The position numbers and the translations under genes were made by a program. The notes below the pieces were generated by a model. That model was not told the DNA's origin. It saw only the letters and a list, made by a program, of their open reading frames with translations, and did not search any database. From positions 124,001-188,000 of the forward strand of contig NZ_JADCLL010000006.1 of NCBI RefSeq assembly GCF_015070375.1: a stretch of DNA of 64,000 bases, read 5' to 3'. This document shows, piece by piece, positions 1 through 64,000 of the stretch (position 1 is the first letter of the stretch; every line of letters starts with the position of its first letter). Origin of the DNA: Nocardioides kribbensis (lineage in GTDB: Bacteria > Actinomycetota > Actinomycetes > Propionibacteriales > Nocardioidaceae).

Positions 1-1151
1 ACGTCGTCGGGGTGCACGAGCTGCAGGTGCGCCACGTGGTGCCGCCCGGCGCGACGCAGGTCGTCGTCGAGGGCCTCGAAGGCGTCGAGCGCTTCGCGCA
101 CCCCGCGGTCGCCGATGCCGTGCACGTGCACCTGGAAGCCCTCGGCCGCGAGGGCCGCGACCGCCGCGGTGAGGGCGGCGGGGTCGAGGAAGGAGTGCCC
201 CGCGTTGTCGGTGGGGTGGCCGCACCGGTCGAGGTAGGGCGCGGTGAGGGAGGCCGAGCCGTTCTCCGCCACGCCGTCCTGCATGACCTTGACGCTCGTC
301 GCGCGGAAGCGGCCGTGGCTGTAGGCGGCGCGGCGGGCGACCAGGTCGGCGACCTGCTCGAGGCCGCGGTCGCGCTCCCACCACAGCGCGCCCACGACGT
401 GGGCGGTGAGCACCCCGCGCTGCGCCGCCCTCAGGTACGCCGGCCCCGGGTCGTCCATGCCGGCGTAGGCCCCGACGATCGCGTCCTGCCACCCGGTGAC
501 GCCCACCGAGTGCAGGTAGGACTGCCCTGCGAGGAGCGCCGCGTCGTACTCCGCCTCGGTGGTCGCCGGGGCGAGGTCGGCGACCAGCGCCATGGCCGCC
601 TCGTGGAGGGTGCCGGTGGGCCGGCCGTCGGCGTCGCGCTCGATGCGGCCGTGGGGCGGGTCGGGCGTCTCCGCGGTGATGCCGGCCAGCTCGAGGGCGC
701 GGGTGTTGACCCAGGCGCCGTGGTGGTCGCGGTTGGGCAGCAGCACCGGCCGGTCGGGCAGGACCGCGTCGAGGTCGGCGGCGGTCGGGGTGCCGCCGGG
801 GAAGGCGGCCATCGCCCAGCCCCCGCCGAGCACCCACGCGCGCTCGGGGTGGGCCGCGGCGTAGGCGGCGACCGCCGCGACGTAGCCCTCGCGCGTGCCG
901 ACGTCGGAGAGGTCGCAGCGCACCCGCTCGAGACCGCCCTGCACCGCGTGCACGTGGGCGTCGACGAACCCCGGGGCCAGCATCCCGCCGGCGAGGTCCA
1001 CCACCTGCTGGCCGGACTCCGGGCGCGGGCGGCCCTGCCCGGCGCGGCGTACGTCGGTCACGACGCCGTCGCGCACCACCACCGCGTCGACGGCGCCCAC
1101 GTGCTCGTGGCCGTCGAAGAGGCTCCCACCGGTGAACACCGTCGAGGTCAT
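1..1151 (-). CDS. YtcJ-type amidohydrolase, C-terminus beyond the window
   Basis: Metal-dependent hydrolase of the amidohydrolase superfamily, YtcJ/DUF6282-like subgroup; the substrate cannot be told from sequence. Translating the minus strand from ATG at 1151 gives about 383 uninterrupted residues before the left edge, so the last third of the protein is missing. The frame shows a beta-rich N-terminus, the HVH metal pair at residues 66-68 after a GFVDAH stretch, a VKVMQDG segment that would hold the metal-bridging lysine, and an HVHGIGDRG segment near residue 340. The gene diverges from the neighbouring aminotransferase across a 138-base gap. Its proximity to amine catabolism genes suggests, without proof, an amide or N-acyl amine substrate. 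Confidence 0.85.
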   Translation of the reverse strand, partial: MTSTVFTGGSLFDGHEHVGAVDAVVVRDGVVTDVRRAGQGRPRPESGQQVVDLAGGMLAPGFVDAHVHAVQGGLERVRCDLSDVGTREGYVAAVAAYAAAHPERAWVLGGGWAMAAFPGGTPTAADLDAVLPDRPVLLPNRDHHGAWVNTRALELAGITAETPDPPHGRIERDADGRPTGTLHEAAMALVADLAPATTEAEYDAALLAGQSYLHSVGVTGWQDAIVGAYAGMDDPGPAYLRAAQRGVLTAHVVGALWWERDRGLEQVADLVARRAAYSHGRFRATSVKVMQDGVAENGSASLTAPYLDRCGHPTDNAGHSFLDPAALTAAVAALAAEGFQVHVHGIGDRGVREALDAFEALDDDLRRAGRHHVAHLQLVHPDD

Positions 1152-1216
1152 GGCTGCAGTGAACCAGAGCCCCGGGCCGGTCGCGCCCTGACGCCCGACG
1201 GGCGGGATTCGACGGA

Positions 1217-1229
1217 TTCCGTCACGGAA
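1217..1229. promoter_or_regulatory. 13-bp inverted repeat, candidate operator
   Basis: TTCCGTcACGGAA is a perfect palindrome with a one-base centre in the divergent gap between the amidohydrolase and the aminotransferase. It lies about 25 bases upstream of the putative -35 of the aminotransferase. The binding protein is unknown. Confidence 0.35.
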
Positions 1230-1253
1230 ACCCGCTCACACCGTCGATTCCGC

Positions 1254-1283
1254 TTGCACACCTCCCCTCGGAGCGCGCACGAT
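1254..1283 (+). promoter_or_regulatory. Putative leaderless promoter of the aminotransferase
   Basis: A TTGCAC -35 (1254-1259) and CACGAT -10 (1278-1283) are separated by 18 bases. The -10 ends six bases before the ATG at 1290, so the transcript would begin at or next to the start codon. No Shine-Dalgarno sequence precedes this ATG. Confidence 0.4.
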
Positions 1284-1289
1284 GAGCGC

Positions 1290-2675
1290 ATGCTCCCTGA
1301 CTACGACCACCTCCAGAAGGCCGCCAAGGACCACCTCTGGATGCACTTCACGCGCCACGGGTCCTACGAGGCCGCCGACGTGCCGGTGATCGTGCGCGGG
1401 GAGGGCGTGCACCTCTACGACGCCCACGGCAAGCGCTACCTCGACGGCCTGGCCGGTCTCTTCGTCAGCCAGCTCGGTCACGGCCGCCGCGACCTGGCCG
1501 AGGCCGCGGCCACGCAGGCCGGCGAGCTGGCCTTCCACCCGCTGTGGTCCTACGCCCACCCGACCGCGATCCGGCTGGCCGAGCGGGTGGCGTCCTACGC
1601 GCCCGGCGACCTCAACCGGGTCTTCTTCACCACCGGCGGCGGCGAGGCGGTCGAGAGCGCCTGGAAGCTGGCCAAGAACTACTTCAAGCTCACCGGCCGC
1701 CCGATGAAGCACAAGGTCATCAGCCGCTCGATCGCCTACCACGGCACCACGCAGGGGGCGCTGTCGATCACGGGCCTGCCGCTGCTCAAGCAGCAGTTCG
1801 AGCCGCTGGTGCCCTCGACCTTCCGCGTGCCCAACACCAACGCCTACCGCGCCCCCGCCCACGCGCTGGGTCCCGGCGGCGACGACCTCGAGGCCTACGG
1901 CCTCTGGGCCGCGGACCAGATCGCGGTCGCGATCGAGAACGAGGGCCCCGACACGGTGGCCGCGGTCTTCCTCGAGCCGGTGCAGAACGCCGGCGGCTGC
2001 TTCCCGCCGCCGCCCGGCTACTTCCAGCGCGTGCGCGAGATCTGCGACCGGTACGACGTGCTCCTGGTCTCCGACGAGGTCATCTGCGCCTTCGGCCGCC
2101 TCGGCCACATGTTCGGGGCCGAGCGCTACGGCTACCAGCCCGACATCATCACCTGCGCCAAGGGCCTGACGTCGGGCTACTCCCCGCTCGGCGCGATGAT
2201 CGCCTCCGACCGGCTGATGGAGCCCTTCCTGCACGGCAGCGAGTGGTTCGCCCACGGCTACACCTTCGGCGGCCACCCGGTCTCCTGCGCGGTCGCGCTG
2301 GCCAACCTCGACGCCTTCGAGGAGGAGGGGGTGCTCGAGCACGTGCGCGCCAACGAGCCCGGCTTCCGCGCCACGCTGGAGCGGCTCAAGGACCTGCCCA
2401 TCGTCGGCGACGTGCGCGGCGACGGCTACTTCTACGGCATCGAGCTGGTCAAGGACCAGGCCACCAAGGAGTCCTTCGACGACGACGAGAGCGAGCGCCT
2501 GCTCTACGGCTTCGTCTCCAAGTCGCTCTACGCCGAGGGTCTCTACTGCCGCGCCGACGACCGCGGCGACCCCGTCATCCAGCTCGCGCCCCCGCTCGTC
2601 GCGACCCAGGAGCACTTCGACGAGATGGAGCAGATCCTGCGCACCGTGCTCGACAAGGCCTGGGCCCAGATCTGA
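1290..2675 (+). CDS. Class III (omega) aminotransferase, putrescine/diamine type
   Basis: PLP-dependent transaminase moving an amino group from a primary amine to a keto acid; cytoplasmic. The 461-residue length fits the family. It has a PLP phosphate-binding TGGGEA segment near residue 114, an EPVQNAGG and SDEVICAFGR region, and the Schiff-base lysine K291 in ITCAKGLTSGYSPLG. The closest families are putrescine-pyruvate (SpuC) and beta-alanine-pyruvate aminotransferases. It converges on the polyamine-type transporter/oxidase operon, which supports diamine breakdown. The start is the ATG at 1290 (MLPDYDHLQ); the same frame is open far upstream, but that part is antisense to the amidohydrolase. 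Substrate is an inference. Confidence 0.88.
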   Translation: MLPDYDHLQKAAKDHLWMHFTRHGSYEAADVPVIVRGEGVHLYDAHGKRYLDGLAGLFVSQLGHGRRDLAEAAATQAGELAFHPLWSYAHPTAIRLAERVASYAPGDLNRVFFTTGGGEAVESAWKLAKNYFKLTGRPMKHKVISRSIAYHGTTQGALSITGLPLLKQQFEPLVPSTFRVPNTNAYRAPAHALGPGGDDLEAYGLWAADQIAVAIENEGPDTVAAVFLEPVQNAGGCFPPPPGYFQRVREICDRYDVLLVSDEVICAFGRLGHMFGAERYGYQPDIITCAKGLTSGYSPLGAMIASDRLMEPFLHGSEWFAHGYTFGGHPVSCAVALANLDAFEEEGVLEHVRANEPGFRATLERLKDLPIVGDVRGDGYFYGIELVKDQATKESFDDDESERLLYGFVSKSLYAEGLYCRADDRGDPVIQLAPPLVATQEHFDEMEQILRTVLDKAWAQI

Positions 2676-2681
2676 GGCGAC

Positions 2682-2722
2682 GGCCCGCCGCTCGCCTCCG
2701 AGTGGCGACGGGGCGGCGGGCC
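2682..2722. terminator. Bidirectional hairpin between convergent genes
   Basis: A perfect 10-bp stem, GGCCCGCCGC (2682-2691) with GCGGCGGGCC (2713-2722), encloses a loop that can pair further (CGCC/GGCG). It fills the gap between the stops of the aminotransferase and the FAD oxidase. There is no U tract, as is common in actinobacteria. Confidence 0.6.
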
Positions 2723-4171
2723 TCAGGAGTCGAAGCCGAGACCCGCGCGGTCGAGGCCGCGCAGCCACAGGTTGCGCCGCCCGCCGCGCGCGTCGGCGCG
2801 CGCGAGTGACCAGCGGGTGAGGTTGATGCCCACCGAGCGGGCCGGCTCGGGCGGGAAGGGCAGCGGCTGCTCGCGCACCATGCGCAGCCGGGTGCGCTCG
2901 GTGTCGGCCCCCTCCAGCAGGTCGAGCACGACCTGGGCCCCGAAGCGGCTGGCGCCGACACCGAGACCGGTGTAGCCCAGCGCGTAGCCGACGCGACCCG
3001 ACACGGCCGTGCCGTAGAAGGCCGCGAAGCGGGTGCAGGTGTCGATCACCCCGCCCCAGCGGTGGGTGAAGCGCAGCCCCTCCAGCTGCGGGAAGGTCGC
3101 GAAGAAGTGCTCGGCCAGGAGGCCGTGGGTGCGCTCGCGCTGCTCCAGGGCGGCGTCGATGCGGCTGCCCCAGTGGTAGACGGCGTCGTAGCCGCCCCAC
3201 AGGATCCGGTCGTCGCGGGTGAGGCGGTAGTAGTGGAAGAGGTTGGCCCCGTCGCCGATCCCCTGCCGGCCCTCCCAGCCGATCGCGGCCTTCTGGGCGG
3301 GCGAGAGCGGCTCGGTCATCAGCACGTGGTCGTAGACCGGCACGCTCATCAGCCGCAGCCGCCGCAGCAGGGGCGGGAAGGCGTTGGTGGCCAGGGCCAC
3401 CCGTCCCGCACGCACCGCGCCGGGCCCGTCGGCGCCGCGCACCGTCAGGCGCACCCCGGCGCCGTCGCGCGCGAGACCGGTGACGCGGCTCTGCTCGCAG
3501 ACCTCGACCCCGGCGTCCAGGCAGGCCCGCCGCAGACCCCAGGCCAGCCGCGCGGGCTCGACGAGGGCGGTCGAGGTGGGGTCGTGCAGCGCCCCGAGGT
3601 AGGTCGGCGAGTCGACCAGCGCCCGGGTCTGCGCCGCGTCGAGCCAGCGTGCGTCCCCGCCGTGGGCCGCGACCTCGGCGGCCACCTCCCGCAGCTCGTC
3701 GACCTGGTGCGGCGCGGTGGCCACGGTCAGCTCCCCGCTGCGGCGCCAGTCGCAGTCGATGCCGAGCTCCGCGATGGTCGCGCCCATCTCCTCGAGGTTG
3801 GCCGCGCCGAGCCGGTCGAGCTGCGCCAGCTCCTCGGGCCAGCGCTCCAGGCCGTTGCCGAAGCCGTGGGTGAGGCTGGCCGCGGCAAAGCCACCGTTGC
3901 GCCCGCTGGCCTGGTCGCCGCAGGTGCCGGCCTCGAGCAGGAGCACCGAGCGGGAGGGGTCGCGGTGGCGGGCCAGCAGGGCGGTCCACAGCCCGGTGTA
4001 GCCGCCGCCCACCACGACCAGGTCGGCCTGGCGCTCGCCGGTCAGCGAGGCCGTCGGGCTCGGGCGCGCCGGGTCGTCGAGCCAGTAGGTGCGCGGCTCG
4101 GCGTACGCCAGGGAGGCCGCGGCGCCCGCGCGCGGGACGCGGCTGCGGCCCGACACGGAGGGGGCGCTCAC
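2723..4171 (-). CDS. FAD-dependent amine oxidoreductase (PuuB/DadA family)
   Basis: Flavoprotein of the D-amino-acid oxidase (DAO) superfamily that oxidises a C-N bond; gamma-glutamylputrescine oxidase-like proteins are the nearest recognisable relatives. 482 residues. The Rossmann motif GGGYTG is at residues 55-60, followed by SGRNGGF, a feature of this subgroup, and a C-terminal FAD-contact region with GYTGLGVGAS. It is the last gene of the transporter operon: its GTG start at 4171 overlaps the stop of the PotC-like permease (GTGA), which implies translational coupling. A paralogue sits at 8957-10333. Oxidation of a compound imported by the operon is the natural reading; the exact substrate is not visible. 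Confidence 0.85.
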   Translation of the reverse strand: MSAPSVSGRSRVPRAGAAASLAYAEPRTYWLDDPARPSPTASLTGERQADLVVVGGGYTGLWTALLARHRDPSRSVLLLEAGTCGDQASGRNGGFAAASLTHGFGNGLERWPEELAQLDRLGAANLEEMGATIAELGIDCDWRRSGELTVATAPHQVDELREVAAEVAAHGGDARWLDAAQTRALVDSPTYLGALHDPTSTALVEPARLAWGLRRACLDAGVEVCEQSRVTGLARDGAGVRLTVRGADGPGAVRAGRVALATNAFPPLLRRLRLMSVPVYDHVLMTEPLSPAQKAAIGWEGRQGIGDGANLFHYYRLTRDDRILWGGYDAVYHWGSRIDAALEQRERTHGLLAEHFFATFPQLEGLRFTHRWGGVIDTCTRFAAFYGTAVSGRVGYALGYTGLGVGASRFGAQVVLDLLEGADTERTRLRMVREQPLPFPPEPARSVGINLTRWSLARADARGGRRNLWLRGLDRAGLGFDS

Positions 4172-5010
4172 CGCGACAGCGCCCGCGAGCGGCGGCGGCT
4201 GCCGAGCTCGCCGACCAGCACGACGGCGATGGACAGCACGAACATCACGGTGCCGATGACGTTGACCTGCATCGGCACGCCGCGCTGGCTCGCGCCCCAC
4301 ACGTACATGGGGAAGGTCAGCTCGGTGCCGGCGTTGAGGTTGGTGACGATGAAGTCGTCGAAGGACAGCGAGAAGCTCAGCAGCGCCGCCCCGAGGATGC
4401 CGGGGAAGACCAGCGGCAGGGTGACGCGCCAGAAGGTCTGGGCCGGGGTGGCGTAGAGGTCCATGGCCGCCTGCTCCAGCGAGTCGTCCATGCCGGCCAG
4501 GCGCGAGCGCACGGTGACGACCACGAAGGACAGGCAGAACATGACGTGGGCGATGAGGATGGTCCAGAAGCCCAGCTGGCCGGAGAAGCCGGCGGCCACG
4601 AAGAGCGCCAGCAGCGAGGAGCCGAGCACGATCTCGGGCGCCGCCATCGGCAGGAAGATGAGCAGGTTCGAGGCCGAGCGGCCGCGGAAGTCGTGGCGCA
4701 CCAGCGCGAAGGCCGCGAGCGTCCCGAGCAGGGTGGCGCCGAGGGTGGCGAGCACCCCGATCCGGATCGACACCCACAGCGCGTCGCACATCGACTGGTC
4801 CTCGCAGACGTTCGCCCAGTTGTCGAGGGTGAAGGACTGGAAGGCGTAGACGTTGCGGGTGCCCTCGTTGAAGCTCATCAGCACCACGACCGCGATCGGC
4901 ACGAAGGTGTAGAGCAGCACCAGCAGGCCGAGCACCAGCACGAGGTGCTCGCGCAGCCACCGGCCCGCGGGCGGACGGGTCCCCCGCGCGGCCGGGCGCG
5001 CGGCGCTCAC
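4168..5010 (-). CDS. potC: Polyamine-type ABC transporter permease, PotC-like
   Basis: Inner-membrane permease of a type I ABC importer (MetI-like/BPD fold), 280 residues with about six hydrophobic segments, the first at residues 23-45. The EAA loop that contacts the ATPase is seen as LEQAAMDLYATPAQ at residues 178-191, close to the PotC/YdcV pattern. The GTG start at 5010 overlaps the stop of the PotB-like gene (GTGA), and its own stop overlaps the start of the FAD oxidase. The pairing with PotB-, PotA- and PotD-like genes is complete. Spermidine/putrescine specificity is inferred from family resemblance and context. Confidence 0.9.
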   Translation of the reverse strand: MSAARPAARGTRPPAGRWLREHLVLVLGLLVLLYTFVPIAVVVLMSFNEGTRNVYAFQSFTLDNWANVCEDQSMCDALWVSIRIGVLATLGATLLGTLAAFALVRHDFRGRSASNLLIFLPMAAPEIVLGSSLLALFVAAGFSGQLGFWTILIAHVMFCLSFVVVTVRSRLAGMDDSLEQAAMDLYATPAQTFWRVTLPLVFPGILGAALLSFSLSFDDFIVTNLNAGTELTFPMYVWGASQRGVPMQVNVIGTVMFVLSIAVVLVGELGSRRRSRALSR

Positions 5011-5938
5011 AGCAGCTCCTCCGTGCCGGCGCGGCGCACGTAGACCAGCACCAGCGCCACGATCAGCACCATGAGCACCATCGACAGCGCGGCCGCCGAG
5101 GGGTAGTCGCCCGCGTCGGTGAACTGGCTCTGGATGACGCTGCCGATGACGCGCTGGTTGGGGCTGCCCAGCAGCTGGGCGTTGATGTAGTCGCCCGCGG
5201 CCGGGATGAAGGTGAGCAGCGTGCCCGACACGACGCCGGGCAGCGACAGCGGCCAGGTGACCTTGAGGAAGCCGACCGCCGGGTGCGCGTAGAGGTCGGA
5301 GGAGGCCTCGATCAGCCGGGGGTCGATCTTGTCGATGCTGGCGTAGAGCGGCAGCACCATGAAGGGCAGGAAGTTGTAGGCCAGCCCCGCCACCACCGCG
5401 ACCGGCGTGGCCAGCAGCCGGCCGTCATCGCCGAGCAGGTGGAGGAACTGCAGCGTGTCGACGACGTAGCCGTCGTCGGCGAGGATCAGCTTCCACGACA
5501 GGGTGCGCAGCAGGAAGCTGGTGAAGAACGGCGCGATGACCAGCACCAGCATGAGGTTCTTCCACCGCCCGGCCCTGAAGGCGATCGCGTAGGCGAGCAC
5601 GTAGCCCAGCACCAGGCAGATCAGCGTGGCGGCGGCGCCGTACGCCAGGGCGCGCAGCAGCGGCGTCCAGTACTCCTGGACGGCGTCGACGTAGTTGCCG
5701 AAGGCGTAGGTCATCTCGTAGCCGCGGAAGTCCGACCCGCTGGGGTCGTAGAGGCTGGTGGCGGCCAGCGAGTAGAACGGCACGACGAAGAACAGGGCCA
5801 GCCAGACGGCGGCCGGCAGGAGCAGCAGGTAGCCCGTGAGGCCCCGCTTGCGGCCGGTGTCCGGCTCGGCGTCGGCGAGGTCGGTCGACGGTGGCGGCGC
5901 GTCGGGCGGCGCCAGGGTCGGGGTGGTCGGGGGCGCCA

Positions 5939-5939
<1 letters not shown>
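5007..5939 (-). CDS. potB: Polyamine-type ABC transporter permease, PotB-like
   Basis: Second membrane subunit of the importer, 310 residues. A proline-rich cytoplasmic N-terminus is followed by about six membrane segments, starting near residue 36 (YLLLLPAAVWLALFF). An EAA loop, LIEASSDLYAHPAVGF, lies around residue 220. I chose the ATG at 5939 (MAPPTTPT), which shares its A with the TGA stop of the ATPase gene (TGATG). The frame is open 25 codons further, but that Arg-rich stretch lies inside the ATPase gene. It forms the translocation pore with the PotC-like subunit. Confidence 0.9.
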
Positions 5940-7124
<1,185 letters not shown>

Positions 7125-7141
<17 letters not shown>

Positions 7142-8315
7142 CGGCCCACTCCCCTTCGTACTGCGCGGTCTGCTGGTCGTCGAGCGGCATGAAGTCGAAG
7201 GTCGCGGCGAGGGCCTCGTCGTCGGGGAAGATCAGCTTGTTGTCGACGAGGCTGGGATCGATCTTCTCCATCTCCTCGCGGGCGCCCTCGACGGGGCAGA
7301 TGTAGTTGACCCAGGAGGCGAGCTTCGCCGCCACGGCCGGCTCGTAGTAGTAGTCGATCCACGCCTCGGCGTTGGCGGTGTGGGTGGCGAGGTTGGGCAC
7401 GATCATGTTGTCGCTCCACAGCGCCAGCCCCTCCTCCGGCGTCACGAACTTGATGTCGGGGTTGTCGAACTGCAGCTGGATGACGTCGCCCGACCAGGCC
7501 TCGCAGGCCACGACGTTGCCCGCGGCGAGGTCCTGGACGTACTCGTTGCCGGTGAAGGAGCGCACGTGGCCGTCGGCCACGACCTGGCGCAGCCGGTCGA
7601 TGGCGTCGGCCCACTCGTCGTCGTCGAAGTCGCCCGGGTCGGCCCCGGTGACCTTGAGCATGAAGGCCATCGTGTCGCGCATCTCCGAGAGCAGGCTGAT
7701 GCGGCCCTTGAGGTCGGGACGGGTGAGGAGCTCCTCGAAGCTGCCGACGGCGTCGGTCCTGCTCGAGTCGTAGGCGATGCCGGTCAGGCCGGTCTGCCAC
7801 GGCGCGTGGTACCGCAGCTCGGGGTCCCACTGCACGCCGCGCAGGGGCTCGATGAGGTTGGCGTGCAGGTTCGGCACGCGGTCGGGGTCGAGGGGCTGGA
7901 TCCAGCCCAGACCGATCATGCGCGCCGCCATCCAGTCGGTCAGCATGATCAGGTCGCGGTCGATGGGCTCGCACGTGCCGAGCTGGTTGCGGACCTTGGC
8001 GTAGAACTCGGCGTTGTCGTTGACGTCGTCGGTGTAGTCGACCGTGATCCCGGTGCGCTCGGTGAACCCCATGAACGTGCCGTTCTTGTTGTTGCGGGGG
8101 TCGATGTACTGCGGCCAGTTGGAGATGACGAGCGAGCGGTCGCTCCCGGAGCGGTCGGCGGCGCGGCAGCTGGCGGGATCCTGGGCGGCGCCGGCGACCT
8201 CGAAGACGGGCAGCTTGAGCGCGGCGAGGCTGGCTCCGCCGAGGGCGAGCGCGCCGCCGCCGCGCAGGAGGGAGCGGCGACTGAGGCCGGTGGGTCGGTG
8301 GGACGGGACGCTCAC
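7125..8315 (-). CDS. potD: Polyamine-type ABC transporter substrate-binding protein, Tat-exported, PotD-like
   Basis: Extracytoplasmic solute receptor, 396 residues. It begins with a Tat-type signal: SRRSLL at residues 12-17, then a Gly/Ala-rich hydrophobic stretch. No lipobox cysteine is visible, so it may be released or held by the signal. Family features include VISNWPQYIDP at the mature N-terminus (compare the WxxYI of PotD/PotF), APWQTGLTGIAYD and a C-terminal NYICPVEGA region. The GTG start at 8315 is preceded by GGAAGGAG at good spacing. It is the first gene of the five-gene operon and is divergent from the Lrp regulator. Ligand identity (putrescine, spermidine or another amine) is inferred. 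Confidence 0.9.
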
Positions 8316-8359
8316 GACACTCCTTCCGGGGCACGGGCTGGCACGAGAGCAAGTGCTCG

Positions 8360-8389
8360 GATCGTGCCACGATCACCCCGGGTCGACAA
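8360..8389 (-). promoter_or_regulatory. Promoter of the potDABC operon with overlapping inverted repeat
   Basis: On the minus strand TTGTCG (8389-8384) and CACGAT (8366-8361) are separated by 17 bases, with a predicted transcript start near 8354 and a leader of about 39 bases. GATCGTgccACGATC (8360-8374) is a palindrome that overlaps the -10 and could be a repressor site. Confidence 0.5.
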
Positions 8390-8418
8390 GCGATCCGGTC
8401 GAGACGAAACCTTCCCGC

Positions 8419-8430
8419 AACGAAATCGTT
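8419..8430. promoter_or_regulatory. AACGA-N2-TCGTT palindrome, candidate operator
   Basis: AACGAaaTCGTT lies between the divergent potD and Lrp promoters. A nearly identical site, with the flanking GC and TTC also shared, occurs at 11986-11997 upstream of the SBP56 gene. Placement upstream of both promoters suits an Lrp-type or other dimeric regulator; this is an inference. Confidence 0.4.
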
Positions 8431-8474
8431 CGTCAAACCCCCCGCCATGCGTCCGAGAGCACCCCGCGAGGCGG

Positions 8475-8480
8475 TACCTT
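8475..8480 (+). promoter_or_regulatory. -10 element of the leaderless Lrp gene
   Basis: TACCTT ends six bases before the ATG at 8487, and no ribosome binding site precedes the ATG. The arrangement matches seven other genes in this window. Confidence 0.4.
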
Positions 8481-8486
8481 GCGGGC

Positions 8487-8960
8487 ATGAGTCGCAAGCC
8501 CGGACGTCCCACGACCCACCTCGACGACGTCTCCAAGGCCATCATCGAGCAGCTGCAGCAGGACGGCCGGCGCTCCTACGCCGCGATCGGCAAGGTCGTC
8601 GGCCTCTCGGAGGCCGCCGTGCGCCAGCGGGTCCAGCGACTCACCGAGAGCGGCGTCATCCAGGTCGTCGCGGTCACCGACCCGCTGCAGCTGGGCTTCG
8701 CGCGCCAGGCGATGGTCGGCATCAAGGCCACGGGCCCGCTCGAGCCGCTGGCCGACACCCTGGCCGAGATGCCGGAGGTCGACTACGTCGTCATCACGGC
8801 CGGGTCCTACGACCTGCTGGTGGAGGCCGTCTGCGAGTCCGACGAGCACCTGTTGGAGCTGCTCTCGACGCGCATCCGCACCATCCCCGGCGTCGTGGCC
8901 ACGGAGACCTTCATGTACCTCGAGCTGCGCAAGCAGACCTACTCCTGGGGTGTGCGCTGA
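8487..8960 (+). CDS. Lrp/AsnC family transcriptional regulator
   Basis: DNA-binding regulator of 157 residues. The N-terminal helix-turn-helix spans about residues 28-52 (SYAAIGKVVGLSEAAVRQRV), followed by a RAM ligand-binding/oligomerisation domain (about 75-150) ending in TFMYLELRKQTYSWG. The N-terminal SRKPGRP is a basic extension. It is divergent from potD and overlaps the next FAD oxidase gene, so it very likely senses an amine or amino acid and controls the transporter and oxidase genes. The ATG at 8487 has no Shine-Dalgarno but a -10 six bases upstream. Target and ligand are inferred from position. Confidence 0.9.
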   Translation: MSRKPGRPTTHLDDVSKAIIEQLQQDGRRSYAAIGKVVGLSEAAVRQRVQRLTESGVIQVVAVTDPLQLGFARQAMVGIKATGPLEPLADTLAEMPEVDYVVITAGSYDLLVEAVCESDEHLLELLSTRIRTIPGVVATETFMYLELRKQTYSWGVR

Positions 8961-10333
8961 GCGCGGACCCGCGCTCGCTCTCGCTGTGGCACGCCACCGC
9001 GGGCGGGTCGTGGGCCCCACGGCCCGCGCTGCCCGGGGACCGCGAGGCCGACGTGGCCGTCGTCGGCGCCGGGCTCACGGGCCTGTGGACCGCGCTCTAC
9101 CTCGCCCGCGCCGACCCCACGCTGCGGATCGTGGTGCTCGAGGCCGAGACCGCCGGCTTCGGCGCCTCGGGACGCAACGGCGGCTGGTGCTCGGCGCTCT
9201 TCCCGGCCTCGCTGCCCACGCTCGCGGCGGCGTCCTCACGGCGGGCCGCCCTGGCCCAGCACGCCGCGATGCGCGCGAGCGTCGACGAGGTCGCCCGGGC
9301 CTGCGCCGAGGAGGGCGTCGACGCCCAGCTGGCCAAGGGCGGCACCATCGTGCTCGCGCGCAGCCGGCCCCAGCTCGCCCGGGCCCGCGCCGAGGTCGAC
9401 GCCGCCCGCGCCTGGGGGCGTGACGAGGACGACCTGCGCCTGCTCGGCCCCGCCGAGGCCGACGCCGTGCTGCGGGGCCGCGGGACCCTCGCCGCGACCT
9501 ACACCCCCGACTGCGCAGCACTCCACCCGGCACGCCTGGTGCGCGGCCTGGCCGAGGCGGTCGAGCGCCGCGGGGTGCTGATCCACGAGCGCACGCGGGC
9601 CACGTCGATCGGGCCCGGCCTGGTCGAGACCACCCACGGCACGGTGCGGGCCGACGTCGTCGTGCGCGCCACCGAGGGCTACACCGCCCGCCTGCCGGGT
9701 CACGCGCGCACGCTGGCCCCGGTCTACTCGCTCATGATCGCCAGCGAGCCCCTGCCCCCCGAGGTCTGGGAGGAGATCGGACTGGCGCGCCGCGAGACCT
9801 TCAGCGACCACCGCCACCTCGTGGTCTACGGCCAGCGCACCGCTGACGACCGGATCGTCTTCGGCGGCCGCGGCGCGCCCTACCACCTCGGCTCGCGCAC
9901 CCACCCGTCCTTCGACCGCGACGACCGGGTCTTCGCCGGACTCCACGCCGCCCTCCTCGACCTCTTCCCGGCGGTGCGCGGCACCCGCTTCACCCACGCC
10001 TGGGGCGGGGCGCTCGGCATCCCCCGCGACTGGTGCGCCTCGGTCGGCCTCGACCGCCGCAGCGGCCTGGCCTGGGCCGGGGGCTACGTCGGTGACGGCC
10101 TGAGCACCACCAACCTCGCCGGACGCACCCTGCGCGACCTGGTGCTGGGCCACGACACCGACCTCACCGCGCTGCCGTGGGTCGGCCACCGCTCCCCCGC
10201 GTGGGAGCCGGAGCCGCTGCGCTGGCTCGGCATCAACGCCGGCCTGACCGCGACGACCTGGGCCGACGCCGAGGAGCGACTCACCCGCCGCCCCTCGCTG
10301 CTGGCGCGCGCCACGGCCCCCTTCCTGGGCTGA
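8957..10333 (+). CDS. FAD-dependent amine oxidoreductase, probable CTG start
   Basis: Second DAO-superfamily flavoprotein, about 458 residues, paralogous to the protein at 2723-4171. Reading from CTG at 8957 gives LSLWHATAG, then VAVVGAGLTG with the FAD motif at residues 37-42, SGRNGGWCSALFP, and the C-terminal GGYVGDGLSTTN. No ATG, GTG or TTG in this frame lies between the regulator and the Rossmann motif except a GTG inside the first beta strand. The CTG forms a CTGA overlap with the regulator's stop, like the GTGA overlaps of the transporter operon. It probably oxidises an amine imported by the PotABCD-like system. Confidence 0.82.
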   Translation: MSADPRSLSLWHATAGGSWAPRPALPGDREADVAVVGAGLTGLWTALYLARADPTLRIVVLEAETAGFGASGRNGGWCSALFPASLPTLAAASSRRAALAQHAAMRASVDEVARACAEEGVDAQLAKGGTIVLARSRPQLARARAEVDAARAWGRDEDDLRLLGPAEADAVLRGRGTLAATYTPDCAALHPARLVRGLAEAVERRGVLIHERTRATSIGPGLVETTHGTVRADVVVRATEGYTARLPGHARTLAPVYSLMIASEPLPPEVWEEIGLARRETFSDHRHLVVYGQRTADDRIVFGGRGAPYHLGSRTHPSFDRDDRVFAGLHAALLDLFPAVRGTRFTHAWGGALGIPRDWCASVGLDRRSGLAWAGGYVGDGLSTTNLAGRTLRDLVLGHDTDLTALPWVGHRSPAWEPEPLRWLGINAGLTATTWADAEERLTRRPSLLARATAPFLG

Positions 10334-10334
10334 G

Positions 10335-10357
10335 CCGGGCCGCCTCGCGCGGCCGGT
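10335..10357 (+). terminator. Hairpin after the FAD oxidase gene
   Basis: GGCCGC (10338-10343) pairs with GCGGCC (10349-10354) around a CTCGC loop directly after the stop at 10333. GC-rich without a U tract; it probably ends the regulator-oxidase transcript. Confidence 0.45.
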
Positions 10358-10448
10358 CCCCCGCACAGCCGCACCCCTGGCGGGGGTGACAGGCAACTCC
10401 TGCCGTCGGCTCGGTCGACCCGCGCACGTCTGTACTGATATATCTCTA

Positions 10449-10470
10449 GTGCTTTACTCGACGTAAGCAC
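10449..10470 (+). promoter_or_regulatory. Inverted repeat in the persulfide dioxygenase leader
   Basis: GTGCTT (10449-10454) and AAGCAC (10465-10470) flank a ten-base centre just before the GGAGG ribosome binding site and GTG at 10483. An AT-rich run, GATATATCT, lies immediately upstream and may be the promoter. It could be an operator for a sulfide- or persulfide-responsive regulator, none of which is encoded in view. Confidence 0.35.
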
Positions 10471-10482
10471 CTGGAGGACCCC

Positions 10483-11850
10483 GTGCACGTCATCACCATC
10501 CCCCTGCCCGCCCTGGGCAACCGGTGCCACCTGGTGCACGACGGCGCCTCGGCGCTGGTCGTCGACCCGCCGCGCGACCTGCGCCCGGTCGAGCGGGCCG
10601 CCGAGCAGGCCGGCGTGGACATCCGCGTCGTCGCCGACACCCACGTGCACAACGACTACGTCTCCGGCGCCCTCGGGCTCGCCCGACGCCACGGCGCCGA
10701 CTACCTGCTCTCGGCCGACGAGGCGGTGGACTTCGAGCGGGTCGGCGTGCGCGACGGCGACCGCGTCGCCGTCGGCCGGATGAGCCTCGAGGTGCTCGCC
10801 ACGCCCGGCCACACCCGCCACCACCAGTCCTTCCTGGTCACCGGGGCCACCGGGGCGTCCGGCAGCCCCACCGCCGGCGCCGTGTTCAGCGGCGGCAGCC
10901 TCCTGCACGGCACCGTCGGTCGCACCGACCTGGTCGACCCGCGCCTGGCCACCGACCTCGCCCGCGCCCAGTGGCGCAGCGCCCGACGCCTCGCCGCGCT
11001 CGACCCCGCCACCCTGCTCCACCCCACCCACGGCTTCGGGTCCTTCTGCGCCGGCCGGCCCGCCGAGGCCGGCGACGGCGACGTCACCCTCGCCTCCCAG
11101 CTGACGACGAACCCCGTGCTGACCAAGGCCGAGGAGGCGTTCGTGTCCGACCTCGTCGCGGGCTTCGGCCCGGTCCCGCGCCACTACGCCCACATGGCTC
11201 CGCTCAACCGGGCCGGTGCCGGGCGCAGCGCCGGTCGGGCGGCGCGGCCGGTGACCGCGGCCCAGGTCTCCGACGCGGTGCTCGCCGGGGCCTGGGTCGT
11301 CGACCTGCGAGGACGCGACCGCTTCGCCGAAGGGCACCTGACCGGGTCGGTGAGCGTCGAGCAGGGCCCGCAGCTCGCGACGTACGTCGGCTGGCTGGTG
11401 CCGTGGGGCGACGACATCGTCCTGCTGACCGACGACCCCACCCGTCTCGGTGAGGCCGTGAGCGACCTCGCGGCCATCGGCATCGAGGGGGTCGGCACCC
11501 ACGTGCTCGACGGCAGCGAGGCCATGGGGGCCCGCTACCGCCGCACCGACTGGGCGGGCTACCGCACCGCCCCCGCCGGGGTGCGCCGCGTCGTCGTCGA
11601 CGTGCGTCAGCGTGACGAGTGGCAGTCGGGACACCTGCCCGGGGCCTTGCACCTGCCGGTGCAGGACGTCGAGCGGGCCGCGCACCGGCTGCCCGCCGGC
11701 GAGCTGTGGGTGCACTGCCGCTCGGGCTACCGCGCCGGCATCGCCGCCAGCCTGCTGCACCGCACCGGCCGCTCGGTGGTGCACGTGGACGACGGCTGGG
11801 AGCGGGTCGAGGAGCTCGCCATCCCCACCGTCGCCGGTCTCGCCGCCTAG
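10483..11850 (+). CDS. Metallo-beta-lactamase/rhodanese fusion, persulfide dioxygenase-like
   Basis: Cytoplasmic sulfur enzyme of the CstB/ETHE1 group, 455 residues. Residues 1-240 form a metallo-beta-lactamase fold with the metal motif THVHNDYVSG at 53-62 and TPGHTRHH at 108-115. Two rhodanese domains follow. The first (about 262-350) lacks an active-site cysteine and has TDDPTRL in its place; the second carries C412 in HCRSGYRA. Known family members oxidise persulfides made from sulfide to sulfite or thiosulfate. It sits upstream of a methanethiol-oxidase-like gene and a sulfur transporter, which fits disposal of released sulfide. The GTG at 10483 follows GGAGG. The reaction is inferred from the family. 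Confidence 0.88.
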   Translation: MHVITIPLPALGNRCHLVHDGASALVVDPPRDLRPVERAAEQAGVDIRVVADTHVHNDYVSGALGLARRHGADYLLSADEAVDFERVGVRDGDRVAVGRMSLEVLATPGHTRHHQSFLVTGATGASGSPTAGAVFSGGSLLHGTVGRTDLVDPRLATDLARAQWRSARRLAALDPATLLHPTHGFGSFCAGRPAEAGDGDVTLASQLTTNPVLTKAEEAFVSDLVAGFGPVPRHYAHMAPLNRAGAGRSAGRAARPVTAAQVSDAVLAGAWVVDLRGRDRFAEGHLTGSVSVEQGPQLATYVGWLVPWGDDIVLLTDDPTRLGEAVSDLAAIGIEGVGTHVLDGSEAMGARYRRTDWAGYRTAPAGVRRVVVDVRQRDEWQSGHLPGALHLPVQDVERAAHRLPAGELWVHCRSGYRAGIAASLLHRTGRSVVHVDDGWERVEELAIPTVAGLAA

Positions 11851-11985
11851 GCCCCCGACCCGGCGGCCACCACGGACCGCCCACCCCACGACCAGCCGTC
11901 CGGGCTCCCCGCGACGGCACCCCCGCCCCACCACGACCTCGGAGGTGACCCGACCAGATCCCCCAGCGGGACCCAGCAACACCGC

Positions 11986-11997
11986 AACGACATCGTT
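11986..11997. promoter_or_regulatory. AACGA-N2-TCGTT palindrome upstream of the SBP56 gene
   Basis: AACGAcaTCGTT lies 46 bases before the GTG at 12043 and matches the site at 8419-8430, including flanking bases (GCAACGA.ATCGTTC). It is followed by a GC-rich imperfect hairpin (11999-12024) and the ribosome binding site GGGAGG. It is a candidate operator shared by the amine and sulfur modules. Confidence 0.4.
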
Positions 11998-12042
11998 CAG
12001 AGGCGGCCCCCCGGCCGCCCCTCTCGGGAGGTGCTCCACCCC

Positions 12043-14058
12043 GTGTCAACATCCCACTCCGCGCGCTCGACGCGCCCCCGCACCCAGCGGACCCACAGCC
12101 GGTGGCGACTCGCCGCCGGCGCGAGCCTGGCCGCCCTCGGCCTGGCGTCCTCCGGTCTCGTCGCCCAGGCCCCCGCCTCGGCCAACGAGACCAACGAGCC
12201 GGGCAGCGACCCCGGCCAGCCCGTCGACATCGCCACCCCGGCGATCGCGACGCTCAACGGCCTCATCCAGTCGCTGTTCAACTCCGAGATCATCAGCCAG
12301 ACCTCGAAGATCATCGGCGCCGACGACCGGGCCTACTGGCTGACCAACAACCTCGAGTCCGACCTCATCCCGACCACGGTCCTGCAGGACCTCGGCCTCG
12401 GCGACGTCATCCCGGACCTCGGGCTGGGCGGCGGGGACTCGGGCGGCACGGTGCCCGACGACGGACTGCGCCGCGAGTACCTCGTGGTGTGGGCCGGCGA
12501 CAACAACATCCTCGACCGCACCGGCAAGGAGCTGACCTCGCTCCCCGAGGTGGTCAACTCCGACCTCCTCGGCACGCAGGACCTCATCGGCCCCGACTTC
12601 TTCGCGGTCGTCGACGCCACCAAGGGCTCCTCCAGCTACGGCAAGGTGGTCAACACCGCCACGGTCGGCCCGCTGGTCGAGAACGAGCCCCACCACATGC
12701 AGTACATCTGGCACAAGGGCAACAACATCTTCGCCGGCGGGCTCTTCACCGACGTCACCTACGTCATCGACACCTCCCGGCTCCCCGCCCTCGAGCTCAA
12801 GCACGTCAACCTGCCCACCGACACCCTGTGCGGCTCCGTGCCCGACGCCTACTGGGTGACCAAGGACGGCGGCGCCTACGGCACCTACATGGGCGGCCCC
12901 GACGTGCCCGGCCCCTGCACCTACAGCGACGGCACGACGCGCATCGGCAACGGCTTCGCCGGCTCCCCCGGCGAGCTGGTCCGGCTGGACGAGAACGGCG
13001 AGACCGTCTACGAGGCGCCGGCGACCCCGCTCACCGCGGAGACGAAGGAGCGCTGCGACAACATCCCGCAGCTGCCCGCCGCCACCTGCGCCAACCCGCA
13101 CGGCATCCAGGTGCGCGAGGACCTCGACACGCTGATCACCAGCGACTACAACGAGCCCCGCAACATCATCCTCAACCCGGTGGCCGCGCCCTCGTCGTAC
13201 CTGCGCCGGCCCACCGTGCGCACCTGGGACATCTCCGACCCCGACGAGCCGAAGCTCAAGGCGGTCTCCTTCCTGCCCGACGGGCCCCGGGTGGGCAAGG
13301 TCGCCCACCACGAGGAGAACCGCGCGGTCATGGAGACCACGGTGACCAACCAGCCGGGCCACAAGGGCGCCTTCGCCTCCACCATGCAGGGCGGTGCGAT
13401 CTTCTACAGCCCCGACATCACCGCGGCGAGGCCGGAGTGGCGCGAGGTCTTCGACCTCTCCACCGCCAACAAGCAGATCGCCCCCGACCAGAACCCCTAC
13501 GGCGGCGGCGTCAACAGCGCCTGGATCCAGACCAGCCTCGACGACAAGTACCTCTACAACGCCGTCGCGGGGCGCTCGGCCAGCGGCACCGACCAGGGCA
13601 GCAAGCCCTTCATCCTCAAGCTCGACATCCAGCAGCTGGTGGCCTCCGGGGGCGACCCCGAGTGCAGCATCGACACCATCGAGGAGACCGTCGAGGGAGG
13701 CGCCGAGAGCGACTGCCCTGCTGTGGTCGACATCCTCGAGGCGCCCGGCGGCCCCCACTGGGGCACCCTGGACAACCTCGAGCTCGGTGAGGACGGCTAC
13801 TACCACGAGACCACCGACGTGAAGCGGATCGCCTACTCGAACTACTTCGTGGCCCGCACGGGCCTCGACGGCGACCACCGCGTCTGCATGGTCGACATCG
13901 CCGAGGACGCCACCATGGCGATCGACGAGGAGTTCGCCGACGAGAACACCGGCGAGCCGTGCCTCGACTTCGACCGCGAGGAGTGGCCCCACGGCGTGTG
14001 GGGCCCGGCCAAGCCGCACTCGATGCTCTTCGTCACCGCCGACGACGACATCCGCTGA
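12043..14058 (+). CDS. Exported SBP56/methanethiol oxidase-like protein
   Basis: Member of the selenium-binding protein 56 family, whose bacterial copper-dependent members (MtoX) oxidise methanethiol to formaldehyde, hydrogen peroxide and sulfide. 671 residues, longer than the usual 430-480. The N-terminus is a Sec-type signal: basic residues, then LAAGASLAALGLASSGLVA and a likely cleavage after APASA. Family-like segments include PDFFAVVDATKGSSSYGKVV, NEPHHMQYIWHKGN, ANPHGIQVREDLDTLITSDY and GGPHWGTLDNL, consistent with a beta propeller. The stop at 14058 is followed 20 bases later by the next gene. I chose GTG 12043; GTG 12031 is an alternative. Family assignment is from motif recall, and activity is an inference. 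Confidence 0.72.
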   Translation: MSTSHSARSTRPRTQRTHSRWRLAAGASLAALGLASSGLVAQAPASANETNEPGSDPGQPVDIATPAIATLNGLIQSLFNSEIISQTSKIIGADDRAYWLTNNLESDLIPTTVLQDLGLGDVIPDLGLGGGDSGGTVPDDGLRREYLVVWAGDNNILDRTGKELTSLPEVVNSDLLGTQDLIGPDFFAVVDATKGSSSYGKVVNTATVGPLVENEPHHMQYIWHKGNNIFAGGLFTDVTYVIDTSRLPALELKHVNLPTDTLCGSVPDAYWVTKDGGAYGTYMGGPDVPGPCTYSDGTTRIGNGFAGSPGELVRLDENGETVYEAPATPLTAETKERCDNIPQLPAATCANPHGIQVREDLDTLITSDYNEPRNIILNPVAAPSSYLRRPTVRTWDISDPDEPKLKAVSFLPDGPRVGKVAHHEENRAVMETTVTNQPGHKGAFASTMQGGAIFYSPDITAARPEWREVFDLSTANKQIAPDQNPYGGGVNSAWIQTSLDDKYLYNAVAGRSASGTDQGSKPFILKLDIQQLVASGGDPECSIDTIEETVEGGAESDCPAVVDILEAPGGPHWGTLDNLELGEDGYYHETTDVKRIAYSNYFVARTGLDGDHRVCMVDIAEDATMAIDEEFADENTGEPCLDFDREEWPHGVWGPAKPHSMLFVTADDDIR

Positions 14059-14078
14059 GACGCGACGAGGACTCGACG

Positions 14079-15362
14079 ATGACGTCGTACGACGACACCA
14101 CCCCGGGGCGGGACCGGTCCGACCGGTCCCGCCTCCGGGCGGTCCTGACCCTCGGCGCGGCCGGAGCCGTGGCGGCCCTCGTGGTCGCCGGCGCCGTCAG
14201 CGCCGGGGCCGGACCGTCGGGCTCCGACCCGCGCGAGGGCAGCGCCCTCGTGACGGACTGGACCGCCCGCACCGACGGCCAGCAGGTCCTCGGCGGCGAG
14301 CGGGAGCCCGGCGTCCCCACGATCCAGCGGATCCGGCACGACGACGTGCAGTTCACCGTGACCGTCGCGCCCGCCCGTCCGGGCCCCAACCTCGTGCGCA
14401 TCGACGCGCTCCACGTGGAGCGTCGCTCCGAGGGACGCCCCGGCGCGGCCGGTCACGCCACCAAGCCCGCCTGGGTCGGCACCAGCGAGGACTCCCTGGT
14501 CAAGGCGGTGCCGCGACCCGGCACCGACGGCCTGTGGGCCACCGTCGACCTGCCCGAGGGCAGCGGCACCGTGCTGGTGACCCACGGCCGCTGGCACCGC
14601 GTGCCCTTCGCGGTCGAGACGGGCGCCGACACCCCGGACACCTCGCTGTGGACCGGCGACGACGGCCCCGAGTGCGTCGCGGCCGCCACGGCCGAGGTCA
14701 TCACGGGGGCCCTCCCCTCGGTGTGCCCGGCCGCCGGGCTCAAGCAGCCCGACGAGACGGCGCTGCTCGCCGTGGTCGACACCCTGGCCGCCCGCGGCGT
14801 CGAGGAGCTGGCCGTCGAGCACGACCCGTCGGCCCGCAGCCGGCAGGCCCTCGCGGCCGTGACCGCCCGCGCCGAGGACCTCGGCGTCGAGGTGGTCGAC
14901 CCCGCGGCCGCACCCGGCGAGCGCAACGCGCTGCTCGTCGTGAGCGGGTGGGCCGACGCGGCCCGCTCACTGGCCGAGGTCACCGCCACCCCGCTGCGCC
15001 AGCAGCCGATCCGCTCCGACGGCACGTGGCTGGCCCCCTGGCTGCTCTCGCCGGGCGTGGTCGACTCCACCGCCGGCGCCATGGTGCCGCTGGACTTCGA
15101 CATCCGGACCCCGGAGGCGCGCGACTTCAGCGCGACGCTGGCGACCTACCTGCCGGGCCAGTCGCCGACCTCCAGCGGCTTCGCCGCGTGGCGCAGCCAG
15201 CACGCCCAGGATCCGCTCCCCCTGGCGCTCTACGCCGCCTCCCGCGCGGCGTACATGCCCAGCCAGCGCGGTCACGAGGGCCACGAGACGCAGGTCGCGT
15301 GGTTCCCCGGCGGCACCGTCACCCCGGTCGGGCTCCCGCTCGAGCCGCCGATCGCGCGCTGA
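14079..15362 (+). CDS. Membrane-anchored protein of unknown function with CopC/YtkA-like domain
   Basis: I do not recognise this 427-residue protein as a named family. A short cytoplasmic tail is followed by one membrane segment (about residues 21-43) and a long outer part. Residues about 85-180 resemble the CopC/YtkA/CopD C-terminal beta sandwich (FTVTVAPARPGPNLVRID and GLWATVDLPEGSGTV). Residues about 195-330 look like an alternating alpha/beta region (ALLAVVDTLAARGVEELAVE, NALLVVSGWADAARSL), as in type I periplasmic-binding folds. The tail has a GHEGHET cluster and FPGG. It follows the SBP56 gene by 20 bases, so it is likely in the same operon. A role in copper supply or complex assembly for that enzyme is a guess. 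Confidence 0.6.
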   Translation: MTSYDDTTPGRDRSDRSRLRAVLTLGAAGAVAALVVAGAVSAGAGPSGSDPREGSALVTDWTARTDGQQVLGGEREPGVPTIQRIRHDDVQFTVTVAPARPGPNLVRIDALHVERRSEGRPGAAGHATKPAWVGTSEDSLVKAVPRPGTDGLWATVDLPEGSGTVLVTHGRWHRVPFAVETGADTPDTSLWTGDDGPECVAAATAEVITGALPSVCPAAGLKQPDETALLAVVDTLAARGVEELAVEHDPSARSRQALAAVTARAEDLGVEVVDPAAAPGERNALLVVSGWADAARSLAEVTATPLRQQPIRSDGTWLAPWLLSPGVVDSTAGAMVPLDFDIRTPEARDFSATLATYLPGQSPTSSGFAAWRSQHAQDPLPLALYAASRAAYMPSQRGHEGHETQVAWFPGGTVTPVGLPLEPPIAR

Positions 15363-15393
15363 GCCCTCCACCCCCCCAGACCCCGCCACGACC

Positions 15394-15421
15394 CGGCCCC
15401 GGCGCTCCGCCGGGCCCCGGG
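15394..15421 (+). other. Imperfect GC-rich hairpin in the gap before the yeeE-like gene
   Basis: The 78-base gap 15363-15440 holds an imperfect inverted repeat built from CCCCGGCG and CGCCGGG blocks. A TAGATT hexamer at 15425-15430 follows and could be the -10 of a near-leaderless transcript for the transporter gene (ten bases before the ATG at 15441). Confidence 0.3.
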
Positions 15422-15440
15422 ACCTAGATTGGACACCACC

Positions 15441-16694
15441 ATGTCGATCCTCCAACGCCCCCAGGTGGGCCGCTCCGCACCGCCGGGACCTCCCGCCCAG
15501 GACGCCCCCGCACCCCAGGCCGGCATCGTGCTCGGCGGTCTCGTGGCCGCCGGGGTGCTCGGCGCCGTCATCTTCGCCCGCTCCGGGCAGACCCCCGCCG
15601 TGCTCTTCGGCCTGGGGCTGTCCCTCGGCTTCGTGCTCTTCCACTCCCGCTTCGGCTTCACCTCGGCCTGGCGCCAGCTGGTCGCGGTCCGGCAGGGCAA
15701 GGCCCTGCGTGCCCACATGCTGATGCTCGCGGTGGCCTGCACGCTCTTCGCCCCGATCCTCGCCACCGGGGTCTCCTTCGGTGACGCGGCGCCCACGCCC
15801 ACGCTGGCCCCCATCGGCTTCGGGCTCTTCGTCGGCTCCTTCCTCTTCGGCGTCGGCATGCAGCTGGGCGGCTCCTGCGCCTCCGGCACCCTCTTCGCGA
15901 TCGGATCAGGCCAGAGCGCCATCGTGCTCACGCTGCTCGGCTTCGTCGTCGGCTCGGTGCTGGCCGCCCGCACCTTCTCCTTCTGGACCGGGCTGCCCAG
16001 CTTCGAGCCGGTCTCCCTGGCCGACACCGGCGCGGGCTACCTCGGCGCCTGGGCCATCTCCCTGGCGGTGATGGCCGCGATCGTCGGGCTCACCTTCGTC
16101 CTCGGACGGGGCCGCAGCGTGCCCCCGGTCGAGCCGCCGCCGGTGGCGCGGGGGGCCGCACGGGCCGTGCGCGGCTCCTGGCCGCTGTGGGTCGGGGCCC
16201 TGCTGCTGGCCGGGCTCAACGCCCTCACCCTGCTGGTCTCCGGCGGCGCCTGGGGCATCACCTTCGCCTTCGGCCTGTGGGGCTCGAAGGTCCTCGACGC
16301 CCTCGGTGTCGACGTGCTCGGCTGGCCCTTCTGGAGCGACCCGGCCAACCTCGCGAAGTACCAGGCCGGCGTGCTGGCCGAGAAGACCTCGGTGATGGAC
16401 CTCGGCATCATCGTCGGGGCGCTCATCGCCTCGGCCGCGGCCGGGTCGTGGGTGCTGCACCGGCGCATCCCCGCCAAGCTGGCCCTCGGGGCCGTGCTCG
16501 GCGGCGTCATCATGGGCTACGGCGCCCGGATCGCCTTCGGCTGCAACATCGGCGCCTACTTCGGCGGGATCGCCTCCTTCAGCCTGCACGGCTGGCTGTG
16601 GGGGGTCATGGCCGTGGTCGGCACCGTCGCCGGGCTCGCCCTGCGCCCGCTCTTCGGGCTGACGAACCCCCGCCCCACCGACTCCGTCTGCTAG
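15441..16694 (+). CDS. YeeE/YedE family sulfur-compound transporter
   Basis: Polytopic membrane protein of 417 residues with about nine to ten hydrophobic segments in two internal halves. The conserved cysteines of the thiosulfate importer YeeE have counterparts here: C146 in GGSCASGT and C368 in FGCNIGAYFGG, each in a helix break. Characterised relatives import thiosulfate by relaying it along cysteines. It follows the sulfur-oxidation genes on the same strand, so it may move thiosulfate or sulfane sulfur between the two compartments. No Shine-Dalgarno is seen; ATG 15441 is preferred over TTG 15429. Family call is strong, substrate is inferred. Confidence 0.87.
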   Translation: MSILQRPQVGRSAPPGPPAQDAPAPQAGIVLGGLVAAGVLGAVIFARSGQTPAVLFGLGLSLGFVLFHSRFGFTSAWRQLVAVRQGKALRAHMLMLAVACTLFAPILATGVSFGDAAPTPTLAPIGFGLFVGSFLFGVGMQLGGSCASGTLFAIGSGQSAIVLTLLGFVVGSVLAARTFSFWTGLPSFEPVSLADTGAGYLGAWAISLAVMAAIVGLTFVLGRGRSVPPVEPPPVARGAARAVRGSWPLWVGALLLAGLNALTLLVSGGAWGITFAFGLWGSKVLDALGVDVLGWPFWSDPANLAKYQAGVLAEKTSVMDLGIIVGALIASAAAGSWVLHRRIPAKLALGAVLGGVIMGYGARIAFGCNIGAYFGGIASFSLHGWLWGVMAVVGTVAGLALRPLFGLTNPRPTDSVC

Positions 16695-16726
16695 CCCCGC
16701 TGCCAGCCCGGGGATAACCCGTTGCC

Positions 16727-16768
16727 GACGCCCGGGTCCGACCACCACCATGGTCGGACCCGGGCGTC
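16727..16768 (+). terminator. Perfect 18-bp hairpin terminator
   Basis: The arms at 16727-16744 and 16751-16768 pair over 18 bases without mismatch around a six-base loop (CCACCA). It lies 33 bases after the transporter stop and marks the end of the sulfur module. It is the longest perfect stem noticed in the window. Confidence 0.8.
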
Positions 16769-16806
16769 GCGCGTCGAGCGCCGCCCACCGTCGAGAGGAG
16801 CGTGAC

Positions 16807-16914
16807 ATGTCGATGACCGTCACCGGCCTGCCCGCAGACCACGTCCCTCCTCACGACGGAGCACCCACCACCCATGCCCCACCAGCCCGACGCCTCCTCC
16901 CCCGCCTCTGCTGA
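16807..16914 (+). CDS. Possible 35-codon leader ORF before the RIO kinase
   Basis: ATG at 16807 is preceded by GAGGAG at six bases, a better initiation signal than that of the following gene. The frame encodes 35 residues (MSMTVTGLPADHVPPHD...) and ends at 16914, inside the RIO kinase gene (ATG 16874) in a different frame. It may be a translated leader that delivers ribosomes to the kinase start, or chance. No homologue is recognisable. Confidence 0.25.
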   Translation: MSMTVTGLPADHVPPHDGAPTTHAPPARRLLPRLC

Positions 16915-17809
16915 CGCCCCTCTCGACACACCCCGCCCCGGGCCGGCCGGCCCCGCCCCCGACCCGGCCCCCGACCCGGCGTTCACGTTCGCCTTCCGCG
17001 CCTACGACGAGCCCGACCCCGACGACCCCGGCCGGCGCTGGTCGACCTGGTCGAGCGTCGAGCCGCTCTCGCGGGGCCCCGAGCCCCGCCCGCCCTGGGT
17101 CGTGACCTCCCAGGGCGCGGTCGACACCGACCTGGGCATCGTCAAGACCGGCAAGGAGGCCGACGTCTTCCTGCTCGACCGCACCGACCCCGCCTACCCC
17201 GACGACGGGGTGGTGATGGCCGCGAAGCGCTACCGCGGCAGCGAGCACCGCACCTTCCACCGCGCGGCGACCTACACCGAGGGCCGCAGCACCAGGCGCT
17301 CGCGCGACCAGCGGGCCCTCAAGCGCAAGAGCACCTGGGGCCGCCAGGTCGCCGCCGCCGAGTGGGCGGTCTCGGAGTGGAGCGCCCTCGTGCGCTGCTG
17401 GCGCCTCGGCCTGCCGGTGCCCTACCCCGTGCAGGTCGACGGCACCGAGCTGCTCATGGAGTGGATCACCGTCGACGGGCCCGACGGGCCGCAGACCGCG
17501 CCCCGGCTGGCCGCCACCCGTCCCGCGCCCGGCCTGCTGGCGGCCTACTTCGAGCAGCTGCGCGAGGCGATGGCCACCATGGTCCAGGACGGCCTGGTGC
17601 ACGGCGACCTGTCGCCCTACAACGTCCTGGCCGCCGGCGAGCGTCTCGTGGTGATCGACCTGCCGCAGGTGGTCGACCTCGTCGGCAACGCCCAGGGCTT
17701 CGACTTCCTGCTGCGCGACTGCACGAACATGTGCACGTGGTTCCGCGCCCGCGGTCTCGACGTCGACGCCCAGGACCTCTTCGGCGACCTCGTGGCCCAC
17801 GCCTTCTGA
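16874..17809 (+). CDS. RIO-type atypical protein kinase
   Basis: Cytoplasmic Ser/Thr kinase-like protein of the RIO1 family, 311 residues. A Pro/Asp-rich disordered N-terminus (about 1-45) precedes the kinase fold. It shows GIVKTGKEADVFLLD near residue 90 (RIO nucleotide loop), MAAKRYR with the ATP-contacting lysine, LLMEWI hinge, the catalytic loop VHGDLSPYNVL near 240 and the metal-binding VVIDLPQVVD. The insert RRSRDQRALKRKSTWGRQ matches the flexible loop of RIO1 proteins. In archaea and eukaryotes RIO kinases act in ribosome maturation; the bacterial role is not established. It is 74 bases upstream of bluB, with no known functional link. Confidence 0.88.
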   Translation: MPHQPDASSPASADAPLDTPRPGPAGPAPDPAPDPAFTFAFRAYDEPDPDDPGRRWSTWSSVEPLSRGPEPRPPWVVTSQGAVDTDLGIVKTGKEADVFLLDRTDPAYPDDGVVMAAKRYRGSEHRTFHRAATYTEGRSTRRSRDQRALKRKSTWGRQVAAAEWAVSEWSALVRCWRLGLPVPYPVQVDGTELLMEWITVDGPDGPQTAPRLAATRPAPGLLAAYFEQLREAMATMVQDGLVHGDLSPYNVLAAGERLVVIDLPQVVDLVGNAQGFDFLLRDCTNMCTWFRARGLDVDAQDLFGDLVAHAF

Positions 17810-17883
17810 GCCGGCAGTAGCGTGGCCGGGCCCCTCCCCCTCCGTCCCACCTCCGCCCCCTCACCGCACCGAGGAGCCCGGCC

Positions 17884-18564
17884 TTGCTGCTCTACGACGC
17901 CGTCCGGCGCCGCCGCGACACCCGACGCGAGTTCACCGGCGAGCCGGTGGATCCCGAGGTGCTGGAGCGGGTGCTCTCGGCGGCGCACTGCGCCCCCAGC
18001 GTGGGGATGTCGCAGCCGTGGGACTTCGTGCTCGTCCGGAAGCCGGCCACGCTGGCGACCTTCCGCGACCACGTCCTCGCCGAGCGGGCGCGGTTCGCGG
18101 CCACGCTCGAGGGCGAGCGGGCCGAGACGTTCGCCGCGATCACGGTCGAGGGCGTCGTGGAGTCGGGGCTGGGCGTCGTCGTCGGCTACGACCCGCGCCG
18201 CGCGGGGCCCTCGGTGCTGGGCCGCCACACCATCGCCGACACCGGGCTCTACTCGGTGTGCCTGGCCATCGAGAACCTCTGGCTGGCCGCCACCGCGGAG
18301 GGGCTCGGCGTCGGCTGGGTGAGCTTCTACCGCGAGGAGTTCCTGGGCGAGCTGGTCGGCTTCCCCGCCCACGTCAGGCCGGTGGCCTGGCTCTGCGTGG
18401 GGCAGGTCGAGGACCTCCCCGACGTGCCCGACCTCGAGCGCCACGGCTGGCGCCACCGCTCGCCCCTCGCCTCGGTGCTCCACGACGAGCGCTGGACCCC
18501 ACGACCGGACGCCGCGGGTCCGGGCACCCCCGGGCCGGGCACCGCAGGGTCGGGCACCGCGTGA
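17884..18564 (+). CDS. bluB: 5,6-dimethylbenzimidazole synthase
   Basis: Flavin-destroying enzyme that cleaves FMNH2 with oxygen to form 5,6-dimethylbenzimidazole, the lower ligand of cobalamin. 226 residues of the nitroreductase fold. Family features: RRRRDTRREFTGEPVD at the N-terminus, the FMN-contact segment CAPSVGMSQPWDF, GVVVGYDPRRAGPSVLGRHT, and GLGVGWVSF. The last 25 residues are a Gly/Pro/Thr-rich tail outside the fold. The TTG start at 17884 (MLLYDAV) is preceded by GAGGAG. Its stop overlaps the GTG of the LOG-like gene. No other cobalamin genes and no B12 riboswitch are in view; the 74-base upstream gap is too short for one. Confidence 0.9.
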   Translation: MLLYDAVRRRRDTRREFTGEPVDPEVLERVLSAAHCAPSVGMSQPWDFVLVRKPATLATFRDHVLAERARFAATLEGERAETFAAITVEGVVESGLGVVVGYDPRRAGPSVLGRHTIADTGLYSVCLAIENLWLAATAEGLGVGWVSFYREEFLGELVGFPAHVRPVAWLCVGQVEDLPDVPDLERHGWRHRSPLASVLHDERWTPRPDAAGPGTPGPGTAGSGTA

Positions 18565-19655
18565 GGCGCCACCGCGGGCGGGTCGTCGACCTCGGCAGCC
18601 TCGACGAGCTCGACGCGCGCCTGGCCGCCGGCACCACCTCGCTGTCGGGCTGGCGGGTGCGCGGCGTCGACCTGAGCGAGCGCGGGGAGGCCGTGCTGGG
18701 CTGCCGCGTCGCCGGCGCGCTCTTCCTGGGGTGCACCTTCGCCCCCGGCGACGCCGAGCGTCTCGGCGCGGCGGGCGCCCTGGTCCTCCCCGCGCTGGCC
18801 GACGTGCCGCTCGACGTCTACCGCGCCGGGCTCTACACCGCCGCCGACCTCTACGACGCCCCGCGCTACGCCGACAGCCTCGACGCCCGCGCCTACGCCT
18901 GGTCGCAGCAGCGCGGCGGGCCCGACGACTCGCTGGCCAAGGCCCTGCACGACCACGCGATCGACGAGGCCCTCACCGCCTGGGTCGCCGGCCGGCGCCT
19001 CGTCGGGGTCATGGGCGGCCACGCGCTCCAGCGCGGCCAGGCCGGGTACGCCGACGCCGCGCGGCTGGGCCGGCTGCTCGGTGCGGGCGGCCTGACCGTG
19101 GCCACCGGGGGCGGGCCGGGCGCGATGGAGGCGGCCAACCTCGGCGCGCGGCTGTCGGGGCGCCCGGAGGCCGAGCTCGACGCGGCGCTCGCGCGGCTGG
19201 CCGGCGTCGCGTCGTACCGGCCCTCGGTGCAGGCGTGGGCCGAGGTCGCCCTCGAGGTCGCGGCCGGACCCGACCCGGTGGAGACCCTCGGCATCCCGAC
19301 CTGGCACTACGGCCACGAGCCGCCCAACGTGCTGGCCACCGCGATCGCGAAGTACGTGCGCAACGCCACCCGCGAGGCGGTGCTGCTGGCGGTCTGCGAC
19401 GGGGGCATCGTCTTCCTGCCCGGCGCCGCGGGCACGGTGCAGGAGGTCTTCCAGGACGCCTGCGAGAACTACTACGCCGACGAGTCGTCGGTGGCCCCGA
19501 TGGTGCTGGTGGGCCGGCACCACTGGACCGAGGAGCTGCCCGCGTGGCCGCTGCTGGAGTCGCTCGCCCGGGGCCGCACGATGCCGGTGGCGCTCGTCGA
19601 CAGCGTCGAGGAGGCGGCCGCGGTGGTGCTCAGCCGGCCATCCGGTCGCCGCTGA
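18561..19655 (+). CDS. LOG-like Rossmann-fold protein (lysine decarboxylase-like/TIGR00725 group)
   Basis: Protein of 364 residues related to LOG/YgdH nucleotide-processing enzymes. Residues about 150-330 hold the family fold: LVGVMGGHALQRG, TGGGPGAMEAANLGA (compare the GGGxGxMG of LOG, here GGGPGAME), and FLPGAAGTVQEVFQ (compare PGGxGTxxE). The N-terminal 130 residues are an extra region. LOG enzymes release cytokinin bases from nucleoside monophosphates; for this long group the substrate is unknown. Its GTG overlaps the bluB stop (GTGA), so the two are co-translated. The C-terminal 26 bases overlap the convergent glycosyltransferase gene. Confidence 0.78.
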   Translation: MRRHRGRVVDLGSLDELDARLAAGTTSLSGWRVRGVDLSERGEAVLGCRVAGALFLGCTFAPGDAERLGAAGALVLPALADVPLDVYRAGLYTAADLYDAPRYADSLDARAYAWSQQRGGPDDSLAKALHDHAIDEALTAWVAGRRLVGVMGGHALQRGQAGYADAARLGRLLGAGGLTVATGGGPGAMEAANLGARLSGRPEAELDAALARLAGVASYRPSVQAWAEVALEVAAGPDPVETLGIPTWHYGHEPPNVLATAIAKYVRNATREAVLLAVCDGGIVFLPGAAGTVQEVFQDACENYYADESSVAPMVLVGRHHWTEELPAWPLLESLARGRTMPVALVDSVEEAAAVVLSRPSGRR

Positions 19656-20940
19656 GCCCGACCTGCCGGGCAGCCGCCGTCGCGGCCCCGGACCGGTGGG
19701 CCACCACCTCGCGGTAGTGGGTCAGCAGCGACTCGTTGACGGCGCGCCACGACCGGCCGGCGACGCTCTCGCGCGCGGCGCGGGCCATCTGCTGGCGCAG
19801 GGCGGCGTCGGTGAGGCGCTCGACGTAGGCGGCCAGGTCGTCGGCGTCGCCCGGCACGTAGAGGAACCCCGAGACCACGTCGGTGACCACGTCGACGGGT
19901 CCCCCCGAGCGGGGCGCGACCACGGGCACGCCGGCGGCGAGGGCCTCCTGCGCCGACTGGCAGTAGGTCTCGTGACGCCCGGTGTGCACGAAGACGTCGA
20001 GCGAGGCGTAGAGACGGCTGAGGTCCTCGCCGTGCAGCACGCCGAGGAAGTGCGCGCCGGGCAGGAGCTCGCGCAGGCGGCCCTCCTCGGGCCCCCCGCC
20101 GACGACCACGAGGGCGTAGCGCGGGTCGTCGGCCAGGCGGGCGAGCAGGTGCAGCTCCTTCTCCGGGGCCAGCCGGCCGACGTAGCCGACCACGAGCCGA
20201 CCGTCGGGGCTGAGCTCCCGCCGCAGGTCGGCCGAGCGCCACCGCGGGTGGAAGGCGTCGAGGTCGACACCGCGCGGCCACAGGGCGGTGCGGGGCACGG
20301 CGAGGGCCTCGAGCTGCGCCAGGCTGGCCCGCGACGGCGCCAGGGTCCGGTCGGCCCGGGTGTGGATGCGGCGGGTGAGGCGGGCCATCGCGCGCGTGCC
20401 GCCGGCGATGCCGTAGCGCTCGGCGAAGCCGACCAGGTCGGTCTGGTAGATCGCCACCGTCGGCACGCCCAGCTCGTCGGCGGCCCGCACGGCCTGGTGG
20501 CCCAGGGTCGCGGGCGAGGCGACGTGGACGACGTCGGGTCGGAAGCGCAGCATCACCGCACGCAGCCGGCGCCGGGTCTCGAGGCCGATCCGGAAGTCGC
20601 GGTAGAACGGCAGGGTCGCGCCCCGCGCCAGCGTCACCGGGAAGCCGGCGTACGACGACGGGCCGGTCGGGGCGACCAGCTCGGCCTCGTGGCCCTCCGC
20701 CGCGAGGTGCTCCAGCACCCGCCGCACGGAGTTGGTGACGCCGTTGACCTGCGGCAGGAACGACTCCGCCACCACGAGCACCCGCAGCGGGCGGTCGGCG
20801 GCACCACCGGGTGGCAGGGACCCGGGTCGCAGGGACCCGGGCAGCTGGGATCCCGGTCGCAGGGGGACGGCCGCGTGGTCGCGACCACCCTGGGCGGTCC
20901 GGGACGTCGGGGCGGGTCGCAGCTGCAGGAGCCTCGTCAC
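19630..20940 (-). CDS. GT4 family glycosyltransferase, MgtA-like mannosyltransferase
   Basis: Retaining GT-B glycosyltransferase of 436 residues. After an unstructured N-terminus, RVLVVAESFLPQVNGVTNSV starts the first Rossmann domain. The second domain has GYVGRLAPEKEL and the donor-binding EX7E motif in ETYCQSAQE, then GVPVVAPRSGGP. This pattern is typical of actinobacterial GDP-mannose-dependent alpha-mannosyltransferases such as MgtA, which act on glycolipids. The GTG at 20940 is preceded by a TAGCGT hexamer seven bases upstream, suggesting a leaderless mRNA. The last 26 bases overlap the LOG-like gene on the other strand. Donor and acceptor are inferred. Confidence 0.82.
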   Translation of the reverse strand: MTRLLQLRPAPTSRTAQGGRDHAAVPLRPGSQLPGSLRPGSLPPGGAADRPLRVLVVAESFLPQVNGVTNSVRRVLEHLAAEGHEAELVAPTGPSSYAGFPVTLARGATLPFYRDFRIGLETRRRLRAVMLRFRPDVVHVASPATLGHQAVRAADELGVPTVAIYQTDLVGFAERYGIAGGTRAMARLTRRIHTRADRTLAPSRASLAQLEALAVPRTALWPRGVDLDAFHPRWRSADLRRELSPDGRLVVGYVGRLAPEKELHLLARLADDPRYALVVVGGGPEEGRLRELLPGAHFLGVLHGEDLSRLYASLDVFVHTGRHETYCQSAQEALAAGVPVVAPRSGGPVDVVTDVVSGFLYVPGDADDLAAYVERLTDAALRQQMARAARESVAGRSWRAVNESLLTHYREVVAHRSGAATAAARQVGLSGDRMAG

Positions 20941-21022
20941 GCCTCGGACGCTAGGGAGCGCCGGGCAACGGCCCGGGCCGACGGGGTGACCGGCACGTGA
21001 ACCGTGCGTGCCCGTCGGTCTC

Positions 21023-21868
21023 CTACGCGGGCGCTCCCGGCACACCCGCGGCGCCCGACGACCCCGGTGCCGTCAGGGGCACGGCGTAGGAGCGCTCCTG
21101 GCCGTGGGGCACGAAGCCGACGCGCCGCAGGATCGGGCCGGAGGTCTCGACGCGTCCCTTGACCAGGGCCATGCGGGCGTCGTGGGCCAGCGCGTAGACG
21201 AGTCGCTCGGCGAGGAGGGTGCGGTAGAGCCCACGGCCGCGCTCGGAGGCGACGACGGCGCCGCCCCAGAGGCGGGCCACGCCGTCGACGACGGTGAGGC
21301 CGGCGCTGGCGACCGGTCGGTCGCCGAGGTAGGCGACGACGGCGCCGCCGGCACCGGCGGCCAGGTCGTCGCCCGCGCGCGCGACGTAGGCCTCGACCTC
21401 GGGCAGCGAGGGGGTGCTGCCGCCGAAGACCTCGGCGCCGACGGCGAAGGAGTCCCGGGCGGTGGCGACGTCGACGGTCCAGCGGAGCTCGACCTCCGCC
21501 GACGGGGGCCGACCCAGGTCGGGGGGCGGACCGGCGAGGTCGAGGGCCATGACGTCGAGGGTCTCGTCGAGCACACCGCCGCGTGCGAGCAGCACGTCGG
21601 CCACGGCGTCGGCCGCGCCGAGCCTGGCCCAGCAGACCACCTGCTCGACGACACCGGGCACCGCCTCGGCCCGCGCCGCGACGAGCGCGTCGTCGACGAG
21701 CGCCGCGACGTCCCGGTCCGGGTCCAACGACACCAGCTCCAGGGGGTGCTCGAACCAGTCGGGGAAGCGCACGAGCTGCCATCCCTCGCCCCGGATGCGC
21801 CGGGCGTTGTCGGGCACCCACACCCACGCCGCCGCGGCCGCGGCCACGTCCTCGTGCGTCAGCGTCAT
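21023..21868 (-). CDS. GNAT family N-acetyltransferase
   Basis: Acyl-CoA-dependent transferase, 281 residues, probably two GNAT-like halves with the active one at the C-terminus. The acetyl-CoA loop reads SERGRGLYRTLL around residue 209-220, after a VARLWGGAVV beta strand. The protein ends in a low-complexity GSSGAAGVPGAPA tail. The ATG at 21868 follows GGGAG. It is 22 bases downstream of rlmN and may be co-transcribed with it. The acceptor substrate cannot be told from sequence. Confidence 0.85.
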   Translation of the reverse strand: MTLTHEDVAAAAAAWVWVPDNARRIRGEGWQLVRFPDWFEHPLELVSLDPDRDVAALVDDALVAARAEAVPGVVEQVVCWARLGAADAVADVLLARGGVLDETLDVMALDLAGPPPDLGRPPSAEVELRWTVDVATARDSFAVGAEVFGGSTPSLPEVEAYVARAGDDLAAGAGGAVVAYLGDRPVASAGLTVVDGVARLWGGAVVASERGRGLYRTLLAERLVYALAHDARMALVKGRVETSGPILRRVGFVPHGQERSYAVPLTAPGSSGAAGVPGAPA

Positions 21869-21890
21869 GCTGCTCCCGGCCCTCGGGAGG

Positions 21891-23117
21891 TCACTCGGCG
21901 GCGGCCAGCTGACCGCAGGCGCCGTCGATCTCGCGGCCGCGGGTGTCGCGCACCGTGGTCGGGATGCCCTTGGCCTCGAGGCGACGCACGAACTCCCGCT
22001 CGTCGGCGGGGTCGGAGGCGGTCCACTTCGATCCCGGCGTGGGGTTGAGCGGGATGAGGTTGACGTGCACCCAGCCCCAGTCGCCGTAGGAGCCGAGCAC
22101 GTCGCCGAGCAGGTCGGCGCGCCAGGCCTGGTCGTTGATGCCGCGCATCATGGCGTACTCGATGGAGACACGGCGCTTGGTCTGGCGGGCGTAGTCCCAG
22201 GCCGCCTCGACGGTCTCGGCGACCGAGTAGCGGGTGTTGATCGGCACCAGCTCGTTGCGCAGCTCGTCGTCGGGGGCGTGCAGGCTCAGCGCGAGGGTCA
22301 CCGGGATGCCCTCGGTGGTGAGCTGGCGGATGCGGGGCACCAGGCCGACGGTGGAGACCGTCACGCCGCGCGCCGACATGCCGAGGCCGTCGGGCGCGGG
22401 GTCGGTGAGGCGCCGCACGGCGCCGATGACGGCCTTGTAGTTGGCCAGCGGCTCGCCCATGCCCATGAAGACCACGTTGGAGACGCGGCCGGGGCCGCCG
22501 GGCACCTCGCCGCGGGCCATCGAGCGCGCTCCCGCGACGACCTGCTCGACGATCTCGGCGGTGCTCATGTTGCGCTGCAGGCCGCCCTGCCCGGTCGCGC
22601 AGAAGGGGCAGGCCATGCCGCAGCCGGCCTGGCTCGAGACGCACACCGTGGCGCGGTCGGGGTAGCGCATGAGCACCGACTCGACCAGGGCGCCGTCGAA
22701 GAGCTTCCACAGCGTCTTGCGCGTGGTGCCCTTGTCGGCCTCCATCGTGCGCAGCGGCGTCATGAGGCTCGGCAGCAGCGTGGAGACGAGCTCGGCGCGC
22801 TGGGCGGCCGGCAGGTCGGTCATCTGCTCGGGGTCGTCGGCCAGGCGGGCGAAGTAGTGCGTCGAGAGCTGCTTGGCCCGGAAGCCGGGCAGCCCGTTGT
22901 CCTCCAGCAGCGTCTTGCGCTCCGCGGAGGTCAGGTCGGCGAGGTGGCGCGGCGGCTTCTTGCGCCCCCGCGGCTCCTCGAAGACCAGCGGCAGGGTGAG
23001 GGCACCCTCGGGAGCGCCGGCCGCGACGGCGCCGGCGGAGGCACCGGGGGCCTCCGTGGCCTCGGCGGTGCCGGCGGACGGTGCGGTGGCGGGGGTCGGG
23101 TCAGGGTTCTGGGACAT
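21891..23117 (-). CDS. rlmN: Dual-specificity 23S rRNA/tRNA adenine-C2 methyltransferase
   Basis: Radical SAM enzyme that methylates C2 of A2503 in 23S rRNA and A37 in some tRNAs. 408 residues. The [4Fe-4S] cysteines are C166, C170 and C173 (CGMACPFC), followed by [18 protein letters not shown] and a C-terminal [14 protein letters not shown] that carries the methyl-accepting cysteine. The first 45 residues are an Ala/Pro/Glu-rich extension not found in most homologues. The ATG at 23117 starts the protein. In many actinobacteria rlmN directly follows cdsA; here the glycerol genes lie between them. Confidence 0.95.
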
Positions 23118-23185
23118 CAGGGCACCGATTCTCCCACCCCGGCCCCGCCCGCGGCGAGTCCGCGGACGGCGGCCGGGCCGGCAGG

Positions 23186-24904
23186 TCAGCTCAGCGGCAC
23201 CACGTCGGGCGCGCCGAGGCGGGCGGCGTCGGCGGTGGCGTCGTCGGGCATCTGCTGGCTCTCGCGCTCGGCCTCGACCCGCTTGCGGTAGTGCTCGATC
23301 TCCAGGGAGCGCTGCTCCTCGCTCCACCCGAGCACGCCGCCGACGAGGTCGGCGACCTCCTCGGCCGCCCCGACGCCGCGGTCGAAGGTCTCGATCGAGA
23401 GCCGGATGCGGCGGGTGAGCACGTCGTCGAGGTGGCGGGCGCCCTCGTGGCTGGCGGCGTAGACCGCCTCCACGCGCAGGTAGTCGGGCGCCGCGGCCAG
23501 CGGCTCGCCGAGGCCCGGGTCGGCCGCGACCAGGTCGAGCAGCTCGTGGACCAGCGAGCCGTAGCGCTTGAGCAGGTGCTCGATCCAGACCTCGTGCAGA
23601 CCCGAGCGCTGGGCCAGCACGTGGCGGGAGTTGAGCAGCGCGTGGTAGCCCTCCGCGCCCAGCAGCGGGATCTTGTCGGTGACCGACTTCCCCACCACGC
23701 GGTCGAACTGCGAGGACAGCCCGAAGACGGCCTCGTCGACGGCGTCCTGGGCCATGATCCGGTACGTCGTGTACTTGCCGCCCGCGACCACGACCAGGCC
23801 GGGGGCCGGGTGGCCGACGGCGTGCTCGCGGGAGAGCTTGGAGGTCGCCTCCGACTCCCCCTCCAGCAGCGGGCGCAGCCCGGCGTAGACGCCCTCGACG
23901 TCGGAGCGGGTCAGCGGGGTCTCCAGCACGGCGTTGACGTGCTCGAGCAGGTAGTCGATGTCGGCCTCGCTGGCCGCGGGGTGGGCCTTGTCGAGGGCCC
24001 AGTCGGTGTCGGTGGTGCCGATGATCCAGTGCCGGCCCCACGGGATGACGAAGAGCACCGACTTCTCGGTGCGCAGGATCATCCCGACCTCGGAGCGGAT
24101 GCGGTCCTTGGGCACGACGAGGTGGATGCCCTTGCTGGCGCGCACGTGGAACTGGCCGCGCTGGCCGCCCAACGACTGGGTCTCGTCGGTCCACACACCG
24201 GTGGCGTTGACGACCTGCTTGGCGCGGATCGTGACGGTGCGGTCGTTCTCGAGGTCGCGCACCACGGCGCCGGTGACCCGCTCCCCCTCGCGCAGCAGCT
24301 CCACGACGCGGGCGCGGGAGGCCACGTGGGCGCCGTAGGCCGCCGCGGTGCGGGCGATGAACATGGTGTGGCGGGCGTCGTCGACCTGGGCGTCGTAGTA
24401 CTTCAGCGCGCCGACCAGGGCGTCCTTGCGCAGCGACGGCACCAGCTTGCGGGCGCCGCGTCGGGTGAGGTGCTGGTGCAGCGGCACGCCCGCCCGCCCG
24501 GAGATGCGGCTCATGGCGTCGTAGAGCGCGACGCCGGAGCCGGCGTAGAGCCGCTCCCAGCCGCGGTGCTGGAGCGGGTAGAGGAAGGCCACGGGGTGCA
24601 CGAGGTGCGGGGCGAGCTCCTGCAGCAGCAGGCCGCGCTCCTTGAGCGCCTCGGCGACGAGACGGAAGTCGAGCATCTCGAGGTAGCGCAGGCCGCCGTG
24701 GACCAGCTTGCTGGAGCGGCTCGAGGTGCCGGAGGCGAAGTCGCGGGCCTCGACCAGCCCGACCTTCAGCCCGCGGGTGGCGGCGTCGAGCGCGCTGCCC
24801 GCGCCGACCACCCCACCGCCGATGACCAGGATGTCCAGCTCCTCGGAGGCCATGGCCTCCAGGGACTGCTCGCGCAGCTCGGGTGACAGGGCGACGGACC
24901 TCAT
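23186..24904 (-). CDS. glpD: Aerobic glycerol-3-phosphate dehydrogenase
   Basis: FAD enzyme that oxidises glycerol-3-phosphate to dihydroxyacetone phosphate and passes electrons to quinone at the membrane. 572 residues. The FAD motif GGGVVGAG is at 29-36, with [20 protein letters not shown] near 58-77, [14 protein letters not shown] and GGKYTTYR in the substrate region, and a C-terminal helical DAO_C domain (about 400-540). It is the third gene of glpF-glpK-glpD, 134 bases after glpK. It completes conversion of imported glycerol to a glycolytic intermediate. The operon is probably controlled by the divergent IclR regulator. Confidence 0.95.
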
Positions 24905-25038
24905 CAGGGTGTCCTCTCGACGGTGGGGCGGGTGCGGTACGACGGGTGGTGCCGGTGGTGCCTGGCCTGCGTGGTGCCGGTGGTGGAGCGGGGCCGGGCC
25001 GGCCGGTCAGGCGGCGACCGGCCGGGCCGGGGTCGGCG

Positions 25039-26556
25039 TCACTCCACGTCGACCCAGTCCAGCGTGCGCTCGACCGCCTTCTTCCACTGGGTGTAACCCG
25101 CCTGGCGACGCTCCTCATCCCACTGTGGCGACCATCTCCTCGCCTCGTTCCAGTTCTCGCGCAGCTCGTCGGTGTTGTTCCAGAACCCGACGGCCAGACC
25201 GGCGGCGTAGGCCGCGCCGAGCGCCGTGGTCTCGGCCACGACGGGTCGGCTGACCTCGACGCCGAGCACGTCGGCCTGGATCTGCATGCACAGCTCGTTG
25301 GCGGTCACGCCGCCGTCGACCTTGAGCACCTCCAGGGTCACGCCGGAGTCCTTCTCCATGGCCTCGGCGACGTCACGCGACTGGTAGCAGATCGACTCCA
25401 GCGTGGCGCGGGCCAGGTGGGCGTTGGTGTTGAAGCGCGAGAGCCCGACGATGGCGCCGCGGGCGTCGGAGCGCCAGTAGGGCGCGAAGAGGCCCGAGAA
25501 GGCCGGCACGAAGTAGACCCCGCCGTTGTCGTCGACCTGGCGGGCCAGCGACTCGCTCTGCGCGGCGCCGGAGATGATCCCGAGCTGGTCGCGCAGCCAC
25601 TGCACCGCCGAGCCGGTCACCGCGATGGAGCCCTCGAGGGCGTAGACGGTGTCCTGGTCGCCGAACTTGTAGCAGACCGTGGTGAGCAGGCCCGACTTCG
25701 ACCTCACCAGCTCGGTGCCGGTGTTGAGCAGCATGAAGTTGCCGGTGCCGTAGGTGTTCTTGGCCTCGCCGGGGGCGAAGCAGACCTGGCCGACCGTGGC
25801 GGCCTGCTGGTCGCCGAGGATGCCGGTGAGGGGCACCTCGCCGCGCAGCGGGCCGTTGGCCCGGGTGGTGCCGTAGCCGCCCGGCTCGGAGGAGGAGCGG
25901 ATCTCGGGCAGCATCTGTCGCGGGATGTCGAAGAGGGCCAGCAGCTCGTCGTCCCACTGCAGGGTCTCGAGGTCCATCAGCATGGTGCGGCTGGCGTTGG
26001 TCGGCTCGGTGACGTGCACGCCGCCGTCGGTGCCGCCGGTGAGGTTCCAGATCAGCCAGGAGTCGGTGTTGCCGAAGATCGCGTCGCCGGCCTCCGCGGC
26101 CTCGCGGACCCCGTCGACGTTCTCCAGGATCCACTGGATCTTGCCACCGGAGAAGTACGTCGCGGGCGGCAGGCCCGCCCGCTCCCGGATCAGGTCGCCG
26201 TGGCCGTCGCGCTCGAGCTTGCTGGCGATCCGGTCGGTGCGGGTGTCCTGCCACACGATGGCGTTGTAGTAGGGCCGCCCGGTCTTGCGATTCCACACCA
26301 CGGTGGTCTCGCGCTGGTTGGTGATGCCGAGCGCGCAGAGGTCCTCGGCGGTGAGCTTGGCCTTGCCGAGCCCGGTCTCGATGACCGAGCGGGTGCGCTC
26401 CCAGATCTCCACCGGGTCGTGCTCCACCCAGCCGGCCTGCGGCAGGATCTGCTCGTGCTCGAGCTGGTGGCGGGCCACCTCGTTGCCGCCGTGGTCGAAG
26501 ATCATGAAGCGGGTGCTGGTGGTGCCCTGGTCGACGGCTCCGACGTACTCGGCCAT
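25039..26556 (-). CDS. glpK: Glycerol kinase
   Basis: Phosphorylates glycerol with ATP to glycerol-3-phosphate. 505 residues of the FGGY family: [13 protein letters not shown] at 9-21, [23 protein letters not shown], the FGGY-type signature region around [13 protein letters not shown], and [13 protein letters not shown] near the C-terminus. The ATG at 26556 follows a strong AGGAGG. Together with glpF and glpD it forms a full uptake and oxidation route. A second, divergent glycerol kinase gene lies at 28371. The 86-base gap to glpF and the 134-base gap to glpD consist of short GGTGCTGG-type repeats. Confidence 0.96.
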
Positions 26557-26642
26557 GCGTGCCTCCTGGTGTGGGTGGGTGCTGCTGGTGCTGGTGGTGG
26601 GACTGGCGCTGGGGCTGGTGCCGGGGGCGGTGACGGGTCCGG

Positions 26643-27473
26643 TCACTGGTTGGGCCGGGGCTCGCTGACCGCCTCGTCCTGGGCGCCGTCGGCGGGGTCC
26701 TCGGTGAGGTGGTTCTCGATGAGCAGCTTGAAGAGCGCGCCGCCGATGAGGCCGCCGATGATCGGGGCGATGATCGGCAACCAGAAGTACAGGTCGCCGT
26801 TCTGGTCGTTGAGCGCCCCGCCGTAGCCGGTCATGAGCGAGGCCAGGCGCGGCCCGAGGTCGCGGGCGGGGTTGATGGCGTAGCCGGCGTTGGCGCCGAA
26901 GGCCATGCCGATGGCCACCACGAGCAGGCCGACCACGACCGGGCCGAGGTTGGCCAGGGGCGGGTTGTTCCACGCCGTGGTGAGGGCGAAGATCACGAAG
27001 ACGAGGATCGCGGTGCCGACGACCTGGTCGAGGAAGGCCGTGGGGATGCTGACGCCCGCGCCACCGTTGCCGGGCAGCGTGGAGAAGATGCCCTGGGTCT
27101 TGATGGTGTGGTCGGGGTCGACGGTCGCGATGAGGTCGGCGTAGGTGGCGCGCACGATGAGTGCCGCGACGAAGGCGCCGAGGAGCTGGGCGAGGGAGTA
27201 GGGCAGCACCTTGCGCCAGGAGAAGCCCTTGAAGGCCGCGAGCGCGATGGTGACCGCCGGGTTGAGGTGGGCGCCCGACAGGCGGGCGGCGACGTAGACG
27301 CCGAGCGTGACGCCGAGGCCCCAGGCCCAGGCGATCGAGTCGTGGTCGCCGAGGCTGCCGTCGGCGCTGGTCGACACCTGGGCGACCACGCCCGTGCCGA
27401 ACAGGATCAGGATCATCGTGCCGGCGAACTCCGCACAGAGCTCGCCGACCAGGGGGTTCTTCGTGGACCGCAA
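26643..27473 (-). CDS. glpF: Glycerol facilitator (aquaglyceroporin)
   Basis: Membrane channel for passive glycerol entry, 276 residues with six membrane spans and two half-helices. The two NPA boxes are [10 protein letters not shown] (NPA at 71-73) and [10 protein letters not shown] near residue 208; Asp after the second box is the aquaglyceroporin signature. The C-terminal tail is acidic. The start is TTG at 27473, chosen because GGGAGGAG precedes it at good spacing and the protein then begins [16 protein letters not shown], like other family members. First gene of glpFKD, divergent from the IclR regulator across a palindromic region. Confidence 0.95.
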
Positions 27474-27568
27474 CTGTCTCTCCTCCCGGACGCGCCGTGC
27501 TCCTCCGGGACTCGGGGGTGGCGCCGGTCACAGCCAACACGAGACGCGCGTCACAGGCGAGGCCCGTC

Positions 27569-27606
27569 GTTCGACATGACCGAACGTGCGTTCGTCGATG
27601 TCGAAC
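27569..27606. promoter_or_regulatory. Nested palindrome between glpF and the IclR regulator gene
   Basis: GTTCGACAT (27569-27577) and ATGTCGAAC (27598-27606) form a perfect outer repeat. CGAACGtgCGTTCG (27581-27594) is a second perfect palindrome near the centre. The cluster covers the expected -35 of the regulator gene. It is a likely IclR (GylR-type) operator for both arms. Confidence 0.65.
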
Positions 27607-27609
27607 GTC

Positions 27610-27615
27610 TAGGAT
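27610..27615 (+). promoter_or_regulatory. -10 element of the leaderless iclR-type gene
   Basis: TAGGAT ends six bases before the GTG at 27622, and no ribosome binding site is present. The operator lies just upstream. Confidence 0.45.
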
Positions 27616-27621
27616 CGGCCG

Positions 27622-28374
27622 GTGGCCACCATCCAGTCCATCGAGCGGGCCGCGGCCGTGCTCCACGTGCTCGGCGCGGTGCACGAGCCGGTGGCGCTCG
27701 GAGAGCTCTCCCGCCTGCTCGACCTGCCCAAGCCCACCGTGCACGGGATCGTGCGCACCCTGTGCGAGGTCGGCTTCGTGACCCAGGAGCCCGACACCGG
27801 CCGCTACGCCCTGGGCTCGGGCCTGGCCACCCTGGGCGAGGGTCTCGATCCCCACCTGCTGCGCTCGCGCGCCGTCAACTGGGCCGACGGGCTCGCGGCG
27901 CGCACCGGCATGGAGGTCGAGCTGGGCGTGCTGACCGGGCGCACCGTCGAGCTCGTGCACCACGTCTTCCGCCCCGACGGCTCGCCCCAGCGCCTGCGCG
28001 TCGGCGAGCTGCAGCCGCTGGCCACCAGCGCCCTCGGCCTCGTGCTGCTCGCCTTCTCCCCCGCGGTGAGCGCCTCGGCGGCCCGCGAGGCGGGCGACCC
28101 GACCCCCCGGGTCTCGCTCGCCCGTGCGGTGCAGCTGGCCCGCCGCCAGGGATGGGCCTGCGTCGACAGCACGCTGCGCCCCGGTGTCGCCACCCTCGCG
28201 GCTCCCCTGCGCCGCCACCTGGGGCACAGGCTCGGGGTGGGGGTGGGCGCGCTGGGCGTCAGCGGACCGCGCGACCGCGTCCTCGGGCCGTCCGGCGAGC
28301 CCCGCGACGACCTGGTCACGCAGGTCGTCGCCGCCGCCCACGCCGTCTCCTCGACCCTGCAGGAGCGGCTGTGA
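27622..28374 (+). CDS. IclR family regulator of glycerol genes (GylR-like)
   Basis: Transcription regulator of 250 residues. The winged helix-turn-helix lies at about residues 5-65 ([22 protein letters not shown]), and the C-terminal IclR effector domain spans about 80-245. It is divergent from glpF and overlaps the second glycerol kinase gene (GTGA), so it should control both arms through the palindromes at 27569-27606. In Streptomyces the related GylR represses the gyl operon and responds to glycerol-3-phosphate; the same effector is a reasonable inference here. Starts with GTG at 27622, leaderless. Confidence 0.9.
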
Positions 28375-29900
28375 GCGCGTCGTACGTCGCCTCGATCGAC
28401 CAGGGCACCACCTCCACGCGGTGCCTGCTCTTCGACCACGCGGGGCGGATGGTCTCGGTGGCGCAGCACGAGCACCACCAGCACTACCCCCGGCCCGGCT
28501 GGGCCGAGCACGACGCGGCCGAGATTTGGGCCAACACGCTGCGGGTGCTGCCCGAGGCCCTGGCGCTCGCGGGGCTCCAGCCCTCCGACGTGGCCGCGGT
28601 GGGCATCGCCAACCAGCGCGAGACCACGGTGGTCTGGGACCGCGCCACCGGGCGACCGGTCGCACCCGCCATCACCTGGCAGGACACCCGCACCGCCGAC
28701 CTGGTCGCCGAGCTCGGCCGCAGCGCCGCCGCGCCGCTCTTCGAGGAGGTCTGCGGGCTGACACCGGCCGGCTACTTCGCCGCGCCCCGGCTGCGGTGGC
28801 TGCTCGACCACGTGCCGGGCCTGCAGCGCCGGGCCCGGCTCGGCGAGGTCGCCTTCGGCACGATGGAGTCCTGGCTGATCTGGAACCTCACCGGCGGCCC
28901 TGACGGCGGCGTCCACGTCACCGACGTCACCAACGCCAGCCGCACCATGCTGATGGACATCCACACCCTGCAGTGGGACCAGCGCCTGCTCGACGCCCTC
29001 GACGTGCCGGCGGCGATGCTGCCCGAGATCCGCCCCAACGCCCAGGTCTACGGCACCTGCACGGTCGGGCTGCCGGGTGTCGTCATCGGCGGCGCCTTCG
29101 GCGACCAGCAGGCCGCGCTCTTCGGGCAGACCTGCTTCGACGAGGGCGAGGCCAAGTGCACCTACGGCACCGGCGCCTTCCTGCTGATGAACACCGGCGC
29201 CAGCGTCACGCCCTCCACGCACGGCCTGCTCTCGACGGTCGCCTACGCCCTCGAGGGCGAGCAGCCCGTCTACGCCACCGAGGGGTCGATCGCCGTGGCC
29301 GGGGCGCTCGTGCAGTGGTTCCGCGACTCGCTGGAGATGATCTCCTCGGCCCCCGAGATCGAGACCCTCGCACGTCGCGTGGAGGACAACGGCGGGTGCT
29401 ACATCGTGCCGGCCTTCGCCGGCCTCTTCGCCCCCCGCTGGCAGGCCGACGCGCGCGGCGTCGTCGTGGGCCTCACGTCCTACGTCACCCGCGGTCACCT
29501 CGCGCGGGCCGTGCTCGAGGCCACCGCCTGGCAGACCTGCGAAGTGGTGGAGGCCGTCGACCTCGACACCTCGCTGACCCTGTCACGGCTGCGGGTCGAC
29601 GGCGGCATGACCGCCAACCACCTGCTGATGCAGACGGTCGCCGACGTGCTCGACGTGCCGGTCGAGCGGCCGCTGGTGGCCGAGTCGGTCTCGCTCGGGG
29701 CGGCCTACGCCGCCGGCCTGGCCGTCGGCTTCTGGCCCGACCTCGATGTCCTGCGCGGCACGTGGCGCCGCGCGGCGCTGTGGGAGCCGTCGATGAGCCC
29801 CGTCGTGCGCCGCCGGGAGCGGGCGGCCTGGGACCGCGCGGTGCAGCGCACCCTGCACTGGGTGGTCGACGAGGACCCCGACGCCGCACCACCCGGCTGA
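28371..29900 (+). CDS. glpK: Second glycerol kinase
   Basis: FGGY-family kinase of 509 residues, clearly paralogous to the product of 25039-26556: [50 protein letters not shown] and [13 protein letters not shown] are all present, so it looks intact and active. It differs in the N-terminal glycerol-contact region and lacks the GGYGTT loop segment seen in the first copy. The GTG at 28371 overlaps the IclR stop, so it is made with the regulator rather than with glpF and glpD. Whether it serves glycerol, dihydroxyacetone or another polyol is open. Confidence 0.9.
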
Positions 29901-29931
29901 GCCGACCGCACGGTCAGCCCGGCCAGCCCGG

Positions 29932-30375
29932 TCAGCCGCGGGCCACCAGGATCCAGAGCACGAGGCCGCCGACGCCCAGCACGACGACGGCCGTCGAGAC
30001 CATGCCGAGCGCCATGTAGCGGCCGAACCGCCGGGTGCGCGGCACGACGAGCAGCACCGCGGGCACCAGCAGCGCCACGAGCACGTAGGGGAAGAGCCGC
30101 TCCGCGGTGTCGTAGGCGACCACCGCGTTGAGCACCGCGCCGTAGACGCCCGGCACCAGGATGAGGAAGAGCAGCCCGGCGAAGAAGCCGGACAGCGCGG
30201 TGAAGGTCGGATGGTCGCGGTGCCACCAGCTCGGGCCCCCGTCGGCGCCGTCGGCCCGGCCGGTCTCGTCGGTCCGGCCGCTCCCGGCCGCCTCGGACGG
30301 GTCGACCTCCGCGGTCGCGGGCTCGTGCGACGGGTCCGGCGTCGTGGTGACCGGCCGGTCGGGGGTCGTGTCCAT
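29932..30375 (-). CDS. Small membrane protein of unknown function
   Basis: Protein of 147 residues without a recognisable family. Residues 1-50 are hydrophilic, rich in Thr, Asp, Pro and Gly. Three hydrophobic segments follow: about 62-82 (GFFAGLLFLILVPGVYGAV), 92-110 (FPYVLVALLVPAVLLVV) and 120-143. The ATG at 30375 has a GATATT hexamer seven bases upstream and no Shine-Dalgarno, so it is probably leaderless. It converges with the second glycerol kinase and lies downstream of cdsA on the same strand, 225 bases away. That gap (30376-30600) shows no other gene. Confidence 0.7.
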   Translation of the reverse strand: MDTTPDRPVTTTPDPSHEPATAEVDPSEAAGSGRTDETGRADGADGGPSWWHRDHPTFTALSGFFAGLLFLILVPGVYGAVLNAVVAYDTAERLFPYVLVALLVPAVLLVVPRTRRFGRYMALGMVSTAVVVLGVGGLVLWILVARG

Positions 30376-30600
30376 GGGAGGCAATATCTCACCTGTCGGC
30401 CCGCGACGGCCGCTCACCGCGCCCGCGGGCACCGGCACGGCCCGTCGAGCGCTCCCACCTCGACGGAGATCGGCGGCCGGGCGGTCCCGGTCGTCCCTGG
30501 CGCGGGCGAGCCGGACCACGCCGCTCGTGGCGTCAGCCGACCCGGCCCGAGCACCGGGCGCGCGGCGCCCACGAGGTGGACGAGCGCAGCAGGAGGCGGC

Positions 30601-31488
30601 TCAGAAGACGGCGTAGTGCAGCAGCAGCCAGATCGGCGCGGCCGTGGCGAGCAGGGAGTCGAGACGGTCCATGAGGCCGCCGTGGCCCGGGATGACCTGG
30701 CTCATGTCCTTGATGCCGAGGTCGCGCTTGATGACCGACTCGCACAGGTCACCGAGGGTGGCCATCACGACGGTGATCAGGCCGAGGGCCACGCCGACCC
30801 ACCAGTCGCCGTCGAGCAGCCACACCACGAGGGCCGTGCCGCCGGCGACGGTGGCGACCGCCGACCCCGCGAAGCCCTCCCAGGACTTCTTCGGGGAGAT
30901 GACCGGCGCCATCGGGTGGCGCCCGAAGAGCACGCCGCCGACGTAGCCACCGGTGTCGGAGGCGATGGTGACCAGGATGAAGACGATGACCGCCAGCACG
31001 CCGTCGTTGTCGAGGCCGGCGCCGCTCGAGCCGCCCTCGGCCAGCAGCAGCGCGACGAACGAGCCGAGGAACGGCACGTAGACCAGGGTGAAGACCGACG
31101 CCGTGGCGTTCATGACGTAGCCGTCGATGCCCCGGCGCAGCAGCCACAGCATGATCACCAGTGCGGCGACCGCAGTGGCGGTGACCAGCGCGGAGGCGCC
31201 GAAGAAGTAGGCGACGGCCACCATCGCGGCGCCACCCACCATGAGCGGCTGCTCGGGCAGGTCGATGCCCTTGGCGCCGAAGCCGCGGTGCAGCTCCCAG
31301 ATCGCCACCACGACGGCGGCGACCACGATGACCATGAAGGCCGCCTTGTAGAACAGCAGCGACGCAGCGATCGCCGCGAGCAGGACGAAGGCCGAGGCGA
31401 ACGCGGCAGGCAGGTCACGCCCGGCGCGACCGTGGTCCTTGACCGGTGGGGTCGCGCCGGGGGTGGTGTCCGGGGAGGTGTCTGTCAT
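30601..31488 (-). CDS. cdsA: Phosphatidate cytidylyltransferase
   Basis: Integral membrane enzyme that makes CDP-diacylglycerol from phosphatidate and CTP, the branch point of phospholipid synthesis. 295 residues, about eight membrane segments after a Pro/Thr-rich N-terminus. The cytidylyltransferase signature is complete in the C-terminal half: SPKKSWEGFAGS, GDLCESVIKRDLGIKD and PGHGGLMDRLDS, with metal-binding Asp residues. The ATG at 31488 is 20 bases after the frr stop, and the run pyrH-frr-cdsA is a conserved bacterial order, so the three are likely one transcript. Confidence 0.96.
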   Translation of the reverse strand: MTDTSPDTTPGATPPVKDHGRAGRDLPAAFASAFVLLAAIAASLLFYKAAFMVIVVAAVVVAIWELHRGFGAKGIDLPEQPLMVGGAAMVAVAYFFGASALVTATAVAALVIMLWLLRRGIDGYVMNATASVFTLVYVPFLGSFVALLLAEGGSSGAGLDNDGVLAVIVFILVTIASDTGGYVGGVLFGRHPMAPVISPKKSWEGFAGSAVATVAGGTALVVWLLDGDWWVGVALGLITVVMATLGDLCESVIKRDLGIKDMSQVIPGHGGLMDRLDSLLATAAPIWLLLHYAVF

Positions 31489-31508
31489 CGAGTCGGTGGT
31501 GGGAGGTC

Positions 31509-32066
31509 TCAGACCTCCAGCAGCTCCGCTTCCTTGTTCTTGAGCATCTCGTCGATCGCGTCGGTGTGCTTCTTGGTGGTGCCGTCGAGGCGCTTCTCGG
31601 CCCCGGTGACGTCGTCCTTGCCGACCTCGCCGTCCTTCTCGAGCTTCTCGAGGTTCTGCTTCGCGGTGCGACGCAGGTTGCGCACCGCGACCCGGCCGTC
31701 CTCGGCCTTGCCGCGCGCGACCTTGATGTACTCCTTGCGCCGCTCCTCGGTGAGCTCGGGGAACACGCAGCGCAGCACCTTGCCGTCGTTGGAGGGGTTG
31801 ACGCCCAGGTCGGAGTCGCGGATCGCGCGCTCGACGTTGTTCATCGCACCCATGTCGTAGGGCTGGATCAGGATGACCCGCGCCTCGGGGGCGGTGAAGC
31901 TCGCCAGCTGCTGCAGCGGGGTCGGCGAGCCGTAGTAGTCGACCACGATCTTGTTGAACATGCTGGGGTGGGCCCGGCCGGCGCGGATCGCGGCGAACTC
32001 CTCGCGCGTCGACTCCACCGACTTGCTCATCTTGCTGTCGGCCTCGTTGAGGATGTCGTTGATCAC
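31509..32066 (-). CDS. frr: Ribosome recycling factor
   Basis: Splits post-termination ribosomes together with EF-G. 185 residues, the standard size. Shows RAGRAHPSMFNKIVVDYYG near residue 30-48, the hinge and head sequence, and the C-terminal KHTDAIDEMLKNKEAELLEV helix. GTG start at 32066; pyrH ends 49 bases upstream. Confidence 0.97.
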   Translation of the reverse strand: MINDILNEADSKMSKSVESTREEFAAIRAGRAHPSMFNKIVVDYYGSPTPLQQLASFTAPEARVILIQPYDMGAMNNVERAIRDSDLGVNPSNDGKVLRCVFPELTEERRKEYIKVARGKAEDGRVAVRNLRRTAKQNLEKLEKDGEVGKDDVTGAEKRLDGTTKKHTDAIDEMLKNKEAELLEV

Positions 32067-32115
32067 CGAAGGGGCTCCTTGTGTCGTCGCGGACTGCTGC
32101 GGGCGGGGCGGGCGC

Positions 32116-32829
32116 TCAGCCCGCGCTCACCCGCGTGCCGATCTTCTCACCCTGCACGACGCGCAGGATGTTGCCCTCGGGCTCCATGCCGAAGACGATC
32201 ATGGGCAGCTTGTTCTCCCCGCACAGGGCGAACGCCGTCTGGTCCATGATCCGCAGGCCCTGGGAGATGGCCTCGTCGTAGGTCAGCTCGTCGTACTTGG
32301 TCGCGGTGGGGTCGAGGTGGGGGTCGGCGGAGTAGACGCCGTCGACCCCGCTCTTGGCCACCAGCACCACGTCGCAGCGGCTCTCCAGCGCGCGCTGCAC
32401 GGCCACGGTGTCGGTGGAGAAGAAGGGCATGCCCATGCCGGCGCCGAAGATGACGACGCGGCCCTTCTCCATGTGGCGGATCGCGCGGCGCGGCACGTAG
32501 GGCTCGGCGACCTGACCCATCGTGATGGCGGTCTGCACCCGGGTCTCGACGCCCATCTTCTCCAGGAAGTCCTGCAGCGCCAGGCAGTTCATGACGATCC
32601 CGAGCATGCCCATGTAGTCGGCCCGTACGCGGTCCATGCCCCGCTGCTGGAGCTCGGCGCCGCGGAAGAAGTTGCCGCCGCCGGTGACGACGGCGATCTG
32701 CACGCCCGCCTCGGCCACGGCGGCGATCTCCTTGGCGATGCCCTGCACCACGTCGGGGTCGATGCCGACGTTGCCGCCGCCGAACACCTCTCCGGAGAGC
32801 TTGAGGAGCACACGCTTGTATCCGGTCAC
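32116..32829 (-). CDS. pyrH: UMP kinase
   Basis: Phosphorylates UMP to UDP in pyrimidine nucleotide synthesis; hexameric and cytoplasmic. 237 residues of the amino-acid-kinase fold: [14 protein letters not shown] at the N-terminus, [10 protein letters not shown] near 50, [14 protein letters not shown] and [16 protein letters not shown], which are diagnostic. GTG start at 32829. It is the first gene after the hairpin that separates it from tsf, and leads pyrH-frr-cdsA. Confidence 0.97.
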
Positions 32830-32867
32830 GGACGGTCCCTTCGAGAGCGGGTCGGGGGGTGCACAGC

Positions 32868-32920
32868 GAGGAGGCCGGCGACGATGATCAGGGTCTGAGT
32901 CATCGTCGGCCGGCCTCCTC
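32868..32920 (-). terminator. Long hairpin between tsf and pyrH
   Basis: The arms at 32868-32887 and 32900-32920 pair over about 20 bases with one bulged base around a 12-base loop. It sits 53 bases after the tsf stop on the minus strand and probably ends or attenuates the rpsB-tsf transcript. No promoter for pyrH is obvious between it and the start. Confidence 0.7.
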
Positions 32921-32972
32921 GTCGAGCGTGTGGCGCCAACCTAGTGGATGACGCCGGAACGGGTCGTGGCGA

Positions 32973-33785
32973 TCAGGCCCCGACCTCGAAGCGGGCGAAG
33001 CGCTTCAGCGTGGTGCCGGCCTCGTCCAGGACGGTCTTGACCGACTTCTTGTTCTCGGTGACCGAGGGCTGCTCGAGCAGCACCACGTCCTTGAAGAAGC
33101 CGTTGAGGCGACCCTCGGTGATCTTGGCGATGGCCTGCTCCGGCTTGCCCTCCTCGCGCGAGGTCGCCTCGGCGATCTCGCGCTCCTTGGCGACGACGTC
33201 GGCGGGGACCTCGTCGCGGGTGAGGTACTGCGGGCGCATGGCGGCGACCTGCATGGCCGCACCCTTGGCGGCGGTCTCGTCGCCGTCGTACTCGACGAGG
33301 ACGCCCACGGCCGGCGGGAGGTCGGCGGCACGCTTGTGCATGTAGACCACGACGGGGCCCTCGAAGTAGGCCACACGACCCAGCTCGATCTTCTCGCCGA
33401 TGGAGACGGCCAGGTCGTCCACGACCTCGCCGACGGTCTTGCCGTCGAGCGGGACGGCCTTGAGCGCCTCGGCGTCGACGGCCTTGGCCTGGTCGGCGGC
33501 GTCGGCGATGCGCTGGGCGGCGGAGACGAAGGCGTCGCCCTTGGCGACGAAGTCGGTCTCGCAGCGCAGCTCGACGAGGGCACCACCGGAGGTGGCGACC
33601 AGGCCGGCGGTGGCCTCGCGCTCGGCGGCGCGCTCGGCCATCTTCTTGCCACCCTTGATGCGCAGGATCTCGACGGCCTTGTCGAAGTCGCCCTCGGCCT
33701 CGGTCAGCGCCTTCTTGCAGTCCATCATGCCGGCGCCGCTGGTCTCGCGGAGCTTCTTGACGTCCGCGGCGGAGATGTTCGCCAT
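32973..33785 (-). CDS. tsf: Translation elongation factor Ts
   Basis: Nucleotide-exchange factor that reloads EF-Tu with GTP. 270 residues. The N-terminal UBA-like domain reads [19 protein letters not shown] (residues 9-27), and the TDFV signature occurs as [12 protein letters not shown] near 75-86. The C-terminal half is the usual dimerisation core. ATG start at 33785, 96 bases downstream of rpsB with a hairpin in the gap. Confidence 0.97.
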
Positions 33786-33831
33786 GTGCTTCGTCCCTCG
33801 GTTCTGTGTGAGTGGGAGGTGTCCGGGCGTG

Positions 33832-33864
33832 CCACCGTCCGCGAGCGTCGCTCGCGGACGGTGG
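33832..33864 (-). terminator. Perfect 14-bp hairpin between rpsB and tsf
   Basis: CCACCGTCCGCGAG (33832-33845) pairs exactly with CTCGCGGACGGTGG (33851-33864), with a five-base loop. It starts 18 bases after the rpsB stop in transcript order (stop at 33882) and could reduce tsf expression or stabilise the rpsB message. Confidence 0.6.
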
Positions 33865-33881
33865 TCACGGCTGGAGCAGGA

Positions 33882-34838
33882 TCAGGCCTTGGCCTCGTCG
33901 GCCGCGGGGGCCTCGGCGGTCTCGGTCTCGGCGGGGGCCTCGGCGGCCGGCTCGGCCGACGCGGCGACCTCGGCGGACTCGGCGCCCTCGGAGGAGGCAC
34001 CGGTCGCCTCGGAGGCCGGGGCCTCCGAGGTGGCGTCGGAGGCGGTGGCGGTCTCGGCGGCCTTCTCGGCGTCGCCGGCCAGGAGCTCGCGCTCCCACTC
34101 GGCCAGCGGCTCCTCGGCGGTGGCGCTCTCGGCCCCGGTCTTGGCGCCGGAGCGGGCGATGAGGCCCTCGGCCACGGCGTCGGCGACCACGCGGGTCAGC
34201 AGACCGACGGCGCGGATGGCGTCGTCGTTGCCCGGGATCGGGAAGTCGACCTCGTCGGGGTCGCAGTTGGTGTCCAGGATGCCGATGATCGGGATCCGGA
34301 GCTTGCGGGCCTCCTCGACGGCGAGGTGCTCCTTCTTGGTGTCGACGATCCACACGGCCGACGGGGTGCGACCCATCTCGCGGATGCCGCCCAGGGTCTT
34401 CTCGAGCTTGTCGCGCTCCCGCTTCATCTGCAGGAGCTCCTTCTTGGTGCGACCGGAGCCCGCGACGTTGTCGAAGTCGAGCTCGTCGAGCTCCTTGAGA
34501 CGGTTGATCCGCTGGTGCACCGTCTGGAAGTTGGTGAGCATGCCGCCCAGCCACCGCTGGTTGACGTAGGGCATCCCGACGCGGGTCGCCTGCTCGGCGA
34601 TCGCCTCCTGGGCCTGCTTCTTGGTGCCCACGAACATCACGGTGCCGCCCTTCGAGACGGTCTCCTTGATGAAGGCGTAGGAGCGGTCGATGTAGGCCAG
34701 CGACTGCTGCAGGTCGATGATGTAGATGCCGTTGCGCTCGGTCATGATGAAGCGCTTCATCTTGGGGTTCCAGCGACGGGTCTGGTGCCCGAAGTGGACG
34801 CCGCTCTCGAGGAGCTGGCGCATGGTGACGACTGCCAT
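33882..34838 (-). CDS. rpsB: 30S ribosomal protein S2
   Basis: Structural protein of the small subunit, required for S1 docking where S1 is present. 318 residues, longer than the 240-260 norm because of an acidic Ala/Glu/Thr-rich tail from about residue 250. The core is typical: [35 protein letters not shown], and [10 protein letters not shown]. The ATG at 34838 follows AGGAG; the same frame is open further upstream, but that is leader sequence. The low-complexity tail is common in high-GC actinobacteria and is probably disordered. Confidence 0.97.
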
Positions 34839-34873
34839 GGTGTTGTTTCTCCTGTGTGGCCGCGAGCCCGTGC

Positions 34874-34913
34874 GTGCGTCCTTGCCCTCCGCCCGGGGGC
34901 GGGGAGGACGCAC
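34874..34913 (-). promoter_or_regulatory. Hairpin in the rpsB leader
   Basis: GTGCGTCCT (34874-34882) pairs perfectly with AGGACGCAC (34905-34913). The interior CCGCCC (34889-34894) pairs with GGGCGG (34897-34902), giving a near-continuous stem 36 bases upstream of the rpsB ATG. S2 regulates its own leader in several bacteria; whether this element does so is unknown. The rest of the 422-base gap 34839-35260 shows a smaller stem (34951-34966) and the two divergent promoters' regions, but no gene. Confidence 0.4.
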
Positions 34914-35125
34914 CGGCGCTCGAGGCCGGTCGTGTTCTCGGTTGTTCGCCCCCAGCGGGTGCTGGGAGCCCTGACGCCGGCACGCGACCCGACCTGCGCG
35001 GTGGGAGCCACAGGACCGAGGGTCGTCGCCCACGGGAGACCGACCACCCCGGTGAGGGTGGTCGACGCGGTCTGCCGACGTGCGAAGTCGACCACTGCGG
35101 ACATGCCGCACTGATCGCACTCTCC

Positions 35126-35156
35126 AGCCTACGCGCTGGCCGCCGCAGCAGCCCAA
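35126..35156 (-). promoter_or_regulatory. Putative rpsB-tsf promoter
   Basis: On the minus strand TTGGGC (35156-35151) and TAGGCT (35131-35126) are 19 bases apart. Transcription would start near 35119, giving a leader of about 280 bases that contains the hairpins described for rpsB. Confidence 0.35.
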
Positions 35157-35260
35157 TCCGACGACCCACGAGTCGCCCCCAGGCGGCGCGACGCCGCGCC
35201 CCCTCCACACCGTGCGCCCGCTCCTCCCCGGTCCACCCGACGGTCCTCGAGCCTGGGGTC

Positions 35261-36007
35261 ATGCGCCGTCACCCGCCGACCCTCCCCGTCCGTGCCGTGA
35301 CGCCCCGGACCGCCGGGACCGGCTCGGCCGGCCCGCCGAGGTCCGCTCGGGCACGGAGGCGGCTCCTGGCGGGCGCGGGACTCACGCTGGCGTCGCTGCT
35401 CGGCGTCGTCGCGCCGGCCAGCGCCGGGGAGGACCCGGTGGGCACCTGGCCCCTGCTCCCGCCTCCGGAGGTGACGGCGCGCTTCGACGCGCCGGCCTCA
35501 CCGTGGGCGCCGGGCCACCGAGGGGTCGACCTGCTCGGCCGGCCGGGCCAGGCGGTGAGGGCGGCGCTGCCGGGCACGGTCTCCTTCTCCGGCACCATCG
35601 CGGGCCGCGGCGTGGTCGTGGTCGACCACGGCGTCACCCGCACCACCTACGAGCCGGTGGCCGGGACCGCCGCAGTGGGCTCCACCGTCTCCGGCGGCGA
35701 GGAGATCGGGGCCCTGCAGGTCGGCGGCTCGCACTGCGCGCCCCGCTCCTGCCTGCACTGGGGGTGGATCGCGGATCCCGACACCTACCTCGACCCCCTG
35801 CGCCTGGTGGGGGCCGGGCCCGTGCGCCTCCTCCCCCTGGGGTCGGGCGGGGCGGCGGGAGCGGTCGGGCCGCCCGCGGCCGGGCCGGCGGCGACGTCGC
35901 CGGTGCCGTGGGCGCCCCCGCTCCCCCGGGGCGCGTGGGTGGCCTGGGTCCCGTGGGCTCCGTGGCTGGGGCTGGTGGACCGGGGGGCCGAGGAGCCGAG
36001 GGGCTGA
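35261..36007 (+). CDS. Exported M23-family peptidase-like protein with altered active site
   Basis: LytM-type cell-wall peptidase fold, 248 residues. A signal peptide covers about residues 32-55 (RRLLAGAGLTLASLLGVVAPASA). The HxxxD zinc motif is intact as H86-D90 (HRGVD). The HxH motif reads C164-L-H166 in SCLHWGW: the zinc-binding histidine remains, but the catalytic first histidine is a cysteine. The tail after about residue 190 is Pro/Ala/Trp-rich. Members of this family cleave peptidoglycan cross-links or, when degenerate, regulate other wall enzymes. It is divergent from rpsB and ends before xerC, which points toward it. Confidence 0.85.
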   Translation: MRRHPPTLPVRAVTPRTAGTGSAGPPRSARARRRLLAGAGLTLASLLGVVAPASAGEDPVGTWPLLPPPEVTARFDAPASPWAPGHRGVDLLGRPGQAVRAALPGTVSFSGTIAGRGVVVVDHGVTRTTYEPVAGTAAVGSTVSGGEEIGALQVGGSHCAPRSCLHWGWIADPDTYLDPLRLVGAGPVRLLPLGSGGAAGAVGPPAAGPAATSPVPWAPPLPRGAWVAWVPWAPWLGLVDRGAEEPRG

Positions 36008-36075
36008 CGCACGACCGGTGCGGTCGCCCCGGACGGCTCGACGACCCGTGCCGCGGCGCGGGCAGCGGTGCTCAC

Positions 36076-36115
36076 GGCCCGGGTGGCTCACGGCGCAGGC
36101 GCCACCCGGTGGGCC
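36076..36115. terminator. Bidirectional hairpin between the M23 gene and xerC
   Basis: GGGTGGC (36081-36087) pairs with GCCACCC (36101-36107), extended by GGCCC/GGGCC at 36076-36080 and 36111-36115. It lies in the 107-base gap between convergent genes, which contains nothing else recognisable. Confidence 0.5.
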
Positions 36116-37146
36116 TAGGCGCGGGGGTGGGCCTGCTGGTAGGCCCGGCGCAGCCGGTCGGTCGTGACGTGCGTGTAGAGCTGCGTCGTGGCCAGGGAGG
36201 CGTGGCCCAGCAGCTCCTGCACCGAGCGCAGGTCGGCGCCACCCTCGAGCAGGTGGGTCGCCGCGGTGTGACGCAGGCCGTGGGGTCCGATGTCGGGGGC
36301 TCCGGGCACGTCCGCGATGCGTCGGTGCACGAGGGTCCGCACGGCGCGCTGGTCGATGCGACCACCCCTGACACCGACGAACAGCGCAGGGCCCGACCCG
36401 GCCCGCACGAGAGCCGGTCGCCCGTGCCGGACCCAGAAGTCGACCGCGCGGGCGGCGGGCCGGCCGAAGGGGACCGTGCGCTCCTTGCGGCCCTTGCCGA
36501 GCACCCGCACGACGTTGCGCTCGCGGTCGACGTCGTCGACGTCGAGGCCGACCAGCTCGCCGACCCGGACGCCCGTGGCGTAGAGCAGCTCGAGCATCGC
36601 GACGTCGCGCAGGCCCACGGGGCTGCCGTCGTCGGCCAGCTCGCTCGCGGCCCGGATCAGGTCGGCCGCCTCGTCGGCGCGCAGCACCGGGGGCAGGGTC
36701 CGGTGGGCCCGAGGGCTGGCGAGGCTGGCGCCGACGTCCTGGGGGGCCCGCCCGGTGCGGGCGAGCCAGGCGGTGAGCACGCGCGCAGCGGTCGCCCGGC
36801 GGGCGAGGGTCGTGCGGGAGAGTCCCATCGTCTGCTGCTTGGCCAGCCAGCTGCGCAGCGTGCGGAGGTCGAGGGTGCCGACGTCGGTGTGGCCGAGGCG
36901 ACGGGCGTGCTCGAGGAGGCCGGCGACGTCGGCGAGGTAGGCACGGACGCTGTGGGGGCTCAGGTCGCGCTCGACGGCGAGGTGCCGCTCGTAGTCGGCC
37001 AGGACGCGCGTCATCTCCGGCGGCAGCGTGTCGGTGGGCTCGGTGGGCTCGGTGGGCTCGGCCGACCGCCCGTCGTCCGCCGGCCCACCCGTGCCCGAGG
37101 ACGCGGCGACGGCGGCTGCCCTGTCGTCCGGCGCCGGGGTGCTCAT
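36115..37146 (-). CDS. xerC: Tyrosine recombinase XerC/XerD type
   Basis: Site-specific recombinase that resolves chromosome dimers at dif during division. 343 residues. A 45-residue N-terminal tail contains a PTEPTEPT repeat, then a SAM-like core-binding domain (about 48-130) and the catalytic domain. All catalytic residues are in place: R194 (TGVRVGEL), K218 (GKGRKER), H289 and R292 (HGLRH), H315 (LGHAS) and Y324 (TQLYTH). The ATG at 37146 has TAGCAT six bases upstream and no Shine-Dalgarno, so it is probably leaderless. The dprA-xerC order is common in actinobacteria, which argues for housekeeping rather than phage origin. Confidence 0.93.
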
Positions 37147-37174
37147 CAGGCGATGCTAGGCCGGGCCGGCCTGC

Positions 37175-38338
37175 TCAGTCGTGAGCCAGTGCGGCGAGCC
37201 GCCAGCCCTCCTCACCGTGCTCCACGAGCCCCGCACGGTGCAGGCGGCTCAGGGCCGACTGCACCTCGAGGAGCCCGAGCCCCGCGGCCCGGGCCACGGA
37301 GTCGGCGGGCGCGGCGCGCGCGACCGGCACACCGTCGAGGACCTGCTGGTCGCGCCGGCTGAGGCGGTCGCGGCTGCGCACCGGGCCGCGGGGCTCCTCG
37401 ACCAGGTGCTCACCGCTGGCTCCCACCAGCTCGAGGACGTCGGCCCCGCCCGTCACCAGCGCCGCGGCACCGGAGCGCAGGAGCTGGTGGACGCCCTGCG
37501 ACGGCGCGCTGGTCACGGGCCCCGGCACCCCCATCACGACCCGGTGGAGCCGACCGGCCCAGTTGGCGGTGTTGAGAGCGCCGCTGCGGGCGGCCGCCTC
37601 GACGACGACGGTGCCGCAGGTCAGCGCGGCGATGAGCCGGTTGCGGCTGAGGAAGCGGATGCGGGTGGGCGGCAGTCCCGGTGCCGTCTCCGAGACCACC
37701 GCACCCACCGTGGCGATGTGGTCCAGCAGGGTCGAGTGGGCGGCGGGGTAGCTCCGGTCGGCGCCGCACGCGAGGACCGCCGCGGTCGGCGCACCCGAGG
37801 CGAGCGCCCCGCGGTGGGCCGCCTGGTCGATGCCGAAGGCCGCCCCCGAGACCGCGGTGAGCCCGGTGAGCGACACCCGGGCGGCGATGTCACGCGCGAC
37901 GCTCTCGCCGTAGGTCGTCGACGAGCGCGAGCCGACCACCGCCACTCCCCCGGCGAGCTCGTCGAGACGCAGGGGCCCGCGCACCCACAAGCCGATCGGC
38001 ACGCCGCCGCGGTCGTGGAGCGGGTCGGCCGAGCGCAGGTCGTCGAGGCCCGCGGGCCACTCGGGGTCGCCCGGCACGACGAACCGGATCCCCCGCTCCT
38101 CGGCCTGCACGAGCTCACGCTCGGGATCGAGGGCCTCCAGCCGCTGCCCGACGTCGTCGAGCAGGCCGTGCAGGTCGTGCTGGGAGGTGAGGTGCTCGTG
38201 GACGGCGACGGGTCCGAGATCGGTGACCAGGGTGTTCATCCGCAGGTCGCCCGGCTCGGCGAGCCTGCTCAGCGCGACGCGGGCCAGCCGGTCGTTGAGC
38301 CCGACCCGTGGCGCCGACCCGGTGGGTCGCCGGCTCAT
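37175..38338 (-). CDS. dprA: DNA-processing protein DprA
   Basis: Single-strand DNA-binding protein that loads RecA during transformation in competent bacteria; in actinobacteria its role is less clear. 387 residues. A SAM-like N-terminus is followed by the Rossmann-like core with AVVGSRSSTTYGESVAR, SGAAFGIDQAAHRGAL and FLSRNRLIAAL, and a C-terminal winged helix (about 325-385). The ATG at 38338 overlaps the stop of the upstream YifB gene (ATGA), so the two are translationally coupled. Together with yifB/comM and yraN it forms a DNA-handling operon. Confidence 0.95.
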   Translation of the reverse strand: MSRRPTGSAPRVGLNDRLARVALSRLAEPGDLRMNTLVTDLGPVAVHEHLTSQHDLHGLLDDVGQRLEALDPERELVQAEERGIRFVVPGDPEWPAGLDDLRSADPLHDRGGVPIGLWVRGPLRLDELAGGVAVVGSRSSTTYGESVARDIAARVSLTGLTAVSGAAFGIDQAAHRGALASGAPTAAVLACGADRSYPAAHSTLLDHIATVGAVVSETAPGLPPTRIRFLSRNRLIAALTCGTVVVEAAARSGALNTANWAGRLHRVVMGVPGPVTSAPSQGVHQLLRSGAAALVTGGADVLELVGASGEHLVEEPRGPVRSRDRLSRRDQQVLDGVPVARAAPADSVARAAGLGLLEVQSALSRLHRAGLVEHGEEGWRLAALAHD

Positions 38339-39927
38339 CCGGCGCGCCGCAGCGTCGAGGACAGCAGCGGCTCGCCCCGGCGCAGCCGCAGCGCCACCTC
38401 GACCTCGTCGAGCCCCGGTCTGGCCCGCTCGTCGGGCAGGAGGTCGAGGACGGTCCAGGCGAGGCGGTTGACCCTCACGGCACCGCGGCCGGTCAGCTGG
38501 CCGGCGTAGACCTGCTCGTCGACCATCCGCTGGGCGTCGGCGTCCAGCCGCCACCGGTCGCGCAGCTGCGGGCCCGGGGTGTGGGCGTTGAGCCGCCAGC
38601 TGCACCCGGCGTAGCGGTCGGCCTGACGGCGGCGGGCCAGGGACACCCGGCGCCGCACCACCTCGGAGGGCTCGGCGCGGCTGAAGACGTCGCGCTGGTC
38701 GTGCGGGGCCAGGGGCTCGACGTAGCGCACGACGTCGATGCGGTCGGCGATGGGACCGGTGATGCGGGCGCGGTAGTCGCGACGCTTGCGCTCGGTGCAC
38801 CCGCAGCTCATCGCGCCCGACCGCGGGGCGTACTCGCCGCAGGGACAGGGGTTGCAGGCGAGCACCACCATGGCCCGGGCCGGCAGCGTGACCGACTCCT
38901 CGCGGCGCGCCACGGTGACGTCGCCGCTCTCGAGCGGCTGGCGCAGCGCGTCGATGACGTCGCTGTGGAAGAGCGGGAACTCGTCGAGGAACAGGACCCC
39001 GAGGTGGGTCCGGCTCAGCTCGCCGGGCCGGACCGCGCCGCTGCCGCCACCGATGAGGCTGGCCTTGCTGGCGTCGTGGTGGGGGGCGCTGAACGGAGGG
39101 CGGACCACCATGCCCGCGCCCGGCTCCAGCACCCCGGCCAGGGAGTGGATCGCGGTGAGCTCCAGGGACTCCGAGCCGGTGAGGTCGGGGAGGATGGTCG
39201 GTATCCGCTCGGCGATGCTGGTCTTGCCGGCGCCCTTGGGCCCCTCCAGCATCAGGTGGTGGCCACCCGCGGCGGCGACCTCGACGGCGAAGCGGGTGTC
39301 CTCGAGACCCAGCAGGTCGGCGAAGTCGCCCTCCTCGCGGCGCTCGTCGCCGCGCCAGGCGAGGAGACGGCTCCCGCTCGCCGAGGCCACCGGCGGCGCC
39401 CAGGGCACCTCGTCGCCGCGGAGCTCGGCGACCACCTGACCCAGCGACCGCACCCCGAGGACCTCCATGTCGGGCACCATCGCGGCCTCGTGCGCCTGCG
39501 GCTCGGGCACGAAGACCCGGCGCACGCCCCGTGCCGCGGCCGCCAGCACCATCGGGAGGACCCCGTGCACGCCGCGCAGGTTGCCGTCGAGGGTGAGCTC
39601 GCCGATGAGCACGACCCCGTCGAGCGCGGCCTTCGGCACCGTGCCGTCGGCGGCGAGCACCGACACGGCGATGGCCAGGTCGAAGTGGGTGCCGCGCTTG
39701 AGCAGGTCGGCCGGGGACAGCAGGATCGTGATGCGCTTGGTGGAGGGCCACTCGAAGCCGCCGTTGATGACGGCCATGCGGCAGCGGTCGCGCGACTCGT
39801 TGAGCGAGGCGTCGGGGCGGCCGACGAGCGTGAGCCCCACCTGGCCGGGTGACACGTCGGTCTGGACGTCGATGAGGTGCCCCAGGGCGCCGTGCAGGGA
39901 CACCGACCGCGCGGTCGCCGTGCTCAT
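38335..39927 (-). CDS. comM: YifB/ComM family Mg-chelatase-like AAA+ ATPase
   Basis: AAA+ helicase-like protein; the ComM members extend branch migration of incoming DNA during recombination. 530 residues. An N-terminal Lon-protease-like (ChlI) domain (about 1-165) precedes the AAA+ core with Walker A GPKGAGKTS, Walker B LGVLFLDEFP and a zinc-finger-like CNPCPCGEY...CGC region, then the Mg_chelatase_C domain. The ATG at 39927 shares its A with the YraN stop (TGATG). It is the middle gene of yraN-yifB-dprA. Confidence 0.93.
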   Translation of the reverse strand: MSTATARSVSLHGALGHLIDVQTDVSPGQVGLTLVGRPDASLNESRDRCRMAVINGGFEWPSTKRITILLSPADLLKRGTHFDLAIAVSVLAADGTVPKAALDGVVLIGELTLDGNLRGVHGVLPMVLAAAARGVRRVFVPEPQAHEAAMVPDMEVLGVRSLGQVVAELRGDEVPWAPPVASASGSRLLAWRGDERREEGDFADLLGLEDTRFAVEVAAAGGHHLMLEGPKGAGKTSIAERIPTILPDLTGSESLELTAIHSLAGVLEPGAGMVVRPPFSAPHHDASKASLIGGGSGAVRPGELSRTHLGVLFLDEFPLFHSDVIDALRQPLESGDVTVARREESVTLPARAMVVLACNPCPCGEYAPRSGAMSCGCTERKRRDYRARITGPIADRIDVVRYVEPLAPHDQRDVFSRAEPSEVVRRRVSLARRRQADRYAGCSWRLNAHTPGPQLRDRWRLDADAQRMVDEQVYAGQLTGRGAVRVNRLAWTVLDLLPDERARPGLDEVEVALRLRRGEPLLSSTLRRAG

Positions 39928-40295
39928 CACACCAGCCCCCGCACGTGGTCGATGGTCGAGGCGCCCTGGCGGGGCCGCAGCACCGCCACCAGGTCGATGC
40001 GGAGCTCGACGCGCCCCAACCCCTGCTCCACCCGCCACGCCTCGCCGAGGCGCAGCAACCGGTCGAGCTTGGCGTCGGTGACCGCCTCGTGCGGCGTGCC
40101 GCGGCCCAGGCTGCTGCGGGTCTTGACCTCGCAGACCACCAGGACGTCGCCGTCGCGCAGGACGAGGTCGATCTCTCCTGCCGGGCAGCGCCAGTTGCGT
40201 GCGAGCACCGTCATCCCCTGCGCCACGAGGTGACGCTCGGCGAGCGCCTCGCCGTAGGCACCCAGGGCCTGTCGTGATCCTGCCGTCGTCGTCAT
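39927..40295 (-). CDS. YraN family (UPF0102) nuclease-like protein
   Basis: Protein of 122 residues with the restriction-endonuclease-like fold: GEIDLVLRDGDVLVVCEVKTRS (residues about 41-62) carries the E..D...EVK metal/catalytic pattern. The N-terminus GAYGEALAERHLVAQGM is typical of the family. Function is unproven; it is conserved next to rnhB, dprA and yifB. The ATG at 40295 is preceded by AGGAGG. It starts the yraN-yifB-dprA run. Confidence 0.93.
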   Translation of the reverse strand: MTTTAGSRQALGAYGEALAERHLVAQGMTVLARNWRCPAGEIDLVLRDGDVLVVCEVKTRSSLGRGTPHEAVTDAKLDRLLRLGEAWRVEQGLGRVELRIDLVAVLRPRQGASTIDHVRGLV

Positions 40296-40422
40296 GGGAC
40301 CTCCTGACGAGGAGGCTCCTCCGGATCGCCGGTGCGTGGGGTCCCACCGCAGGAGGGTGTGGAGGACGCTCCGGTCGCGTGCGTCTGTGGACGACTCGTG
40401 GTCCTGCCCGGGGCTTACGTCG

Positions 40423-40439
40423 CGTCGGCTCAGCCGACG
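40423..40439 (-). terminator. Palindrome straddling the stop of the TadG-like gene
   Basis: CGTCGGCTcAGCCGACG is a perfect 17-base inverted repeat that contains the TGA stop of the gene at 40430. It may act in termination or message stability. The remaining gap to yraN (40296-40422) shows nothing recognisable. Confidence 0.3.
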
Positions 40440-42448
40440 AGGCGCACGATGCTGGGCCCGAGGTCGGCGTCGTAGGCCACCGTCGGCGCCTGCGCGTCGA
40501 CCGGGAGGGCCGTCTTGTCGAAGACGAAGACCTGGAGCGCCTTGACCGAGTTGCCGTTGATCGCCAGGCCGTTGGAGGCCGAGGCGGCGCTGCTCTGGGT
40601 CTCGTCGGTGAGGAAGCCGGGCACGAAGTCCAGGATCGGCTGGAAGCGCTTCTGGGCCCGGTCGGTGGCGTAGACCACCGGGAGCCACACGAGCCGGGGC
40701 GAGTCGACGACCTCCGGCGCCAGCATCGTGGCCGACACCCCCGTGCGGGTCAGCGAGTCGAGCGTGGCGCCGTTGCGCAGGAAGCAGGAGAGCACGTCGT
40801 TGTTGAGCCGCACGCTGCCGACGACGAGGTCGCCGCGACCCGGGCAAGTGGTGGCGCCGTTGCGCACGTCGAGGCGCCCCGGCCTCGACCCCGTGCCGCT
40901 GACGAAGCCGTCGTAGAGGGCCGGACCGTCGTTGCCGGTGTCGCCGAGGATGCAGTTGCGGCCGTCGAGGGGCTGGTCGTCCGGCACGGCTCCGCTGATC
41001 CAGGAGGAGCCGCTGCCGCACTCCTTGGTGACGGTCTGGCCCACGGCGAAGGAGTAGGGCACCAATTGGTGGTCGAGGCCGCCGGCGATGTTCGCCGCGA
41101 GCCGTCGCTGACCGGTGAGGCCGTCGCGCCGGGGGCTGTCGAGCTGGCCGAAGTTGCCGCGGTCCTGACCCACGCAGCCCACGGGCACCCCGGTCGGCGA
41201 CGGCGCCGGCTCCGGCGTCGGCGTCGGTGTCGCCGTCGGGGAGGCGGTCTGCGTGGGCGAGGGCCCGGCGCTCGGGGACGGGCTCGGGCTCGCCGTCGGC
41301 GTCGGGCTGGGGGTCGGCGAGGGCGACGGGCCGACCACCACGTAGTCGAGGTGGTTGGCGGAGATCTCCAGCCGGGCGTTGCCCTTCGCCTGGATCAGGG
41401 CGTAGACCCGCCACGTGCCGGGGGTGGCCGACACCTCGCCGCCCACGGTGAAGGTCGGCACGACCAGCGGGTTGGTCTTGCCGACGTCCTGGGCGGCGTA
41501 GTCGACGAACGTGGAGCCGTCGGGTGAGTAGAACCGGATCGAGGCACGATCGGTGTTGCTGGGGATGGAGTCGACCTGGAGCTGGGAGACGCTGAGCTGC
41601 TGCCCGACCGTGACGCTCAGGGTGCGGGGGCTGGTGATCCGGTGGGACCCCACCGGGACGCCGGGCGAGGCCACCGCGGTCGCCGTCGTGGTCGTGGGGC
41701 TCGGGCTGGCCGTCGCGGCCGGGCCGCCCGACCCGCTCGCCGTGGCGGTCGGGCTGGACGTCGGGCTGGGCGTCGGGCCGGGCGTCGGGCTGGGCGTCGG
41801 GCTGGGGGCGACGGTCGTGGTCGTCGTGGTCGCGGCGAGCGAGTTGCCGCCGGTGGTGTCGGCGGCGGCCGGGCCGAGGGCGCACCCGTCGGGCAGCCAG
41901 AAGGGCACCATGTCGGCGGGCGACGGCAGCGGCGAGACCACCCTGACCGTCGCGACCCGCTGCACGTCGACGGCCGTCCGGCCGAGCACGCCGGCGAGGC
42001 CGAACTCGACGTGGGCGGCCGGCGCCACGACCTCCATCTGCACGCAGACGTCGGTGCAGGCCGTGCCGTCGGCGTGCTCGAAGGACACTTCGCCGTTGGC
42101 GCGCTGGCCGTCGAGCAGGGCCGACCCGGTGGCGACCGGCTGGCCGGGGGCGCGGTTGGCGTTGAGGTAGCGGGCCGCGTCGGCCGCGATCGCCGCGGGC
42201 GCGGCCTCCGGCACCGACACCCTCATCGGCAGGCGCCACCCGGCGCTGGTCGCCGTCACGTCGGCCTGCTTCTGCACCGCGCGTCCCCGGGACCAGGCGT
42301 TGCCGAGGTCGACCGCGAGCGCGGAGACCCCGAAGAGCACGACGGCCATCACGGCGATCATCACCGCCATGGCCCCGCCCTCGTCCCGCGTACGCCGACG
42401 GCGCCGAGCCGCCCGGGGAGCGGCCGGGCGGGCGCACCGCCCGGTCAC
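40430..42448 (-). CDS. TadG-like protein with proline-rich tracts
   Basis: Extracytoplasmic protein of 672 residues with one N-terminal membrane segment (MAVMIAVMAVVLFGVSALAVDLGNAW, about residues 27-52), as in TadG/Tad pilus-associated proteins. A Tad-like domain follows (to about 165). Two Pro/Thr/Ser-rich tracts, near 206-253 and 372-422, flank a beta-rich region (about 255-370) that resembles a carbohydrate-binding or pre-peptidase domain. The C-terminal 250 residues hold six or more cysteines. GTG 42448 overlaps the TadE stop (GTGA). No Tad ATPase or prepilin peptidase is in view. It could be a surface adhesin or a minor pilus subunit. Confidence 0.72.
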   Translation of the reverse strand: MTGRCARPAAPRAARRRRRTRDEGGAMAVMIAVMAVVLFGVSALAVDLGNAWSRGRAVQKQADVTATSAGWRLPMRVSVPEAAPAAIAADAARYLNANRAPGQPVATGSALLDGQRANGEVSFEHADGTACTDVCVQMEVVAPAAHVEFGLAGVLGRTAVDVQRVATVRVVSPLPSPADMVPFWLPDGCALGPAAADTTGGNSLAATTTTTTVAPSPTPSPTPGPTPSPTSSPTATASGSGGPAATASPSPTTTTATAVASPGVPVGSHRITSPRTLSVTVGQQLSVSQLQVDSIPSNTDRASIRFYSPDGSTFVDYAAQDVGKTNPLVVPTFTVGGEVSATPGTWRVYALIQAKGNARLEISANHLDYVVVGPSPSPTPSPTPTASPSPSPSAGPSPTQTASPTATPTPTPEPAPSPTGVPVGCVGQDRGNFGQLDSPRRDGLTGQRRLAANIAGGLDHQLVPYSFAVGQTVTKECGSGSSWISGAVPDDQPLDGRNCILGDTGNDGPALYDGFVSGTGSRPGRLDVRNGATTCPGRGDLVVGSVRLNNDVLSCFLRNGATLDSLTRTGVSATMLAPEVVDSPRLVWLPVVYATDRAQKRFQPILDFVPGFLTDETQSSAASASNGLAINGNSVKALQVFVFDKTALPVDAQAPTVAYDADLGPSIVRLVG
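41748..41806 (-). repeat. 12-bp tandem repeat encoding Pro/Thr/Ser units
   Basis: About five copies of GTCGGGCTGGGC and close variants run head to tail inside the TadG-like gene and encode a PSPT-type tract. A second, less regular tract of the same kind covers about 41215-41330. Repeat number may vary among strains. Confidence 0.75.
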
Positions 42449-42897
42449 GGGCAGGCCTCGGGCTGGCGCGGCACGAACTCGACGCGCGCCTCGGCGGTGG
42501 CGTTGACCTCGCCGTCGTCGACGAAGGGCAGGATCGGCAGCTGCAGGTCGAAGCTGTCGAACTGCACCGTCACCGTCACCACGTCGCCCACCTGCACCTG
42601 GCTCGGCAGCGCGGTGGCGTAGCTGCGCCGCACGGTCGCGGTGGAGCCCGACCCGGTGAGGCCCTGGATGTCGGCGGCGACGGCGGTGCGGTAGGCGGCG
42701 CAGGTCGCGGGGTCGCCGACGGCCGCCATCCGGGCGGCGTTGCGGGCGATGTCGCTGCCGCCCTGCATGGCCCAGAAGTAGAGGCCGTACTGGATGATCC
42801 CGAAGAGCAGCAGGAAGAGCACGGGCATGAGCAGGGCGAACTCGACGACGGTCGCGCCCCGCTCGGAGCGCTGCCGTGCCGCTCGTCTGGTGCCCAC
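42445..42897 (-). CDS. TadE-like pseudopilin
   Basis: Small pilin-like protein, 150 residues. The TadE signature is clear: RGATVVEFALLMPVLFLLLFGIIQYG, with the basic leader, the conserved Glu five residues into the hydrophobic segment and the helix that would pack in the membrane. The C-terminal part is a beta-rich extracytoplasmic domain. I chose GTG 42897, with GAGAGG nine bases upstream; an ATG at 42963 has no ribosome binding site. The stop overlaps the TadG-like gene, so the two are made as a pair. Confidence 0.82.
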   Translation of the reverse strand: MGTRRAARQRSERGATVVEFALLMPVLFLLLFGIIQYGLYFWAMQGGSDIARNAARMAAVGDPATCAAYRTAVAADIQGLTGSGSTATVRRSYATALPSQVQVGDVVTVTVQFDSFDLQLPILPFVDDGEVNATAEARVEFVPRQPEACP

Positions 42898-43000
42898 AGC
42901 CGGTCGCCTCTCGGGAGCGCTGCTCAGGTCCCCCGGTGGACACGCGTCAGCGACAAGGAGCATCGGTCGGGCCGGACCCGTGCTGAGCGCTCGCTCGGTA

Positions 43001-43029
43001 AAATCAACGCGAGATCCTCAGATCGGTAA
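43001..43029 (-). promoter_or_regulatory. Putative promoter of the tadE-tadG pair
   Basis: In an unusually AT-rich patch, TTACCG (43029-43024) and TGATTT (43006-43001) are 17 bases apart on the minus strand, predicting a start near 42994. The 176-base gap to the upstream pair holds this promoter and a GATCctcaGATC palindrome, nothing else. Confidence 0.4.
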
Positions 43030-43073
43030 CAGATCCACCACGGCCCGCGTCCCACTGGAGGACGGCGACCGGC

Positions 43074-44807
43074 TCAGCCGCGCAGTGCGGGGAGGCTGCA
43101 CACCGCCTCGAGGGCGAACACGTCGGCGCCACCCACCCGCACGCCCAGGAGCCTGGCGACCGGGCCGACGAGCTGGCTGTCGAGGTTGCTGGCCAGCGGG
43201 GTGAGGGTCTTGTTGACGAAGGCGTTGGGCCCGTTGGTGAGCCCGTCGAGCACCGCCGTGGTGACGGAGGTGATCTGGCTGGCGTTGAGGGTCAGGCCGG
43301 CGGCGGTGATGGAGGAGGAGGTGATGGTGGGCACCACCGAGCTGAGCACGTTGACGGTGCCGCCGGTCGACTTCGGCGTGACGTCGTTGGGAGGCAGCGC
43401 CAGTGAGACGGTGCTGGTCGCGGCCGGGGCGGGGCTGCTCATGGTGAGCCTCACCCCCACGTCGACCGCCACGTCGACCGAGGTCAGCAGCAGCTCGAGC
43501 TTGAGGGTGCCCTTGACCTCGAGGTCGACGGTGAGGCTGTACTCCGCGAGCCCGCTGGCCACGGCCACCGAGAAGGTCGAGGGGTCGGTCGTGGTGCCGT
43601 TGCCGCAGTGGACCTGGGGCGGGTCGACGAGCTGGGAGGTGGCGTTGCCCAGCTTGAGGTGCACGTTCCCGGTGGCCTTCGGGGTCTGCAGGGTGCCCTT
43701 CACCAGGCCGAGGTTGAGGTTCATGCTCGGGAGGTTGACGAAGGTCAGGCCCAGGTCGCCGGCGATCTGGCTCGTGGCCGCACGTGCCTCGGCCGAGTTG
43801 GGCGCGCCGCAGGCGGTCTGCCTGCCCTGCTGCACGAAGATCCCGCCGGTCACCTGGCTGCCGAGGCCGGGCACCTGCGCCTGGAGGTTGGGGACGGCCA
43901 CGGCGTGCTGGCCGGTGGCGACGCCGACCGAGCCCGCGATCAGGTCGAGCACGTTGAGCCCGGTCTCCAGGGCGGCGCTGTCGGTCGGGGAGATGTTGAG
44001 CAGCGAGCCCAGCCGCACCGCCGGCACGCTGCCGGCGACGGCCAGGAAGGAGCCGAGGGCGCTGACGGCCGCGCTGTAGCCGGCCGGCTTCTCCTTGTTG
44101 AGCACGTCGATGGTGCCCTTGACCAGGTCGCCGAAGGCCACCGGCGCGGTGAGCAGCTCGGTCTCGGTGCCGAGCACGGCGGTCGCGGCCAGCTGGGCCA
44201 GGCTCACCTCGGTGTTGGCGATGCCCTGGTAGCCGACCAGCGTGAGGTCGACCCCCAGCAGGCTGTTGAGCGGGGCGAGCAGGGCCGAGTCGTTGCTGCG
44301 CACCGCCGCGGCGTAGGACCCCAGGGCGTGGCAGGCGGTCGTGGTCGAGGTGGCGTACGCCGTGCGCGTCGCGCTGCCCGAGCCGGCGGCGAAGGCGAAG
44401 TCGGTGCTCGCGCTGGCGACGACCTTGACGGCGGTGGGCGGCTCGGCGGTCGTGTTCCAGGTCGTGCCGTTCCACGACCCCCAGTCGGCGGTCACGACGA
44501 GGTCGTCGCCGAGCGTGGTGCTGTTGCGGGCGACGCTCTGGCTCAGCAGCGAGGTGGACGAGGTGGTCACCAGCGCGGCCAGCTGGGCCTGGGAGCGGCC
44601 GTCGATCTCACGGGCCATGTCGAGCGCGACGACGTCGGCGATGGCCTGCATGTCACGGCGCACGACGCGCTGGGTGCCGAGGTCGACGGCGAGCGCGGCC
44701 ACGGCGAGCAGCAGGGCGATGGTGACCGCGAGGAAGACCGCGACGGCGCCGCGCTGGCCGCGCTGGCCGCGCTCGTCACGGTGCACGCACCAGGTGCCCC
44801 GCAGCAT
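43074..44807 (-). CDS. Second TadG-like protein
   Basis: Extracytoplasmic protein of 577 residues with an N-terminal membrane segment (GAVAVFLAVTIALLLAVAALAVDLG, about residues 20-44) followed by the Tad motif QRVVRRDMQAIADVVALDMAR. The long remainder is rich in Ser, Thr, Val and Leu with repeated beta-strand patterns and few charges, as in secreted surface proteins; no enzyme motif is visible. Cysteines occur in pairs near the ends. The ATG at 44807 shares its A with the stop of the second TadE gene (TGATG). Function beyond a Tad-pilus association is unknown. Confidence 0.7.
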   Translation of the reverse strand: MLRGTWCVHRDERGQRGQRGAVAVFLAVTIALLLAVAALAVDLGTQRVVRRDMQAIADVVALDMAREIDGRSQAQLAALVTTSSTSLLSQSVARNSTTLGDDLVVTADWGSWNGTTWNTTAEPPTAVKVVASASTDFAFAAGSGSATRTAYATSTTTACHALGSYAAAVRSNDSALLAPLNSLLGVDLTLVGYQGIANTEVSLAQLAATAVLGTETELLTAPVAFGDLVKGTIDVLNKEKPAGYSAAVSALGSFLAVAGSVPAVRLGSLLNISPTDSAALETGLNVLDLIAGSVGVATGQHAVAVPNLQAQVPGLGSQVTGGIFVQQGRQTACGAPNSAEARAATSQIAGDLGLTFVNLPSMNLNLGLVKGTLQTPKATGNVHLKLGNATSQLVDPPQVHCGNGTTTDPSTFSVAVASGLAEYSLTVDLEVKGTLKLELLLTSVDVAVDVGVRLTMSSPAPAATSTVSLALPPNDVTPKSTGGTVNVLSSVVPTITSSSITAAGLTLNASQITSVTTAVLDGLTNGPNAFVNKTLTPLASNLDSQLVGPVARLLGVRVGGADVFALEAVCSLPALRG

Positions 44808-45241
44808 CAGCTCACCCTCGCCGTCGCGGTGTAGCTCAGCGTCTGCGGCAGCGGCACGAGCGGGAGCTTCGGGGTCAGCGGCCGAGCGGCGTAGGGGTAG
44901 GACACCAGCACCTGCACGCAGCGGGCGCTGCCGCAGGTGGTGAAGGTGACCGTGCAGGTGGCACCGGAGCTGCAGGAGACGCCGTAGCTCTGGAGCGCCT
45001 CGTTCACGCTGGCCAGGGCGGCCGTGCGGCGCGAGGCCTCCTGGGTGGTGTTGAAGGCCTGGGCGCCCACGGCGGCCGCACGGGCACCCTCGGCCGCCCC
45101 CTGGCTGATCGCCTGGCGGAAGCTCAGCATGTAGCCGTAGGTGATGATCCCGAAGACGAGCAGCAGCAGCAGCGGCGCCACGAGGGCGAACTCGACCGCG
45201 GCCGCGCCCCGCTCGCGGTCGCGTCCCTGTCGCAGACCCAT
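44807..45241 (-). CDS. Second TadE-like pseudopilin
   Basis: Pilin-like protein of 144 residues with RGAAAVEFALVAPLLLLLVFGIITYG (about residues 13-38), including the conserved Glu, and a short beta-rich tail with four cysteines (SCSSGATCTVTFTTCGSARC). The ATG at 45241 follows GAGGGAG. It forms a co-translated pair with the TadG-like gene downstream, duplicating the pair at 40430-42897. TAGCCT about 50 bases upstream may be its -10. Confidence 0.82.
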   Translation of the reverse strand: MGLRQGRDRERGAAAVEFALVAPLLLLLVFGIITYGYMLSFRQAISQGAAEGARAAAVGAQAFNTTQEASRRTAALASVNEALQSYGVSCSSGATCTVTFTTCGSARCVQVLVSYPYAARPLTPKLPLVPLPQTLSYTATARVS

Positions 45242-45341
45242 GTCTCCCTCACCCCGCACAGCAGCCCCCGAGCTCCACGAGCGAGGCTAGGGAAGGCGCT
45301 CAGGGGCGCGCGGCCAGCTGCGGGCAGATGGCCCGAAAGGA

Positions 45342-45650
45342 CTACTTCTCGGGCAGATCCATGTCCGAAGGACTGAGCTCCTCGACGTTGACGTCCTTGA
45401 ACGTCAGCACCTTCACGTTCTTGGCGAAGCGGGCGGGGCGGTACATGTCCCAGACCCAGGCGTCGCTCATCGACACCTCGAAGAAGACGTCGCCGGCCTC
45501 GGTGCGCGCCTTCACGTCGACCTGGTTGCACAGGTAGAAGCGCCGGTCGGTCTCGACGACGTACTTGAAGATGCCCACGACATCGCGGTACTCGCGGTAG
45601 AGGGTCAGCTCCATCTCGGTCTCGTACTTCTCGAGATCCTCGGCGCTCAT
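45342..45650 (-). CDS. DUF2469 family protein
   Basis: Actinobacteria-specific protein of 102 residues, strongly conserved: SAEDLEKYETEMELTLYREYRDVV at the N-terminus and SDAWVWDMYRPARF in the middle. No function is established. It usually lies between rnhB/lepB and yraN, as here. Separated from rnhB by the DUF2071 gene on the opposite strand. ATG at 45650 follows GGAGAG. Confidence 0.93.
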   Translation of the reverse strand: MSAEDLEKYETEMELTLYREYRDVVGIFKYVVETDRRFYLCNQVDVKARTEAGDVFFEVSMSDAWVWDMYRPARFAKNVKVLTFKDVNVEELSPSDMDLPEK

Positions 45651-45724
45651 CGCTCTCCTCGTCGTCGGTGCGGGCGGGCCCGAGGGGTGGGGTCGCGGGC
45701 CGTGCGCACTGGCATCGTAGACAC

Positions 45725-46504
45725 GTGAGCGACACCCGAGTGCCCCCAGGCCCGGGGCGGCCCGTCGAGGCCCAGGGGCCCCCGCTGCCGGGCCGCCCGA
45801 TCATGAACCAGTGGTGGCGCGACATCGCCTTCGTCCACTGGCGCGTCGATCCCGACCGGGTGGCACCGCTGCTCCCGCCGGGGGTGCGCCCCGACCTGCA
45901 CGACGGCAGTGCCTGGGTCGGCCTCATCCCCTTCCGGATGGTGGAGGCGGGCTTCGGGCGGCGCAGCACGGCGCCGTGGTTCGGCACCTTCCTCGAGACC
46001 AACGTCAGGCTCTACTCCACCGACGACCGCGGCCGTCACGGCGTGGTCTTCCGCTCCCTCGAGGCCGAGCGGCTCGCGGTGGTGGCCGGCGCCAACCTCA
46101 CCTTCAACGTGCCCTACCGCTGGGCCGGCATGACGATGGCCCCGGCCGCGCTCCCCCACGACGCCGACGTCACCGGCGCCCGCGTCCGCTACGACTCCGT
46201 ACGCCGCGCCCGCGGCCGCGCGCGCAGCCGCCTCGAGATCGAGGTGGGCGAGCCGGTCGCCGAGCCCAGCCCGCTCGACCTCTTCCTCACCGCCCGCTTC
46301 GGGCTGCACACCAGCGTGCTGGGGCGCACCCTGTGGGTGCCCAACACCCACGGCCCGTGGCCGTTGCGCCGCGCCCGGGTGAGCGCCCTCGACGACGAGC
46401 TGGTCGCCGCGGCCGGTCTCCCCGGCGTGAGCGGGTCAGCGCCCGACTCGGTGCTGTTCTCGACCGGGGTGCAGACCCGCTTCGGGGTGCCCGAGCGGCT
46501 CTGA
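45725..46504 (+). CDS. DUF2071 (YqjF-like) protein
   Basis: Protein of 259 residues of the DUF2071 family: MNQWWRDIAFVHWRVDPDRVAPLLPPGV near the N-terminus, FLETNVRLYSTDDRGRHGVVF, and the C-terminal SVLFSTGVQTRFGVPERL. The fold resembles acetoacetate decarboxylase; no activity is established. It is a single + strand gene inside a minus-strand housekeeping block, and its last 69 bases overlap the 3' end of rnhB. The GTG at 45725 has CATCGT six bases upstream and no Shine-Dalgarno. Confidence 0.85.
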   Translation: MSDTRVPPGPGRPVEAQGPPLPGRPIMNQWWRDIAFVHWRVDPDRVAPLLPPGVRPDLHDGSAWVGLIPFRMVEAGFGRRSTAPWFGTFLETNVRLYSTDDRGRHGVVFRSLEAERLAVVAGANLTFNVPYRWAGMTMAPAALPHDADVTGARVRYDSVRRARGRARSRLEIEVGEPVAEPSPLDLFLTARFGLHTSVLGRTLWVPNTHGPWPLRRARVSALDDELVAAAGLPGVSGSAPDSVLFSTGVQTRFGVPERL

Positions 46505-47170
46505 GCCCGCGGGGGGCTCCAGGCCCGCGGCGCGGCGGACGTTGACGAAGCGCATCCGGTGCACCGGCGAGGGGCCGTGCTCGTGCAGCGCCGCGGTGTG
46601 GGTCTCGGTGATGTAGCCCTTGTGGGTGGCGAAGTCGTAGGCCGGCCACTGCTCGTGCAGCTCGGTCATGATCCGGTCGCGGGTGACCTTGGCCAGCACC
46701 GAGGCCGCGGAGATGCAGGCGGCCACCCGGTCGCCCTTCCAGACCGCCAGCCCCGGCGCGCCGAGGCCGTCGACGGGGAAGCCGTCGGTGAGCACGTAGT
46801 CGGGGGCCACGTCGAGCAGGGCCACCGCACGGCGCAGCGCCTCGATGTTGGCGACGTGCATGCCGAGGCGGTCGCACTCCTCCTGCGAGACCACGACGAC
46901 CGACCAGGCGAGGGCACGCCGCACGACCTGGTCGTAGCACCGCTCGCGGGCCCGCTCGGTCAGCAGCTTGGAGTCGGCCAGACCCGGCACGATCCCCGCC
47001 CGACCGGCGGGCAGGATGCAGGCCCCGGCCACGAGCGGGCCGGCGCAGGCGCCGCGCCCGGCCTCGTCGACCCCGGCCACGGTCTCGATGCCGTGGCGTC
47101 GCAGGGCGCGCTCGTAGCCGTAGAGCCCGGCGTCGCGCCGGACCGTGGCACCGCGCGGGAGCAGGCTCAC
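46436..47170 (-). CDS. rnhB: Ribonuclease HII
   Basis: Removes RNA from RNA-DNA hybrids, including single ribonucleotides in DNA. 244 residues. The catalytic D35-E36 pair is in GVDEAGRGACAGP, with further acidic residues in YVLTDGFPV and VTRDRIM. The conserved fold ends near NVRRAAG; the last 26 residues are a Pro/Gly/His-rich extension that is antisense to the conserved end of the DUF2071 gene. The GTG at 47170 overlaps the lepB stop (GTGA). Confidence 0.95.
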   Translation of the reverse strand: MSLLPRGATVRRDAGLYGYERALRRHGIETVAGVDEAGRGACAGPLVAGACILPAGRAGIVPGLADSKLLTERARERCYDQVVRRALAWSVVVVSQEECDRLGMHVANIEALRRAVALLDVAPDYVLTDGFPVDGLGAPGLAVWKGDRVAACISAASVLAKVTRDRIMTELHEQWPAYDFATHKGYITETHTAALHEHGPSPVHRMRFVNVRRAAGLEPPAGSEPLGHPEAGLHPGREQHRVGR

Positions 47171-48015
47171 GACGGGTCGGGCACGTCCGCGAAGACGTCG
47201 GGACGCTCGAGCAGCCCGGCGTGCCCGACGGGCCAGAAGACGGCCATCACCTTGCCGACGATGTCGTCGACCGGCACGAACTCGTCGCCCGGCACGCAGG
47301 CGGTGTCGCCCTCGGCGCACATCTGGAAGCTGGAGTCGGCGGAGTGGCCGCGGTTGTCGCCCATCACGAAGACGGTGCCCACCGGCACGGGTCCCGCCTG
47401 CCAGTCGCAGTCGCCGAGCATCGGCCCGCGGCACTTGATGTTCTTCTCGTCGAGGACGTAGGCGTCCTCCTCCATGGGCAGGCCGTTGACGCTGATCCGC
47501 CCGGCCTCGTCGCAGCACACGATGGTGTCGCCCGCGACGCCGACGACGCGCTTCACGAGGTGGCCGCCGCCGGGGTAGAGGCCGATCGCGTCGAGGCCCT
47601 TCGTGACCGGGTTGCTCGCGGTGCGCGTCTCCTCCTCGCCCAGCCAGTCGCCGGGGTCCTGGAAGACCACGACGTCACCGCGCTCGGGGGTGCCGCCGCC
47701 CCAGTAGGAGACCTTCTGCACCACGATCCGGTCGTTCTCGACCAGGCCGGGCTCCATCGACTCCGAGGGGATGTAGAAGACCTGCAGGAGGAAGGTCTTC
47801 ACCAGCACCGCCAGACCCACCGCGACGGCGAGCAGCACCAGTGTCTCGACCCCGAACGGCAGCGGGCGCTCCCGGCGCGGTCCCCGCGCGCCCGGGAACG
47901 ACCGCGACCGCGACTCCGTGACGGCCGGGTCGGGCTCCGCGCCCCGACCGGTCTCGGTCGGGTGCGCGGTGCCGTCGCTCTCGACGGGCACGGGGTCGCG
48001 GTCGGGTGAGGTCAC
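47167..48015 (-). CDS. lepB: Signal peptidase I
   Basis: Membrane-bound serine/lysine protease that removes signal peptides from exported proteins. 282 residues. A 50-residue hydrophilic N-terminus precedes one membrane segment (about 54-80). Catalytic S86 is in IPSESMEPG, K155 in HLVKRVVGV, and the box VFVMGDNRGHSADS follows. The GTG at 48015 has TAGACT seven bases upstream, so lepB can be expressed from its own leaderless promoter even though it follows rplS. Confidence 0.96.
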   Translation of the reverse strand: MTSPDRDPVPVESDGTAHPTETGRGAEPDPAVTESRSRSFPGARGPRRERPLPFGVETLVLLAVAVGLAVLVKTFLLQVFYIPSESMEPGLVENDRIVVQKVSYWGGGTPERGDVVVFQDPGDWLGEEETRTASNPVTKGLDAIGLYPGGGHLVKRVVGVAGDTIVCCDEAGRISVNGLPMEEDAYVLDEKNIKCRGPMLGDCDWQAGPVPVGTVFVMGDNRGHSADSSFQMCAEGDTACVPGDEFVPVDDIVGKVMAVFWPVGHAGLLERPDVFADVPDPS

Positions 48016-48022
48016 GCGGGTG

Positions 48023-48028
48023 AGTCTA
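48023..48028 (-). promoter_or_regulatory. -10 element of leaderless lepB
   Basis: TAGACT on the minus strand (48028-48023) ends seven bases before the GTG at 48015; there is no ribosome binding site. Confidence 0.4.
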
Positions 48029-48061
48029 GGAAGCCGGTGGTGCTGCGGGGAGCAGAACCGC

Positions 48062-48412
48062 TCAGGCCTCGCGGCGCTCCTTGATCTTCGCCTTCTTGCC
48101 GCGCAGGTTGCGCAGGTAGTAGAGCTTGGCGCGACGCACGTCACCGCGGGTCACGATCTCGATCTCCTCGAAGATCGGGGAGTTCAGGGGGAAGGTGCGC
48201 TCGACACCGACGCCGAAGGACACCTTGCGCACGGTGAAGGTGCGGCCGATGCCGGAGCCCTGGACGCGGATGACGACGCCCTGGAACACCTGGACGCGGG
48301 AGCGGTTGCCCTCGACGACCTTGACGTGGACCTTGATGGTGTCGCCGGCGCGGAAGGCCGGGACGTCGTCGCGCTTGAGGGAGTTGCCGAGCTCGGCAAT
48401 CACGTTGGTCAT
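48062..48412 (-). CDS. rplS: 50S ribosomal protein L19
   Basis: Large-subunit protein at the subunit interface. 116 residues: [35 protein letters not shown] and [19 protein letters not shown] are family hallmarks. The ATG at 48412 follows GAGGAG. The 245-base gap to trmD (48413-48657) has no gene; it probably contains the rplS leader and a promoter, but I could not define either. Confidence 0.97.
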
Positions 48413-48657
48413 GGTTCTCCTCGCGGGTGCCACAGGTCAGCCGCGGTGTCGGATGGTCGTGCGTGTTCAGGTGTCGGGCGCAGTGCGAGTGGCCGGCGGC
48501 GTCGTGCTCCCCCTGTGGCAGGTGCCCGACGCAGACCCCCCTGCCGGCGGCTGCTGGGCAGCGCCTCGGGGTGATCCGGATTTGGCCGACTGGCCGGTGC
48601 GCAAGTCTGCCACAGCCGGGCGGGCGGGGGTGAATCAGCCTGAGCGGCCGGCCAGCG

Positions 48658-49830
48658 TCAGCCGCGACGGGGCTTGGTCAGCACCGCGGGCCCCGAGGGA
48701 CCGTCGAGCACCTCGCGCACCGAGTAGCCCGCGCGCTTGTAGCGGCGCAGGTTGGCGGTGCTCGCGGCCCCCGTGAAGAGCCGGTACGCCGTGGCCTCCG
48801 GCGCCGCGACGCGCTCGGCGTGCTCGAGCAGGTGGCGTCCCAGCCCGCGCCCGCGCAGGTCGGGTGCCACCATGAGACGCCCGATCTCCCAGGTGCGCCC
48901 GTCGAGCCTTCCCCGCACCGACCCGACGAGACGCCCGGCCGAGCGCACGACGTAGGTGTCCCACGACGACAGCGAGGCCGTGACGTCGTCGAGGCCCTCC
49001 TGCAGCGGAGGGAGGGTGAGGTCGCCGTTGACCAGCGCCTCGCCCACCCAGCACGCCAGCTGGAGGGTGAGGAGCTCGGCCGCGTCGCCGCGCACGGCCG
49101 GCACGGCGGCCCACTCCCCGCTCACCGCGGCGCTGGCGTGCAGCAGGTCGGGGCGCCGCTCGGCCGTGCGTCGCACGGCCTGGTCGTGGCGCCAGGCCGC
49201 GATCGCGCCGTGGTTGCCGCCGAGGAGCACGGGCGGCACGTCGTGGCCGCGCCACGACGCGGGCTTGGTGTAGACGGGGTACTCCAGCAGGCCGTCCTCG
49301 TGCGACTCCTCGACCAGCGAGGCGGCGTTGCCCATGAAGCCCGGCAGCAGTCGCACGACCGCCTCGGTGATGGCGAGCGCCGCCACCTCGCCGCCGTTGA
49401 GCACGTAGTCACCGAGCGAGACCTCACGCACCTCGGCGAGAGTGCGGGCGTGGTCGAGCACCCGCTGGTCGATGCCCTCGTAGCGTCCGCAGGCGAAGAC
49501 CAGCCGCTCGCGACCGGCCAGCTCGCGGGCCAGGGCCTGGGTCATCGGCTCCCCCGACGGCGTCGTGAACACCACCGTGGCCGGCGCCTGGTCGGGCCCG
49601 CCGGCGCCCAGCACCTCGTCGAGCGCCTCACCCCAGGGCTCGGGCTTCATGACCATGCCGGCGCCCCCGCCGTACGGCGTGTCGTCGACGGTGCGGTGGC
49701 GGTCGTGGGCCCACGAGCGCAGGTCGTGCACGTGGAGCTCGATCAGCCCCTTGGCCACCGCCTTGCCGGGCAGCGAGAGCGACAGCGGCGCGAGGTAGTC
49801 GGGGAAGATCGTGAGGTAGTCGAGGCGCAC
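48658..49830 (-). CDS. trmD: tRNA (guanine37-N1)-methyltransferase TrmD fused to a GNAT domain
   Basis: Makes m1G37 in tRNAs, preventing frameshifting. The 390-residue protein is far longer than the usual 230-260. Residues 1-240 are a complete TrmD SPOUT domain: [53 protein letters not shown]. Residues about 250-390 form a GNAT acetyltransferase domain with [23 protein letters not shown] as the acetyl-CoA loop. The reading frame is continuous across the junction, with no stop or start signal. GTG start at 49830, eight bases after the rimM stop. The acetylation target, if any, is unknown. Confidence 0.93.
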
Positions 49831-49837
49831 GACGGGC

Positions 49838-50428
49838 TCAGGCGTCCTCGGGCAGCGGAGTGACGAGCCCCGGTCGGTCGGCCACGACGACGCGTCGCGC
49901 GACGAGGTCGACCTCGGGCACGAGCGCCTTGACGAAGGGCACGAGGCCCTCGCGGCCCGACGGGGTGCGCACGGTCAGCAGGTCCTGGGCGCCGCCGTGG
50001 ACCAGGGCGGTGACCGTGCCGAGCTCGGTGCCGTCGAGGTCGTGCACCGCGAGGCCGACCAGCTGGTGGTCGTAGTACTCGTCGGGGTCGTCGGGTGTCG
50101 CGTCGGCCGGCACCGTGGCGTGCAGCAGCAGCCCGCGGGCGGCCTCGGCGGCGTTGCGGTCGGGCAGCTCGGCGAAGGTCGCGAGGAGCACGCCCTGGTG
50201 CCAGCGGGTCCGGACGACGCTCACGGAGCGCAGCGGCGAGGAGGAGCCGCGGGGCGCCTCGGCGCGCAGCACCGCGCCGTCGCCGAAGCGGCGCTCGGGC
50301 TCGTCGGTGCGCACGTCGACGGTCACCTCGCCGCGGATGCCGTGGGGCTTGCCGATGCGGCCGACGACCAGCTCGATGGTGGGCTCGCCCGGGGGCGTGC
50401 CGGGGGCGCTCGGAGATGACGGGGGCAC
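49838..50428 (-). CDS. rimM: 16S rRNA processing/30S maturation protein RimM
   Basis: Assists assembly of the 30S head with S19. 196 residues: RimM N-domain with [17 protein letters not shown], then a PRC-barrel ([36 protein letters not shown]). About 20 Pro/Ser-rich residues precede the core. GTG 50428 is chosen because GAGAGG lies seven bases upstream; a longer frame is open but runs through the upstream hairpin. In the rpsP-khpA-rimM-trmD run. Confidence 0.95.
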
Positions 50429-50467
50429 GGCGGGTCCTCTCGGTGGTGGCGGGTGGTGCGAAATGCC

Positions 50468-50501
50468 GAACGGGTGCCGCCCCGGGGGGCGGCACCCGTT
50501 C
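50468..50501 (-). terminator. Perfect 14-bp hairpin between khpA and rimM
   Basis: GAACGGGTGCCGCC (50468-50481) pairs exactly with GGCGGCACCCGTTC (50488-50501) around a six-base loop, 36 bases after the khpA stop. It may partly terminate the rpsP-khpA transcript or shield its 3' end. Confidence 0.65.
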
Positions 50502-50537
50502 ACGCGGTTGCCGGTCGGCGCTGCTGGCCCGGAGGGC

Positions 50538-50780
50538 TCAGCGGCGGCGGTCGACGTCGACGAAGTCGACGCGTGCACCCTCGCGACCGGCCAGGGCCGA
50601 CACAACGGTGCGGAAGGCCGACGCCGTGCGCCCGCCGCGACCGATCACCTTGCCGAGGTCGTCGGGGTGGACCCGGACCTCGAGGATCGAGCCGCGTCGC
50701 AGCTGCTTGTCGCGGACCGAGACGTCGTCGGGGTTGTCGACGACGCCGCGGACCAGGTGCTCGAGCGCCTCGGCCAGCAC
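50538..50780 (-). CDS. khpA: KH-domain RNA-binding protein KhpA
   Basis: Small RNA chaperone-like protein, 80 residues, a single type II KH domain with the GxxG loop in LGKVIGRGGRTASAFR. In other Gram-positives KhpA pairs with KhpB/Jag and affects cell division and translation. GTG start at 50780, five bases after the rpsP stop, the usual rpsP-khpA-rimM order. Confidence 0.94.
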   Translation of the reverse strand: MLAEALEHLVRGVVDNPDDVSVRDKQLRRGSILEVRVHPDDLGKVIGRGGRTASAFRTVVSALAGREGARVDFVDVDRRR

Positions 50781-50785
50781 GACGC

Positions 50786-51304
50786 TCAGGCCTCGGTCTT
50801 CTCGGCCTCGGCGTCAGCGGCCGGGGTCTCGGCGGCCTCGGCCTGCTCGGCGGCGACCGCGGGGGTCTCGTCGGCGGGGACCTCGGCCGGCTTTTCCTCG
50901 GCGGGCTTCTCGTCGGCCTTCTTGCTGGCCTTCTTGGTCACGGCGTCGCCCTTGGGGCTGCTGTGCGCCTCGGCGAGGGCCTCGTTGAAGATGTCGAGCT
51001 TGTCGCGCTTGGCGGCCTTCGTCTTCAGCGTGCCCTCGGTGCCGGGGAGACCCTTGTAGGTCTGCCAGTCACCGGTGACCTTGAGGATGGCCTCGACGGC
51101 CTCGGTCGGCTGCGCGCCGACGCCCAGCCAGTACTGCGCCCGGTCGGAGACGACGTCGATGTACGACGGGTCCTCCTTGGGGTGGTACTTGCCGATCTCC
51201 TCGATCACTCGACCGTCGCGCTTCTTGCGCGAGTCGACGACGACGATGCGGTACTGCGGCACCCGGACCTTGCCCAGGCGCTTCAAGCGGATCTTGACGG
51301 CCAC
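50786..51304 (-). CDS. rpsP: 30S ribosomal protein S16
   Basis: Small-subunit assembly protein. 172 residues; the first 85 are the S16 core ([26 protein letters not shown]... starts the protein). The remainder is a Lys then Ala/Glu-rich extension ([19 protein letters not shown]...), probably disordered and common in actinobacteria. The GTG at 51304 follows GAGGAG. First gene of rpsP-khpA-rimM-trmD. Confidence 0.96.
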
Positions 51305-51436
51305 GTTTGTGGTGTCTCCTCGTTTATCGTGGTGGGTGAGGGAGCGTGCACCAGGTGGGGAAACACCGGGCCCGATCGCCTCGAGGGCACCGCGCGACCG
51401 GGTGAGAGGGACCGGGCACGCAGGACTCGACGAGCA

Positions 51437-51465
51437 ATGATGCCAGAGACCCCCGGGTGGGCTAA
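51437..51465 (-). promoter_or_regulatory. Putative rpsP promoter
   Basis: TTAGCC (51465-51460) and CATCAT (51442-51437) on the minus strand are separated by 17 bases, predicting a leader of about 125 bases before the rpsP GTG. Confidence 0.4.
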
Positions 51466-51475
51466 ATCGCCCCGC

Positions 51476-51500
51476 GGACCTCCCCGTGGGACCTCCCCGT
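51476..51500 (-). repeat. Tandem 13-bp repeat after gntP
   Basis: GGACCTCCCCGT occurs twice in direct order (51476-51487 and 51489-51500), ending at the gntP stop codon. Significance unknown; possibly a remnant duplication. Confidence 0.5.
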
Positions 51501-52891
51501 CAGATGACGAGGCCGAGCAGCAGCACGAAGACGAGCCCGCTCACCGACAGCACGGTCTCCATCAGCGACCACGACTTGATGGTCTGCCCGACGCTCAGGC
51601 CGAAGTACTCCTTGACCAGCCAGAAGCCGGCGTCGTTGACGTGGGAGAAGAACACCGAGCCCGCGCCGATGGCCAGCACGACCAGCGAGACCTCGCCCTG
51701 GCTGAGCCCCTCGACCAGGCCGAGCATGAGCGCCGAGGCGGTGATGGTGGCGACCGTGGCCGAGCCGGTCGCGAGGCGGATGAGCACGGCCAGGACCCAG
51801 GCGAGGAGCAGCACCGACACGTTGGCGCCGCCGGCCCAGTCGGCCAGCAGCGTGCCGATGCCGGTGTCGACGAGCACCTGCTTGAACCCACCGCCGGCGG
51901 CCACGATGAGCAGGATGCCGGCGATGGCCGGCAGCGAGCTCTCGACCGAGGAGGTGATGGCGGCGCGGTCCATGCCCGAGCCGCGCCCGAGGGTGAACAT
52001 CGCCACGACCACGGCGATCAGCAGGGCGGCGAAGGGGTTGCCGACGACGTCGAAGACCTGCCGCACCGTGTCGGTCTCGTCCTCGATGCCGATGTCGACC
52101 AGGGCCTTGGCCATCATCAGCACCACCGGGAGCAGCACGGTCGCGACCGTCAGGCCGAAGGCCGGCCGGGCGGCGGCGTCGGTGCGCTCCTCGGCCTCGA
52201 AGAGGTCCGGGGCCGGTACGTCGACCCAGCGCCCGGCGAGCCTGCCGAAGAGCGGGCCCGCGACGACCACGGTCGGCACGGCCACGAGCACGCCGAGCGC
52301 CAGCGTCGTACCGAGGTCGGCGCCGAGGGAGTCGATGGCCACCAGCGGACCGGGGTGCGGCGGCACCAGGCCGTGCATGGCCGAGAGCCCGGCCAGGGTG
52401 GGGATGCCGATCGTGATCACCGACAGCTGCGCGCGGCGGGCCACCAGGTAGATCACCGGCATCAGCAGCACGAGCCCGATCTCGAAGAACATCGGCAGCC
52501 CGATGAGCGCACCGACGCCGGCCATGGCCCAGGGCAGCGCCCGGGGCGAGGCCTTGCCGACGATCGTGTCGACGATCTGGTCGGCGCCGCCGGAGTCGGC
52601 GAGGAGCTTGGCGAACATCGCACCCAGCGCGATGAGCGCCCCCACGCCGGCCGCGGTGGACCCGAAGCCCGTGGAGAAGCTCGTGATGACGCCGTTGACG
52701 TTCTGCCCGGCCAGGATGCCGACGGCCAGCGCACCGACGATCAGGGCGAGGAACGGGTGGAGCTTGAGCCAGGTGATCGAGACGACGATGAGGGCGATGG
52801 CCGCCAGGGCCGCCAGCACGAGCCGGCCGCCGCCCGCGACGGGCTCGGCCAGCTCGGCCGCGGCGAGCGGCAGGATCTGCGGGAGGGTCAT
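51500..52891 (-). CDS. gntP: Gluconate permease, GntP family
   Basis: Proton-coupled importer for gluconate or a related sugar acid. 463 residues with about 12-14 membrane segments; family markers are ALGAMFAKLLADSGGADQI, GLPMFFEIGLVLLMP, GLSAMHGLVPPHPGPL, ATGSATVA and FFSHVNDAGFWLVKEY. ATG at 52891 follows AGGAG and lies four bases after the gntK stop, so gntK-gntP is one operon. Control by the divergent FadR-type regulator is likely. Confidence 0.95.
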   Translation of the reverse strand: MTLPQILPLAAAELAEPVAGGGRLVLAALAAIALIVVSITWLKLHPFLALIVGALAVGILAGQNVNGVITSFSTGFGSTAAGVGALIALGAMFAKLLADSGGADQIVDTIVGKASPRALPWAMAGVGALIGLPMFFEIGLVLLMPVIYLVARRAQLSVITIGIPTLAGLSAMHGLVPPHPGPLVAIDSLGADLGTTLALGVLVAVPTVVVAGPLFGRLAGRWVDVPAPDLFEAEERTDAAARPAFGLTVATVLLPVVLMMAKALVDIGIEDETDTVRQVFDVVGNPFAALLIAVVVAMFTLGRGSGMDRAAITSSVESSLPAIAGILLIVAAGGGFKQVLVDTGIGTLLADWAGGANVSVLLLAWVLAVLIRLATGSATVATITASALMLGLVEGLSQGEVSLVVLAIGAGSVFFSHVNDAGFWLVKEYFGLSVGQTIKSWSLMETVLSVSGLVFVLLLGLVI

Positions 52892-52895
52892 GGGG

Positions 52896-53507
52896 TCAGC
52901 TCCTGTCGGCCCGGGCGGGCCAGGGGGTGGCGGGGTCGGACGGGGTGGCGCGGGGGCGGCCAGGGGTGACGACGGGCCCGGCGAGCAGGGCGAGTGCCTG
53001 CTCGACCAGCACGTCGACCGGTCGGTCCACGTCGAGCACGGCGCCCGGCTCACCGGGGGCCAGCGGCTCGAGGGTGGCGAACTGGGAGGCCAGCAGCGAC
53101 GCGGGCATGAAGTGCCCCGGGCGGGCGGCCTGGCGACGCGCGATGACGGCCGGGCTGCCCGCGAGGTGGACGACGAGCAGACGCCCGGCCCCGTCGCGCA
53201 GCCGGTCGCGGTAGGACCGCTTGAGGGCGGAGCAGCTCAGCACTCCCCCGCCGACCTCGTGCTCGCGCAGCCACGAGGCCAGCAGGTCCAGCCACGGGGC
53301 GCGGTCGGCGTCGTCCAGCGGGATCCCCGCAGCCATCTTGGCGATGTTGGCCGCCGGGTGGAAGTCGTCGGCGTCGGCGAAGGGCACCCCCGCGCGTCGG
53401 GCCAGGGCGGCCCCCACCGTCGACTTGCCGGAGCCGGACACCCCCATCACCAGGGCCAGGGGTCTCGCGGGTCCCGGAGGTCCCGGGGGGCGGGTCGTGT
53501 CCGGCAT
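52896..53507 (-). CDS. gntK: Gluconokinase
   Basis: Phosphorylates gluconate to 6-phosphogluconate, feeding the pentose phosphate route. 203 residues of the P-loop kinase fold: Walker A GVSGSGKST at 22-30, FADADDFHPAANIAKMAAGIPL, SCSALKRSYRDRLR and ARPGHFMPASLLASQF. A Pro-rich tail of about 25 residues extends past the fold. ATG at 53507. First gene of gntK-gntP, with a well-formed promoter and a palindromic operator upstream. Confidence 0.95.
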   Translation of the reverse strand: MPDTTRPPGPPGPARPLALVMGVSGSGKSTVGAALARRAGVPFADADDFHPAANIAKMAAGIPLDDADRAPWLDLLASWLREHEVGGGVLSCSALKRSYRDRLRDGAGRLLVVHLAGSPAVIARRQAARPGHFMPASLLASQFATLEPLAPGEPGAVLDVDRPVDVLVEQALALLAGPVVTPGRPRATPSDPATPWPARADRS

Positions 53508-53564
53508 CGTGCTCCCGTCGTCGCGACGGCCGTGACCGTCGACACATCGTGTGACTGCACGCAC

Positions 53565-53593
53565 ACTATGACCAATGATCGGATCATTGGCAA
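53565..53593 (-). promoter_or_regulatory. gntKP promoter with operator in the spacer
   Basis: TTGCCA (53593-53588) and CATAGT (53570-53565) lie 17 bases apart on the minus strand, a good vegetative promoter; the start should be near 53558. The perfect palindrome CCAATGATCgGATCATTGG (53572-53590) fills the spacer, where a bound FadR/GntR-type dimer would block polymerase. This is the clearest regulatory site in the window. Confidence 0.75.
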
Positions 53594-53670
53594 TTGGAAG
53601 GTTCAAAGATGCGTTCTTTTCTCCGACGCTCCGGGTCGACCCTCCCGGCCCGCCTGGGAGGATGGGCGCC

Positions 53671-54435
53671 ATGAGCCCCCTCGACCCGCCCGCCGAGGCC
53701 CCCAGCCCTGGCGCGCGCCCGCACGGGGCGCTCCACGTCGACACCCTCGACGCCCTGGGGTCACGGCTGGCGTCGGGCGAGGTGGCACCGGGCGAGGTCC
53801 TCACGCTCGACGCGATCCGGCGCGAGCACGGCGTCTCGCTCCCGGTGGCCCGCGAGGCCGTCCGGGTCCTGGAGTCGATGGGCATGGTCGTCTCGCGCCG
53901 CCGCGTGGGCGTGACCGTGCAGGACCCCTCGGACTGGAACGTCTTCGACCCCCGGCTGGTGCGCTGGCGCCTCGAGGGCTCCGGGCGCACCGAGCAGCTG
54001 CTGGCCATCAGCGAGCTGCGCCAGGGCTTCGAGCCCGTCGCGGCGCGCCTGGCCGCCGACCGCGCCACCCCGGAGCAGTGCCGGGCCATGGCGGAGGCGA
54101 CGACCGACATGGCGGTGCACGGCCGCACCGGCGACCTCGAGGCCTACCTGCTGGCCGACGTGGCCTTCCACCGCACCCTGCTCGACGCGAGCGGCAACGA
54201 CATGGTGCGTGCGCTCGCGGGCCTGGTCGAGGAGGTGCTCGCCGGGCGCACCCACCACGACCTCATGCCGGCGCGGCCCAACCCGACCGCGATCGCGCTG
54301 CACGACGAGGTCGCGCGCTGCGTGCGCACGGGTGACGGCGCCGGCGCCGAGCACGCGATGCGCGCCATCATCGACGAGGCGGCCGACGCGATGACGGAGC
54401 AGGCGGCCACCGACCGGGCGCGCGCGCGGGAGTAG
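53671..54435 (+). CDS. gntR: FadR-type GntR family regulator of gluconate genes
   Basis: Repressor of 254 residues. The winged helix lies at about residues 18-85 (LDAIRREHGVSLPVAREAVRVLESMGMV), and the FCD ligand domain covers about 105-235, with the metal/ligand-binding Asp and His residues (DVAFHRTLLDASGN, ALHDEVARCV). The ATG at 53671 is chosen because GGGAGG lies about nine bases upstream; an in-frame ATG at 53662 is too close to it. Divergent from gntK, with the shared palindrome between. Response to gluconate or 6-phosphogluconate is inferred. Confidence 0.88.
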   Translation: MSPLDPPAEAPSPGARPHGALHVDTLDALGSRLASGEVAPGEVLTLDAIRREHGVSLPVAREAVRVLESMGMVVSRRRVGVTVQDPSDWNVFDPRLVRWRLEGSGRTEQLLAISELRQGFEPVAARLAADRATPEQCRAMAEATTDMAVHGRTGDLEAYLLADVAFHRTLLDASGNDMVRALAGLVEEVLAGRTHHDLMPARPNPTAIALHDEVARCVRTGDGAGAEHAMRAIIDEAADAMTEQAATDRARARE

Positions 54436-54459
54436 GCCGGACGGGCGCGACCCCCGGGA

Positions 54460-55581
54460 TCAGGCGACGACGCGACCGCGCAGCACCACCCGGCTCGGCT
54501 CCCAGAGCACCGACGGGTCGCGGCGGGGGTCGCGCTCGACCACGACGAGGTCGGCGGGCGCGCCCTCCTCGAGCCCCGAGGGGTGCCCGAGCCAGGCGCG
54601 GGCCGACCAGGAGGCCGCCGCGACGACGTCGGCGGCGGGCAGCCCCATCTCGACCATGGCCATCACCTCGCCCGCGAGGTGACCGTGGCGCTGCGCCCCG
54701 CCCCCGTCGCTGCCGACGAAGAGGGCCACGCCCGCCTCGTGCGCACTCAGCAGCGTCTCGCGTCGGCGGGCGTGGAGGTCCTCCATCGTGGCGGCGTACG
54801 CCGGGAACCTCTCCCGCCCCGCGTCGGCGAACTCCGGGAACTTGTCGGTCTGCATCACCGTCGGCACCAGCGCGGTGCCCGCGGCGACCATGCGCTCGAG
54901 GTGGGCGGTCGACAGCCCGGTGCCGTGCTCGATGCAGTCGATGCCGGCGTCGAGGAGGCCGTCGAGCACGTCGCGACCGAAGCAGTGGGCGGTGACCCGT
55001 GCGCCCTCGGCGTGGGCGGCGGCGATCGCCGCCGCGAAGTCGGAGGCGGGGAAGGACGGCGCGAGGTCGCCCTGCTCGCGCGAGATCCAGTCGCCGACGA
55101 GCTTGACCCAGCCGTCGCCGGAGCGGGCCTGCTCCACGACGGTCGGCACGAGGTCGACGGGCTCCACCTCGTCGGCGTAGTGGCGGATGTAGCGGCGGGT
55201 GCGTGCCACGTGGCGACCCGCGCGCAGCAGGCGGGGCAGGTCCTCGCGCTCGTGCACCCAGCGGGTGTCGGCGGGCGAGCCGCAGTCGCGCAGCAGGAGC
55301 GCCCCGGCGTCGCGGTCCTGCAGGGCCTGGCGCTCCACCTCGTCCGCGTCGACGGCCCCGTGGTCCTCCATGCCGAGGTGGTTGTGGGCGTCGACCAGGC
55401 CGGGGAGCACCCAGCCGGTGGCGACGGTCTCCGCGCCCGGCTGCGGCTCGTAGGTCACGTGCCCGTCGACGACGTAGAGGTCGCGGGAGACGTCGTCGCC
55501 GGGCAGCACCGGCCCGCGCACGCGCAGGACGGGCGGTCGGGCGGAGCCTGCGGAGCGGGGGCGAGCGCTGGTGGCAGCCAT
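54460..55581 (-). CDS. Amidohydrolase, imidazolonepropionase/prolidase-like
   Basis: Metal-dependent hydrolase of 373 residues. Beta-sandwich N-terminus, then HxH at H66-H68 (VDAHNHLGMEDHG), a VKLVGDW lysine near 158, metal histidines in TAHCFG and CIEHGTG, and the catalytic Asp in VGSDGGG. All expected metal ligands are present. Natural substrates of this group include Xaa-Pro dipeptides and organic amides; none can be chosen here. Downstream of the GH3 gene on the same strand (85-base gap). Related genes often lie between ffh and rpsP in actinobacteria. Confidence 0.87.
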   Translation of the reverse strand: MAATSARPRSAGSARPPVLRVRGPVLPGDDVSRDLYVVDGHVTYEPQPGAETVATGWVLPGLVDAHNHLGMEDHGAVDADEVERQALQDRDAGALLLRDCGSPADTRWVHEREDLPRLLRAGRHVARTRRYIRHYADEVEPVDLVPTVVEQARSGDGWVKLVGDWISREQGDLAPSFPASDFAAAIAAAHAEGARVTAHCFGRDVLDGLLDAGIDCIEHGTGLSTAHLERMVAAGTALVPTVMQTDKFPEFADAGRERFPAYAATMEDLHARRRETLLSAHEAGVALFVGSDGGGAQRHGHLAGEVMAMVEMGLPAADVVAAASWSARAWLGHPSGLEEGAPADLVVVERDPRRDPSVLWEPSRVVLRGRVVA

Positions 55582-55666
55582 GCCCGGGACGCTACCGCGC
55601 CCACCGGGCCCCGACGAGGACCTGCGCGCCCGGTCGCGGGTGCGCAGGTCCTCCCGGCGTCGCCGC

Positions 55667-57742
55667 TCAGCGACGGGTCGTGAGGCCGTGGCCGAAGGCG
55701 TAGAGCGGGTCGTAGTCGGCGTCGCCGACGTTGATCGGCTCCTGGGCCAGGGTCCGCGGCCAGGTCACCGGCAGCCTGCCGGTGAAGGCCCGCTCGCCGA
55801 ACAGCACGTCGGAGACGCCGGCTCCCTCGCTGCCGGGCAGCCAGGAGGCGACGAGCGCGTCGGTGCTGCGCACGAGCGCCGGGGGCAGGATCATCGGACG
55901 ACCCGACACGACCAGCACCGTGCAGGTGCGGGCAGCGGCACAGACCTTCTCGACCGCGGCCCGGTCGGCGTCGGTGAGGCGCATCGTCTGCTGCGGGCGC
56001 GGCACCCCGCCGTCGGCGGGGTCGTAGGCCCACTGCGGGCCGCCCACGTCGCCGAAGCCCTCGGTGTAGGGCGTCTCGCCCACCACGACGACGCCGTCGG
56101 CGCGCTTCGGCACCCGGGTGTCGGCCGTCTCGCTGAAGCGGACCGGTCGGTCGGTCGCGGCCCGGACGCCGTCGAGCACGGTGTCACCGGGCACGACGTT
56201 CTCCGACCCGCCCTGCCAGGTGAGGGTCCACCCGCCCGACTGGTTGCCGATGTTGTCGGCGTTGCTCCCCGCGACGTAGACGGGGCGGCTCGGCCCGCGC
56301 ACGGTGTCCACGGCGAGCGGCAGCACCTGGCCGCGGTTGCGCAGGAGCACCTGCGACTTCGCCACCGCCCGACGGGCCACCGCACGGTGGGCGGGGCTGC
56401 CGATCGAGTCGATGCGCGACCGGTCGGTGAGGGGGGCCTCGAAGAGCCCGAGCTCGAACTTCGCGGTCAGGATGCGCCCGACGGCGTCGTCGATGCGCTC
56501 CTGGCTCACCCGACCCTCCTCGACCAGGCCGGTCAGGGTCTCGATGAACTCCCGCCACGCCGGGTCGGTGCCCGCGGCCGGCTCCATGAACATGTCGACC
56601 CCGGCGTTGACCGACGCCTCGACCTGGTCGTCGAGGTCGCCGGGGATCTGGTGCAGGGCGCGCCAGTCGGAGACGACGAAGCCCTCGAAGCCCATCTCCC
56701 CCTTGAGCACGTCGGTGAGCAGCTCGCGGTTGGCGTGCATCTTGACCGGGTCGCCGAGGCCGTCGTCGGTCCAGTCCACGCTGGAGAAGGACGGCATGAT
56801 CGAGCCGACGTCGTGCCTGCCCACCGCGTCGGGGTAGGGCGAGAGCGCGAGCCGGTCGAACTCCTCGCGCGAGACCCGGGCGATGCCCTGGTCGAGGGTG
56901 TAGTCGCCCTCGCCGGTGTCCCAGTCGGTCAGACCGTCGCCGGCGAAGTGCTTGGCCGTGGCCAGCACCCGGTCGGTCTCGTCGAGCTGGCCCGGGCCGC
57001 CCTGGAGGCCGTCGATGGCCGTCTCCATGCGGGTCGCGAGCCACGGGGTCTCCCCGAAGCTCTCGTAGGTGCGGCCCCAGCGGTCGTCGCGCGCCACGCA
57101 GACGCACGGGGCGAAGGCCCACTGCGGGCCCGAGGCCCGGGTCTCGATCGCGGTGAGGTGCCCGATCCGGCGCACGAGCGCGGGGTCGCGGGTGGCCCCC
57201 AGGCCGATGTTGTGGGGGAAGACCGTGGCGCCCAGCAGGTTGCCGTGGCCGTGCACGGAGTCGACGCCGTAGAGCAGCGGGATGCCGAGCCGCGAGTCGA
57301 GCGCGGCCTGCTGCAGGGTGTCGACGGCGTCGGCCCACGCCTCGGGGGTGTTGGGGTCGGGCACGGAGCCACCGCCCGACAGCACGCTGCCCAGGCCGTA
57401 CTCGGTGACCAGCGTGGGGTCGGCCGCCACGTCGAGCCGCTCGGCCTGGGTCATCTGGCCGATCTTCTCGGCCAGGGTCATGCGCCCCAGCAGGTCGGCC
57501 ACGCGCTCCGCGACCGGCAGCGAGGGGTCGAGGTAGGGCAGGACCTCGTCGGAGGCCGGGGCGGAGGAGGCGCCGGGACCCGCGGCGGACACGGCGGCGG
57601 TGGAGGCGGAGAGCCCGGCAGGCACGAGCCCGGCGGCGAGGGCGGCGGTCGCGAGACCGACGGCCAGGCGGGAGCGACGGTGACGTGGCGCCTGCGGGAG
57701 CGGCGCCGAGGCGGCCGGGGTGGGGGTGACAAAGCGGGACAT
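55667..57742 (-). CDS. Secreted GH3 family beta-glycosidase
   Basis: Exported glycoside hydrolase, 691 residues. A signal peptide (RRSRLAVGLATAALAAGLVPAGLSA) spans about residues 20-45. Both GH3 catalytic domains are present: LYGVDSVHGHGN, AKHFAGDG and the nucleophile D359 in VVSDWRALHQI in the first; VVVGETPYTEGFGDVGG in the second, followed by AFGHGL at the C-terminus, typical of beta-glucosidases. The ATG at 57742 follows AAGGAG. Divergent from the ROK regulator at 57919, which probably controls it. Substrate is likely a beta-glucoside or a plant oligosaccharide. Confidence 0.93.
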   Translation of the reverse strand: MSRFVTPTPAASAPLPQAPRHRRSRLAVGLATAALAAGLVPAGLSASTAAVSAAGPGASSAPASDEVLPYLDPSLPVAERVADLLGRMTLAEKIGQMTQAERLDVAADPTLVTEYGLGSVLSGGGSVPDPNTPEAWADAVDTLQQAALDSRLGIPLLYGVDSVHGHGNLLGATVFPHNIGLGATRDPALVRRIGHLTAIETRASGPQWAFAPCVCVARDDRWGRTYESFGETPWLATRMETAIDGLQGGPGQLDETDRVLATAKHFAGDGLTDWDTGEGDYTLDQGIARVSREEFDRLALSPYPDAVGRHDVGSIMPSFSSVDWTDDGLGDPVKMHANRELLTDVLKGEMGFEGFVVSDWRALHQIPGDLDDQVEASVNAGVDMFMEPAAGTDPAWREFIETLTGLVEEGRVSQERIDDAVGRILTAKFELGLFEAPLTDRSRIDSIGSPAHRAVARRAVAKSQVLLRNRGQVLPLAVDTVRGPSRPVYVAGSNADNIGNQSGGWTLTWQGGSENVVPGDTVLDGVRAATDRPVRFSETADTRVPKRADGVVVVGETPYTEGFGDVGGPQWAYDPADGGVPRPQQTMRLTDADRAAVEKVCAAARTCTVLVVSGRPMILPPALVRSTDALVASWLPGSEGAGVSDVLFGERAFTGRLPVTWPRTLAQEPINVGDADYDPLYAFGHGLTTRR

Positions 57743-57918
57743 GGGGGTCTCCTTGCCGAGATTCAAGGGAGAGGACCGGTCGGACCGGGCGCGGCGGGGG
57801 CCGCGCCCGCTCAACCTAGGAACGCCTTTCCGCCACCGTCAACGCGTAACGCCCGTCACATCCGGACTGATTCGTGCAGGTGCTGGACATATTCGGTCGC
57901 TCCCGCCACGGTGGTGCG
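57743..57918. promoter_or_regulatory. Divergent regulatory gap between the GH3 gene and the ROK gene
   Basis: This 176-base gap contains AACGCgtAACGC near 57841-57851, a short direct repeat, and CATATT at 57888-57893, a possible -10 for the ROK gene. I see no clear palindrome. Other signals cannot be fixed by eye. Confidence 0.35.
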
Positions 57919-59106
57919 GTGACCGAGCGAGGGCGCCCACGGGCCGAGTCGGCCCGACCGTCGGGCAACGCGCGCGCCCTCACCGGCCTGCTGGCCGCGC
58001 GCGGGCCGATGAGCCGCGCCGACCTGGCGCGCGCGGCCGGCCTGTCCCGCTCCGCGGTGTCCAACCTGGTGCTCGCGCTGCTCGCCGACGGGGCCGTGGT
58101 CGAGACCGCCCAGCGGGGACGGCCCCACAAGGGCGGCAGCGGGCGCCCCCCGGTGCTGGTCGCGCTGTCGGTGCCCGACGGGTGCGTGGCCGGGGTCGAC
58201 GTCGGCCACGCCCACGTGCGCGTGGCCCTGGCCGACCGCAGCGGCACCGTGCTGGTGGAGGAGCAGGCCGGCACCCAGGCCGACCTCGACGGGCCCCAGA
58301 CCCTCGACCTGTGCGCTGACATGGTGCGCAGCGCGCTGCGCGCGGCCGGTCGCGAGCGCAGCGAGCTGGCGGCGGTCGGGCTGTGCGTGCCCGCCCCCGT
58401 CGACCGGCGCTCGGCGCGGATCTCGACGGGCATCCTGCCCGGGTGGCGCGGCCTGGTGCCGAGCGAGGAGCTGGGCCGGCGACTCGACGTCGAGGTGCAC
58501 GCCGACAACGACGCCAACCTCGGCGCCCTGGCCGAGAGTCGCCACGGGGCGGCCCGCGACCGGGGCGACCTGGTCTACGTGAAGCTCTCCACCGGGGTCG
58601 GCGCCGGCATCGTCCTGGGCGGTCGGCTGCACCGCGGGGCCACCGGTCTGGCCGGCGAGATCGGCCACGTGCAGGTCGGCGAGGACGGGCACGTCTGCCG
58701 CTGCGGCAACCGCGGCTGCCTGGAGACCCTCGTGGCCCTGCCCCACCTGCTGGCCGTGCTCCAGCCGGCGTACGACGAGACGCTCACCACCGAGCGGCTG
58801 CGCGCGCTCGACGAGGCCGGCGACCCGGCGGTGCGACGCGTCCTCACCGACGCGGGCCGCACGCTCGGACGGGCGCTGGCCGACCTCGGCAACAGCCTCA
58901 ACCCGGCCACGGTGGTCGTCGGCGGCGCGCTCGGTGCGTGCGGCTCGGTGGTGGCCGGCGTGCGCGACGCCATCGACCGCTACGCCCAGCCCGCCACCGC
59001 GGCGGCGCTGGAGGTCCGCCCCGGGCACCTCGGCGACCGGGCCGAGGTCGTCGGGGCGCTCACGCTCGCGGTGCTGCGCACGGCGGCCGCGGGACCGGCA
59101 GGCTGA
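57919..59106 (+). CDS. ROK family transcriptional regulator/sugar kinase-like
   Basis: Protein of 395 residues. N-terminal winged helix-turn-helix (about 12-70, MSRADLARAAGLSRSAVSNLV) joined to a ROK sugar-kinase fold: GVDVGHAHVRVAL, the ADNDANLGALAE segment, GAGIVLGG and a complete zinc site in CRCGNRGCLET with the upstream GEIGHV histidine. Such proteins are usually sugar-responsive repressors. Divergent from the secreted GH3 gene, its likely target. I chose GTG 57919; GTG 57874 is an alternative and neither has a strong ribosome binding site. Confidence 0.87.
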   Translation: MTERGRPRAESARPSGNARALTGLLAARGPMSRADLARAAGLSRSAVSNLVLALLADGAVVETAQRGRPHKGGSGRPPVLVALSVPDGCVAGVDVGHAHVRVALADRSGTVLVEEQAGTQADLDGPQTLDLCADMVRSALRAAGRERSELAAVGLCVPAPVDRRSARISTGILPGWRGLVPSEELGRRLDVEVHADNDANLGALAESRHGAARDRGDLVYVKLSTGVGAGIVLGGRLHRGATGLAGEIGHVQVGEDGHVCRCGNRGCLETLVALPHLLAVLQPAYDETLTTERLRALDEAGDPAVRRVLTDAGRTLGRALADLGNSLNPATVVVGGALGACGSVVAGVRDAIDRYAQPATAAALEVRPGHLGDRAEVVGALTLAVLRTAAAGPAG

Positions 59107-59157
59107 GGGGCTCGGCCCCGCCCGCGCCGGGCCGCTGGGCCGCCGGGCCGCCCGGGC

Positions 59158-59532
59158 TCAGCGCACGATCTGGTCCAGGAGCCACGACGGGCTCATCGCC
59201 CGGGCGCCCAGGCCCTCGCAGCGCCCCCGCAGCACGTGGTCGGCGCTGATGAGGACGACCTGGTCGCCCCGCTCGCAGGCCACCCGGGTCTGCTCGATGA
59301 TGGTCGTGTCGCCGTCGCGCGGGGCGTGCACGGTGGTGACGTGCTGGTCGCGACCGGCCCGCACCCCGCCCTTGGCCGCGCCCTCGAGCACCAGCACGAT
59401 CCGGTCGTACGGCGTGTCGGCCACCAGCAGCCGCTCGTGGAGCCGGCGTGCGGCGCCCGCGCGGTCCTTCCACCAGCCGTCGGGTCGCGAGCCGACGACG
59501 TTGGCGCCGTCGACGACCAGCACGGAGGTCAC
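59158..59532 (-). CDS. NYN-domain nuclease-like protein
   Basis: Small PIN-like (NYN/YacP-related) protein, 124 residues. VLVVDGANVVGSRPDGWW gives the first catalytic Asp (residue 8) and Asn; further acidic residues are in DTTIIEQTR and LISADHVLR. Members cleave structured RNAs. It lies 40 bases upstream of ffh in position but is downstream of it in transcript order. GTG start at 59532. Confidence 0.82.
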   Translation of the reverse strand: MTSVLVVDGANVVGSRPDGWWKDRAGAARRLHERLLVADTPYDRIVLVLEGAAKGGVRAGRDQHVTTVHAPRDGDTTIIEQTRVACERGDQVVLISADHVLRGRCEGLGARAMSPSWLLDQIVR

Positions 59533-59572
59533 GGCCGTGGGCCGTCCCCGGGTCGGGTCACGTCACCGCCGG

Positions 59573-61138
59573 TCACTTCAGGAACTTCGAGAAGTCCTTC
59601 GGCAGGTCGAGGGCCGCGGCCGCCTGCTCGTAGTCGACGTCCTCGCCCGGGGTGGCGAACGGGTTGACCGCACCCGCCTTGTCCTTGGCGGCCGCGGCCT
59701 CCTGGGCGGCCTTCGCGGGGTTGCCGGAGCGCTTGGCGCCCTTGCCCTTCTTGGGCTGGGCCTTGGCCTTGCCGCGCTTGGGCCCGCCCATCCCCGGCAT
59801 CCCCGGCATGCCGGGCATCCCGGGCATGCCGCCACCGCGCGCCATCTGCTCCATCATCTTGCGCGCCTCGAAGAAGCGGTCGACGAGCTGGTTGACGTCG
59901 GAGACCTGACGCCCCGACCCCTTGGCGATGCGGGCGCGACGCGAGCCGTCGATGAGCTTGGGGTTCTCCCGCTCGCCGGGGGTCATGGAGCGGATGATCG
60001 CCTCGATGCGGTCGATCTCGCGCTCGTCGAAGTTCTCCAGCTGCTCACGGAACTGGCCCATCCCGGGGAGCATCCCCATGATCTTCGACATCGAGCCCAG
60101 CTTGCGCACCTGCTGCATCTGCTGGAGGAAGTCGTCGAGGGTGAACTGCCCGCCCCGGCCCGAGAGCTTCTCGGCCGCCTTCATCGCCTGCTCGGCGTCG
60201 AAGGTCTTCTCGGCCTGCTCGATCAGGGTCATCATGTCGCCCATGTCGAGGATGCGCGACGCCATGCGGTCGGGGTGGAAGAGGTCGAAGTCGGTGAGCT
60301 TCTCGCCGTTGGAGGCGAACATGACCGGCTTGCCGGTGATCGAGGCGATCGACAGGGCCGCGCCACCGCGGGCGTCGCCGTCGAGCTTGGTGAGCACGAC
60401 GCCGTCGTAGCCGACGCCCTGGAGGAAGGCCTGGGCCGTGACCACGGCGTCCTGGCCGATCATCGCGTCGACGACGAAGAGCACCTCGTCGGGCTGCACG
60501 GCGTCGCGGATGTCGGAGGCCTGCTGCATCAGCTCGGCGTCGATGCCGAGGCGCCCGGCGGTGTCGACGATGACCACGTCGTGCAGGGTGCGCCGGGCCT
60601 CGGCGATCGAGGCCCGGGCCACCGACACGGGGTCGCCCACGCCGTTGCCGGGCTCGGGGGCGAAGACCGGCACGCCGACGCGCTCGCCGTTGACCTGCAG
60701 CTGCTTGACGGCGTTGGGCCGCTGGAGGTCGCAGGCCGCGAGCATCGGGGTCTTGCCCTGGTCCTTGAGCCACAGCGCGAGCTTGGCGGCCAGGGTCGTC
60801 TTGCCGGCGCCCTGGAGGCCCGCGAGCATGATGACGGTCGGGCCCGACTTGGCGTAGCGCAGCCGGCGGGTCTCGCCGCCCAGGATCGCGACGAGCTCCT
60901 CGTTGACGATCTTGATGATCTGCTGGGCGGGGTTCAGCGCACCGCTGACCTCCTCGCTGCGGGCACGGTCCTTGACCGCCCCCACGAACTCCTTGACCAC
61001 GGGCAGCGCGACGTCGGCCTCCAGCAGCGCGATGCGGATCTCGCGCGCGGTGGCGTCGATGTCGGCCTCGGAGAGCCGACCCTTGCCCCGCAGGTTCTTG
61101 AAGGTGTCGGCGAGACGGTCGGAGAGTGTGGCGAACAA
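59573..61138 (-). CDS. ffh: Signal recognition particle protein Ffh
   Basis: GTPase that brings ribosomes making membrane proteins to FtsY. 521 residues. N-domain (about 1-85), G-domain with GLQGAGKTT at 107-115, DTAGRLG and TKLDGDARGG, then the Met-rich M-domain. After the RNA-binding M-domain core the protein has an unusual GMPGMPGMPGMPG run and a Lys/Ala-rich basic tail, ending LPKDFSKFLK. TTG start at 61138 with GAGGA seven bases upstream. Downstream of glnD in transcript order. Confidence 0.96.
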   Translation of the reverse strand: MFATLSDRLADTFKNLRGKGRLSEADIDATAREIRIALLEADVALPVVKEFVGAVKDRARSEEVSGALNPAQQIIKIVNEELVAILGGETRRLRYAKSGPTVIMLAGLQGAGKTTLAAKLALWLKDQGKTPMLAACDLQRPNAVKQLQVNGERVGVPVFAPEPGNGVGDPVSVARASIAEARRTLHDVVIVDTAGRLGIDAELMQQASDIRDAVQPDEVLFVVDAMIGQDAVVTAQAFLQGVGYDGVVLTKLDGDARGGAALSIASITGKPVMFASNGEKLTDFDLFHPDRMASRILDMGDMMTLIEQAEKTFDAEQAMKAAEKLSGRGGQFTLDDFLQQMQQVRKLGSMSKIMGMLPGMGQFREQLENFDEREIDRIEAIIRSMTPGERENPKLIDGSRRARIAKGSGRQVSDVNQLVDRFFEARKMMEQMARGGGMPGMPGMPGMPGMGGPKRGKAKAQPKKGKGAKRSGNPAKAAQEAAAAKDKAGAVNPFATPGEDVDYEQAAAALDLPKDFSKFLK

Positions 61139-61183
61139 GGGTGTCCTCGGGGGCGTCGAACGGGCGAGCAGTCGGCGTCGAGC

Positions 61184-63403
61184 CTAACGCGACTCCCCCG
61201 ACAAGGTCGCCCTGACCGCGTGCGCCGCCGCCGCGGCACGGGTCTCGGCCAGCTGACCGGCGCCCGCCTCCTGGAGGTAGAACACGTCGACCGCCTGCGG
61301 CCCGAGGGTGTCGACGTGCGCCGAGCGCACCGCGACGTCGAGGCGGGCCAGGGCGGAGCACACGAGGTAGACGACCCCCGGGCGGTCGGCGGTGCGCACC
61401 TCGAGCACCGTGGCCGAGGCCGACGCGTCGGCCCGCACCTCCACCGTGGGCGCCAGCGTGGTGGCGTCGGGCGGGGTCAGCCGCGCCGCGGGGTCGACCC
61501 GGCCCTCGACGATCGCGTCGTACTTCTCCAGCAGGAAGGCCCCGGTCAGGTCGCTCTGCGCGACCTCCCACACCGAGACGCCGTAGACGTCCTGGGCCCA
61601 GACCCGCGCGGCGCGCACGGCGATGCGCTGCAGGGCGAACATCGCGGCGAAGTCGGCCAGCAGACCGACCCGGTCGGGGGCGATGACGGTGACGCGCGAG
61701 CCGTCGGGGGTGGCCTCGACGCTCACCGACACCGCCCCGCGGCGCACGGCCTCCGGGATGTCGACCTCGTCGGTCTCCACGACCGGCAGGCTCTGACCGG
61801 TGTCGATCGCGGTGCGCACCCGCCGCGACAGGTCCAGGACCAGGCCCGCGCGCCAGCTCGACCACGCCGGGGCCGAGGCGGCCTTGGCGTCGGCCTCGGT
61901 GAGCGCGGTCAGCAGGGCCAGCGCCTCGGTGGTGCGGATGCGGCTGGCGACCCGGTCGACGGTGGCCGGGTCGTCGGGGTCGCGGGTGGTCGCGGTCTCC
62001 GAGAGCAGCAGGTGCCAGCGCACCAGCGAGGCGATGAGGTCGACGGCGTCGGGGGCGAAGCCCATCCGGGTCGCGATCGTCCGGGCGAGGGGCTCGCCGG
62101 CGACGCTGTGCTCGGTCAGCGAGCCCTTGCCGATGTCGTGCAGCAGCGCGGCCACCATCAGCACGTCGGGCCGTCCGACGTGGCGGATGAGCGCCGAGGC
62201 CTCGATGCAGGTCTCGACCACGTGGCGGTCGACGGTGAAGCGGTGGATGGCCGAGGCGTGCGGCAGCAGCCGGATGCGCTCCCACTCGGGCAGCAGCCGG
62301 GTGAGCGCCCCGGTCTCCTCGAGGGTCTCCCACACCGGCAGCAGCCCCCGGCCCGAGGCCAGCAGCCGCACCAGCTGCTGGCGGGCCTCGGCCGGCCACG
62401 GGTCGGGCAGCGGCGGGCACTCGCGCGCCAGCCGCGCCGCGGTGGGCGGGGCCAGCACGACGTCCATCTCGGCGGCGGCCGCGGCGGCGCGCAGCAGGAG
62501 CACGGGGTCCTGGGCGGGCTTGGCGCGGGCGTCGAGCACGATCTCGCGACCGGCCAGCGCCACCCCGGGCGCGACCGGCGTCAGCGACGGGCGTCGTACG
62601 CCGACCTGGGCCGGGCGTGCCAGCACGTCGTCGACGCGCCGCCAGGTCAGGCGCGAGAGGTGCGTGATGCGCCGCCCGAGCTCGCGCACGTGCACCTGCG
62701 CGCTGCGCGCGTCGGGCAGGTCGAGACCGGTGGCCAGCTCGCTCCACGTCTCGGGGTTGACCCGGTCGGTGGCGCGTCCGGCGGCGTCCTGCACGAGGTC
62801 GCGCACGTCGAGCAGCTGCTGGCGGCTGCGCTCGAGCTCGACGTGGGGCACGTCGACCAGCCAGGTCGCGACCAGGGCCTTGAGCACGGTGGCGTCGCGC
62901 AGCCCGCCCTCCGCCTCCTTGAGGTCGGGCACCGACAGGTGGGCCAGCTCCCCCACCCGCTCGTGGCGCGAGCGCACCATCTCGTGCAGGTCCGGCAGCC
63001 GCTCGCGCGAGCGGCGGCGCCAGTGGGCCAGCACGGTCGTGCGCAGCCTCAGGGTCAGGCTCGGGTCGCCGGCCAGGTGGCGGGTGTCGATGAGCCCGAG
63101 CGCGACCCGGAGGTCGGCCTCGGCCGCGGCCAGCATCTGCGGCATCGAGCGCACGGAGTGGTCGATGGTGGTGCCGGAGTCCCACAGCGGGTACCACAGC
63201 TGGTGGGCCAGCTCGCCGGGGTCGACGCCCTCCTCGGTGACCAGCACGACGTCGAGGTCGGAGTGCGGGGCGAGCTCGCCGCGGCCGTAGCCGCCCACGG
63301 CGACCAGGGCCGTGCCGGTGTCCTGGCCTCCCGCGGCCTCGTAGGCCTTGGTGCACAGCGCGTCGGCCTCGGCGGTGCGGCGGGCGCGGTCGGCGGCGCT
63401 CAT
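61184..63403 (-). CDS. glnD: PII uridylyl/adenylyltransferase
   Basis: Bifunctional sensor that modifies or demodifies PII according to glutamine level. 739 residues from ATG 63403. Nucleotidyltransferase domain with GGYGRG (37-42) and D49/D51, a linker, an HD domain with the VAALLHDIGKGS site, and two C-terminal ACT domains that bind glutamine. Actinobacterial GlnD adenylylates GlnK rather than uridylylating it. An in-frame GTG at 63520 would add a Pro/Ala-rich stretch and overlap glnB; I think it less likely, but it cannot be excluded. Follows glnB, with ffh next. Confidence 0.93.
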   Translation of the reverse strand: MSAADRARRTAEADALCTKAYEAAGGQDTGTALVAVGGYGRGELAPHSDLDVVLVTEEGVDPGELAHQLWYPLWDSGTTIDHSVRSMPQMLAAAEADLRVALGLIDTRHLAGDPSLTLRLRTTVLAHWRRRSRERLPDLHEMVRSRHERVGELAHLSVPDLKEAEGGLRDATVLKALVATWLVDVPHVELERSRQQLLDVRDLVQDAAGRATDRVNPETWSELATGLDLPDARSAQVHVRELGRRITHLSRLTWRRVDDVLARPAQVGVRRPSLTPVAPGVALAGREIVLDARAKPAQDPVLLLRAAAAAAEMDVVLAPPTAARLARECPPLPDPWPAEARQQLVRLLASGRGLLPVWETLEETGALTRLLPEWERIRLLPHASAIHRFTVDRHVVETCIEASALIRHVGRPDVLMVAALLHDIGKGSLTEHSVAGEPLARTIATRMGFAPDAVDLIASLVRWHLLLSETATTRDPDDPATVDRVASRIRTTEALALLTALTEADAKAASAPAWSSWRAGLVLDLSRRVRTAIDTGQSLPVVETDEVDIPEAVRRGAVSVSVEATPDGSRVTVIAPDRVGLLADFAAMFALQRIAVRAARVWAQDVYGVSVWEVAQSDLTGAFLLEKYDAIVEGRVDPAARLTPPDATTLAPTVEVRADASASATVLEVRTADRPGVVYLVCSALARLDVAVRSAHVDTLGPQAVDVFYLQEAGAGQLAETRAAAAAHAVRATLSGESR

Positions 63404-63494
63404 GCGGGGGCCTGCTGCCGGCTCGTGCGGGGGTGCCGGGGGTGCCGGGGGTGCTCGGCGTGCTGGGGGTGCGCGTGGGGGTGGGGAGGCACGG

Positions 63495-63884
<390 letters not shown>

Positions 63885-63950
63885 TCATGCCGGACGGCCC
63901 CGGCGGCGGGCAGCGCCCCGCGCCGCGGGTCGGCCGGCCGGTGCGGGACG

Positions 63951-63992
63951 GGACGGGCCCGGCACCCCTGCGTGAGGGGGCCGGGCCCGTCC
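63951..63992 (-). terminator. Strong hairpin upstream of glnB
   Basis: GGACGGGCCCGGC (63951-63963) pairs with GCCGGGCCCGTCC (63980-63992); CCCC/GGGG inside extends the stem, with one bulged A and a seven-base loop. It lies 118 bases before the glnB start, so it probably ends or attenuates a transcript arriving from the right. Confidence 0.6.
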
Positions 63993-64000
63993 GGTGGATC

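Follow-up and report, generated by a model that had tools for sequence, protein, structure and literature searches.

The DNA analyzed here, referred to as the window, is a stretch of 64,000 nucleotides from Nocardioides kribbensis (assembly GCF_015070375.1, contig NZ_JADCLL010000006.1, positions 124,001-188,000 of the forward strand), and coordinates below count from its first letter. The four consecutive plus-strand genes that had been claimed in an earlier sequence-only reading were all present and co-directional, separated in gene order by 192, 20 and 78 bp. The features of the locus are:

10483-11850, plus strand: MBL-rhodanese gene, 455 aa (Pfam Rhodanese 1.4e-17, Lactamase_B 1.6e-5)
12043-14058, plus strand: SBP56-like gene, 671 aa, GTG start with an upstream RBS (GGGAGG)
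12043-12183, plus strand: putative signal peptide of the SBP56-like product, cleavage after ASA at residue 47 (sequence inspection only)
12691-12696, plus strand: His217-His218, aligned with His89-His90 of the methanethiol oxidase MtoX (human H73-H74), the HH of SBP56; invariant in 48/48 sequences
13756-13758, plus strand: His572 (GGPH), Gln (GGPQ) in SBP56; invariant in 48/48
14017-14019, plus strand: His659 (KPHS), aligned near the SBP56 C-terminal His (MtoX His412), a placement from global alignment that is approximate in this C-terminal stretch; invariant in 48/48
14079-15362, plus strand: orf3, the third gene, 427 aa
15441-16694, plus strand: YeeE/Sulf_transp gene, ATG start preferred, TTG at 15429 possible
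16726-16743 and 16752-16769, plus strand: hairpin 3' of the YeeE gene, formed by an 18-bp inverted repeat free of mismatches around a loop of 8 nt

The hairpin, previously called an 18-bp terminator, was confirmed in the sequence and by folding (-58.5 kcal/mol for 100 nt), but it has no T-run; we regard it as a probable terminator.

The SBP56-like protein

SBP56 proteins include human SELENBP1 and bacterial methanethiol oxidase, and to our knowledge few groups in this superfamily have a known activity. The product of the gene at 12043 is a remote, beta-propeller member of the SBP56/methanethiol-oxidase superfamily. Its scores lay below the curated cut-offs for Pfam SBP56 (PF05694; E 6.1e-4, 19.1 bits, cut-off 34) and far below the equivalog cut-off for NCBIfam MtoX (NF052453; 21.8 bits, cut-off 650). 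A Pfam SBP56 search of its own genome returned no match, reflecting the divergence of the 12043 product and not its absence, direct phmmer of the product against the PDB found none either, and a profile reached 2ECE only at E 0.0025. Family alignments were built stepwise from 9, then 41, then 48 relatives, and hhalign of the family against true actinobacterial SBP56 gave a local E of 6e-7 (a single-comparison value) and a global alignment running end-to-end with a probability of 94%.

The AlphaFold (AF2) model of the protein (pLDDT 80.4, pTM 0.85) had as its best Foldseek match 2ECE, the SBP56 of Sulfolobus tokodaii (E 1.2e-16), over the whole propeller, although the 12043 product has large insertions and no equivalent of the HxxH motif. 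In the VIA comparison with 2ECE the model reached Z 29.5, the alignment covering 375 residues with an identity of 20%; many unrelated beta-propellers reached a similar Z, but with shorter alignments and lower identity. Since the propeller fold by itself is thus unspecific, the SBP56 assignment rests on the sequence profile. Inspection revealed an apparent signal peptide, as had been claimed, and N-terminal hydrophobic leaders were also found in relatives; the protein is predicted to be secreted.

In MtoX, the proposed copper ligands are His89, His90, His140 and His412 (PMC5739008), while H73, H74, H137, H140, D189 and E252 matter for the activity of human SELENBP1 (PMC10362175). Four histidines (H217, H218, H572 and H659) were invariant in all 48 sequences of the 12043 family, and three of them (H217, H218, H659) occupy three of the four proposed MtoX ligand positions. 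The fourth position, His140 in HxxH, has no His here (GSVPDAY, D268/Y270 region), so that the MtoX copper ligands, on which the sequence-only reading had staked its assignment, are kept in part. With MtoX (Hyphomicrobium VS, Ruegeria; PF05694) the protein has in common the propeller fold, a signal peptide, the HH pair and the His near the C-terminus, but it is longer (671 versus 435 aa), its identity to SBP56 is about 18-20% where aligned, and it has lost HxxH, the Trp of the SBP56 SEW motif and GGDC at the C-terminus. It has instead gained the invariant His572, and H353 and H612 are kept in all family sequences but one distant one. Superfamily membership was therefore borne out by profile, Foldseek and VIA comparisons, whereas the MtoX-like identity was not supported in the form originally proposed, given the low MtoX score, the missing ligand and the two absent motifs. 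The residues that remain suggest that the 12043 product is probably a copper enzyme, and we infer both copper binding and catalysis.

The partner protein encoded by orf3

Pfam returned nothing significant for the orf3 product of the window, including no CopD match, and nothing above cut-off for three of its long relatives. The window protein is made up of one N-terminal hydrophobic segment (identified by inspection), a FixH/YtkA-like beta domain, a shortened PBP-I-like domain and a tail loop rich in Met and His; it is probably mostly extracytoplasmic and membrane-anchored. Homologs outside Nocardioides are usually longer because a multi-helix region is added at the N-terminus. In the model of one such relative (L050, pLDDT 91), helices are seen together with a beta and an alpha/beta domain, and Foldseek of a long orf3 protein gave only weak matches (best E 0.02), PBP-I proteins among them.

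The origin of the family was indicated by a distant clade (L011, L111, L112) in which the orf3 position is taken by a protein of about 950 aa that combines CopC, a match to CopD and Peripla_BP_6 in one chain, in contrast to the window protein with no Pfam match. hhalign of the orf3 family against this CopC-CopD-PBP fusion gave E 7.7e-12, the aligned part extending from CopD to PBP. Furthermore, orf3 of G601, a genome grouped with a Sporichthya metagenome-assembled genome (MAG), scored 30.1 bits for CopD against a cut-off of 32.1, and the tail region examined contained at least three Met/His in 71 of 77 orf3 proteins. As judged from these profile alignments, orf3 derives from copper proteins of the CopC-CopD type and has been shortened, and its role is probably copper-related. 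The multi-helix transmembrane domain of CopD is absent from the window protein, which makes copper transport across the membrane by this protein alone unlikely.

An orf3 homolog was the next gene after the SBP56-like gene in 77 of 83 loci, a count that, like the other locus counts given here, ignores phylogeny. Among 198 Nocardioidaceae genomes, six carried an SBP56-like gene, five of them in the close form, and orf3 was present in exactly these five (4e-10 by counting, uncorrected for ancestry). Thus, orf3 is the obligate partner of the SBP56-like gene. The earlier description of its product as a membrane protein of unknown function needs correcting, since the multi-helix part is confined to its relatives, and it missed both the CopC/CopD origin and the partnership.

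Gene neighborhoods in actinobacteria

Eighty loci had the highest scores among 139, and these loci are related to each other; neighboring genes were predicted with a custom codon-bias gene caller, which may miss small genes. The pair of SBP56-like gene and orf3 recurs across actinobacteria, beside sulfur-uptake genes in several lineages. Relatives of the 12043 product include one in Pseudonocardia sulfidoxydans (L028), a species whose name records sulfide oxidation, and one in the Sporichthya MAG (L114), which encodes a true SBP56 in the same genome. The four-gene order of the window recurs in related Nocardioides (L009, L015-L018, L021, L022, L026) and is therefore not due to chance; adjacency of the four genes in relatives had been set as a test of the original proposal and was found. 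Beyond orf3, YeeE and small peptides, the neighbor cluster list held no third recurrent family of such size (the domain scan for SCO1 and MauG covered some of the flanking genes), and FCSD_central was not found in the N. kribbensis genome, so that a sulfide dehydrogenase of the FCSD type was not detected there. The core is a two-gene unit of SBP56-like gene and orf3, to which the gene for a YeeE-type importer is usually joined. The statement that no actinobacterial operon of such make-up has been described agrees with the literature searched on SBP56-YeeE, actinobacterial mtoX, and Pseudonocardia and dimethyl disulfide, in which no account of this system was found.

The product of the gene at 15441-16694 matched Pfam Sulf_transp at 6.8e-63 (213.5 bits, cut-off 27), bearing out its description as a YeeE-type transporter. 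It is similar to TsuA structures and shares with the YeeE/TsuA thiosulfate importer the Sulf_transp domain and the cysteine motifs GGxCASG and GCNIG, but it differs in the first-helix Cys region and lies below the NCBIfam cut-offs for TsuA (80.3 bits, cut-off 400) and for YedE/FdhT, its top NCBIfam score (129.7 bits, cut-off 350). YeeE lies near the SBP56-like gene in about 50 of 83 loci, including most of those in Nocardioides and Pseudonocardiaceae, with Amycolatopsis and some Saccharopolyspora as exceptions, and is inverted in two loci. Within Nocardioidaceae all five close-form genomes have it, as do 18 of the remaining 193, where it occurs without the pair (1.4e-5 by counting). The tree of loci requires 6 changes of the YeeE label when truncated loci are omitted, and 11 for the YeeE-only group. 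Eight of nine genomes without a local YeeE encode a homolog elsewhere (51-58% identical). YeeE is thus a preferential partner of the SBP56-like/orf3 pair.

The 10483-11850 product matched 3TP9 (E 2e-48) and 3R2U (E 3e-41) in the PDB and shares the MBL-rhodanese-rhodanese architecture of type III persulfide dioxygenases (PDO; CstB 3R2U, ScPDO SCO0618). THxHND and PGHT are present, but SGG replaces SGD at the position of the iron-ligand Asp, and this Gly (SGG or TGG) is found in all 11 Nocardioides-type sequences, in a paralog in the same genome and in L104. The iron triad of persulfide dioxygenases is 2-His-1-Asp (PMC12856154), and ScPDO of S. coelicolor, a type III enzyme, is active (PMC7533328). 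With Gly at the Asp position, the PDO activity of the window protein is uncertain, and the earlier assignment as a persulfide dioxygenase-like fusion stands for the architecture while being weakened for the function. The paralog, also with SGG, adjoins CsoR-like, rhodanese and TauE-like genes, similar company to that in the ScPDO circuit of S. coelicolor (PMC7533328).

In Nocardioides, the MBL-rhodanese gene precedes the trio of SBP56-like gene, orf3 and YeeE at one syntenic locus, whose neighbors, named by eye, are a polyamine transporter, an Lrp-like gene and an FAD oxidoreductase, then kinase-like and LOG-like genes. This locus retains MBL-rhodanese with no trio in L129 and L131, being broken in the latter, has the trio but no MBL-rhodanese in L023 and L024, and carries YeeE alone in L145. 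MBL-rhodanese was present in 43 of 121 family genomes, and none was seen at the loci of Pseudonocardiaceae. It is thus an optional resident neighbor, a general Nocardioidaceae gene and not a core member. A looser functional link is plausible, since L025 has a second type of MBL-rhodanese (45% identical) after the trio, elsewhere on the chromosome, and in L104, from another family, one is divergent from an SBP56-like gene.

A search of plasmids and 344 Streptomyces genomes, in which one genome match had the same coordinates as the NBC_01276 plasmid match, identified the SBP56-like/orf3 pair in Streptomyces, with a 4 bp overlap in most cases. A sulfite reductase gene follows the pair on plasmids of S. 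lavendulae (pSA3239), NBC_00158 and NBC_01276, where the pair is annotated as hypothetical proteins, and in four further Streptomyces genomes (L165-L168). Except in L168, where the contig ends upstream and the stretch read was short, all of these loci have cysD and cysN, and mostly cysH, next to genes for sulfonate transport beside the pair, in one of two arrangements; the SBP-orf3-sulfite reductase string thus lies mostly within an assimilation cluster of cysH/C/D/N and ssu genes. In addition, cysD lies next door to the pair in NBC_00726 and a short Sir-like fragment by it in NBC_00887. No cys genes were found near the pair in lineages outside Streptomyces. These cases, few and related to each other, form a separate link to sulfur that favors a role in acquisition or assimilation.

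Discussion

The presence of the pair beside sulfur-uptake genes in several lineages suggests an undescribed route of sulfur scavenging. We consider it the most likely reading, though at no better than even odds, that the propeller and orf3, usually with YeeE, form a copper-dependent extracellular oxidase system for sulfur acquisition. In this model, the beta-propeller would be exported, and orf3, as a member of the CopC/CopD family, would help to supply it with copper. Using a histidine site that differs somewhat from the one in MtoX, it would oxidize a reduced sulfur compound outside the cell (a thiol, a persulfide or another organosulfur). The sulfur set free, as a thiosulfate-like species, could be taken up by YeeE and then assimilated or oxidized, by way of MBL-rhodanese in Nocardioides and sulfite reductase in Streptomyces. 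Homology, fold class, conserved histidines, partner identity and gene linkage are the observed elements of this scheme, and the substrate and the direction of sulfur flow are those that we infer; methanethiol would be one possible candidate. In favor of the model, characterized mtoX likewise has a copper-type gene directly 3', the SCO1/SenC copper chaperone gene (PMC5739008). Weighing against it are the missing His140 ligand, the equally good structural scores of many unrelated beta-propellers, the YeeE genes of genomes that lack the pair, the loss of the CopD transmembrane part from the window orf3 and the small number of Streptomyces cases, which are related.

The more specific formulation, which we put forward tentatively and at somewhat less than even probability, is that the proteins make up a family of secreted copper enzymes that has not been described before and is widespread in actinobacteria. 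To acquire sulfur, these enzymes would attack an extracellular sulfur compound oxidatively with a shifted histidine set (loss of HxxH, gain of GGPH) and a copper-delivery partner of their own, derived from CopC-CopD-PBP fusions. If true, this would reveal how the propeller was adapted in a further SBP56 group, one whose metal site is partly altered and whose copper-protein partner is fixed, and an extracellular sulfur-scavenging step would be added for antibiotic-producing and soil actinobacteria from genes that, where annotation is readable, are annotated only as hypothetical proteins.

An extracellular copper binder or buffer, or a sensor or receptor, with no enzyme activity and with the sulfur link reflecting copper-sulfur stress physiology, would account for the obligate CopD/CopC-type partner and the M/H-rich loop of the orf3 relatives. 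We regard this as unlikely, though the strongest of the alternatives: sulfur assimilation and YeeE genes neighbor the pair in unrelated settings, no further copper-resistance-like family recurs nearby, and the SBP56 superfamily includes enzymes.

A divergent exported methanethiol oxidase, converting CH3SH and O2 to formaldehyde and sulfane sulfur or sulfide that PDO and YeeE would handle, is a doubtful reading of the same locus. SBP56 homology, the retained HH and C-terminal His and the relative in P. sulfidoxydans are consistent with it, as is the clearance by PDO of MtoX-derived sulfane sulfur in Ruegeria (PMC10936201). However, the partner here is CopD-derived where MtoX has SCO1/SenC and MauG, neither SCO1 nor mauG was seen in the neighbor list and no formaldehyde-oxidation gene is linked. 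The MtoX score and the loss of HxxH, SEW Trp and GGDC also argue against it, the Streptomyces partners indicate assimilation, and the coexistence of a true SBP56 in the Sporichthya MAG implies that the roles of the two proteins probably differ.

The shared pathway originally proposed, in which all four genes form one C1-sulfur oxidation unit with MBL-rhodanese integral, is improbable. The gene order conserved in related Nocardioides and the separate MBL-rhodanese adjacencies in L025 and L104 speak for it; the split loci and the patchy occurrence of MBL-rhodanese, missing from the Pseudonocardiaceae loci, speak against it. One indivisible four-gene module was rejected, as the sister loci L129, L023, L024 and L145 separate MBL-rhodanese, trio and YeeE. 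Finally, selenium handling, prompted by the SBP56 name and by the transporter scoring highest in NCBIfam against YedE/FdhT, is very improbable, as that score falls well below its cut-off, no selenoprotein or SelD-type gene came to notice among the neighbors, and the Streptomyces partners are sulfate and sulfonate genes.

Small secreted peptides and other neighbours of SBP56-like genes

At the Pseudonocardiaceae loci (L027-L094), the pair formed by the SBP56-like gene and orf3, its CopD-derived partner, is flanked by small secreted peptides of two families, present at 54 and 46 loci. These peptides are about 60-117 aa long with a conserved C-terminal motif (e.g. PLGVPVLGLIQS), and no Pfam family was found for them. 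Upstream of the distant SBP56-like genes, whose partner is a CopC-CopD-PBP fusion, lie two look-alike proteins of unknown family (L011, 6727-8264; L112, 8254-9917). These paired proteins, of the GTFRL.....G..GSYFRM type, were seen in two genomes from different classes.

Three SBP56-like copies are encoded by G601, the genome grouped with the Sporichthya MAG, and genes resembling those for the large and small subunits of molybdenum hydroxylases lie to either side of one of them (L107, 1347-3641 and 8867-11674). In the Sporichthya MAG itself, a true SBP56 gene is followed by one for a sulfide dehydrogenase-like flavoprotein (L114, 9044-11599).

Further MBL-rhodanese genes, and glycerol-kinase-like genes in the window

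A second MBL-rhodanese (about 41-43% identity) in the N. kribbensis genome carries the SGG motif, with Gly at the iron-ligand Asp position. It lies among a CsoR-like gene, a rhodanese and a TauE-like exporter (L127, C10:212000-230000, 6485-9929), a set resembling the S. coelicolor sulfane-sulfur circuit. At the syntenic locus L131 (6558-7934), the SBP56-like gene, orf3 and the YeeE-type transporter gene are absent and the MBL-rhodanese is broken.

In the window itself, two genes judged by eye to be glycerol-kinase-like (25039-26646 and 28371-29900) lie on opposite strands less than 5 kb apart, enclosing an aquaporin-like and a regulator-like gene, likewise assigned by eye.

Follow-up and report, generated by a model that had tools for sequence, protein, structure and literature searches.

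A strict genomic partner of a remote SBP56-like protein in Nocardioides, homologous to part of a YcnJ-like copper importer fusion and a candidate copper accessory

The window analyzed here, a stretch of 64,000 nucleotides from Nocardioides kribbensis, holds a cluster of forward-strand genes centered on a protein of 427 residues, which we call X427 (14079-15362; ORF and homologues). Directly before it lies the gene for a secreted SBP56-like protein of 675 residues (12031-14058) and, as the original prediction had it, X427 begins 20 bases after that gene, with the stop codon at 14058 and the X427 ATG at 14079. The third cluster gene (15429-16694) encodes a sulfur transporter of the YeeE/Sulf_transp family (PF04143, E 7e-63), and upstream of the pair is a gene (10483-11850) for a metallo-beta-lactamase (MBL)-rhodanese protein (PF00753 and PF00581), persulfide dioxygenase-like, whose product resembles persulfide dioxygenase-sulfurtransferase proteins. 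With these two genes as flanks, neither SCO1/SenC nor MauG was recognized at the X427 locus; a SCO1/SenC gene is found elsewhere in the genome in all 18 genomes checked, and in the window genome it lies on contig 15, the X427 window on contig 11. A scan for a sigma-70-like promoter site at the locus returned none and is uninformative in a genome so rich in G+C.

Fifteen homologues, complete or nearly so and 44-67% identical to it, show that X427 is a conserved gene. Profile searches against Pfam and NCBIfam matched it to no family, no relatives were found among viral contigs, and a search of solved structures with its sequence returned only osteocalcin entries (E above 0.3), which we reject as chance matches in the hydrophobic segment. 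That segment, residues 22-40 (14142-14198), is the single one in the protein, with a mean Kyte-Doolittle value of 2.27 and none above 1.35 elsewhere; a scan of 16 homologues was included, and the segment would form a membrane anchor or an uncleaved signal. Behind it follow a YtkA/FixH-type beta domain (residues about 80-186, 14316-14636; hhalign via fusion proteins), a reduced type I periplasmic-binding (PBP), Peripla_BP_6-like region (residues about 194-394, 14658-15260; predicted structure, structural alignment and profile match) and a His tail, GHEGHET (residues 398-404, 15270-15290). Within the second region, C199 and C216 (14673-14726) are invariant in 20/20 X proteins and probably form a disulfide.

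The partner enzyme carries an apparent cleavable signal and falls well under both curated thresholds for its family, scoring 19.1 bits against a cut-off of 34 for Pfam PF05694 and 21.8 against 650 for the NCBIfam MtoX model; among solved structures it hits only the SBP56 entry 2ECE (E 0.66). When a profile of 14 such SBP56-like proteins is aligned by hhalign with one of 11 canonical SBP56 proteins, the match is full-length and collinear (score 60.5, E 7.2e-7), the best of 100 column shuffles reaching 28.9. Judged by these profiles, the gene upstream of X427 is a remote SBP56 and not an mtoX orthologue. Its His-His pair and C-terminal His align with those of canonical SBP56, and His 221, 222, 576 and 663 are invariant (18/18). 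The HxxH pair of the canonical proteins, which is required for activity in the copper-dependent human SELENBP1 (PMC10362175), is not kept, PDAY standing there in the profile alignment. Because four His are invariant, HxxH is changed and four nitrogen ligands are assumed for the copper of MtoX (PMC5739008), the SBP56-like protein likely has a copper site in which one ligand position differs. The SBP56-like proteins fall into clades A and B in the enzyme tree, and since one genome (G428) has a canonical SBP56 together with a clade B SBP56-like gene, the two kinds are separate families. A long-branch SBP56-like gene was also met in G563 (L045, 9418-11250), where neither X427 nor the fusion described below is detectable within 19 kb.

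Among 215 Nocardioides genomes searched, X427 occurs in 15 (a count that leaves out a sixteenth row of 44 aa at E 4e-4), and in all 15 a clade A SBP56-like gene lies beside it. SBP56-like genes are present in 18 of the 215; the three that come without X427 (G041, G055, G309) belong to clade B, whose proteins are 35-36% identical to that of the window, and have the fusion as partner. The pair is also found in one further genus of the family (G163), and a close-pattern scan of 84,980 species yields 12 X427 loci, nearly all from Nocardioides and one from a metagenome-assembled Actinomycetota genome, each with an SBP56-like gene directly upstream. With the SBP56-like protein as query, a translated search reaches further: six linear plasmids of Streptomyces match it at about 50% identity. 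In the four that were opened (L152-L155: NZ_CP108163.1, NZ_CP108984.1, NZ_CP108789.1 and NC_024970.2), the gene after the SBP56-like one overlaps it by some 4 bases and codes for a hypothetical protein of 392-437 residues, which is homologous to X427 by a two-sequence comparison (E 2e-37, with 31% identity across 377 positions); by eye, its hydrophobic N-terminal region is longer. Among plasmids, this homologue is restricted to the six that bear the SBP56-like gene. X427 is thus tied strictly to the SBP56-like gene, never found without it across the 15 Nocardioides genomes, G163 and the six plasmids. The partnership with an SBP56 protein that had been proposed from the window holds as regards linkage, occurrence mainly apart from such genes being the opposite of what is seen; what has to be amended is the identity of the neighbor, only a remote SBP56 below the Pfam and NCBIfam cut-offs. 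At one locus, in Nocardioides ungokensis (L104, the same as L022; 5886-8898), the SBP56-like gene and X427 are both broken across reading frames, which points either to decay or to an error in sequencing.

In the place of X427, 11 clade B loci have a gene for a protein of about 980 residues directly behind the SBP56-like gene; three of these loci are from Nocardioides, the others from several genomes in another class of the phylum (two of these fusions are cut by a contig end or only partly matched). Pfam identifies CopC, CopD and Peripla_BP_6 in the fusions at four loci (L035:4254-7271, L036:9141-12155, L043:1924-5163 and L044:4757-7876), with CopD slightly under its cut-off in two of the four; further fusions lie at L094, L095, L097, L098 and L108. 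Each of the nine fusions examined carries the CopC His motif (HP...DGH). CopD and the PBP domain are separated by a beta domain that passes the gathering score of FixH (PF05751) in one fusion and aligns with eight YtkA (PF13115) members at a score of 58.2 and E 1.4e-9, against 18.2 for the best shuffle. Read by profile, then, the fusion is the layout of YcnJ, the CopC-CopD-YtkA copper importer of Bacillus subtilis (PMC12362106, PMC13344008), plus a PBP domain, an architecture of which we found no description in the literature searched. Two further features of these loci may be recorded. In two of the Nocardioides clade B loci a gene for a DUF4395 protein adjoins the fusion (L035:3730-4254, L036:12046-12750). 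In five of nine fusions (L043:1924-3504, L044:4757-6310, L095, L097 and L098), none of them from Nocardioides, the beta domain contains a short Cys-bearing motif, CACS, CSAC or CGC, possibly an extra metal site.

The relation of X427 to this fusion emerges from profile alignments. With 16 X homologues, the X427 beta domain matches the fusion beta domain at E 3.4e-6 (score 53.7; best of 150 shuffles 29.5), and hhalign of the two domains also gives E 6.8e-8. With four Streptomyces proteins added, the resulting 20 X proteins align with the C-terminal half of the fusion over 286 columns that span both domains (score 65.2, E 9.3e-8; default local alignment, best of 60 column shuffles 23.5). C199 and C216, present in 20/20 X proteins, align with two Cys that are invariant in the PBP domain of nine fusions, and the ends are alike as well (WFPGGTVTPVG versus YFPEGNWTVTS). 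By itself the PBP region does not stand out from shuffles (score 26.9 with a best shuffle of 25.5, and 23.6 with one of 27.8) and becomes significant solely in joint alignment with the beta domain, and hhalign of the X427 beta domain directly against YtkA (PF13115) is likewise non-significant (score 16.5, best shuffle 18.0), also with the Streptomyces homologues added, hmmscan too returning no match. Because these two direct comparisons are non-significant, the domain assignment rests on intermediates and on collinearity. On that footing, the alignments show in two steps that the X427 beta domain has a common origin with the YtkA-type domain of CopC-CopD-YtkA importers or derives from it, and they show homology, by profile, of X427 to the C-terminal half of a YcnJ-like copper importer fusion.

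The beta sandwich that had been read from the window as CopC/YtkA-like is, by these intermediates (E 6.8e-8 and E 1.4e-9), YtkA-like but not CopC-like, and the HMM search proposed for it came back empty, neither CopC nor YtkA being matched in X427 directly. More specifically, CopC (PF04234) has no match, nor has CopD (PF05425), there being one hydrophobic segment only; the Peripla_BP_6 profile (PF13458) matches neither X427 nor its Streptomyces homologues. An identity as SCO1/SenC (PF02630) was also considered and rejected, with no match and with two conserved Cys 16 residues apart rather than a CxxxC. CopC and CopD are probably missing from X427 through loss; we infer this direction, and hold it likelier than gain, because CopC-CopD-YtkA is also the Bacillus layout, the tree parting clades A and B without by itself proving the direction of domain loss.

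With 25 input sequences, AlphaFold2 models residues 60-427 at a pLDDT of 77.5 and a pTM of 0.78, the input alignment having held PBP-bearing fusions that may have steered the model toward the PBP fold; a model from five sequences (pLDDT 41) was set aside. Since Foldseek alone gave an E of 7e-4 at best, structural alignment with VIA-align was applied, and here type I PBPs and their receptor relatives fill 50 of 50 rows, the best match being 8tg1, a urea-binding protein (Z 14.0, rmsd 3.4, 213 aligned residues). The alpha/beta region recognized in the original prediction, for which a structure prediction and fold search had been suggested, is on this model a reduced type I periplasmic-binding fold spanning residues about 194-394. 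It takes up about 235 residues in X427 as against about 390 in the fusions and has a shortened first lobe; most of one lobe is therefore missing.

The other feature that sets X427 apart from the fusion is its histidine content, on average 2.5% in X proteins versus 0.2-0.8% in the corresponding half of the fusions. All 16 Nocardioidaceae members have H173 and H402; for H87, H169 and H399 the number is 15. In each member, the loop after the strand NLVRxD carries at least two His. The Streptomyces homologues are without the beta-domain His 87, 169 and 173 and keep that of the tail alone. Across all 20 X proteins the sole invariant His is H402, in the GHEGHET tail (GHxxH) that had been picked out from the window sequence, so that no feature of this kind is more constant than the tail.

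Sulfur genes surround the pair well beyond the window. A YeeE gene follows X427 in the loci long enough to show the downstream gene (G163 aside), and the MBL-rhodanese gene lies upstream of the pair in most loci, being missing beside it in L008, L009 and L010. On two of the four opened plasmids (L152 and L155), cysD, cysC, PAPS reductase and sulfite reductase genes adjoin the pair; on a third (L153) cysD does, and on L154 none of these. The cys and reductase genes beside the plasmid pair therefore indicate sulfur acquisition.

In bacteria, animals and plants alike, SBP56 proteins use copper to oxidize thiols, methanethiol among them. To our knowledge, how they are supplied with that copper is poorly known, SCO1/SenC having been suggested by gene order only. 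SBP56/MtoX depends on copper and its genes sit with SCO1/SenC (PMC5739008), and the YtkA domain of YcnJ supports CuA assembly together with CtaK (PMC13344008). X427 looks like a reduced copper-uptake protein, and so it probably helps the SBP56-like enzyme to obtain copper. With evenly balanced confidence, we propose that it is a membrane-anchored accessory to a secreted thiol oxidase of SBP56 type, for which it would load or hold copper. X427 would sit at the outer face of the membrane and hold copper with its His tail, either passing the metal to the SBP56-like protein or keeping that protein metallated and near the membrane; by way of the putative thiol oxidase activity of the latter, the cluster would feed thiol-derived sulfur to YeeE and to persulfide-oxidizing enzymes. 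Strict linkage, partner exchange with the fusion, domain homology, fold, His/Cys conservation and the sulfur-gene neighborhood are the points that we count in favor of a copper role. Against it count the missing CopC copper site and CopD importer, the lack of a direct YtkA match, the non-significance of the PBP region alone, the absence of the beta-domain His in Streptomyces and the loss of HxxH in the SBP56-like protein. X427 itself cannot import copper, because CopD is absent and a search of the window genome for a YcnJ-like CopC-CopD, with one query only, gave no match; with import not possible, a holding and handing-over role fits better.

The type I PBP fold of X427 would also suit a partner that binds or senses a ligand, its PBP region presenting a sulfur compound or an amino acid to the SBP56-like enzyme or to YeeE, with the His tail incidental or structural. 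The full Peripla_BP_6 domain in the related fusions and the sulfur transport and assimilation genes nearby are consistent with such a role; a shortened first lobe (about 235 versus 390 residues) makes a normal two-lobe cleft doubtful, however, and the conserved cluster has no ABC permease, so that we regard this reading as rather unlikely. Nor does much speak for X427 as a mere membrane tether or scaffold that binds neither metal nor ligand and serves to retain its secreted partner, the SBP56-like protein, on the surface of the cell. A single N-terminal hydrophobic segment with soluble domains behind it, a reduced PBP and strict pairing with an apparently signal-cleaved protein are what one would expect of a tether, but a tether has no need of an invariant His tail or of the His-bearing loops found in 16/16 Nocardioidaceae members, nor of descent from a copper importer, and we judge it quite improbable.

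A different doubt attaches to the enzyme, which may not be a thiol oxidase at all, the pair then serving some other extracellular copper- or metal-dependent reaction or binding function. The SBP56-like protein lies under both curated cut-offs and far from canonical SBP56, HxxH is missing and a canonical SBP56 coexists with it in G428; on the other hand, the match is full-length and collinear, the His-His pair and C-terminal His are kept, four His are invariant and sulfur genes surround the locus both in Nocardioides and on the Streptomyces plasmids. On balance we think this somewhat unlikely. Returning to the copper accessory, it is plausible that X427 would stand in for SCO1/SenC as a copper chaperone, and each genome checked still encodes a SCO1/SenC protein elsewhere. 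A broader reconstruction, to which we give only tentative and rather doubtful standing, would have secreted copper thiol oxidases of SBP56 type form a branch apart, with a metallochaperone line of its own, in which a CopC-CopD-YtkA-PBP chain combining copper uptake with solute sensing or binding was followed, in Nocardioides and on Streptomyces plasmids, by a reduced, His-tailed descendant without the importer; solute binding by the PBP could then gate copper loading.

Nothing was found on Nocardioides and methanethiol oxidase in the literature searched. Here, the constant partner of a divergent SBP56 branch, traceable by sequence to a copper importer, offers a concrete protein for testing copper delivery, and the two kinds of locus offer a natural progression that leads from a fusion with an importer to an accessory that is small and anchored. 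Among SBP56 proteins themselves, MtoX and SELENBP1 share with the SBP56-like protein a full-length profile match, the His-His pair, the C-terminal His and, in bacteria, secretion, but they are about 435-460 residues long as against about 675, and the SBP56-like protein has PDAY for HxxH and an extra His 576. The SCO1/SenC protein encoded beside mtoX likewise adjoins an SBP56-family gene and is likewise presumed to help with copper (PMC5739008), whereas X427 is of different fold and sequence and has no CxxxC. Type I PBPs such as UrtA, AmiC and Peripla_BP_6 proteins have the fold of X427 residues about 194-394, with Z up to 14; in X427 the first lobe is strongly shortened, and the cluster is without an ABC transporter.

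Another parallel is CtaK (formerly YtkA), a membrane-anchored lipoprotein implicated in CuA assembly, which like X427 combines a single membrane anchor with a YtkA-type domain and is proposed to act in metallation of a copper enzyme on the outside (PMC13344008); X427 differs from it in lacking a significant direct YtkA match and an evident lipobox and in having a PBP-like region. YcnJ and the fusion, for their part, have CopC, CopD and the YtkA-type domain in identical order, and of these X427 retains the YtkA-type part. Unlike YcnJ, X427 is without CopC and CopD, has a type I PBP region after the YtkA-type domain and a His tail, and is tied to an SBP56-like enzyme, where YcnJ is tied to the respiratory oxidases.
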